Made by a program: the position numbers and the translations under genes. DNA of 34,444 bases from Isosphaeraceae bacterium (GTDB taxonomy: Bacteria > Planctomycetota > Planctomycetia > Isosphaerales > Isosphaeraceae): NCBI GenBank assembly GCA_025356475.1, contig JANXSX010000219.1:1-34444 (forward strand). Direction: 5' to 3'. Below, one piece after another: positions 1-34,444 of the stretch. The notes below the pieces were generated by a model. It did not search any database. It saw only the letters and a list, made by a program, of their open reading frames with translations, and was not told where the DNA came from. Position 1 is the stretch's first letter. Every line of letters starts with the position of its first letter.

Positions 1-99
1 CTTACGGCAGATGTCCGCGACCGTGAGTCCTTTCGTCAGGTCACGGTCAAAGTCTTTCAGCAGTCGAGTCACTTCGTCGTCGGTCCGTCGCTTGCTCAT
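1..99 (-). CDS. IS3-family transposase OrfA, N-terminal fragment
   Basis: The minus strand encodes 33 residues from an ATG at 99 to the window edge, beginning MSKRRTDDEVTRLLKDFDRD and continuing LTKGLTVADICRK. This matches the N-terminal helix-turn-helix part of IS3-family OrfA proteins, which bind the ends of the element. The coding frame is open to the edge, so the rest lies outside the window. An IS3-type end lies just upstream of the start, as expected. Assignment to IS3 rests on the protein pattern and the terminal sequence together; the subgroup cannot be told. Confidence 0.75.
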   Translation of the reverse strand, partial: MSKRRTDDEVTRLLKDFDRDLTKGLTVADICRK

Positions 100-169
100 G
101 GGGCCCTCCCGGGTAAAGTTTACCGAGGGACTCCCTTTTCAGCTGGACCAGTTTTCGGGGCGCAGGTCA
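1..169 (-). mobile_element. IS3-family insertion sequence, left-truncated by window edge
   Basis: Read on the minus strand, the element begins at 169 with TGACCTGCGCCCCGAAAACT, a TGA-beginning terminus typical of IS3 elements, followed about 50 bases later by the OrfA start at 99. The other end and the target-site duplication are outside the window, so it is not clear whether the copy is whole. Confidence 0.65.
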
Positions 170-407
170 AGGTTGCCGTCAGCGAGGTTGCCTTCGGTGT
201 CGTAGGTAGCCAAACTCCCCAGTTGGCTTTGAGGAATAAGAACAACCCCTACGGCCTGCCTCGCGACCCCTTCGGCTTGCCCTGGTCAGTCACCGCCAGC
301 TTTTGGCGGCGAGATCGCCGTACCAACTCAACAATGAGTTGATACTCAGTAAAGGTAATGCGTCAAAACAATCTTTTCTCTGCTAGCGAGACACTAGTCA
401 ATAAGAA
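170..407. other. Intergenic stretch next to the IS end, possible gene relic
   Basis: No complete gene is visible. On the minus strand a short open stretch directly abutting the IS end reads ...GSLATYDTEGNLADGNL, which faintly recalls YD/RHS-type repeats, but a stop codon lies about 35 codons upstream. There is a perfect 6-bp palindromic hairpin with a 2-base loop at 307-320 (CGGCGAGATCGCCG). I read this as decayed sequence into which the IS inserted, with low certainty. Confidence 0.3.
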
Positions 408-433
408 CGCCCCGTCTATCGCTAGGCGGGGCG
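408..433 (-). terminator. Rho-independent terminator of the fasciclin gene
   Basis: The arms 408-418 and 423-433 form an 11-bp stem (one wobble or mismatch at 415/426) around the 4-base loop TCGC. On the minus strand the stem is followed by a T-rich tail, TTCTTATT. It lies about 30 bases after the stop codon of the minus-strand gene ending at 464. Confidence 0.7.
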
Positions 434-463
434 ATCAAGTTTCGACTTAGGTAGCCTGCCGGA

Positions 464-871
464 TCACTTTGGAAGAATGACGGCGTCGATCACATGAATG
501 ACACCGTTGTCGCAAACGATGTCAGTCTTGATCACATTGGCGTTGTCGACCATGACACCGTTCTTGGTGTCGATTCTGACTTTCTGGCCTTGGACAGTCG
601 CGGCCTCGGTCAGTCCCATAACATCAGCAGCCATGACCTTTCCGGCGACGACGTGGTAAGTCAGAATTGCAACAAGCTTGGATTTGTTTTCCGGTAGAAG
701 GAGGGACTCGACTGTTCCTGCGGCCAACTTACTGAACGCCTCGTCTGTCGGAGCGAACACGGTGAATGGGCCAGGGCCTTGAAGGGTCTCGACGAGCCCG
801 GCGGCTTTGACCGCCGCGACCAAAGTGCCGAATTGACCAGCGCCGATCGCCGTTGCTACGATGTCTGACAT
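464..871 (-). CDS. Fasciclin (FAS1) domain protein
   Basis: The 135-residue product is a single FAS1 domain. The first conserved block is seen as [16 protein letters not shown] around residues 37-52, the YHV block ([10 protein letters not shown]) around 73-82, and the final block [13 protein letters not shown] closes the protein. FAS1 domains act in adhesion and matrix interaction and are usually exported. This copy has no recognisable signal peptide: it begins [20 protein letters not shown] and goes straight into the domain. Either it is cytoplasmic, it leaves by another route, or an upstream exon-like region was lost through rearrangement. The ATG at 871 is the only sensible start, with a weak GGA-type ribosome site. 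It stands alone and ends at a good terminator. Confidence 0.85.
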
Positions 872-1113
872 TGTTCTCGATTCCAGTGAGAAGGTTGAAC
901 TGTTTGCACCTTCAGTGTTGTATCTAGCCGCTCCCAGAAATCAAGAGTCGGCTGTGGTCTCGTCGTGGTCCGTCGGCATTGCTGGCAAGCGCGTAGCGCG
1001 TCACGAGCGAGATCGACATGCCTTGTCGTAGCTCCAAAGCAGGGTACGAAACTCTGCCGATTGACCCGAGCTAACCGCCTCAGCATGTGGCACTGGTGAA
1101 CATTTCTGGGTAC

Positions 1114-1177
1114 CACTGGCTCGTACTCGACCATTGTCCTGTTGAAGCAAACAGCACTGGTCGAGTACGAGCCAGTG
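1114..1177. repeat. Perfect 20-bp inverted repeat (hairpin/cruciform)
   Basis: The left arm CACTGGCTCGTACTCGACCA (1114-1133) and the right arm TGGTCGAGTACGAGCCAGTG (1158-1177) are exact reverse complements, separated by 24 bases. Inside the loop a further CTGTT...AACAG pairing is possible. No T-run follows either side, so it does not look like a simple terminator; a repetitive extragenic palindrome is more likely. Confidence 0.8.
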
Positions 1178-1196
1178 TCCCCAAACGCAGCCACCT

Positions 1197-1466
1197 GTGC
1201 CACCCGCCGCAAGATCCTCCAGGCTGGACCTACCTCGTGGCCGGTTTGCTTCGGCCGCCGATATGGTTGCAAATCTGGTGCGGGAATACGAACAACGAAC
1301 ACAACAACCCATGCTTGCGGAGCCGCCGCCCACACCTGCCAATCGGAAGCCAATTTGGGAACGGGTTGCTGAGTTGCGCGAAAGCATTCCAGCGGAAGAG
1401 TGGGCAAAACTTCCCGTTGATGGAGCTAGCCAGCACGACCATTACATTTATGGAACGCCCAAGCGT
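1197..1466 (+). pseudogene. Relic of a VapB-like antitoxin
   Basis: The frame holds a recognisable antitoxin C-terminal half: an Ala-rich helix (SAADMVANLVREYEQRTQQP), a Pro-rich linker, IWERVAELRESIPAEEWAKLP and the ending DGASQHDHYIYGTPKR at 1466. The EEWAKLP...QHDHYIYG(T/A)PKR ending is common in antitoxins encoded before PIN-domain toxins in planctomycetes and cyanobacteria; this is from memory, not a search. The usual N-terminal DNA-binding or ribbon part is missing: upstream the frame runs into repeat copy A, and downstream it runs into repeat copy C and stays open to 1556. No PIN toxin follows. I take it as a truncated, probably dead gene. Confidence 0.5.
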
Positions 1467-1600
1467 CTCGAATACGACCCGTGTCACCCAGACATGCTCA
1501 CCAGTGCCACATGCGGCTCTCGCCCGACTCCAGCCGATCCGCCCTTAACACGTTGAACGTTGGGCTTGACAATCCATAGCCGAATGGCTATGGATTCATC

Positions 1601-1924
1601 ATGCCTACTGTCGCAGACGACGTGTTCAAAGCTCTTGCCGACCCTACCCGTCGGGCGCTCTTCGAGCGCTTGGCTCGCGACGGGGAACAGACCGTGCATG
1701 CCTTGACCGACCATGCGGGCGTTTCACAACCGACCGTATCCAAGCACTTGGGCATACTCAAGATCGCCAACTTGGTGAGGGATCGGCCTGAGGGGCGCGA
1801 GACCTACTACAGCGCTCAACCGCAAGCTCTCGCGCCACTTATCGATTGGATGAGCCTCTACGCCGATTTCTGGCGTGAACGGTTTGATCGCCTCGAATCA
1901 CTCTTGAAAAAGATGGATCAATGA
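1601..1924 (+). CDS. ArsR-family winged-helix transcriptional regulator
   Basis: The 107-residue protein is a compact ArsR/SmtB-type winged helix. KALADPTRRALFERL near residue 10 is the typical first helix, GVSQPTVSKHLGIL (about 47-60) is the recognition helix region, and the wing follows as LVRDRPEGRETYYSA. Metal-binding cysteines are absent, as in the subgroup paired with SRPBCC proteins. Its stop codon overlaps the start of the next gene in ATGA, so the two are translationally coupled. By analogy with other ArsR-AHSA1 pairs it probably represses its own operon, but the ligand is unknown. Confidence 0.92.
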   Translation: MPTVADDVFKALADPTRRALFERLARDGEQTVHALTDHAGVSQPTVSKHLGILKIANLVRDRPEGRETYYSAQPQALAPLIDWMSLYADFWRERFDRLESLLKKMDQ

Positions 1925-2328
1925 CCAAACCGGAAGCCACCCGTTCTGTCGTCGTAGAAAGGGAAATGCCGCATCCTCCAGAAAAGGTCTGGCGCGAGCT
2001 GACGCAACCAGACCTGATCGAGGGGTGGCTCATGAAGAACGACTTCAAGCCTGTCGTGGACCACCGTTTCAATTTTCGCGCAGACTGGGGCGGTGTTGAC
2101 TGTCAGGTCCTGGCAGTCGAGCCGAACAAGACGCTGTCTTACACGTGGGCTGCCTATGGTCTCGAGAGTGTCGTCACTTGGACTCTCACCCCAACGAGCA
2201 CAGGGACCCACCTCCGCATGGAGCAGTCGGGCTTCCGGCCAGATCAGGAGCAGGCCTACCAGGGTGCCCAGTGGGGCTGGCAGGGATTCTTTGCGGCCTT
2301 GGAGCAGGTCGTTGCAAAAGTGGGTTGA
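1921..2328 (+). CDS. SRPBCC/AHSA1-domain protein
   Basis: The 135-residue product fits the Aha1-like START-fold family (activator of Hsp90 ATPase homologue 1-like). Seen are the opening beta strand and helix (VVEREMPHPPEKVWRELTQPDLIEGWLM), the middle strands ending in KTLSYTWAAYG, and the final long helix GWQGFFAALEQVVAKVG. Such domains form a deep hydrophobic pocket for small ligands. The start overlaps the regulator's stop by four bases, forming a two-gene operon. Function beyond ligand binding is unknown. A hairpin between this gene and the convergent transporter follows. Confidence 0.9.
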   Translation: MTKPEATRSVVVEREMPHPPEKVWRELTQPDLIEGWLMKNDFKPVVDHRFNFRADWGGVDCQVLAVEPNKTLSYTWAAYGLESVVTWTLTPTSTGTHLRMEQSGFRPDQEQAYQGAQWGWQGFFAALEQVVAKVG

Positions 2329-2351
2329 TGTATCCTTGGATGAGAAAACTA

Positions 2352-2385
2352 GGTCGTGTTCACACTACGGAGTTTGGACACGACC
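2352..2385. terminator. Hairpin between convergent genes
   Basis: The arms GGTCGTGTTC (2352-2361) and GGACACGACC (2376-2385) pair over 10 bp with one wobble and a 14-base loop. It sits between the stop at 2328 and the convergent stop at 2408. No clear T-run follows, so terminator function is plausible but not certain. Confidence 0.45.
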
Positions 2386-2407
2386 CCAATTCTCAAGTAT
2401 GGGCCAA

Positions 2408-3340
2408 TCAAGCTGTCGAAGCAGGTCTCATCAGGCTTGTCGTGATGATCCCGCCCAAGGTCAGCGCGGCCCCTAAGGCTAAGGCTGGGGTGAATGTTTC
2501 GCCCAGTAGCCACACTCCCCAGACGATCGTCAAGATGGGCGCAGCGTTCCCAAAAGTGGCGACCTGAGTGGCGTCAAATCGTCGCAAGGCTTGGTTCTGG
2601 AACGCCAAACCCAAGACCGTAACAATCAAGGTCAAGTGGATCAGTCCAATCCAAGCGGTCGCCGATACCATGTGCAAATGGGACAAGTCGGTTGTGGTCG
2701 CAAGTGCGATTGGGAGATCGATCAGACTTCCGATCAAGAAGGTTCCGGCCAAGGCGGGTAATGAGCCGTGACGAACAATCAGAGGCTTGTTGACGGTCAA
2801 ATAGGCACCCCAGGCGATCACTGCACCGACGAGCAGAAGATCACCCCGAAGCGTGTCCGCGCCAAGAGTCCCGCCGTGGAAGGCGACCAGGACCAAACCG
2901 AGCACGCTCGCGAATACCCCGATCGCTCGCCGCGCGACGAACCGTTCTTGACCGAGCAGGACCGCTAGGAACAGGACGACGAGTGGACATGTGGCGTAAA
3001 TCAAGGCCACATGAGAAGTTGGGGCAAGCTTCGTCCCGCTCAGGAAGAAAGTCTGGTTGATTGGTACGCATAACGCTGCTGCGAGTGCAACCCGACCAAA
3101 GTCTTCCTTGATCATCTTGAGAAGCCGTCCTCCTCTGAGGGCGAGTGGTAGGACACAGAGGCCGGCGATCCCAAACCGGACCAATGGCAAGAGCCCAACA
3201 GGGAGTTCTCGCACGGCATATTTCGCCGAGAGCGCCGTCGTCGAGCCGAGGACAACCATCAAAACAAGATAGGCATAGCCCGTGACGTCAACCTGATTCA
3301 CTTCGGTTGGTGAACTACTCACTGCGATACCATTCGACAT
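2408..3340 (-). CDS. EamA/DMT-family transporter
   Basis: The product is about 310 residues with ten predicted hydrophobic segments in two five-helix EamA halves. The first begins YAYLVLMVVLGSTTALSAKY and the second GDLLLVGAVIAWGAYLTVNK. Members of this drug/metabolite superfamily export amino acids, nucleosides or other small metabolites through the inner membrane; the substrate cannot be told from sequence. I chose the ATG at 3340 (MSNGIAVSSSP...), because the upstream in-frame extension to 3475 is Cys/Arg/Trp-rich, unlike a transporter, and overlaps the 5' side of the divergent gene. It is monocistronic. Confidence 0.88.
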   Translation of the reverse strand: MSNGIAVSSSPTEVNQVDVTGYAYLVLMVVLGSTTALSAKYAVRELPVGLLPLVRFGIAGLCVLPLALRGGRLLKMIKEDFGRVALAAALCVPINQTFFLSGTKLAPTSHVALIYATCPLVVLFLAVLLGQERFVARRAIGVFASVLGLVLVAFHGGTLGADTLRGDLLLVGAVIAWGAYLTVNKPLIVRHGSLPALAGTFLIGSLIDLPIALATTTDLSHLHMVSATAWIGLIHLTLIVTVLGLAFQNQALRRFDATQVATFGNAAPILTIVWGVWLLGETFTPALALGAALTLGGIITTSLMRPASTA

Positions 3341-3536
3341 CGATAGCTCTGCGCCTCTGGGTTCAATGCCTGGTCGGAACTCCGCCCAAGACGTAGTCCT
3401 ATCGTAGTGACAAAGGCAAGTTGTCGTCGGTTCACTCCAAGCCAGACTTGCACCTCTGGCGAGTCTCCGTACCATGGAAGAGTCAGCGCGAACATCGTGG
3501 GTAACGCCGTCGGACCTTGATCGGGGAGAGCGAGGA

Positions 3537-4028
3537 ATGAGTTTCGTCCAGAGCTTCGGGCACGCAATGATCGAAGCATACCTGGAAGAAGAGGAGTTGC
3601 ACTACCTCCGCGATCGGGATGGTGATTTCGTCATCGAGTTCGGATACGACGACGAGATTGCGGGCCACCCACGGTTTCTGCTCATCGCGGCGGGGGAAGA
3701 TCACCATCAGTTCTGTCTGCGAGGTGATACCCTCCGGAGAGTCTCCCGCCCGGACTGGGACAGGGTGATCAAATTGTGCAACGAGTGGAACTCGCAATAC
3801 AAGATGCCGAAGGTCTACTTCGAGGTCGATGACCCGAACGCTTCGGCGACAGGTCGAGTTGTCTGCGAACAGTGGCTTAACCTGGAAAATGGGATCCACC
3901 AGGAGGGAGTGAATGGCCTCACGAGCTCGTTCTTCTCGTCCTGTTTCGGCTTCTGGAGATGGATGGAGCGACAGAAAGACATCGAATCCTTAGGTGAGCT
4001 GGAGTTAGGTGAGGACGAACTCAATTGA
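3537..4028 (+). CDS. YbjN-domain-like protein
   Basis: The 163-residue acidic protein resembles the YbjN family (type III secretion chaperone-like fold). It has an N-terminal helix (FGHAMIEAYLEEEELHYLRD), beta strands ending in PRFLLIAAGEDHHQFCLRG, then the family-like LCNEWNSQYKMPKVYFEVDD and a C-terminal helix followed by an acidic tail (ELELGEDELN). YbjN proteins act as regulators or chaperones of unclear mechanism. The ATG at 3537 is preferred over one at 3474, because it has the site GGGGAGAG about seven bases upstream and begins the conserved part. A short hairpin follows the stop. Confidence 0.75.
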   Translation: MSFVQSFGHAMIEAYLEEEELHYLRDRDGDFVIEFGYDDEIAGHPRFLLIAAGEDHHQFCLRGDTLRRVSRPDWDRVIKLCNEWNSQYKMPKVYFEVDDPNASATGRVVCEQWLNLENGIHQEGVNGLTSSFFSSCFGFWRWMERQKDIESLGELELGEDELN

Positions 4029-4034
4029 ATTTAG

Positions 4035-4054
4035 GATGGATCTTTACATCCATC
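4035..4054 (+). terminator. Short hairpin after the YbjN-like gene
   Basis: GATGGAT (4035-4041) and ATCCATC (4048-4054) form a perfect 7-bp stem with a 6-base loop, followed by TTCATTCG. It begins seven bases after the stop at 4028. The stem is AT-rich and the tail weak, so termination may be partial. Confidence 0.45.
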
Positions 4055-4085
4055 TTCATTCGTATCTCCTTGAGCGAGATCCCCG

Positions 4086-5087
4086 ATGTCACTATTCCCA
4101 CTCTTTCACGAAGATCCCGCTGAGGATCTGGCCCCTCAAGCGGCCCGATTAGCTCCCAAATTGAAGGCTCTCGCCGATCAGGGGGTCTACTTCGGGACCA
4201 GTTCATGGAAGTATGAGGGCTGGCTCGGGAGCATCTATCAGGCGGATCGCTATCTGACCCGAGGTAAGTTTTCGCGAAAGAAATTTGAGGAAGAGTGTCT
4301 GGCCGAGTACGCCGCGACCTTCCCGGTTGTTTGTGGCGATTTTGCCTTCTACCAGTTTCCTTCGCCGGAATATTGGAAGCGATTCTTCGAGGGATCGCCA
4401 TCGTCGCTTTTGTTCGCGTTCAAAGTCCCCGAAGATATCACGGTGGCCAGGTGGCCAACCCACGCCCGCTATGGAACCAGAGCCGGGGAAGAGAACGAGG
4501 GATTCCTTCGAGCCGACCTCTTCAAGACCCTGTTCGCACGCCGGCTCGAACCTTATCGCGACCGGGTCGTCACTCTGATTTTCGAGTTCGGCACTTTTCC
4601 CAAATCCACATTTCCAACAGTCGACGCATTTCTCGCCAGAATTGAGCCATTTCTGAAGTCACTTCCAGCCGGCTTCCGATACAGTATTGAAATTCGTAAC
4701 CAAGAGTATCTTGTACCCAGATACCTATCATTACTAGCGAGTGTGCGTGTCGCTCATGTCTTGAATTCCTGGACGCGGATGCCCGATCTCGGCACTCAAA
4801 TTGAAATGCCGGATGCGTTTACTACAGACTATACAGTCGTTCGTGCCCTTCTCAAGAGGGGGAGGGCCTACGAACAAGCGGTCGAAGCATTCGAGCCCTA
4901 CCAACGCACAGTCGAGCCAAACGAGCCGGCGCGGGAGGCGATGGCGCGAATTGCCGAGCGGTCTCTGACCAAGAACCAACGTGCTTACATCTTTGTCAAT
5001 AATCGCCACGAGGGGAACGCCCCTTCAACCATTGAGCATGTCCTGGAGAAGATTCGTCCCCAGGGCAGGCACATCGCAGCCGACTGA
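4086..5087 (+). CDS. DUF72 (YecE-like) protein
   Basis: The 333-residue protein has the DUF72 hallmarks: GVYFGTSSWKYEGWLGSIYQ near residues 34-53, the core strand FKVPEDITVARWPTH, the long arginine-rich middle, RYSIEIRNQEYLV, and the C-terminal AYIFVNNRHEGNAPSTIEHV. The family has a TIM-barrel-like fold and no firmly established reaction; it is common next to DNA-repair and Fe-S genes. It begins at an ATG with GAGCGAGA upstream. It is followed at 63 bases by a DUF2256 gene and then by a membrane protein, all on the plus strand, so they may share a transcript. Confidence 0.92.
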   Translation: MSLFPLFHEDPAEDLAPQAARLAPKLKALADQGVYFGTSSWKYEGWLGSIYQADRYLTRGKFSRKKFEEECLAEYAATFPVVCGDFAFYQFPSPEYWKRFFEGSPSSLLFAFKVPEDITVARWPTHARYGTRAGEENEGFLRADLFKTLFARRLEPYRDRVVTLIFEFGTFPKSTFPTVDAFLARIEPFLKSLPAGFRYSIEIRNQEYLVPRYLSLLASVRVAHVLNSWTRMPDLGTQIEMPDAFTTDYTVVRALLKRGRAYEQAVEAFEPYQRTVEPNEPAREAMARIAERSLTKNQRAYIFVNNRHEGNAPSTIEHVLEKIRPQGRHIAAD

Positions 5088-5150
5088 TAATTCAAAGGCT
5101 GAGGTTTTGCTCTTATATCTTTGCAAACATGTCAATACCAGTGGTGCAAA

Positions 5151-5330
5151 ATGGCGGATCGAAAGTCGGCTCTGCCCTCGAAGGTTTGTTTCGCCTGTGG
5201 GCGTCCTTTCACATGGCGCAAGAAATGGGAGAAGTGCTGGAGCGAGGTCAAGTTCTGCAGCGACCTCTGCCGGAAGAACAAGTCTCGTACCAGCAAATTC
5301 CCCGTCCCGGGAGCTGGTGAGGGTGGGTAG
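5151..5330 (+). CDS. DUF2256 small zinc-ribbon-like protein
   Basis: This 59-residue protein carries the DUF2256 pattern [18 protein letters not shown] followed by [10 protein letters not shown], giving CxxC and CxxxC pairs that probably bind zinc. The family is small, basic and often found beside photolyase/cryptochrome or DUF72 genes, which fits its position 63 bases after a DUF72 gene. The start at 5151 ([11 protein letters not shown]) is chosen because the family begins near this point; upstream in-frame residues to 5121 are unlike the family. The ribosome site is weak. The C-terminal [11 protein letters not shown] tail is not conserved. Confidence 0.85.
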
Positions 5331-5406
5331 TCCGTCTTGACCGGAAAGGGACTTTCGGGACAATCACAGGACGAGCTGGTTGAGCGACCACCAAGAGGAT
5401 GCATGG

Positions 5407-6780
5407 ATGGCAGGTCATCGATTGCAGATCGTATTGATTGGGCTGGCGATCAGTGTTCGGGTGGCCGCAGTCCTGGTCTTACAGAGCCACCACGTTCCGA
5501 ATAGCACCTACGAGCACGGGACGATCGCGGCCAATCTCTTGGCCGGTCGCGGATTCTCGACCCGCTTCCTCGGCGCTGAAGGACCGACCTCACAGCAGGC
5601 ACCTGTCTATCCGTTTGTCGTGGCAGCCGCCTATGCGATCGGTGGGGTCGGCTCGTCCAACTCCTTACTGCTCCTCGAACTCAGCCAAGCTCTGCTCGGC
5701 GGATTGCTGGTTGTAGGCGTTCTCGCCTTGATTCGAGAGATCGCCCCGCACCGGCCCTGGCTCGGCCCAACGGCGGCCTTGGTCGCGGCAATTCATCCAA
5801 CGCTTGTTTACGCGACAACGCATGTCCAGGTGGCCTCGCTCGCCACCTGCCTGCTCGTCTGGACGCTGGCTCTCGCGTATCGAACCGGACGGACAGCTCA
5901 GTTGAGCGACGCCGGAATGGCAGGGATCTCCCTGGCACTTCTTGCCCTCACCGACCCCATTCTCGCACTCGTCGCCCCGGGGATGGCCTGGGCGATCGCG
6001 CTTCGTGAAGGCTGGAAACGGGCAATCCGACCGATCGCGACAATCGCCATCGTAGCAGCCCTTGGGATACTCCCGTGGACCGTGCGTAACTACCTGGTCC
6101 ATCACGAGTTCGTAGCGATCAAGAGTTCGTTCGGCTACGCATTCTGGCAGGGAAACTGCGCTCTGAGCCAGGGAACCGATAAGGTTGTCCGAGCTTCCGT
6201 CGAGAAGATCGTGAACCGACCGGTCGACGACCTGCAGAGCTGGAACGATTCACTTTGGGCTGCTCGCCACGAAGCGGGTTACATCGACGATATCGCACTG
6301 ACTCAGGCCGATTATCAAACCCTCGGTACCCTTTCCGAGCCCGCCCGCTCGCGGCTGCTCTATCGACGTGCCCAAGCCGACCTTAAGGCTAAACCGGGCC
6401 GTTATCTCCAACTCTGCTTGAGTCGGCTCCGTGCGTTTATGCTCTTCGATGAGACGAACCCGAAAACCCGAAGCCTGGTCTACCGGATCCCTCACCTTGG
6501 TCTTTCGATATTCGCATTGGTGGGGCTCTTGCTCATGCCTCACAAGCTGCGGACCCGGCTTGCCCCCACGATCCTGACCACGCTGTTCATCACGATTTTC
6601 CACACTTCGACGATCGTGTCCGCTCGCTTTCACATACCGATCGAACCGCTGATGGGATTGTGGGGAGTCGCAGGACTCGCTAGATTTCAAACCATTCCTC
6701 CAGCGACCAGCAAGGCCCAAGGCGTCGGTGGTATGCACCATCGCCTTGGTGTGGCGCGCGAACTACCTGTGGGCATCTGA
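5407..6780 (+). CDS. Polytopic membrane protein, GT39/ArnT-like
   Basis: The 457-residue protein is highly hydrophobic with roughly ten membrane segments. After the first (LQIVLIGLAISVRVAAVLVL) comes a luminal loop with the signature HGTIAANLLAGRGFS and GPTSQQAPVYPFVVA. This is the pattern of the dolichyl-phosphate-mannose/ArnT-type (GT-C, PMT_2) glycosyltransferases, where an acidic residue and a GxG loop bind a polyprenyl-linked sugar. The large external loop (about residues 245-330) lacks strong motifs. An ATG at 5407 with GAGGA seven bases upstream is preferred over a TTG at 5380. The last 20 residues (HHRLGVARELPVGI) are not membrane-like and may not be conserved. Acceptor and donor are unknown. 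Confidence 0.75.
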   Translation: MAGHRLQIVLIGLAISVRVAAVLVLQSHHVPNSTYEHGTIAANLLAGRGFSTRFLGAEGPTSQQAPVYPFVVAAAYAIGGVGSSNSLLLLELSQALLGGLLVVGVLALIREIAPHRPWLGPTAALVAAIHPTLVYATTHVQVASLATCLLVWTLALAYRTGRTAQLSDAGMAGISLALLALTDPILALVAPGMAWAIALREGWKRAIRPIATIAIVAALGILPWTVRNYLVHHEFVAIKSSFGYAFWQGNCALSQGTDKVVRASVEKIVNRPVDDLQSWNDSLWAARHEAGYIDDIALTQADYQTLGTLSEPARSRLLYRRAQADLKAKPGRYLQLCLSRLRAFMLFDETNPKTRSLVYRIPHLGLSIFALVGLLLMPHKLRTRLAPTILTTLFITIFHTSTIVSARFHIPIEPLMGLWGVAGLARFQTIPPATSKAQGVGGMHHRLGVARELPVGI

Positions 6781-6826
6781 AGCTGGACGCGAGGTAATCC
6801 CCGACCTTACAGGACTTCCTCCTGAC

Positions 6827-7264
6827 TTAACCACGGCGTCCAACGACATCGAAAGCGTCCGGATCGGCGTAGAAAACCTTGTGGTTGGGATCCGTTTCCG
6901 GGCTCGACTGACCCTGCTCACGAGCGAAGAGTCGAAATGCGAGCGAGGTGCCGGCGATCACGCCCGCAAGACCGACGAAGGTCGGCGCAGCCCACATATC
7001 TTCGTACTTTGCGGACGAGATTGAGGAGAGCCAGGTAAAGAAGAAGGCGGCCGCAGGAACGCCCGCGCCGATGGATGAACACACAAAAGCGGCGGGCCAC
7101 GCACCGTACTGAGGTAGCGCCCGCCCTGTTTCTAGGGCTTTCATCCGTTCCTTGTGCTCGAACTCTCGCTTGTTTGCGCGAAACTTCAGGACCATAATTG
7201 TTGGAACCAGGACCAGCGGTAACATGATCGCCGCGAGGGGGATCATGAGGACTTCTTCTCTCAT
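6827..7264 (-). CDS. Small two-to-three-helix membrane protein
   Basis: This 145-residue protein has an N-terminal hydrophobic segment (MIPLAAIMLPLVLVPTIMVLKF), a charged stretch with FRANKREFEHKERMKALETG, and two further hydrophobic segments ending in FVGLAGVIAGTSLAFRLFA. The layout, one helix followed by a basic HKERMKALE-type helix and then a hairpin of helices, is common in planctomycete proteins of unknown function (DUF6249-like). The start at 7264 has GGAGAG about nine bases upstream; an upstream in-frame extension overlaps glpK and looks non-coding. It is divergent from glpK with 35 bases between the starts, so the two promoters must overlap. Confidence 0.75.
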   Translation of the reverse strand: MREEVLMIPLAAIMLPLVLVPTIMVLKFRANKREFEHKERMKALETGRALPQYGAWPAAFVCSSIGAGVPAAAFFFTWLSSISSAKYEDMWAAPTFVGLAGVIAGTSLAFRLFAREQGQSSPETDPNHKVFYADPDAFDVVGRRG

Positions 7265-7299
7265 CGGTCTGCTCTCCACTAAAACCGAGCGGTCGTCAC

Positions 7300-8799
7300 A
7301 TGCAACGCGATCATCTTCTCGTCGTCGACCAAGGCACGACGAGCACACGGGCTGTCGTCTATGACCGTCAACTTCGACCAGTCGGGCAAGGCCAAGTCGA
7401 GGTTCTACCATCCTACCCAAAACCAGGCTGGGTCGAGCACGATCCCGAGGCGCTGGTTGATTGGGTCGGCCCGATGATCGTCAAGGCTCTCTCCGACGCT
7501 GGACTGACTGCTGCACGGGTCTCGGCCATCGGGATCACCAACCAGCGCGAGACCACCATTATTTGGGACCGAAGTACGGGGAAGGCGATCGCCCCAGCGA
7601 TCGTCTGGCAAGACCGACGGACGGCCGATTTCTGCGACCGACACCGCGATCGTCGAGCCTGGATTGCTGAGCGGACGGGCTTGGTGTTAGACCCATATTT
7701 CTCCGCGACCAAAATGGCTTGGCTTCTCGACCACTGCGAAGGGATGAGAGCTCGAGCAGAAGTAGGGGAACTCGCCGCAGGGACAGTCGACAGCCTGCTG
7801 GTCTGGCATTTGACCGGCGGTCTGAAGCACGTTACCGACGCCACGAATGCCTCCCGAACTCTTTTGATGGATCTGCGGACGCTGGCGTGGGCGGATGACC
7901 TCTGTCTCTTCTTCGGAGTCCCCACCCAAATATTGCCCCAAATCGTCCCAAGTTCCTCGGTGGTTGGCCAAACACGGGGGTTGGGGTATCTCCCAGACGG
8001 GATTCCAATCGCCGGGATCGCGGGCGATCAGCAGGCGTCCCTCGTCGGCCAGGGATGCCTGGTGGCCGGACAAGCCAAGTGTACTTACGGCACGGGCGCT
8101 TTCCTGCTGGCCCATACCGGCTCGACACCCGTCGCTTCAACGCGTGGGCTTGTGACAACCTTGGCGGCGACCCTTGGAGATGGACCTGCACAGTACGCAC
8201 TCGAAGGGAGCGTATTCGTGGCTGGAGCGGCGGTCCAATGGTTCCGGGATGGCCTTAAGGCGGTCGGTGCCGCTCCCGAGATCAACCCGCTCTGCGAAGC
8301 CTCCGACCCATCGTCGGAAGTTTTGTTTGTACCTGCTCTCACGGGGCTGGGGGCTCCCCATTGGCAGCCCGAAGCGCGTGGAACGATTTTCGGTCTGACC
8401 AGGGCTACGAGCATTGCCGATCTCGCCCGCGCGACATTGGAAGGGGTCGCCTACCAGGTCGCGGATCTGATCGAGGCCATTGATGCGGACCTACCCAATC
8501 CGCTCACGGATCTCAGGGTCGATGGAGGAATGGCTCGCTCCGACCCATTCCTCAAATTCCAGGCCGACTTGCTGGGTTTCCCCATCAAACGCAGCCCAAA
8601 CACCGAGTCGACCGCACTCGGGGCTGCCCTGCTAGCGGGCCTCGGGGTTGGCCTCTGGCCGAGTGTCGAGGCCGCCGTCGAACTTCTTCAAGCGGGTGGG
8701 CAAGAAATTTTGCCCAGCCGAGACGAAGCCTGGCGACAGGCTTCGCTCGGTCGGTGGCGACATGCCGTGCAGACCGTCAAGAACCATTACTTGAGCTGA
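7300..8799 (+). CDS. glpK: Glycerol kinase
   Basis: The 499-residue protein is a full-length FGGY-family kinase that phosphorylates glycerol to sn-glycerol 3-phosphate in the cytoplasm. Seen are the phosphate-1 loop DQGTTSTRA near residue 10, the glycerol-kinase stretch GWVEHDPEALVDWV, ITNQRETTIIWDRSTG, the FGGY/ATP loops GIAGDQQASLVGQ and YGTGAFLLAHTG, and the late DGGMARSDPFLKFQADLLG signature. Length and motifs fit GlpK rather than xylulokinase or gluconokinase. No glpF or glpD lies beside it, so glycerol uptake or oxidation genes are elsewhere. It converges with the nucleotidyltransferase gene, stop to stop only 11 bases apart. Confidence 0.96.
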   Translation: MQRDHLLVVDQGTTSTRAVVYDRQLRPVGQGQVEVLPSYPKPGWVEHDPEALVDWVGPMIVKALSDAGLTAARVSAIGITNQRETTIIWDRSTGKAIAPAIVWQDRRTADFCDRHRDRRAWIAERTGLVLDPYFSATKMAWLLDHCEGMRARAEVGELAAGTVDSLLVWHLTGGLKHVTDATNASRTLLMDLRTLAWADDLCLFFGVPTQILPQIVPSSSVVGQTRGLGYLPDGIPIAGIAGDQQASLVGQGCLVAGQAKCTYGTGAFLLAHTGSTPVASTRGLVTTLAATLGDGPAQYALEGSVFVAGAAVQWFRDGLKAVGAAPEINPLCEASDPSSEVLFVPALTGLGAPHWQPEARGTIFGLTRATSIADLARATLEGVAYQVADLIEAIDADLPNPLTDLRVDGGMARSDPFLKFQADLLGFPIKRSPNTESTALGAALLAGLGVGLWPSVEAAVELLQAGGQEILPSRDEAWRQASLGRWRHAVQTVKNHYLS

Positions 8800-8810
8800 G
8801 TCGATCAAGT

Positions 8811-10130
8811 TCACGAGCGCCGAGAGGCGGCAACGACCGGCCACGTATCGTTTCGACGGTCGTTGTTCTTCTGGAAGGCGCGCTCACGCTCGAGCCTGGT
8901 TTGCTCGTGAAGGTCAAGGTAGAGCTGACAATCCACGTCGCTGAAGACCTGGTTCCGCCTCCCCATCACGATCTTGGCGGTATTGAAGAGTTCGTCGAGC
9001 GCAAAGCCTGGGGCAACCCGTCCGTACAATACCGCAGTGAACGAAGGAACATGCTTGGGCAGGAGCAGGCCCGCAGGAAGTACGTTACACATCACCCCAA
9101 TGGCGGTCCCGGTGTTGAGCATACTCCCTAGGCCGGTGCGTGTGTGGTCGCCAACAAAGCACCCCACCTTCGCCTGGCCAGTCGCGACAGGGTCGCCACC
9201 CAAGGGGACGAAGACTTCGCCGTAATCGTTCCGCAAATCACTATTTGAAGTGATCGCCCCCAGATTCACCCATTCACCGATATACGCGTGCCCGAGGAAG
9301 CCCTCGTGATACTTGTTCGACTGGCCGTGGACAATACTTTGCTCGACCTCTCCGCCGATCCGGCAGTTTGGCCCAAGGGTGACACCCCCTCGGAGATTGG
9401 CGCGAAAGAGTTGAGTGTCGCGACCGATGTGGCAGGGACCTTCAATGCGAGTGAAGGGCTGGACGATGACACCCGCTTCGATGGTGATCGGTCCATTGGT
9501 GGTATCGAGCACTGTGTAGGGATCGAGACGAACCGATTCATCAATGTAGAGTCGATCCGAAGGGCCCACGAGTGCGACATTGGAGATTGGCCGATTGCCG
9601 ATCCCTACCTTGCCCGCCTCGAGGAAATCTCGTTCCAGGTGCGCCGAGTTCTTGGCCACAATGTCCCAGGGACGAGCGATCCAGTCGCCACCGACATCAT
9701 GTTTCTCAAGCTTGTCGGCGATGTCCTGGAACCAGGAATCCATGGTATGTGGTTCGAGACCACCCGCCAGATTAGGCCCGACGAACGCGTAGGCCACCTG
9801 ACCTTCACAAAGCCCGACGCAATGCTGGCCATGAGGTGGAGTGACAAATCCGGCGGGAGGGACCCAGCGTGCATTGACGACCAGGGTCGAGTCCTGACTC
9901 AGCCAGGTTCGATCGTTGACCGCGAGGTACGGGTCCCGAGACTTCAAAACCTTGGCAAGGTGGGGCCGAACGACCACGCCTCGACCTGGGGATTGGGGAT
10001 CGAACCTGAAGGCACGTCGGATCTTATCACCAATCGTCCCGGCTCCCAGCCTCAAGTCGTAGGCAGGCCGAGTCAAGGCGAGAGGTTCGAGGCCGGCAAC
10101 CGCAATATCTTCGACCAAGCAAAGCCGCAT
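8811..10130 (-). CDS. GlmU-related sugar nucleotidyltransferase with left-handed beta-helix
   Basis: The 439-residue protein resembles the alternative (Bacteroidetes-type) GlmU group: it opens RLCLVEDIAVAGLEPLALTRPAYDLRLGAGTIGDKI, the TRP...DLR.G..TI pattern of that group, followed by VVNARWVPP. The C-terminal half has hexapeptide-like turns (IEAGVIVQPFTRIEGPCHIGRDT, LGPNCRIGGEVEQSIVHGQSNKYHEGFLGHAYIGEW), which build a left-handed beta-helix in acetyltransferases. A role in making UDP-GlcNAc or a related NDP-sugar is likely but the sugar is not certain. The start has GGAG nine bases upstream. A charged tail (RERAFQKNNDRRNDT) ends it. Confidence 0.85.
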   Translation of the reverse strand: MRLCLVEDIAVAGLEPLALTRPAYDLRLGAGTIGDKIRRAFRFDPQSPGRGVVVRPHLAKVLKSRDPYLAVNDRTWLSQDSTLVVNARWVPPAGFVTPPHGQHCVGLCEGQVAYAFVGPNLAGGLEPHTMDSWFQDIADKLEKHDVGGDWIARPWDIVAKNSAHLERDFLEAGKVGIGNRPISNVALVGPSDRLYIDESVRLDPYTVLDTTNGPITIEAGVIVQPFTRIEGPCHIGRDTQLFRANLRGGVTLGPNCRIGGEVEQSIVHGQSNKYHEGFLGHAYIGEWVNLGAITSNSDLRNDYGEVFVPLGGDPVATGQAKVGCFVGDHTRTGLGSMLNTGTAIGVMCNVLPAGLLLPKHVPSFTAVLYGRVAPGFALDELFNTAKIVMGRRNQVFSDVDCQLYLDLHEQTRLERERAFQKNNDRRNDTWPVVAASRRS

Positions 10131-10287
10131 CTGGGGTCACTCCAAGAGAATTATTTTGCTGGTTCACTTTGTCCGGGAACGATCCACGAAGTCCAGCGTT
10201 GTGAGATACCTGGCAACTCTTGACCGAGTGCTGGACGTAGAGTCAACGCAGAATATAGCCAGGTCGCCTTCGAAAGTGACAGTGAAT

Positions 10288-10785
10288 CTATCGAGTATCC
10301 TCGATTGACAGCACGTGAAGATCGTCACTTGCAAGTTCGAGCACAGCCACCGTCCAGACATCCGCCCGATGCAGAGCTCCCGGATTGATCCAACGTGTCG
10401 CGCCTTCTCGGTTGTCGGCTACTGCATGAGTGTGACCTGTGAACAAATAATCCGGTTCGGTGAACAAAAGCTGATTCATTAACCGACCTGAATCGCCATG
10501 AGTCACCCCGATCCGCCGACCTTCGAGCACAATCTCACCGGCGTATTCCAGGCAATGAGCCCCCACCTCGGCCATTGCCCTTCGTAACTTAATCAGCTCG
10601 AAGTCGTTGTTGCCAAAAACGAAGTAGCAAGGCACACCGATCCCTGCACACTCGTAGACGATCTCGGGACCTGTCAGGTCACCGCAGTGGATGAGGGCCT
10701 CAACGCCCTCAACCTTGAGTTGCTCCACCGCTCGACCGGTCCGCTTCCGCTTATCATGCGTATCCGAAAGAATTCCGATCCGCAT
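10288..10785 (-). CDS. YfcE/MJ0936-type metallophosphoesterase
   Basis: The 165-residue protein is a small calcineurin-like phosphodiesterase. Metal-binding motifs are all present: DTH near residues 8-10 (GILSDTHDK), GD at ALIHCGDL, GNND at VFGNNDFEL, GVTHGD in the middle and GHTH at LFTGHTHAV, then INPGAL. Such enzymes hydrolyse phosphodiesters with two metal ions in the cytoplasm; the natural substrate is usually unknown. I prefer the ATG at 10785 to a GTG one codon earlier, since GGGAGG lies only a few bases upstream. It may be transcribed with the nucleotidyltransferase gene 157 bases downstream. Confidence 0.92.
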   Translation of the reverse strand: MRIGILSDTHDKRKRTGRAVEQLKVEGVEALIHCGDLTGPEIVYECAGIGVPCYFVFGNNDFELIKLRRAMAEVGAHCLEYAGEIVLEGRRIGVTHGDSGRLMNQLLFTEPDYLFTGHTHAVADNREGATRWINPGALHRADVWTVAVLELASDDLHVLSIEDTR

Positions 10786-11045
10786 CACGCCTCCCAGACC
10801 CCGGCTTAGAAAATCTAGCTCAAGGTTCAGTTTTTGGACAATAGCTCATTCACGATAAAGGATTGGGCGAGGTCTTTTCGCAACAGACCTTCCAATTGCA
10901 GGGCGATTTCGTCGCCTGAACGGAAATGAACCGCCCTGCTTCCCCTGCCCTCCGCCATTCCTTCCGAGTATAAACTAAGGGAAGATCTCTGCGGAATGAA
11001 CTCGACTCAACCGGCTGGGTCACGCGAATTGCGAAGGAACAGGCC

Positions 11046-11831
11046 ATGTCACGTTGCATCTTAACAACATCTCTCACGCTACTTCTCGTCCTGGGAGCTG
11101 CAGCCTTGGAGTTGGAGGCGAGTCAGAGCCCCAGCAAGAGAAAGTCGACCCGCCCCGGCACCACGACGACGAGTCCGACCACGGAGGTCCAGAAGTCGGA
11201 CGACCCGAAACCCAAGGACGACCCGATCGGCGAGAAGAAAGCCGACGAGAAACCGACCAAAGACGAAGCTCCTCTCGATCAGAAAAAATCGACCGCCCCG
11301 AAACCCCCGAAAATCGAACGCGCCACATTTGGTGGAGGCTGCTTCTGGTGTACCGAAGCGGTTTTCCAGCGGCTCGCAGGTGTCCAATCGGTCGTTTCCG
11401 GATATGCGGGTGGAAACATCCCGAATCCGACGTATCGGGATGTCTCGACAGGTCTCACTGGACATGCCGAAGTGATTCAGATTGTTTTCGATCCATCGCT
11501 GATCTCTTATGAAACTCTACTCGTTTACTTCTTCAAAAGTCACGACCCCACCACGCTCAATAGCCAAGGACCCGACTTCGGCACTCAGTATCGTTCGATC
11601 ATTCTTTTCGAGACCGAGGAACAGAAGCAAACGGCCTTGAAGGTGATGAAAGACTATAAGGAGCAGACCTCCGCGAAAGGACGTTCCAAGCGGATTACCA
11701 CCCAACTCGTCCCGTTGATCGCCTTCTACCAGGCTGAGGCGTACCACCAAAACTATTATCAAAATCACTCCGATGAGGAGTATTCACAGACCTACATCGC
11801 CCCTAAGCTCAAGAAGCTCAAGCTGAAGTGA
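11046..11831 (+). CDS. msrA: Peptide methionine sulfoxide reductase MsrA, probably exported
   Basis: The catalytic domain (about residues 91-255) has the MsrA signature FGGGCFWCTEAVFQRL with the catalytic cysteine at about residue 99, then VSGYAGG, GHAEVIQIVFDP, FFKSHDPTTLNSQGPDFGTQYRS and the C-terminal YHQNYYQ. It reduces S-methionine sulfoxide in proteins. Before it are a hydrophobic N-terminal segment (LTTSLTLLLVLGAAALEL), which looks like a signal peptide or anchor, and about 65 residues rich in Lys, Asp, Pro and Thr that form a flexible linker. So it probably repairs proteins outside the cytoplasm. No C-terminal resolving cysteine is visible. A short gap separates it from the permease. 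Confidence 0.93.
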   Translation: MSRCILTTSLTLLLVLGAAALELEASQSPSKRKSTRPGTTTTSPTTEVQKSDDPKPKDDPIGEKKADEKPTKDEAPLDQKKSTAPKPPKIERATFGGGCFWCTEAVFQRLAGVQSVVSGYAGGNIPNPTYRDVSTGLTGHAEVIQIVFDPSLISYETLLVYFFKSHDPTTLNSQGPDFGTQYRSIILFETEEQKQTALKVMKDYKEQTSAKGRSKRITTQLVPLIAFYQAEAYHQNYYQNHSDEEYSQTYIAPKLKKLKLK

Positions 11832-11927
11832 GCGATCCCTCTTGGCCTCGAGAGTGCCTGATCCCCATCCTCTGACTGGCGAGCCCTCTCCCTCCGGCGT
11901 ATCCTGAGGGACTCTCCCCAGTTGAGA

Positions 11928-13637
11928 ATGCCAGGCAAACCCGGAGCTGCCCCCGTGTGGACGCAAAACTATGACCCTTTCGGCGTGTGGGCCTTATCCA
12001 CCGGCGTCGCTGCTCTGCCTGTCTTGGTCCTGCTGGGCTTGCTCGCCTCGGGAAAAGTTGCCGCCTGGCAAGCGGCACTCGCAGGATTAGTTACGGCAGC
12101 AATCGCGGCCGTCGCCGTGTTTGGTATGCCTGTCGAGCTGGCCTTGGCTGCCGCAGGATACGGGGTGGTCTTCGCCCTATTCCGGATCGTCTGGCTGATC
12201 GTCGCAGCCGTCTTCTTGTATGACCTCACCGTCGCCACTGGCCAATTCGACGTGATGAAGGCCTCGATCGCACGGCTTTCGGGTGATCGTCGATTGCAGG
12301 CAGTTCTGGTCGCATTCTCCTTCGGAGCATTCATCGAAGGAGCCGCCGGATTCGGGGCTCCGGTAGCGATATCGGCGGCCTTCCTGGTCGGTTTAGGATT
12401 CCAGCCGTTCCAGGCCGCCTTGCTCTGCCTGATCGCCAACACCGCACCAGTCGCATGGGGGGCGATTGGTACGCCTATCAAAACACTCTCCGGCGTCACC
12501 GGTCTCGATGTTGAGTTGCTCTCGGCAACCTCGGGCCGAATTCTACCTCCCCTGTCGTTGATCATCCCCTTCTGGCTGGTCCGGACGATGGTCTCGTGGC
12601 GTGAGACCGTGGCTGTGGCACCGGCGCTCCTCGCGATTGGTGGATCGTTCGCCGGGGCCCAATTCTTCTGGTCGAACTTCGTAGGATATGAACTTGTCGA
12701 TATTGTTTCAGCCGTCGTGAGTCTAGGGGCGGGGGTTGTCGTTCTTAAGTTCTGGAAACCTGCTCAGGAATGGCGATTCCCCAACGAACGTGGCGAAACG
12801 AGTCTGCCCAATCACCCCAACCATGGAAGTTACGAAGTCGCCAAAGCCTGGATGCCGTTTGCGCTGCTGACCGTGCTAGTCCTGATCTGGGGAGTGCCCG
12901 AGATCAAGAGATTCGGAACCCCTGCCGTCAAGGCTTGGCTCGACGATCACTCGTCGTGGAAGCCCCCTATGCCCAGTCTGCATGAACGGGTGTATAAAGG
13001 CGAAGCGGTCAGCGGGCACCCAACTCCGACCGATAAAGATAAGGAAAAAGCGGTCCTCGACATCGTGCCAATCTCTTCTACGGGCACCGCTGTCTTCATC
13101 GCGGCAGTGCTCAGCGGCTTCTTGCTGGGTGTCGGACCGATGCGTCAGGCGAAGTATCTCGGCGCGACGATCCGACGGTTGATCCCCGCGTTTGCGGCGA
13201 TCTTCGCCATGTTGGCGCTCGGATTTGTGACAAAGTACTCGGGAATGGACGCAGTACTCGGACTTGCGTTCACTCGCACAGGGCCCATGCTTTACCCGAT
13301 CCTGGGTACCTTACTCGGCTGGCTGGGTGTGGCGTTGACGGGCTCAGACACGTCGAGCAACGTGCTGTTCGGCAACCTTCAAGTCATCACTGCGGACAAG
13401 CTTGGGCTTTCGCCGATCTTGATGGCTTCCGCGAACACGACTGGCGGGGTTATGGGCAAGATGATCGATGCCCAGTCAATTGTCGTCGCGGCGGCTGCCA
13501 CGGGAGAGGGAGGCAAAGAAGGGGATTTGCTTCGCGCAGTTTTTGGCCATTCGATCGCCCTTGCTCTGATTGTTGGGGGGATCGTCTGGCTCTATGCCCA
13601 TGTCCTACCAGGGTTTGTCCCTGGGAGTGCCTTGTAA
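11928..13637 (+). CDS. L-lactate permease family transporter (LctP)
   Basis: The 569-residue protein has about 12-14 hydrophobic segments and LctP-family features: the opening WTQNYDPFG, GAFIEGAAGFGAPVAISAAFLVGLGF, ANTAPVAWGAIGTPI, LTGSDTSSNVLFGNLQ, and a late ANTTGGVMGKMIDAQSIVVAAAATG. These match proton-coupled lactate/glycolate permeases in the inner membrane. An inserted hydrophilic stretch at about residues 340-390 (HDRVY-like loop with PTPTDKDKEKAV) is longer than in the classical E. coli protein. The ATG at 11928 is used; a GTG at 11954 beginning at WTQNYDP is possible. No lactate dehydrogenase gene is adjacent. Confidence 0.88.
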   Translation: MPGKPGAAPVWTQNYDPFGVWALSTGVAALPVLVLLGLLASGKVAAWQAALAGLVTAAIAAVAVFGMPVELALAAAGYGVVFALFRIVWLIVAAVFLYDLTVATGQFDVMKASIARLSGDRRLQAVLVAFSFGAFIEGAAGFGAPVAISAAFLVGLGFQPFQAALLCLIANTAPVAWGAIGTPIKTLSGVTGLDVELLSATSGRILPPLSLIIPFWLVRTMVSWRETVAVAPALLAIGGSFAGAQFFWSNFVGYELVDIVSAVVSLGAGVVVLKFWKPAQEWRFPNERGETSLPNHPNHGSYEVAKAWMPFALLTVLVLIWGVPEIKRFGTPAVKAWLDDHSSWKPPMPSLHERVYKGEAVSGHPTPTDKDKEKAVLDIVPISSTGTAVFIAAVLSGFLLGVGPMRQAKYLGATIRRLIPAFAAIFAMLALGFVTKYSGMDAVLGLAFTRTGPMLYPILGTLLGWLGVALTGSDTSSNVLFGNLQVITADKLGLSPILMASANTTGGVMGKMIDAQSIVVAAAATGEGGKEGDLLRAVFGHSIALALIVGGIVWLYAHVLPGFVPGSAL

Positions 13638-13648
13638 GCTACTCCCAG
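13621..13648 (+). terminator. Hairpin spanning the permease stop codon
   Basis: CTGGGAGT (13621-13628) and ACTCCCAG (13641-13648) form a perfect 8-bp stem; the stop codon (13635-13637) lies in the 12-base loop. There is no T-run after it, so it could be an mRNA 3' stabiliser rather than a terminator. Confidence 0.35.
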
Positions 13649-14463
13649 TGTCCAGGTGTCAGATTTTCAACCGGACGGATCAAGAGGTACAGGCTCGCCG
13701 GGGGCTGTGCCCTCTAATCTGCCCAGATTGACTCGGCCTGTGTGGCTGTGAAACGAGTGGGAACGAACCTAGCATCCCTTTCCCAGCCAGGTTGATTTTT
13801 CACACCGGCGACTTTCTTGAGAAAACATCAGCCCGCTAGCCAAAGTTCAAGTCTGAGGGTAGATTACAGGTAGGTGATCTTGGTTGCTGCTGATTTCACA
13901 GTCGCAGCCTCGAATCTCCGAAAGCTCTCCCCTGGTTGGGGTGGGCATGTGGCTGGCCGAGAGAAAACGGCTGGTTGCGGGAAGAAGTGGGTGCCGGGTC
14001 GGGCTCAGGTCAGACCAGAAATTCGCTTGCCTTCCCATCGTTCTCCCGCGTCGCGCGGGGAGGTTCCCAATGTCGATCGCAATCCGTCCCAGTAAGCAGC
14101 GTACGTTCTCCCAGCCGTTCCCCACGGCGAAGATCCTCTCGACCGTGCCCGTCGTTTTGTCGGCACCACGCGGTCGGATCTTGTGTGCAGAAGCCCCCGA
14201 CCGGGGTGATAGCCGTCGTGAAGCCCCCGACGCCGGAGAAACCCGTCGCGGCGGCTCGTCATCCGAGAGTGATTTCACGCATGGCCGGAGCTGGAGCTGA
14301 GCGATCGGGCCAGGACTTATCCAGAATGTCCTGGGACACCGGAGGCCCGACCGCCCCGTTCTACCGGCCATGACCCTATGGGTCGATTTTTCCGTACTCT
14401 GAAAACCTGACCACATCGAGCCATGGCCGGACGTCCCGCCCTCAACGTGTCAGCCTCTCATCA
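13649..14463. other. About 800 bases without a supportable gene
   Basis: Several overlapping open frames exist on both strands, but their translations are low-complexity, Arg/Ser/Pro-rich and match no family I know, and no frame has a good ribosome site. A 30-bp imperfect tandem repeat is visible near 14190-14250, both units starting GAAGCCCCCGAC. The stretch ends in a strong plus-strand hairpin. It may be decayed DNA or may encode an untranslated RNA. Confidence 0.5.
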
Positions 14464-14508
14464 ACCCCGGTCGACCTTCACACGAAGGTTGACTGGGGTG
14501 TTTCGTTT
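14464..14508 (+). terminator. Strong intrinsic terminator, plus-strand orientation
   Basis: The arms 14464-14479 and 14484-14499 pair over 16 bp around the loop ACAC, and the T-rich tail TTTCGTTT follows at 14501-14508. The two non-Watson-Crick positions (14469/14494 and 14473/14490) are G-U pairs in plus-strand RNA but would be C-A mismatches in minus-strand RNA. Both facts point to termination of a plus-strand transcript, although the minus-strand operon to the right may also use it. Confidence 0.75.
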
Positions 14509-14513
14509 GAGAC

Positions 14514-16376
14514 CTAATTTTTGCCGGGGCCTGCGACGTATGGCGTCGTGGTCCCTTCACTTCGTTTGACGACCTTGACGACCCCATCCCGGGTTTCACG
14601 AATCAGGGTCTCGAACGGATCTCCGCTGTAGCAGACCTCATTGAAGAAGGCGAAGAGCGACGAATCCTCGGTCACAAACATGGGCGCGAGCTTACCCGCC
14701 GTGGTCGTGTAGCTGAAGTTGCCAAAAATCTCCGAACGAGCCCCGGCCTTCGAGTGGAGCAACGTCCCCCCTCGCTCCGTCTTGTAGCCAAGGATCCAGA
14801 GCGATGCTCCCTCGTTTGTGATATGGGTTCCCTCATTCTCGATGTTTAACTGTCGAGCCCAGACGTGTTGACCGGGGCTCAGTCGCAGGTCGTCGGTGGA
14901 GACATCCTCCAGAAATAGGTCACCCTGTCCGGCGTAAGTGAGTCTCCGAGTCTCGAGACTCCGTAGCGCCACGGTTCTCGTGGTTTCGATCGCGATACCG
15001 CCGTTGATCGGAGCGAAGTGCTCGATCAGGACCACCGGCGAGACACCCTCACGGATGATGAGGTCGGGCTTTGAGTTCCCCGAATAGTCGAGCCATCCTC
15101 CAGTACCGAGCAACCGACGCACCTTGCCCCGCACGATCACCGGCTTCGTGATCGAGTAGGAGCCTGGAAAAAAGACCGTGGTCGCTCCCGAGTCGATCGC
15201 CTTCTGAATCGCTTCGGACGAATCCTTCTGGCCATTCGGGTCGCCGCCAAACGCATCCACAATCGCCCAACCCTTGGGATCATCCCAGGGGACTTCGGGC
15301 GTCTCCTTCGCTGGTAGCCCGAGCGACTTCGCAGGCGCGCCGAATAGGCTGGTTGTCTTCCCTGTGATAACTTCGGCGACCACGGGAGCTGAGATGATGT
15401 CGCCTGTGAACGCGGATCCATAACCTTGGGTCGTGATCCCGCGTGCGAAGAACGCCGCCTGGCTCGCCTCGATCGCGGCACCGGACTTCGCATTCCCACG
15501 GCCAATGAACTTCGAATCGAGCAACCCGGTGAAGCTCTCTACACGGATTGCTGGGACTTCATTCTCGCTCAAAATTCCACGAATACTGAGACTTTGGCCC
15601 TGATTTAAGAACCCGTACTTCGACTGACCACTGAGGCTGATCTGCTCGAAGGTCTGGCTGTTAACAGACGCACCTGTCCGAATGCCGACCTCGAATCCCT
15701 TAACGACCACATTTCGGACCAAAAGAGGACCATTCATATCTCGATGGGCAAGATCAAGGCCCGTGGAACCTTTGCCATCCTGGGAGACGATGGCCACATT
15801 ACGAACCGCGCCCGTATTGTTGGAGTAGAACTGTAACCCGATTGCACCGGGATTATTCCTACCGACATCAAATGTCAGATCCTGCACGTAGTTATGGAAC
15901 CAATCTGCCGAACCGAACCCCCCGCACCACATCATGCTCTGTGGTTTGGTCGTGTCGGTAAAGACACCATCCTTGAGCCTGATAATGGTCTTGACGGGAT
16001 TCTGACCTGCAAGCGTGTTGAAACCCCACGCATCCTGCCCATTCGACTTCTTCTTGGACCAGAGAATCGGCTTGGAAATCAGATAAGTCCCGTTCGGGAG
16101 ATAAACGATTTTACGCTCCCCCATGACGTCGTAGATCGCCTTCTGAATGGCCTCGGTATCGTCCGTCTGGCCATCTCCACGGGCATTGTACGGGGGCTTG
16201 CTTACATCGACGACCGCGTCACACACAGGGTAGGCATGATCCGCAGTTTTGTCCAAGCTTGCTCCCACAATCGAAGGTTCCGCAGCAAACGTTCTTTGAA
16301 TCGATGCTGCTGCACCGATCGACATAAATGTCAATACAAACCCAATCCGACGACACGTAACGACTCGGTTGATCAT
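14514..16376 (-). CDS. Secreted pectate-lyase-fold (GH28-related) protein
   Basis: The 620-residue protein has a signal peptide (RIGFVLTFMSIGAAASIQRTFAAE) and two copies of the Pectate_lyase_3 entry motif: VVDVSKPPYNARGDGQTDDTEAIQKAIYDV near residues 55-85 and WAIVDAFGGDPNGQKDSSEAIQKAI near 373-397, each followed by a VYLPNGTY/VFFPGSYS strand. It therefore likely forms a right-handed parallel beta-helix, binding or cleaving polysaccharide. Catalytic residues cannot be assigned. It starts seven bases after the stop of the acetylesterase gene, so it is the second gene of that operon. The ATG at 16376 is preferred over an in-frame GTG one codon before. Enzyme versus structural role is open. Confidence 0.85.
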   Translation of the reverse strand: MINRVVTCRRIGFVLTFMSIGAAASIQRTFAAEPSIVGASLDKTADHAYPVCDAVVDVSKPPYNARGDGQTDDTEAIQKAIYDVMGERKIVYLPNGTYLISKPILWSKKKSNGQDAWGFNTLAGQNPVKTIIRLKDGVFTDTTKPQSMMWCGGFGSADWFHNYVQDLTFDVGRNNPGAIGLQFYSNNTGAVRNVAIVSQDGKGSTGLDLAHRDMNGPLLVRNVVVKGFEVGIRTGASVNSQTFEQISLSGQSKYGFLNQGQSLSIRGILSENEVPAIRVESFTGLLDSKFIGRGNAKSGAAIEASQAAFFARGITTQGYGSAFTGDIISAPVVAEVITGKTTSLFGAPAKSLGLPAKETPEVPWDDPKGWAIVDAFGGDPNGQKDSSEAIQKAIDSGATTVFFPGSYSITKPVIVRGKVRRLLGTGGWLDYSGNSKPDLIIREGVSPVVLIEHFAPINGGIAIETTRTVALRSLETRRLTYAGQGDLFLEDVSTDDLRLSPGQHVWARQLNIENEGTHITNEGASLWILGYKTERGGTLLHSKAGARSEIFGNFSYTTTAGKLAPMFVTEDSSLFAFFNEVCYSGDPFETLIRETRDGVVKVVKRSEGTTTPYVAGPGKN

Positions 16377-16393
16377 CACTCACTCACTCACTC
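16377..16393 (-). repeat. Tetranucleotide repeat at the operon junction
   Basis: On the minus strand the sequence reads GAGTGAGTGAGTGAGTGATG, four full units of a 4-base repeat. It contains the stop codon of the acetylesterase gene (16386-16384) and fills the gap up to the ATG of the next gene at 16376, where it also supplies the GAG/GTGA ribosome-site-like sequence. Confidence 0.85.
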
Positions 16394-18396
16394 CCTTCGG
16401 GTACGATGGCTGTCTTCTGGGGGCTGGCCGGTAGGTTGAAGGTCCCAACGGGATCAGGATGTGAAGGATCAAATTTTGTTTGATCTTCACGCAGAAAGCG
16501 GACCAGGCCGAGGTTTGATTCTTTGATCCCTTCGATCACACACCTGGCAATTTCATAACTGCCATAGGTGTTATGATGTGTATTATCGACAAATGCTTGC
16601 TTCGAGCCATCTGGTCCTAGAGCTTCGTAGAATAGCTTGCTCATCGCGTTCAGGTCGATCAGGCTGACATTCTCTTTTTTGGCCACTCGCCGCACGGCTT
16701 CGGGGAAATCTCCCAGGCTATTCGTGATCATTCCTTCAGTGTTGAACGTGCGACGGTTGACCGGCGTCACGAGTACGGGGATTGCACCCGATCGGCGGGC
16801 TTCTGCGACATAGTCTTTCAGCGATTCCTGATATGTGGTGAACGCGCCGACCCCCTCGCCACGCTCCTTCTGATCGTTGTGACCAAACTGGATGAATAGG
16901 TAGTCGCCCGGCCTGATCTGGCTGAGGATCTTGTCGAGCCGCCGCTCGGACGCGAACCTGCGGAGGGCCTCCCCCGACTCTGCGTGATTTGCGACCGCGA
17001 CCCCACTTCGAAAGAATCGCGGGAGCATCTGCCCCCAACTGTTCCAAGGCTCGCTCGCCTGGTCGGTCACTGTGGAATCGCCGACCAGATAGACGGTCGA
17101 CGCAAGGGCGTTGGGACGAATCTCGATCGAACGAATACAAGGACGAGCATCATTGAATTCGAGAGTCAGCTTATCGTCCCAGTCGTACGTGCCAATTTCT
17201 CGCTTATTCAGCTTCACCTCGACGCCTTTGGCGATCTCGGGCTTACGAACATTGACCGTGAATGTGCGAGTGAGGAATTCACCAGGGGCGGTCTTGAGTT
17301 GTTCAAGCATCAACCGACGTGATTCCGCCTTGATCGATGTGGTCGATCCCTCAGACTTATCGCCCAAGGTCACACTGACGTCGTAGTTCCCCTCGGGAAG
17401 GTTGACGGAAAACAGGAACGGCTGCGGACTCGTACAGAAGGCCGAGCGAGGTCCATTCTGTCCACCCCGGTCGATCCCTCTCACCTGAGCTCCCGGTTCG
17501 AATCCATAGCCCAGCTCTTTGGTGTAGGCGGTCGTCGGCAGGATCTGGATCGAGCCCGGCTCAACCTTACCCGGACCGAAATCGAACTTGACGGTCGGGT
17601 GTGGCTTCTCTGCCGGAGGACTCAATGAGGTTTTCAACCCATCCGCGATCGAGCAATCGGTCCGACCTCGAAGGGCATCAGCCATGACCGCAGCGGTCAT
17701 GCTCGCGCCTACGACCGTGGTATGCGTATGATCGGTGCCGAAGTACTGGGCCTTGACCACCTCGGGACCGGCCTTCTCGTAACATGCCGCGACCGACTGG
17801 TTGAGGTCGAGGAAGAGCGCTCCACCCTGGTCGGCGGCTTCGGCAGCCCACTTGCCATAGTCTCTGGCTGCTCGATTGACCTTGCCACCCTGCCACATAT
17901 TCCTGGGGACAGGTGACACCACGATCGCCTTGGCACCCTTGGCCTTGGCACCGGCGATGTATTGACGAAGATACCAGCCGTAGGAATGGACCGTCTCCGG
18001 CTGATCGGTCTTTGGGTCGGTCACCTCTTGAGTTTCGTCGCCATTGCCTTTGATGGACGCTCGGGCTCGTGGGTCGGTCAGGGCTCCTCCATCGTTATGG
18101 CCGAACTGGATGATCACGAAGTCGCCTGGGATCAGCTTCGACTCCACTTGACCCCAAAGTCCCTCAGTCAAGAAAGTCCGACTGCTCCGTCCCCCTCGCG
18201 CTCGGTTCTCGACCGCAAGTTTGGTCGAGTCGAAGAGGTTCGCGAACGGATCACCCCACCCTTGCTGGCCCTTTGTGCCGTTCTTGACGGTCGAATCGCC
18301 GATCAGATAGAGCGTGGGGATTGGCTTGATCGGGTTGTCATCGGCATGTGCCGTCGAGATACAAAGGCTAAACGCCAGACAAGTGAGAAATCGCAC
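16384..18396 (-). CDS. Double-domain rhamnogalacturonan acetylesterase-like protein
   Basis: The 670-residue protein has a signal peptide (MRFLTCLAFSLCISTAHA) and two SGNH/GDSL esterase domains. The first has GDST at 33-36, FGHND at 98-102 and DHTH at 222-225; the second has GDST at 439-442, FGHND at about 504-508 and DNTH at 604-607. Both sets hold the Ser, Asn and Asp-x-x-His expected for activity. Between them, at about 270-430, is a beta-rich domain (FDFGPG...GYGFEPG...FLFSVNLPEGNYDVSVTLG) of the kind found before RhgT/YesT-type esterases and likely to bind carbohydrate. It probably removes acetyl groups from rhamnogalacturonan or similar. The start is GTG with AGGAG eight bases upstream. 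Confidence 0.88.
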   Translation of the reverse strand: MRFLTCLAFSLCISTAHADDNPIKPIPTLYLIGDSTVKNGTKGQQGWGDPFANLFDSTKLAVENRARGGRSSRTFLTEGLWGQVESKLIPGDFVIIQFGHNDGGALTDPRARASIKGNGDETQEVTDPKTDQPETVHSYGWYLRQYIAGAKAKGAKAIVVSPVPRNMWQGGKVNRAARDYGKWAAEAADQGGALFLDLNQSVAACYEKAGPEVVKAQYFGTDHTHTTVVGASMTAAVMADALRGRTDCSIADGLKTSLSPPAEKPHPTVKFDFGPGKVEPGSIQILPTTAYTKELGYGFEPGAQVRGIDRGGQNGPRSAFCTSPQPFLFSVNLPEGNYDVSVTLGDKSEGSTTSIKAESRRLMLEQLKTAPGEFLTRTFTVNVRKPEIAKGVEVKLNKREIGTYDWDDKLTLEFNDARPCIRSIEIRPNALASTVYLVGDSTVTDQASEPWNSWGQMLPRFFRSGVAVANHAESGEALRRFASERRLDKILSQIRPGDYLFIQFGHNDQKERGEGVGAFTTYQESLKDYVAEARRSGAIPVLVTPVNRRTFNTEGMITNSLGDFPEAVRRVAKKENVSLIDLNAMSKLFYEALGPDGSKQAFVDNTHHNTYGSYEIARCVIEGIKESNLGLVRFLREDQTKFDPSHPDPVGTFNLPASPQKTAIVPEGSE

Positions 18397-18627
18397 GACT
18401 TTGCTCCTGAGAACGTCGCTAGACCTCGTTCAAGCTTCATCAGAGTAACTCCGGCGCCCGAGTCTCGGTCAAGGGTAGTCCCGCCTGACGAGATGGCGAT
18501 GGATTTGATCGCGGTCGACCCTTTGACGATTTGGGGTAAATTGCGTTTACTGGAAGGAGCTGAATTGTCAGAGCCAGGAGCGGCCCCGCCCGCCGCGAGC
18601 CCTCCCCGACCTGCGGAAAGGATCCTT

Positions 18628-19842
18628 ATGCCTCGTCGTGCCTTGCTCCCCGCCTGCCTCATTGCCTTGGTCGCCGTCTCGGTCCAGGCCCAAGAGAGCC
18701 TACCCAAACTCAAGACCGAGGTCGCCTTCCCGAACGTGCAGTTCAAGCGTCCGCTCGTGCTGGCCGCCCCCAAGGATGGTCGAAACCTGCTCTTTGTGGT
18801 CGAACAACACACGGCGGAGATCCACTCATTCACGAACACCGCCACGAGTGGCGACAAGCAGCTTTTCCTCAAGTTGCCCGACAAGATCAACACCGACAAT
18901 GAAGAGGGATTGCTCGGCCTGGCGTTCCACCCCAAGTACAAGGAGAACCGCGAGTTCTTCGTGTACTACTCCGCCAAGGACGAAGGTCAGAAGCGTCGAT
19001 CCGTCGTGTCCCGGTTCCGGGCCTCGAAAGACGACCCCCGCAAGGCCGACGAGTCGACCGAAGAGCGAGTCTGGATCTCAGCGGACGATCCTTTTGCAAA
19101 CCACAACGGTGGTTGCATCGAGTTCGGTCCCGATGGCATGCTCTACATCTCGCTGGGAGACAGCGGCGCGGCGGACGATCCTCTGACGACCGGTCAGAAT
19201 CCCAAAGACTGGTTCGGCTCGATCTTACGGATCGATGTCAACACCACGGAGAACCGACTGACCTACGGCATCCCCAAGGATAATCCCGCCAAGCGCGACC
19301 CTATCAAGTTCAAGGACTGGGCTCCTGAGGTCTATTGCATCGGGCTCCGTAACGTCTGGCGGTTCAGCTTCGATCGCCAAACCGGCGACCTCTGGGCGGG
19401 TGATGTCGGCCAGAACAAGTGGGAGATAGTCCACCTGATCAAAAATGGCGGCAACTACGGCTGGTCAGTCAACGAGGGCTTCCACCCGTTCCGCAAGCAA
19501 AAGATTGACCCGGCCTCACCAATCTCCAAGCCGATCGCTGAGTACCCCCACGACGCCAAGCTCGACCCCAAGCGCACGGATCTCGGTAAGAGCATCACCG
19601 GTGGATATGTCTACCGAGGCAAGGCGCTGCCCGAGCTCGTCGGCGTCTACGTCTACGCCGATTTCGAGAGCGGTCGGATCTGGGGACTCCGTGAGAAGGC
19701 CGGCGAAGCCACCATTAGTGGTGAGCTGATCGATATCACCAAGGGTAAGCCCCTGCAAGTCGCCAGCTTTGGCGAAGATGCAGATGGCGAACTCTATATC
19801 CTCGCCTTCGATAGCAAAATCCACCGACTGGTGCCACGCTAA
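18628..19842 (+). CDS. Secreted PQQ/sorbosone-type sugar dehydrogenase
   Basis: The 404-residue protein has a signal peptide (RRALLPACLIALVAVSVQAQ) and the six-bladed glucose/sorbosone dehydrogenase propeller (GSDH). Visible blocks are RPLVLAAPKDGRNLLFVVEQ, EEGLLGLAFHPKY, HNGGCIEFGPDGMLYISLGDSGAADD, LRIDVNT, CIGLRNVWRFSFD with WAGDVGQNKWEIV, and NYGWSVNEG. The usual catalytic histidine is in the HNGG segment. It would oxidise a sugar or alcohol in the periplasm with bound PQQ. An ATG at 18628 with GGAAAGGA upstream is used; the long in-frame upstream extension is antisense to the esterase gene and is not coding. It may be co-transcribed with the DUF3500 gene. Confidence 0.9.
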   Translation: MPRRALLPACLIALVAVSVQAQESLPKLKTEVAFPNVQFKRPLVLAAPKDGRNLLFVVEQHTAEIHSFTNTATSGDKQLFLKLPDKINTDNEEGLLGLAFHPKYKENREFFVYYSAKDEGQKRRSVVSRFRASKDDPRKADESTEERVWISADDPFANHNGGCIEFGPDGMLYISLGDSGAADDPLTTGQNPKDWFGSILRIDVNTTENRLTYGIPKDNPAKRDPIKFKDWAPEVYCIGLRNVWRFSFDRQTGDLWAGDVGQNKWEIVHLIKNGGNYGWSVNEGFHPFRKQKIDPASPISKPIAEYPHDAKLDPKRTDLGKSITGGYVYRGKALPELVGVYVYADFESGRIWGLREKAGEATISGELIDITKGKPLQVASFGEDADGELYILAFDSKIHRLVPR

Positions 19843-19848
19843 GAATTC

Positions 19849-19914
19849 GGATCGGAGCAACGCAGGGGATAAGCACAGGCTCGACTGTCTCTCCCGATGC
19901 GTTGCTCTCGATCC
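19849..19914 (+). terminator. Inverted repeat after the dehydrogenase gene
   Basis: GGATCGGAGCAACGCA (19849-19864) pairs with TGCGTTGCTCTCGATCC (19898-19914) over 16 positions with a one-base bulge, across a 33-base loop. There is no T-run. It begins seven bases after the stop codon and may protect the mRNA 3' end or partly terminate transcription. Confidence 0.45.
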
Positions 19915-20041
19915 GTTGCAAGAACCTCTCGGAATCCGCTCTGTTGACGCCGACCCTGGCGAGTCTTAGGCTGAGCACTCGGGTTGCGTTGGGATCGTCC
20001 CGACGCCTCTCCAACCCTTTTGCCCGCCGGGAGACCAGCCG

Positions 20042-21094
20042 ATGGCCGAGTGCTCGATCTGCGATGACTCGAATCGTGAGCCCGATCCGACTGTCTCGCG
20101 CCGCGACTTTGTGAAGTCTGTGGGGGCCGCTGCACTTGCAACCGGCCTCCCCCTGATCGGTTCCGGTGGCCGCCGAGCCTTCGCGGCGGACGTGCCCGGG
20201 CCGACCCCCAAGGCTCCTGCGGAAACCGGCGTCGCCCGGTTCTACAAGACCCTCTCCGACGAGCAGAAGAAGCTGATCTGCTTCCCGTTCGACCACGTCA
20301 AACGGTCGGAAGTCCAGAACAATTGGGCCATCGTCAAGCCATCGATCGGTGAGATGTCGAAGGAGCAACAAGCCCTTTGCACCGAGATCTTCAAGAATCT
20401 CTGTAGCGAGGAAGGCTACGAGCGGTTCCAGAAACAGATGGAAGAAGACGCAGGTGGCTTCAAGAATTACCACGTCGCTGTCTTCGGCGAACCCGGCGGC
20501 GAGACCCCCTTTGAATGGGTGCTGACCGGTCGGCACAACACCATTCGCGCGGATGGAAACAGCGTTGAAGGGGTCGCGTTCGGCGGACCGATCTTCTACG
20601 GCCACGACCCCACAGGGGGCGGCAACGACGACGCCAAACACAGTGGCAACGTCTGGTGGTACCAAGGCGAACAGGCCAACAAGATCTTCAAGTCGCTCGA
20701 CGACAAGCAGCAAGCCAAGGCTCTGCTCGAAAAGGGCGATCCTGACGCCCCTCGGTCGATCCAACTCAAGGGTGAGAAGCTTGGCGCAGTCGGTCTCGGT
20801 GTCGCCGAGCTTGACGGCCAGCAGAAGGAGATGGTCCAGAAGCTCCTCAAGGACCTCACCAGCCCGTTCCGGGCCTTCGATGTCGCCGAGGTTCAAGAGT
20901 GCCTGACCGCCGCCGGTGGTGTCGATAAGCTTCGCCTGACCTATTACAAGGAAGGCGATATCGGCAAGGACGGCGTCTGGGATATCTGGAAGCTTGAAGG
21001 GCCTGCGTTCTCGTGGTACTTCCACGGCTCGCCCCACGTCCACACCTGGGTCAATATCGCGAGACCCACCACATCAACGACCGCCAAAGGCTGA
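20042..21094 (+). CDS. Tat-exported DUF3500 protein
   Basis: The 350-residue protein has a Tat signal with SRRDFVKSVGAAALATGLPLIG near residue 19, then a DUF3500 domain: FYKTLSDEQKKLICFPFDH, the conserved FFGEPG-like AVFGEPGGETPFEWVLTGRHNTIRAD, PIFYGHDP, and the C-terminal FSWYFHGSPHVHTWVNI. The His-rich ends (GRHNT, PHVHTW) suggest a metal site. The function of the family is not established; Tat export implies folding and perhaps cofactor loading in the cytoplasm. It begins 199 bases after the sugar dehydrogenase gene, with GGGAG ten bases upstream of the ATG. Confidence 0.88.
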   Translation: MAECSICDDSNREPDPTVSRRDFVKSVGAAALATGLPLIGSGGRRAFAADVPGPTPKAPAETGVARFYKTLSDEQKKLICFPFDHVKRSEVQNNWAIVKPSIGEMSKEQQALCTEIFKNLCSEEGYERFQKQMEEDAGGFKNYHVAVFGEPGGETPFEWVLTGRHNTIRADGNSVEGVAFGGPIFYGHDPTGGGNDDAKHSGNVWWYQGEQANKIFKSLDDKQQAKALLEKGDPDAPRSIQLKGEKLGAVGLGVAELDGQQKEMVQKLLKDLTSPFRAFDVAEVQECLTAAGGVDKLRLTYYKEGDIGKDGVWDIWKLEGPAFSWYFHGSPHVHTWVNIARPTTSTTAKG

Positions 21095-21108
21095 TCCTTA
21101 GGCGGTGA

Positions 21109-21142
21109 CAGGGGGCTGAATCCTTGAATGTTCAGCCCCCTG
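21109..21142. terminator. Bidirectional terminator between convergent genes
   Basis: CAGGGGGCTGAA (21109-21120) and TTCAGCCCCCTG (21131-21142) form a perfect 12-bp stem with a 10-base loop. It sits between the convergent stops at 21094 and 21148 and can serve both genes. T-runs are weak on both sides. Confidence 0.7.
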
Positions 21143-21147
21143 CCTAC

Positions 21148-22002
21148 TTACTTACGTGTTGGCTTCAGGTGCTTATCAAAGAAGTCCAGCACCAGCGGAC
21201 GGAGGTCGCGCTGCTTGGGCTGAAGGTCGAAGGTATGCGGAGCACCTTCGATGATCACAAGTTGATGCTCGACCCCAACTTCCGCGAGACGTTGATCCAG
21301 CCCTTCCGATTGCGACACAGGGACGAGTGCATCGGCGGTCCCATGCAGTAGCAAAATGGGCGGGTCGTCCTTGGTCACATGCGACGCGGCCATCGCCTGA
21401 ATATAGACTTCGGGCGAGTCAGCCTTGGTTCCCGGAAGCATGGGGTGAAGGGGTGGACTTGAGGAGAGCATCGCCCCGTACATCGGCACGGCGGCTTGGA
21501 CCCTGCTCGAATACTCCGCGTCTTCCTTCGGTTCCAACCCGACCTCAGGACCAGCGAGCGCCACCATTGCGGTGAGGTGCCCACCTGCGGAACCTCCGAT
21601 CGCGCCGATGTGTTCCGCGTCGATGTGGTACTTGTCCGCATTCCTGCGAAGCCACCGGACCGCTCGCTTGCAGTCTTGAATGTTCGTCGGCCAGGTCGGC
21701 TGACCTGGCTTGGCAAGTGCGTAATTGATACTGATGCAGACGTAACCATGCGAAGCGAGGGTCGTCCCGATATTGATCTCGCGCTTCGCTCCCTTGTCGC
21801 CGCTTGTCCATCCCCCACCGTGGATAATCAACACGCCCGGCCAGAGAGTGCCCGCAGGAGGCTCGCCCACCGGTCGATAGAGGTCGAGTTTCTCCAGCCG
21901 ACCTGCCGGCAAGTAGGCAATATCCTTCTCGATGATCACTTCACTACCATGAACAGTCGCCGAGGCAAACATCAAGAGACCGATCCGACAAATGTACTTC
22001 AT
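21148..22002 (-). CDS. Secreted alpha/beta hydrolase (BD-FAE/esterase type)
   Basis: The 284-residue protein starts with a signal peptide (MKYICRIGLLMFASATVHG) and has an esterase fold: oxyanion motif LIIHGGGWTSGDK, INYALAK, the nucleophile elbow GAIGGSAGGHLTAM, then DDPPILLLHGTADALVPVSQSE carrying the Asp, and EGAPHTFDL carrying the His. So Ser, Asp and His are all in place. It resembles bifunctional feruloyl/acetyl-xylan esterases and lipase-like carboxylesterases; the true substrate is unknown. The ATG at 22002 is chosen because it begins the signal peptide; the upstream open extension is Arg/Pro-rich. It may belong functionally with the nearby pectin-type enzymes. Confidence 0.88.
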   Translation of the reverse strand: MKYICRIGLLMFASATVHGSEVIIEKDIAYLPAGRLEKLDLYRPVGEPPAGTLWPGVLIIHGGGWTSGDKGAKREINIGTTLASHGYVCISINYALAKPGQPTWPTNIQDCKRAVRWLRRNADKYHIDAEHIGAIGGSAGGHLTAMVALAGPEVGLEPKEDAEYSSRVQAAVPMYGAMLSSSPPLHPMLPGTKADSPEVYIQAMAASHVTKDDPPILLLHGTADALVPVSQSEGLDQRLAEVGVEHQLVIIEGAPHTFDLQPKQRDLRPLVLDFFDKHLKPTRK

Positions 22003-22145
22003 GGATGTGAACCGTAGAGTAGGGTTGATGACAACAAGAGGTTTTGGATCTTCATTTTCTCTCGGGCGGCAAAGTGCTACAGATACAGAGCGTCGCAACT
22101 TTCATTCGCCAACTCACAGTAGCCCATCCCGGTTTGGGGGTCCAG

Positions 22146-22373
22146 TCATGAATCGGTGGGATCGGGGATGAAGCAGTTTGATAGGCAGTGGGCTACGAGC
22201 CGCCGCTGATCTGCACGCCGGAGGAATTGCCGACCGGAGGGAATGACACTGAGTTCGGTCGGCATTCGCGGATGATTCAAGGTCAAGAGGAGCCGGTCCC
22301 CGTTGACCCACATCGGCTGAATTCCCCGAAACCCTCGGTTACGGTCGGCCTCGACGCTGGCTGACTCGGGCAT
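22146..22373 (-). CDS. Possible small protein overlapping the LysM gene
   Basis: A 75-residue frame starts MPESASVEADRNRGFRGIQP at 22373, 35 bases inside the end of the LysM gene, and ends CFIPDPTDS at 22146. Its composition is protein-like, with a stretch MWVNGDRLLLTLNHPRMPTE. I recognise no family, and no strong ribosome site is seen. It could be an independent small gene or the frameshifted former C-terminus of the LysM protein. Confidence 0.3.
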   Translation of the reverse strand: MPESASVEADRNRGFRGIQPMWVNGDRLLLTLNHPRMPTELSVIPSGRQFLRRADQRRLVAHCLSNCFIPDPTDS

Positions 22374-23916
22374 CGTTGGGCAACCGGAGGATCTGGCCGG
22401 GTGTCGGTCGATCCTGGTCATCGATCACGTCGCGATTGAGTTGAAGAATTTCATCATATCTGCGACTGTTACCAAGCGTATCCCGGGCGATGCTCCGGAA
22501 GGTGTCCGTTGATTTGACCTTATAGATCGGCAGGTCCGAATGGACAGGAGGTTCGTCGGGATCGGCCAATGTGGCTGGGGCACGCTTGGCTTTGGTCGAG
22601 CCGAGCTGGAGCGACTCGGCGGGGACCTCGTCGACTGGCAATGCCACATCAAGCTGACTGCGATTGCCTGTGTTTGTCAGTCGCTTACTTGCGGGAGCGA
22701 CCGTCGGCGGGACTGGCTCGACCAGGCTGAAGTTAAGTTGTTCGGGAGGTGGAACCCGGATCGTGGTGCCGACGTACAGCTTATCGATGGCAGTAGCCTT
22801 ATCACGATTCGCCGCATACAGAGCTTTATAATAGCGACCGCTATTATAATAATATTTGGAAATGCTCCAGAAATTCTCACCGCGCTGGACCTTGTGGAGC
22901 GAGACTTCGGCGGGCGGGTCATCCTTCACCACGGTCTTGGGGGGGGCTGAGGCGGCAAAATCGGCCACCGCATCCTCTGAGAACGTGGCAGCCCTGTTCG
23001 TCGCATCTTTCACTGAGCGGATTGGTGGTGACGATTCGATCATTCCTGGAGTGCCGATATTCGGCAGTGTCTCCCAATCACCATCTGAGACAGGTGCCGG
23101 GGCGGCGGTCACTTTCATCGAGGTCTCAGGGGTGGGGGAGATCGGCGGCAACGTGCTGGCAGGCATCGGAACCTGAGCGGTTGCTTTCGGTATTTCCACG
23201 ACCGCCAGGGGCGGGGCCTCGGCTGCGACGATCGGCTCAACAGGTCGCTTGATCTCTACAACCGGCGGATCTGGCGTGACGGGCTTGGCGATTTCCTTCT
23301 CGGGCGGGAGCAGGTCAGCCACAAATTCGCTGGCAGCAATCGGGGCGGCTGGACCACTCGCGGGGGGCAATTCGCCGACCGGGGTGGTCTCCGGGATCGC
23401 GAGAGAAGGGGCCGATGGGGGCAACTCAGACGCGTTCGACTCACCAGCCAGGGTCGGGCTCGGTAAAGGCATCTCGGCCTGCGACGGGGGTGGAGTATCT
23501 TTGAATGTCTGATTTTCTGCAGTCACCAACACATCAGGATCGTTCTGGGGCGCGGGATCGACCGGCGGAGGGCTCAGTTGGTCTTCGGGAGGATCCGCCG
23601 GAGAGACCTCAACCACGGTCGCCGGGCCGGGTACGGACACTGTCGGTGGCCGGGACCTGGAGTTCGCAGTTGTGAGCGACCCATTTCTCCAATGATTGAC
23701 GGCCAAGGCCCCGATCAGAATTGCGGACGAGAAGAGGGCTGCGGCGCCAAAGCGGGCCTCCCGCTTCAAACCACCAAACCAGGCCAATGCGCCCGACTTT
23801 TTCGGGCCGCCTGGGGACATCGTCTTCCCCGCTTTGGCTACGACCGGCTCGGCCACGGAGGAACCGGATTCTGCAACAGGTGTGGTGGAGTCGGTGGGCC
23901 GATTAGATTCGGACAT
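22339..23916 (-). CDS. Membrane-anchored double-LysM protein with Pro-rich spacer
   Basis: The 525-residue protein has a cytoplasmic N-terminus, one transmembrane segment at about 57-73 (FGAAALFSSAILIGALAV), a long Pro/Ala/Glu/Val-rich region to about 335, and two LysM domains: HKVQRGENFWSISKYYYNSG at 341 and YKVKSTDTFRSIARDTLGN at about 465, both ending in a GTTIRVP/GQILRLP strand. LysM binds N-acetylglucosamine-containing glycans such as peptidoglycan, so this likely tethers the membrane to the cell wall. The ATG at 23916 overlaps rsmH by 79 bases. A second ATG at 23820 with GGGGAAG upstream would give a 17-base gap and is a fair alternative start. Confidence 0.85.
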   Translation of the reverse strand: MSESNRPTDSTTPVAESGSSVAEPVVAKAGKTMSPGGPKKSGALAWFGGLKREARFGAAALFSSAILIGALAVNHWRNGSLTTANSRSRPPTVSVPGPATVVEVSPADPPEDQLSPPPVDPAPQNDPDVLVTAENQTFKDTPPPSQAEMPLPSPTLAGESNASELPPSAPSLAIPETTPVGELPPASGPAAPIAASEFVADLLPPEKEIAKPVTPDPPVVEIKRPVEPIVAAEAPPLAVVEIPKATAQVPMPASTLPPISPTPETSMKVTAAPAPVSDGDWETLPNIGTPGMIESSPPIRSVKDATNRAATFSEDAVADFAASAPPKTVVKDDPPAEVSLHKVQRGENFWSISKYYYNSGRYYKALYAANRDKATAIDKLYVGTTIRVPPPEQLNFSLVEPVPPTVAPASKRLTNTGNRSQLDVALPVDEVPAESLQLGSTKAKRAPATLADPDEPPVHSDLPIYKVKSTDTFRSIARDTLGNSRRYDEILQLNRDVIDDQDRPTPGQILRLPNDARVSQRRGRP

Positions 23917-24797
23917 CGCTCGGCGACCCTCAATTTCGCGCTCCGCGAGCGAGGATTGCTTAATAGCTCCTCGGGCGATGCGGTCACGGGTTTCTTAGTC
24001 AGAACCGTTAGCTCGGGGCAGTCGCGAAACGCTTGCTTGACTCGCCGGTCTTCCAGCGAGTGAAAGCTAATGATCGCTGCGCGACCGCATCCGGGGGTTA
24101 GTAGCTGAGGCAGTTGTTCAAGGATCGAATCGAGGTGGCCGAGTTCATCGTTAACCGCGATCCGAAGCGCCTGGAAGACCCGAGTCGCCGGGTCGATCGG
24201 CCCCCACTTTCCGGGGATGCTCTTCCGAACCAGGTCCGCAAGCCGAGCGGTGGTGACGATCGGCTCGACACGCCGGGCCTCAACGATCCGCCTGGCGATC
24301 CGACGACTATGGCGTTCCTCACCAAACTCAAAGAAGAGGTTTGCGAGTTCTTCCGCCGTGAGATCGTTGATGAGATCGGACGCGGACTTCTTGATCTTCG
24401 GCCCAAAGCGCATGTCGAGAGGTCCATCTTCGCCGAAGCTGAAGCCGCGATGGCCCCAGGCGAGTTGGTCGGACGACAGGCCAAGATCGAGCAGAAGTCC
24501 ATCAACCGTATCGATCTCCAAGTCATCAAGGACCCGAACGAGGCTACTGTAGGAGGCCTCGACCAGCGTAACGGGTAGCCCCTCGGTGGCCTCAGCCGCG
24601 AGTTCGAGCATCTCCGGGTCGCGATCGAGACCAATCAAATGACCAGTCGGCCCGAGCCGCTCGGCCAATGCCCGAGCGTGGCCCCCTGCACCGATAGTTC
24701 CATCGACGAAGACCAAGCCTTCGCGCGGTTCTCCCTCGGGCACCAGCCAGGCGACGACCTCGTCGAGCAACACAGCGCGATGGTGCGAACTCAACAC
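23838..24797 (-). CDS. rsmH: 16S rRNA (cytosine-1402-N4)-methyltransferase
   Basis: The 319-residue protein has RsmH/MraW motifs: HHRAVLLDEVVAWL at the start, the SAM loop FVDGTIGAGGHA (about 30-41), LIGLDRDPEMLE, GLLLDLGLSSDQL, and GFSFGEDGPLDMR, then LRIAVNDELGHL and the late ISFHSLEDRRVKQAF. It methylates the N4 of C1402 in 16S rRNA. I place the start at the GTG at 24797 because it abuts the conserved SSHHRAVLL, and because the TTG that would extend it to 24905 is itself the first base of a promoter -35 box. The Pro-rich last 25 residues overlap the LysM gene. In most bacteria ftsL and ftsI would follow; here a LysM gene does. Confidence 0.93.
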   Translation of the reverse strand: MLSSHHRAVLLDEVVAWLVPEGEPREGLVFVDGTIGAGGHARALAERLGPTGHLIGLDRDPEMLELAAEATEGLPVTLVEASYSSLVRVLDDLEIDTVDGLLLDLGLSSDQLAWGHRGFSFGEDGPLDMRFGPKIKKSASDLINDLTAEELANLFFEFGEERHSRRIARRIVEARRVEPIVTTARLADLVRKSIPGKWGPIDPATRVFQALRIAVNDELGHLDSILEQLPQLLTPGCGRAAIISFHSLEDRRVKQAFRDCPELTVLTKKPVTASPEELLSNPRSRSAKLRVAERCPNLIGPPTPPHLLQNPVPPWPSRS

Positions 24798-24877
24798 GGG
24801 GGGCTCACAAGAGGGCGGAACGTGGTGGATGTCGCGAGTTGTGACACAGCTCGAGGAACAGAGACAAGACACAAGGG

Positions 24878-24905
24878 ACTCTAACGGTAAGGCCAGTCCT
24901 GTCAA
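24878..24905 (-). promoter_or_regulatory. Sigma-70-like promoter of rsmH
   Basis: On the minus strand a perfect -35 box TTGACA (24905-24900) is followed after 16 bases by TAGAGT (24883-24878), four of six matches to TATAAT. The predicted start of transcription near 24871 leaves a leader of about 75 bases before the GTG at 24797. Confidence 0.55.
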
Positions 24906-24950
24906 GCCCGGGTCACGCGTTCGAAGGTTCGCGACGCAATGGTCCTACAT

Positions 24951-25070
24951 CTATTTCGTCATTTCACTCGTCAACCTTGAAGAGAATATGGGGGGAATGG
25001 GTATTTCGCTGACGAAATAGCTGCCGGTGGTATCGCTTGTGCCTCGTCCGACCACCGGCCAGTGGCTGGC
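24951..25070 (+). promoter_or_regulatory. Structured, dyad-rich region before the efflux operon
   Basis: An 18-base dyad TATTTCGCTGACGAAATA lies at 25002-25019 (7-bp arms, 4-base spacer). A further TATTTCG half-site occurs at 24952-24958; with flanking bases it forms an 11-bp perfect inverted repeat with the right arm (24951-24961 against 25010-25020). Next, GCCGGTGGT (25023-25031) pairs with ACCACCGGC (25051-25059), and a smaller GCCAG-TGG-CTGGC hairpin at 25058-25070 competes with it. As DNA this looks like a multi-half-site operator; as RNA it could form exclusive hairpins. It lies upstream of the efflux operon and outside the rsmH transcript. Confidence 0.5.
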
Positions 25071-25193
25071 ATCCTAGAGAAATGACAATGAAACGTTGGA
25101 GACGGACCCGGGGTAATAGGGAGTGAACCTGGGTATGATGAGGGAAGCTCGACCCGGTTGTCGATCGGTCGGAATGAACTTGTCAGGAATCCC

Positions 25194-26492
25194 ATGCGAC
25201 GCAGCCTCCTCTCGGCCCTGGGCTTGATCGTGATCGTCGGAGCCCTGCTTGCTGCCAACCTCAAGCGGGACCCAAGTGGTGTCGTCATCGATTGGCGAAT
25301 CATGCGGCTGCCTGCTCGTGAGGTCACCGTCGATAGCCCACGCAAGGGAGAGATCGTCCAGACGATCACCGCTCCTGGGACCGTCGAGTCGATCGACGAG
25401 GCACAAATCGCCTCACAACTCATCGGTCGGGTCGTCGAAGTTCCCGTCAAGGACGGCGATCTCGTCAAGACGGGAGACGTGCTTGTTCGGCTGGACGATA
25501 GCGATTCCAGGGCTCGGTTCGAATCGGCGTCGGCACGTCGGCAGCGGCTGGAATCGGCGATCGAACAGACGAGCGAAGACCTCAAGAAGGCGAATCGTGA
25601 CGAAGATCAAGTGAGGAGGCTTGCGGGTCGAGGTGGGTCGACTCCAACGGAACTTGCCGACGCGAGAACCTCGGTGGCGAAAGCCAGGTCGTCACTCGAA
25701 ATGTCGCGCAGGGAGATGATCGAGAGCGAGTCGATGATCAAGACCTCCCAGCAAGAACTCGAGCGGACGATCATTCGTTCACCGATTGATGGGGTGATCT
25801 CGGGCTTGATTGTGGATGTGGGTGAGATCGTGATTGCCGGTACCACGAACTTGCCCGGCAGTGTGTTGATGACGGTCAGCAACCTCAATCGAATGCGGGT
25901 CCGAGCGGATGTCGACGAGACGGACGTTCCGCTCGTGATGCCCGACCAGCCGGCCAAAGTTTACCTTCAGGCCGATCTGAAGCGAGGTGTGCCAGGCGCG
26001 GTCGATCGGGTTGCGGCCAAGGGGAAGCTCAAAGGCGAGACAACCGGCTTTGAAACCCTCGTTCGGGTCGATCCCAACGAAGACAGCCCCACATTGCGGC
26101 CCGGCATGACCGCCACTGTCGAAGTTGAGGTCAAGCGTGCCCCCGAGGCTCTCAGCGTCCCCGTACAGGCTGTGATTCATCGCCGCCGGAAGGATCTACC
26201 CGACAACATGGCGGTCCGTGCCTGGCTCGAAAAGGCTCCCAAGTCCCCTGGCGAGAAAGCCATCGAGTTGGAAGCTCGCTACGTGAAGATCGTCTTTGTG
26301 ATTGAATCGAATGTTGTTCAAGCCCGACCGGTGGAAACCGGCCTCTCCGACGAGCGAAGGATCGAGATCCTCTCCGGGCTCAAGTCGGGCGAGCGGGTCG
26401 TCGTCGGGCCGTTTCGTGCCTTGGACGAGCTCAAGGATGGCGACACGGTCCTACTCAAGACGGCTGAAGTAGCGCCGAACGAGCTACCATGA
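25194..26492 (+). CDS. MacA/HlyD-type periplasmic adaptor protein
   Basis: The 432-residue protein has an N-terminal membrane anchor (LLSALGLIVIVGALLAAN), the first half of the lipoyl-like domain (GEIVQTITAPGTVESIDEAQIASQLIGRVVEV), a coiled-coil hairpin at about residues 110-190 rich in Arg, Glu and Ser, the second lipoyl half (IRSPIDGVISGLIVDVGEIV), a beta-barrel, and a membrane-proximal domain (RRIEILSGLKSGERVVVGPF). It would bridge the inner-membrane permease to an outer-membrane channel. The ATG at 25194 with AGGA upstream is used over one at 25158. It is the first of three genes, 37 bases before the ATPase gene. No TolC-like gene is present in the window. Confidence 0.9.
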   Translation: MRRSLLSALGLIVIVGALLAANLKRDPSGVVIDWRIMRLPAREVTVDSPRKGEIVQTITAPGTVESIDEAQIASQLIGRVVEVPVKDGDLVKTGDVLVRLDDSDSRARFESASARRQRLESAIEQTSEDLKKANRDEDQVRRLAGRGGSTPTELADARTSVAKARSSLEMSRREMIESESMIKTSQQELERTIIRSPIDGVISGLIVDVGEIVIAGTTNLPGSVLMTVSNLNRMRVRADVDETDVPLVMPDQPAKVYLQADLKRGVPGAVDRVAAKGKLKGETTGFETLVRVDPNEDSPTLRPGMTATVEVEVKRAPEALSVPVQAVIHRRRKDLPDNMAVRAWLEKAPKSPGEKAIELEARYVKIVFVIESNVVQARPVETGLSDERRIEILSGLKSGERVVVGPFRALDELKDGDTVLLKTAEVAPNELP

Positions 26493-26529
26493 ACCGAACG
26501 CAAGTGGCCCGCCCTGACGCTCCCAAAAT

Positions 26530-27219
26530 ATGAACAACACACCTGAGCCGATCATTCGACTTGCCGGCATCACAAAGAGCTATCCGATGGGTGAAGAGAT
26601 CGTCCACGCCTTGCGAGGACTCGACCTTTCGATCGGTTCCAATGAGCTCGTGGCGATCATGGGCCCGTCTGGGTCGGGCAAATCGACATTGATGAACATA
26701 CTCGGACTCTTGGACGTTCCGACGACGGGACAATATTGGTTAGACGGTCGTGACGTGGCCCAGCTTCCTCAATCCGAGTTGGCCCGGGTCCGTGGTCGAC
26801 AGATCGGCTTCGTGTTTCAGACCTTCGAGCTTCTCCCCAGGCAGACGGCTCTTCGTAATGTCGAGCTACCGCTCACATATAGCGGCGGCCCCAACCGGAA
26901 GGGGCGCGCGATCGAAGCGCTGGAACGGGTCGGGTTAGGAAACCGAATGGGGCATAGGCCGAACCAGATGTCGGGCGGGCAGAGGCAGCGAGTGGCCATC
27001 GCTCGGGCTTTAGTGCAGAAGCCGTCCTTGCTTTTGGCCGATGAGCCGACAGGTAATCTCGACACGCAAACAGGTGAAGAGATTCTGGCGCTTTTTACCG
27101 AGTTGCATCAGCAAGGTCAGACCATTGTGATCGTAACCCACGAGCCTGATGTCGCCGAGCGATGCAAACGGATCGTCCGGATTCGCGACGGCCAGGTGGA
27201 GTCCGACGAATCATGCTGA
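26530..27219 (+). CDS. ABC transporter ATP-binding protein (MacB/LolD type)
   Basis: The 229-residue ATPase is complete: Walker [13 protein letters not shown] near residue 44, Q-loop [19 protein letters not shown], signature [15 protein letters not shown], Walker [13 protein letters not shown] and the H-loop [12 protein letters not shown]. The [16 protein letters not shown] and [12 protein letters not shown] stretches place it in the MacB/LolD/FtsE group, which drive mechanotransmission rather than direct transport through the membrane. Its stop overlaps the permease start by seven bases (ATGCTGA), so translation of the two is coupled. Confidence 0.95.
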
Positions 27220-28427
27220 TCTTGGCCAATGTCCAGAATGCGCTCGAACAGCTCTGGACGCATAAGCTTCGTTCGCTCCTGACGGTGCTAGGCATCGTGA
27301 TTGCGGTCGCCTCGACGATCACGGTGGTCGGGGTGATCCAGGGCTTCACGTCGTATGTATCGGTCTTTCTCCAGAACCAAGGCACCAACGCGATGTGGGT
27401 CTGGCCGTTTCGGCCCCCTGGCGAAGCTGGCAAGCGACTCGGGCGGGTCGAGCTTGATGAGAGCGATTACCAGGCGATTGCCATGAATTGCCCAGCACTC
27501 AAGCGGGTCTCACCGCTCCTGCGTCGCCAATCGGCGAAGGTCCGGGTCGGGCGTGATGAGATTACTTCGATCCTGGAAGGGGTCTCCGCCGATTACCACC
27601 CGATTCGCAACTTCTTCGTCGATGTCGGTCGTCCGTTTTCGGCGGTCGATGTCGAGCGTGGCCACCATGTCTGTGTCCTAGGCAGGGAAGTCTTGCGCAA
27701 GCTCAACGCAGGCGAAGATATCGTGGGTGAGTGGCTGTTGATCGATGGTCAACGGTTTCGAGTGATCGGGCTCCTTGAGGAGAAGGGGAGCTTTCTAGGC
27801 GCAAGCCAGGACGATGTTGTCCTGATCCCCTACACAATGGCATTCAAGATGTACCCGGCAGTGAGACGCAAGATCGCACTCACAGCCTCGGCGCTCAACG
27901 AATTGGTCGTGCCCGAAGCGCGGGCGCAAGTGGTGAACTTGCTCCGCCGCCGCCATAGCCTCGAAGCATCTCAGCCCAACGATTTCAACGTTCTCACTCA
28001 AGATGAGATCTTAGAGAACTTCAACAAGTTAAGTCTGGTTGCGACTGCGGTACTCTCGGGGATCGTGGGCATTTCACTGCTCGTGGGTGGGATTGGCATC
28101 ATGAATGTGATGCTCGTTTCGGTCACCGAGCGCACCCGTGAGATCGGCTTGCGCAAAGCAGTTGGGGCTCGTCGCCGCGACATCTGCCTTCAGTTCTTGA
28201 CCGAAGCGGTCGCACTCAGCGTGGTCGGAGGGGGCATGGGGATTGGGCTGGGATACGGCCTCTGCGCACTAGCGAGTTTACACCCCCAGATGGTGGCCGT
28301 CATCGTGCCGTGGTGGGCCGTGGTGCTCGGCTTTGGCATCTCGGCGGGGACGGGAGTCGTCTTCGGACTGGTCCCTGCGATCAAGGCCGCACTCTTGAAT
28401 CCAATCGACGCACTCAGACATGAGTAG
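27213..28427 (+). CDS. MacB-type ABC transporter permease
   Basis: The 404-residue protein has one N-terminal membrane helix ([23 protein letters not shown]), a large periplasmic MacB core domain to about residue 285, and three C-terminal helices forming the FtsX domain, with the coupling stretch [23 protein letters not shown]. The ATG at 27213 is chosen because it starts the [23 protein letters not shown] helix typical of the family; an upstream extension lies within the ATPase gene. ATPase and permease are on separate chains, unlike E. coli MacB where they are fused. The likely job is export of peptides, lipids or antibiotics from the periplasm together with the adaptor. Confidence 0.93.
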
Positions 28428-28623
28428 AATTCATTTTATCAATTAAGTGACTAGTGAGATTTTGTCGAGCTTGGTCCCATCTACAACTTTCATCGCCGAA
28501 AATGAACAGGCCGCACAGCCCAGATCGCCGATAGGCCTGGTCGGGGAGGATACCGGCGTTTCGGGGTGCCGATTGTGAGGAGTATCGGAGCAGTGGAGAT
28601 CCCACTCCTCCTCCGGGAATTCT

Positions 28624-29061
28624 TCACTTCTTCTTCAACTGGAATGAGAACGTCGTTTGGAAGTCGGCTTTGAACTCGGTGGGTCGGTTGCCATCAGCCC
28701 CGAAACAAATGGTGACGGTCTTCTCGTCATCGAATTTGTAGATGGCAGGGCCTTTGAAACCTTTGGCGTTCGCCGATGCATCTGTGACGTTGAGCTCCAT
28801 CGTCTTGTTTGGCTTGGCCGCGTCATCGACCTTCACCGCGATGTCATACGAACGGGTTGGAGTCTTGAGAGTGAGCTTATCTCCCTTGAAGACCCAGGTG
28901 CTCTCGCCGCTGTCGTCCTTGGTGGTCCACTCACCTTGAATCGCTTTCAGGTCGCCTTTGAGTTCGGTATTGGCCTCTTGGGCCCGCAGGCTCATTGGCG
29001 AAAGAACGAGAAGGGCAAGCGTGAGAGACGCCAAACGGACCGTGTTCGACCGAGCAAACAT
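28624..29061 (-). CDS. Secreted TIGR03067-like domain protein
   Basis: The 145-residue protein has a signal peptide (RLASLTLALLVLSPMSLRAQ) and a small beta-barrel domain: LKGDLKAIQGEWTTKDD, STWVFKGDKLTL, MELNVTD, GPAIYKFDDEKTVTICFG and the final FSFQLKKK. This pattern matches the TIGR03067 family, abundant in Planctomycetota and of unknown function, perhaps binding a small lipophilic ligand. An ATG at 29061 with GAGGAG about seven bases before is preferred over one at 29085. It stands alone. Confidence 0.82.
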   Translation of the reverse strand: MFARSNTVRLASLTLALLVLSPMSLRAQEANTELKGDLKAIQGEWTTKDDSGESTWVFKGDKLTLKTPTRSYDIAVKVDDAAKPNKTMELNVTDASANAKGFKGPAIYKFDDEKTVTICFGADGNRPTEFKADFQTTFSFQLKKK

Positions 29062-29207
29062 CCGCAGCTCCTCAGAATGGTGCATGCTTGATCGGTCGGG
29101 ACCAGAGCTGGCCCTTCAAAGCCGACCATAAGCCGGATGAGATTACCACAACACCCCTACCGATTGCATCGGAAATCCGGACTGTTCACTTTTGAAGAAC
29201 ATGCGGA

Positions 29208-30647
29208 TCAAGCCAGAATTGGTTGGATGACATGGCCGTGGACATCGGTCAATCGCCGATCGATTCCGGCATTGCGGACCGTCAGCTTGGTGTGGTCAAT
29301 CCCCAAGAGATGTAAGATTGTTGCGTGGAGATCATAGCAGTACGTCTTGCCTTCCGCAGTCTGATAACCAAGGTCATCGCTTCGTCCGTGGGCGACCCCT
29401 GGCTTGATCCCGGCTCCTGCAAGCCAGGTGACGAAGGTGCCCCCGTTATGATCTCTCCCCATTGAGGCCTGGGCGAATGGTGTTCGACCGAACTCGGTCG
29501 TCCAGATCAGCAGGGTGTCTTCCATCAGGCCTCGCGCCTTGAGATCGTCAAGGAGTGCGGAGATCGGTCGATCGACACTGTTCGCCATGATCGGCAATTC
29601 GGTCTGGATGTTGGCGTGGTTATCCCAATTAAGGACTGCCCCCTGAGCACCACTCCACACCTGGACAAATCGGGTCCCTCGCTCGATCAACCGGCGAGCA
29701 AGCAAGCATCGCCGCCCGAAATCCTCGGTCACCTTGTTGTCGAGTCCGTAGCCCTTCCGGGTGATCTCACTCTCGCGAGAGAGGTCAAACGCCTCGGGAG
29801 CACTCAACTGCATCTTCGCAGCGAGTTCACACGACGCGATTCGGGCCTCCAGACGCGAATCCGCAGGGTGATCCGCAGCGTGTTGGCGGTTCATGTGTTG
29901 AAGCAAGGCGATGCCCTCGCTGTCAGCCACTCCCGAGGCGAACGGGTACTTGGGATCAGCGAAGAGATCGGGAACCGCCTGGCTTGAAGTCGCGGCTTGG
30001 ATCACCGTCCCTTGATGCTTGGCGGGGAGGAACCCTGCGCTGAAGTTGGCCCTCTGGTTATAGGGTAGACCACGGGCATCGGGCAAAACGACGAAGGCAG
30101 GTAGGTTTTCCGTCAGACTTCCAAGCGCATACGAAATCCATGCGCCCATACAGGGAAATCCTGGCAGGATGAACCCTGTGTTCATCAGGTAACTTCCCAG
30201 ACCATGAACATTCGTTTTCGTGGTCATGGCCATCAGGAAGGCGAGTTCATCGACTCGCTTGGAAAGTTCGGGGAAAACGCTACTGACCCACCTTCCACTC
30301 TCGCCATACTGCTTGAATTCGAAAGGGCTTTTCATGACGGCCCCGGCGGGGGCTGTGAAGCCCTCGGGCTTCTCTTTAGGGCCGATCATCTGGCCGTGCA
30401 GCCGCGCGAGTTCGGGCTTATAGTCGAATGTGTCCATCGGACTCGCCCCGCCGTTCATGAAGAGCTGGATCACGCGCCGGACCTTGGCCGGGTGATGCAG
30501 GCCGCCATTGAACTCGGGTGGGGCAGTCTTAGACTCATCACCGAGTGCCTCGAGACCAAGCAACTGGGCCAGAGCGAGGCTGCCGAAACCACCCCCCCAA
30601 CGTCCAAGAATCTCGCGTCTGGAGAGGATCGGGATGTAGGGTGTCAT
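29208..30647 (-). CDS. DUF1501 secreted protein (sulfatase/phosphatase-like fold)
   Basis: The 479-residue protein has a Tat-like N-terminus (SRREILGRWGGGFGSLALAQLLG) and a DUF1501 domain: VIQLFMNGGASPMDTFDYKP, the repeated ALMAMTTK-type helix, FGRRCLLARRLIERGTRFVQV, IWTTEFGRTPFAQ and GRDHNGGTFVTWLAGAG. These fit the alkaline-phosphatase-like metal-enzyme fold, with Asp and His as possible metal ligands; no reaction has been established. It begins 12 bases after the stop of the planctomycete cytochrome gene. DUF1501 genes nearly always follow such PSCyt/DUF1553 genes, so the two products probably act together outside the cytoplasm. Confidence 0.94.
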   Translation of the reverse strand: MTPYIPILSRREILGRWGGGFGSLALAQLLGLEALGDESKTAPPEFNGGLHHPAKVRRVIQLFMNGGASPMDTFDYKPELARLHGQMIGPKEKPEGFTAPAGAVMKSPFEFKQYGESGRWVSSVFPELSKRVDELAFLMAMTTKTNVHGLGSYLMNTGFILPGFPCMGAWISYALGSLTENLPAFVVLPDARGLPYNQRANFSAGFLPAKHQGTVIQAATSSQAVPDLFADPKYPFASGVADSEGIALLQHMNRQHAADHPADSRLEARIASCELAAKMQLSAPEAFDLSRESEITRKGYGLDNKVTEDFGRRCLLARRLIERGTRFVQVWSGAQGAVLNWDNHANIQTELPIMANSVDRPISALLDDLKARGLMEDTLLIWTTEFGRTPFAQASMGRDHNGGTFVTWLAGAGIKPGVAHGRSDDLGYQTAEGKTYCYDLHATILHLLGIDHTKLTVRNAGIDRRLTDVHGHVIQPILA

Positions 30648-30659
30648 GGCATTCCTCGG

Positions 30660-33600
30660 TCATTCCACGAAGAGAAACTCGTTACAGTTCAACAGCAAGC
30701 GGCACGCAGCAGCAAGTGAGTGCTTGTCGGCGATGGCGACAAACCTGGACGACTCTTCCGGGGTTGGATCACGGAGCAATGTGAGTCGAAACGCCTCACG
30801 GATCTGGTCGGCAGTCGTCGCTTGACTGGCCTTCACCCGGCTGGCCAGATGACCGCTCTGATTGAGGACAAAGTTATTGTTCAAGAGTGCAAGTGTCTGG
30901 AGTGGAGAGACGGAAAAGCCGCGGATCGGCGCGAGTAACGAGGCGTCTGGGAAGTCAAGTGCCTCCATGAGCGGGTCGGGAATGCTTCGCCACACGACTC
31001 GATAGATGCTCCGCCGACCTGCCCCCGGACTGTCCCAATCGAAGGCGGAATAGTCGAGAGTCGGAGTGAGTTGCGGGCCAGGACGACTCTGGAAGAGGGC
31101 AATTCCCACCCCACCCATCGTCAAATCGAGCCGACCACTCACCGCGAGAACGGTGTCTCGAAAGGCATCCGCATCAAGTCTCTGACGATTCATCCTCCAG
31201 AGCAAGCGGTTCTCCGGATCGATCGCGGCTGCCTCCTCACGATGAATCGACGCTTGCCTATAGACAGAACTTCGACAAATCAGTCGATGAAGATGCTTGA
31301 GTGATCCCCCTTGGTCACGAAGTTCAGCCGCGAGCCAGTCGAGCAGTTCGGGATGCGAGGGCAGACCGCCCATCCGACCAAAATCATTGGGGGTGTCGCA
31401 GAGACCCCGGCCAAAATGAGATTGCCAGACCCGATTGGCGATGCTTCGCCAGGTAAGTGGATTGTTCGGGTCGGCAATCCAATCGGCCAGAGCCACCCTT
31501 CGCGCGGCTTCGTTACTAGGGTCCGAGAGTTCGAACCGAGCCTTGAGCGCGGTCACCGCCGAGAGCGATCCTGCAACAACCTGTTCACCGGGCTTATCGA
31601 GTTCACCACGATTGAGAATCGTGACGATGCGAGGTGAGGCGAACGCGATCAGCCCCCGATCGTTCTCAGCCATGCTCGCGGCCCCATAGACCTTCACCTG
31701 GGCAGGGAGCTTTGCAATTTCGACCTCCGCGTGAACCTTCAGAACGGCGGAAGCAAGTGCTTTGTTTTGCTCGGCGCTCCTTTGGTCGATGGGGATTTGG
31801 AGCGCTGAGTCTGCAAGTGCTGGCAGGGCGATCGAAGTTTCACCGGGCGAACTGGTCGCCGAGAGTCGGAGTCGCCCCAGGATGTGGCCACCGCCATGCA
31901 GTTGCTTGAGCACGACAACCAGCCTGGCATCCGAACTAAGCTTCAGTGGTTGTTCGAACTCAAACACAGCATGATGGGACTCACCTACTTTTGGGTAGAT
32001 ACCCCACGCTGTGGCAGGATTGCCGTCGATCGCGCGAGCGATCCCCCAATCGACCTGGTTCCAGTCGGCGGTCGCTCGGCGAAATTTCAGTTTCTCAGGC
32101 TTCGGCTGGCCGGGCCGGAAGACCATTGCCTCGAACTCGCTGAGGTGAAGGTTGCCATTATCCATCCGTCCCGGCCCGCTCAAAGGGAGCGAGGGGTCAG
32201 CAAGCACATCAAGCCGCAATCCGTGAATCTCGCTCAGTCGGCTGGTGACTGTCAGAGTCGTCGTTTCTTTATCAGGTCGAGTCCCTCCCGAGAGAATCGA
32301 CCCGTCCGGCTCTCGTTTCAGATCCGCACCCCCCGAGGAAACAAAGACGTCCACATCCAAAGGTATCCATGCATTCATTGCCGAACGCGACTGCTCCCAA
32401 GCGGCCACCAAGGACCGGTTTTCGGGGCTGAACAGGAGGTCGGTTTGCTCTTGATCACACGCAGCCAGGACCGACTTCCAATGGCTCCGCTGTTGCTCCA
32501 CGCCCTGGTCTTCATCGTAGGAGATATCGCCCTTGCCGATCCCTGCAAAAACGGCCTGAAGCGAGAAGTAATCCTCTTGAGAGATCGGGTCGAACTTATG
32601 TGCATGGCACCTTGCGCAGTTGGCCGTGGTGCTGACAAAGGCCCCCATGGTCTGGGTGACGAGGTCGTCGCGATCGAGATACTCGAACGCCATCGGAGCG
32701 GTGGCGGCGGCACTCTGGTCGTACGGGCCGGCTCCCAAGAATCCGAGTGCGGATTTGAGGCGGGGCTCATTCTTGCAAAGGACATCGGCCGCAAGTTGTT
32801 CTTGGATAAATCGGGGCCAAGGCTTGTCGACGTTGAAGCTCTCGATCACGTAGTCGCGATATCGCCAGGCATTCGGTCGAAGGACGTCGTGCTCAAATCC
32901 ATGCGTGTCCGCAAAGTGGATCAGATCAAGCCAGTGCCTCGCCCAGCGTTCACCATACCGAGACGATGCCAGCAGACGATCGATCAATAGTTCATAAGCA
33001 TTGGGATCAGGATCTCTGACAAATGCGTTTACCTCCTGGGGAGAAGGTGGCAGGCCTGTCAGGTCGTACGAGACGCGTCGAATCAAGGTACGTCGATCGG
33101 ATTCGGGGGCCGGCTGCAACTTTGCATCCGTCAACTTGAGGTAGATGAATCGATCGATCGCGGTCCGCGACCATTGCGTTCCCACTTCGCCGAGCGAGGG
33201 GACTTCGGGTCGTTTCAAAGGTCGGAGAGACCACCAATCGGTCGAAGGAGTACCCCCCTTGGCTGGACTCGCCGGCTCGGTGCGAGGATCGACCGCCCCT
33301 TGAGCAATCCAGCGGTGGAAGTCGGCCACAACCGACGGCGTCAACTTGGTCTTGGGCGGCATCGCCGAGACCTCACCCGAGTGGGCGATCGCCTGGTAGA
33401 GCGGGCTTTCTTCGGGCTTGCCAACCACGACCACCGGCCCTGAGTCGCCACCTTTACGCAAACCGTTCCGACTATCGAGTTGAAGACCACCCTTTGGTGT
33501 GGGAAGTTCCGAGCCGTGGCACTTCTGGCAGTGTTCGACCAGCACCGGTCGAATCTTCGTCTCGAAGAACGCGACCAACGCAGGGTCATCGCTCGCGTTC

Positions 33601-33683
33601 GCCAGCATGCCGCCCAGACCAAGGAAAGGCGCGAGGATCGCAGCGAGACGAACGAACTGACCTCGCGGAATGAGGTTCCTCAT
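30660..33683 (-). CDS. Planctomycete cytochrome c / DUF1549 / DUF1553 protein
   Basis: The 1007-residue protein has a signal peptide (LAAILAPFLGLGGMLANAS) and a PSCyt1 haem domain with CQKCH at 52-56 and a possible distal Met in SAMPPKTKLTP. A DUF1549 domain follows (IDRFIYLKLTDAKLQPAPESD, DLTGLPPSPQEV, YGERWARHWLDLIHF), then a second CxxCH (CARCHAHKFDPI at about 356-360). A long beta-rich insertion with a LamG- or CBM-like look lies between about 470 and 680, and the C-terminal DUF1553 closes it (ADWIADPNNPLTWRSIANRVWQSHFGRGL, PSHPELLDWLA). It probably carries two c-type haems. The ATG at 33683 has AGGG about nine bases upstream; one at 33692 lacks spacing. The DUF1501 gene follows in the same operon. 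Confidence 0.94.
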   Translation of the reverse strand: MRNLIPRGQFVRLAAILAPFLGLGGMLANASDDPALVAFFETKIRPVLVEHCQKCHGSELPTPKGGLQLDSRNGLRKGGDSGPVVVVGKPEESPLYQAIAHSGEVSAMPPKTKLTPSVVADFHRWIAQGAVDPRTEPASPAKGGTPSTDWWSLRPLKRPEVPSLGEVGTQWSRTAIDRFIYLKLTDAKLQPAPESDRRTLIRRVSYDLTGLPPSPQEVNAFVRDPDPNAYELLIDRLLASSRYGERWARHWLDLIHFADTHGFEHDVLRPNAWRYRDYVIESFNVDKPWPRFIQEQLAADVLCKNEPRLKSALGFLGAGPYDQSAAATAPMAFEYLDRDDLVTQTMGAFVSTTANCARCHAHKFDPISQEDYFSLQAVFAGIGKGDISYDEDQGVEQQRSHWKSVLAACDQEQTDLLFSPENRSLVAAWEQSRSAMNAWIPLDVDVFVSSGGADLKREPDGSILSGGTRPDKETTTLTVTSRLSEIHGLRLDVLADPSLPLSGPGRMDNGNLHLSEFEAMVFRPGQPKPEKLKFRRATADWNQVDWGIARAIDGNPATAWGIYPKVGESHHAVFEFEQPLKLSSDARLVVVLKQLHGGGHILGRLRLSATSSPGETSIALPALADSALQIPIDQRSAEQNKALASAVLKVHAEVEIAKLPAQVKVYGAASMAENDRGLIAFASPRIVTILNRGELDKPGEQVVAGSLSAVTALKARFELSDPSNEAARRVALADWIADPNNPLTWRSIANRVWQSHFGRGLCDTPNDFGRMGGLPSHPELLDWLAAELRDQGGSLKHLHRLICRSSVYRQASIHREEAAAIDPENRLLWRMNRQRLDADAFRDTVLAVSGRLDLTMGGVGIALFQSRPGPQLTPTLDYSAFDWDSPGAGRRSIYRVVWRSIPDPLMEALDFPDASLLAPIRGFSVSPLQTLALLNNNFVLNQSGHLASRVKASQATTADQIREAFRLTLLRDPTPEESSRFVAIADKHSLAAACRLLLNCNEFLFVE

Positions 33684-34163
33684 GCACGTCATCCCTAGGT
33701 TCGTCGTCTGGAAGGTCGAGCCCCCCGACCCAGCTCGTTTGACCCGTACTACACCGATTCTGAAGATCGCGTGGGCTGGATCAATTGTTTAACATTATCG
33801 AGTGTATCGACGAATAACAAGCCACCTGGTTTGAAACACCAGGGGGAGCGTAAGCGTGGCGTCAAGCGGACGCAAGATCCCAGGCCCGGCAATGGTCAGC
33901 CTAACGTATTGAGTTCAGCGGCGCGACGGCCACTGGACTTTGAAAACACCCAGCCGCAGAACGCGTCCGCTGCAACGATTTGTTAGGCGGCACTGACCAA
34001 CCGATTCTGCAACACTCGTTCTTGTTTGGTTTTCCAGAAAGGAAAGATCAGGAGCCCCACTTCCGAATCCTGCAACCACTCTTTGACGTCTCCGACAAAA
34101 ATTAGATTTCCTGATATTTCATCGCAAACTCATTGATTTTCACAAGTTGTGGCGATATTGATC
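33684..34163. other. About 480 bases without a protein gene
   Basis: Apart from the attC-like site this gap holds the presumed minus-strand promoter region of the cytochrome gene (not assignable) and AT-rich DNA from about 34090 onward. A small hairpin, CCTGG-9 bases-CCAGG, lies near 33823-33845. No open frame here looks coding. Confidence 0.5.
33899..33988 (-). other. attC-like integron recombination site, lone copy
   Basis: The 90-base site is bounded by GCCTAAC (33899-33905) and GTTAGGC (33982-33988). They fit the core-site consensus RYYYAAC and GTTRRRY exactly and are perfect reverse complements. Inside lie TTCAGCGG (33914-33921) and CCGCTGCAA (33967-33975), which pair with one extra base, and the stem extends through CGCG (33922-33925 with 33962-33965) with a second unpaired T at 33966. 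Two unpaired bases on one side of an imperfect stem are the hallmark of attC sites folded for integrase. By the usual rule that the extra base is in the L'' box, the cassette orientation is minus. No integrase or second site is in the window. Confidence 0.65.
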
Positions 34164-34192
34164 TTGACTCGTACTTGGATGTGTTGTATACT
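34164..34192 (+). promoter_or_regulatory. Near-consensus sigma-70 promoter for the transposase
   Basis: TTGACT (34164-34169) and TATACT (34187-34192) match the -35 and -10 consensus at five of six positions each, with the ideal 17-base spacing. The predicted start near 34199 gives a leader of about 27 bases with AGGAG (34210-34214) before the ATG at 34226. Confidence 0.7.
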
Positions 34193-34225
34193 TGAGCATC
34201 ATCTATCATAGGAGTTGCGTCCAGA

Positions 34226-34444
34226 ATGCGACATATCGTCGATCCCAAACAAAATCGACTCTTCGACCCCTTCCAAGGGCTCTTCTCAAAGATCGGTCTC
34301 CGGACCATCAGCCAAGGATGGCAGGGGGTGTTTCGACACGTCATTCTCGAACTGCTACCAGTCGCGAAACTCGCTCAGCATTTCCACCTGACCATCGGCG
34401 CTCCCACCAAAGAACTCTACTCAATGGCGGGTCTCACCTTCCTG
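34226..34444 (+). CDS. Transposase, N-terminal fragment cut by window edge
   Basis: The frame is open for 73 residues to the edge: MRHIVDPKQNRLFDPFQGLF, then GWQGVFRHVILELLPV and GAPTKELYSMAGLTFL. The pattern GWQGVFRHVILEL(L/M)PV...GxPTKELYSMAGL is shared by a large group of DDE transposases often labelled IS1182- or ISNCY-like and common in planctomycetes and cyanobacteria; I recall the pattern but cannot fix the family. The start has a good ribosome site and a strong promoter upstream. The ends of the element are not identified. Confidence 0.75.
   Translation, partial: MRHIVDPKQNRLFDPFQGLFSKIGLRTISQGWQGVFRHVILELLPVAKLAQHFHLTIGAPTKELYSMAGLTFL

Follow-up and report, generated by a model that had tools for sequence, protein, structure and literature searches.

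The window, by which we mean the whole stretch of 34,444 nucleotides analyzed, is a complete contig (C173) of an Isosphaeraceae draft genome of 5.9 Mb in 232 contigs, with an estimated contamination of 1.6%. Near the right-hand end of the window, an ordinary planctomycete gene is followed, in plus-strand order, by a short intergenic segment, an attC site, what is left of a cassette reading frame, and the end of an insertion sequence (IS); the contig ends ~450 bp past the attC (Table 1).

Table 1. Features of the window and, in the last two rows, of repeats elsewhere in the same genome
Feature	Position	Strand	Remarks and basis
PSCyt1-PSCyt2-PSD1 gene, ordinary planctomycete	30660..33692	(-)	Chromosomal side of the probable array edge; Pfam
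Segment after R'	33839..33898	(-)	Recurs after attC elsewhere; in-register matches in G006:C82, own C105, G023
Promoter-like hexamers TTGCGT and TACGCT	33875-33870 and 33852-33847	(-)	Spacer 17
attC site, 90 nt	33899..33988	(-), cassette orientation	R1 and R2 scores, folds, shuffles
R' box GTTAGGC	33899..33905	(-)	Sequence
L' side CGCGCCGCTGAAC	33913..33925	(-)	Sequence, fold, pair counts
L'' side GTTGCAGCGGACGCG	33962..33976	(-)	Extra G and extra A relative to L'; sequence, fold, pair counts
R'' box GCCTAAC	33982..33988	(-)	Internal TAA is the stop of the upstream cassette frame; sequence, frame check
3' remnant of cassette reading frame, KEWLQDSEVGLLIFPFWKTKQERVLQNRLVSAA, then stop	33983..34083	(-)	Stop inside R''; translation, frame check
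Insertion sequence end TGACGTCTCCGACAAAAAT...	34084..34444	(+)	Transposase-like ORF starts at 34226; continues past contig end
CTGGTCGAGTACGACCAGTGCCACCC repeat	L107 (C105) 4991-5101, 6082-6190; L108 (C5) 135-207, 1453-1527, 2239-2313, 3433-3507; L109 (C175) 3508-3584		
AGTAACGCGGCGAAGGCTTGATGCGGGTTGACAGGTCCGTTACGCTCGAGG cassette start copies	L107 (C105) 7527-7734, 9086-9297; L109 (C175) 1028-1267, 3214-3455		

On the plus strand, GCCTAAC at 33899-33905 and GTTAGGC at 33982-33988 form a perfect outer palindrome around an imperfect inner stem; in cassette orientation, which is that of the minus strand, the sequence runs GCCTAAC-AAATC-GTT(G)CAGCGG(A)CGCG...CGCG-CCGCTG-AAC-TCAATAC-GTTAGGC. The outer boxes match RYYYAAC (R'') and GTTRRRY (R') and are complementary at 7/7 pairs, and both the fold and pair counts place unpaired bases in only one arm of the L''/L' stem, the left, where there are two, six pairs apart. 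Two extra bases in the left arm, six pairs apart, is the arrangement of well-studied attC sites. A preliminary description made from the letters of the sequence had proposed an attC-like site here, with outer boxes fitting the core consensus and inner boxes pairing with two extrahelical bases; its coordinates proved exact and the site a full attC, with all seven outer pairs of GCCTAAC/GTTAGGC formed and the two bases identified as the extra G and A. The 131-bp region folded better on the minus strand than any of 200 dinucleotide shuffles (z -3.2), and none of 150 dinucleotide-shuffled windows combined 7/7 R pairing with an equally strong inner stem. In the fold check, which had been suggested, the plus and minus strands gave an identical hairpin. 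Recombination in characterized attCs takes place between G and TTAGGC; by analogy, the same point is predicted within R' of the window, and the recombining (bottom) strand would be the window plus strand. Just outside the R boxes, TGGTCAG (33893-33899) and CTGACCA (33993-33999) flank the attC and extend the pairing; this outer pairing is missing from the G006 counterpart and was treated as chance.

Two covariance models were built, in each case leaving out the window site: R1 from 12 attCs of resistance integrons on public plasmids, and R2 from 25 attCs of related planctomycetes. With filters off, R1 placed the window site, on the minus strand, at 30.3 bits (E 7e-6), with 9.1 bits for the runner-up in the 34 kb, and R2 awarded it 57 bits, with E 1.8e-9 for the whole genome; scoring against an attC model had been recommended at the outset, and both models bear the call out. 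R2 was run on the entire genome with 150 candidates scored and recovered the window site, whereas with exact R-box patterns over the same genome the window site was picked up and the other true attCs escaped. A scan of 59 genomes with R1, at 70 candidates scored per genome, missed the window site itself, and its negatives thus carry no weight. In alignment A3, which comprises the window site and 19 others, the proportion of paired cells is 97.5%, versus 23-45% when partners are slid, and four pairs changed on both sides, which occurred in none of 500 shuffles; one compensatory example in L''/L' is T-A in the window versus C-G in most relatives.

The minus-strand frame that enters the attC ends at the TAA of the R'' GCCTAAC, the orientation expected for a cassette gene. 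Of 23 sites checked in the arrays of three relatives, 18 have a frame of 45 codons or more that ends at the R'' TAA; in the window only 33 codons are readable because the cassette gene is truncated by the IS, and the 33-amino acid remnant had no match in Pfam, plasmids, or the other loci fetched. The IS end that cuts the gene, at position 34084, sits 95 bp from the attC and outside the site. This boundary was placed by comparison with copies at C45, C48 (two, inverted), and C229, and none of those four other ends has an attC at that flank. The transposase-like ORF (73 amino acids present) gave no family match, and a GA-cis match from Rfam at 34209-34289 fell far under its gathering score. At C48:3485-3700 (L038), two inverted copies of the window IS end stand face to face with almost nothing between them, and this element is a near-palindromic derivative of the window IS without its transposase. 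Because the IS splits its gene, the window cassette is probably now a relic, and the attC itself could still recombine.

On the opposite side of the attC, the 60 bp after R' (33898 down to 33839) are not confined to the window. They directly follow an attC in G006:C82 (85% over 61 bp), recur in the window's own genome after an attC at C105:10935-11033, and recur more weakly in the G023 array; the C105 and G023 copies stand between attCs of an array. Each in-register alignment exceeded 2000/2000 shuffles, and the alignment scores of 66, 35, and 31 compare with 19 or less for 25 other post-attC stretches. The segment is not a common repeat, since among 45 family genomes its exact 21-base core was seen at just two places, one in this genome and one in G006. 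Hexamers similar to TTGCGT and TACGCT occur at the equal spacing of 17 in G006 and G023. The segment is best read as the putative opening, with a promoter, of one more cassette that would have lost its own attC. A cassette start of ~210-240 bp (AGTAACGCGGCGAAGGCTTGATGCGGGTTGACAGGTCCGTTACGCTCGAGG), 80-96% identical between copies, comes after four attCs on C105 and C175; it looks promoter-bearing.

The genome encodes an integron integrase, IntI, at C152:64867-65586, scoring 356 bits with TIGR02249 (cut-off 265). Its closest solved relative is IntI4 of V. cholerae (PDB 2a3v; E 1e-68), with which the IntI-type insert and the catalytic motifs align; the N-terminus is lost at the end of C152, at about model position 78. 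Two copies of the 5' end of intI, identical over 141 bp, are present, at C152:65448-65588 (L017) and C9:1-143 (L018), and the assembly therefore breaks there. After ~143 bp, the frame on C9 departs from intI and runs into a stretch with AATTCGAAGGGGACA repeats, then a YD-repeat-like frame. Nine further attCs were found on four contigs: four on C105 (plus strand), and two on C5, two on C175, and one on C200 (all minus). They keep to one strand per contig with cassette-like spacing, and their loops differ. The preliminary description had called the site solitary and had seen no integrase; these statements hold for C173, on which R1 and R2 found the window site as the sole attC, and for the window, respectively, but not for the genome. 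The genome yielded no attI. Among the genes that accompany its attCs are members of the PIN-like, DUF433/DUF5615, ParE-type toxin, and Unstab_antitox families, which chromosomal integrons commonly carry as passengers, and some of the attCs lie in cassettes of toxin-antitoxin type; cassette-like genes between copies were what we had been advised to look for. Taken across the draft genome, the contigs suggest cassettes at four or more loci, with upstream array edges on C152, C175, and C5 and an internal cluster on C105. A self-complementary repeat of ~75-110 bp (CTGGTCGAGTACGACCAGTGCCACCC) adjoins several of these attCs; it could be a small palindromic mobile element resident in cassette arrays.

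Of the 59 genomes searched, the present one included, 14 contain a strong match to this IntI. Genome G025 combines intI and an attI-like GTTAGGC with 11 or more attCs that all point the same way; intI is accompanied by an array in G023 and by one attC in G030, whereas G029 has an array but no integrase match. The recommended search of this genome and its relatives for attCs and intI yielded the nine attCs and the C152 gene at home and intI with arrays in relatives. In G011 (L079, G011:C1), intI at 177089-177796 contains an in-frame TGA and is adjoined by several attCs; this is an integron with a decaying integrase. In G006:C82 (L036, ~5480-5540), three GTTRRRY-type, attI-like boxes lie upstream of a single complete cassette, no intI being seen on the contig. 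Nothing at gathering level was returned by Rfam on the relatives' arrays. The left arm of the window attC also occurs in contigs labeled Gammaproteobacteria, Acetothermia, Dehalococcoidia, and Armatimonadaceae, and the Armatimonadaceae attC with a window-type left arm closes a complete cassette.

That the window site is a genuine attC we regard as virtually certain. An intergenic palindrome whose pairing is extended past the R boxes by TGGTCAG/CTGACCA could in principle be a non-integron hairpin, either an intrinsic terminator or an attC-like palindromic repeat, but no terminator-like site was found in 33650-34250, there is no T-run, a DNA search found no second copy of the 131-bp stretch in the genome, and the site has high attC model scores on the expected strand, the two extra bases, and a cassette-type stop codon; we consider such a hairpin highly improbable. 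The earlier judgment that this is no plain terminator is upheld by the missing T-run, the covariance scores, and the compensatory changes among relatives. The missing second copy of the 131 bp, together with the presence of the other attCs in cassette runs, also leaves unsupported an attC-derived repeat dispersed without an integron, one of three readings initially offered. Even less credible is that the site belongs to the adjacent IS, as a transposon end mimicking or carrying an attC: the IS end is only 95 bp off and attC is a known target of some insertion sequences, but the boundary at 34084 is outside the attC, 0/4 other ends carry the hairpin, and it is the gene and not the attC that the IS breaks. 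The observations named beforehand as speaking against an attC included copies confined to one IS family and a terminator; instead, the IS ends at 34084 and its other copies are without attC.

How the attC came to lie here is less tightly constrained. A single cassette could have been integrated off-target, at an attG-like secondary site, by an IntI encoded elsewhere, with never an array at this locus. The window site is the sole attC on its contig and stands beside an ordinary chromosomal operon, and cassettes do get dispersed in this genome, since the contigs with attCs point to at least four separate loci; a possibility of real weight is thus left to this explanation. It is nevertheless the less probable one, because the sequence beyond R' is also found behind attCs at three further locations, two inside arrays, which suggests that a second cassette followed. 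We therefore think it fairly likely that the window holds the edge of a cassette array, which of the three readings initially offered fits best: a truncated cassette gene lies on one side and a segment recurrent after attCs on the other. The third of those readings, a SALIN/CALIN-type site without an integrase, fails at genome scale given the IntI on C152.

The site is thus very probably the sequence that IntI recognizes at the 3' end of a gene cassette, and it probably lies at the distal edge of an array in a planctomycete chromosome. As in characterized integrons, the plus strand of the window would fold into a hairpin, IntI would bind at the R and L boxes in an orientation dictated by the two unpaired bases, and recombination between G and TTAGGC would insert or excise a cassette. 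The cassette gene has been cut by the IS at 34084. We infer that the host IntI uses the window attC, and the rest of the array would lie beyond the IS, on another contig. With an integron integrase and further cassettes in its own genome, the window attC is a normal component of an established gene-capture system rather than a stray curiosity. Reading of the raw sequence had found a true attC, and the result assigns to a planctomycete family that has been little studied a family of chromosomal integrons with integrase, attI-like sites, arrays, and cassettes of toxin-antitoxin type. For the expression of such cassettes, the recurrent promoter-like start offers a modest lead. As a speculation that we consider improbable, planctomycetes of this family might scatter integron cassettes over several loci, with the recurrent promoter-bearing cassette start driving ordinary chromosomal genes (here the PSCyt/PSD1 operon) at array edges.

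Compared with known systems, the window shares with a CALIN an attC without a nearby integrase, but a CALIN comprises at least two attCs close together without an integrase, and C173 has only one, four being present on C105 of the same genome. At least two attCs is also the default for a CALIN in IntegronFinder 2, although a true positive may consist of one attC and integrons are broken up in draft assemblies (PMC9024848). A complete integron has intI, attI, and cassettes at one locus; the window has neither intI nor attI, and its cassette is interrupted by the IS, whereas its attC is of the same general type as those of the complete integrons of G025 and G023, whose integrases share 69% and 62% identity, respectively, with the present IntI over the part available. 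The closest likeness is to the attCs (59-base elements) of planctomycete-type chromosomal integrons, with which the window shares the R''/R' consensus, L boxes with two unpaired bases, a long variable loop, the cassette stop in R'', and an IntI in the genome. It differs from them in its left arm, AAATCGTTGCAGCGGACGCG versus CTCGCGCTGCAGCGGACC in most relatives, and also resembles the Armatimonadaceae attC (L093), with 67 of 93 aligned columns identical. Genes for IntI have been reported in Planctomycetes (PMC2426708), a Planctomycetes-specific attC covariance model has already been built (PMC8352920), and the phylum is among those that carry integrons, in whose sedentary forms attCs tend to be conserved and cassette-borne promoters are possible (PMC8618304). 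Integrons and attCs being already reported from planctomycetes, the window element is ordinary for an integron-bearing genome.
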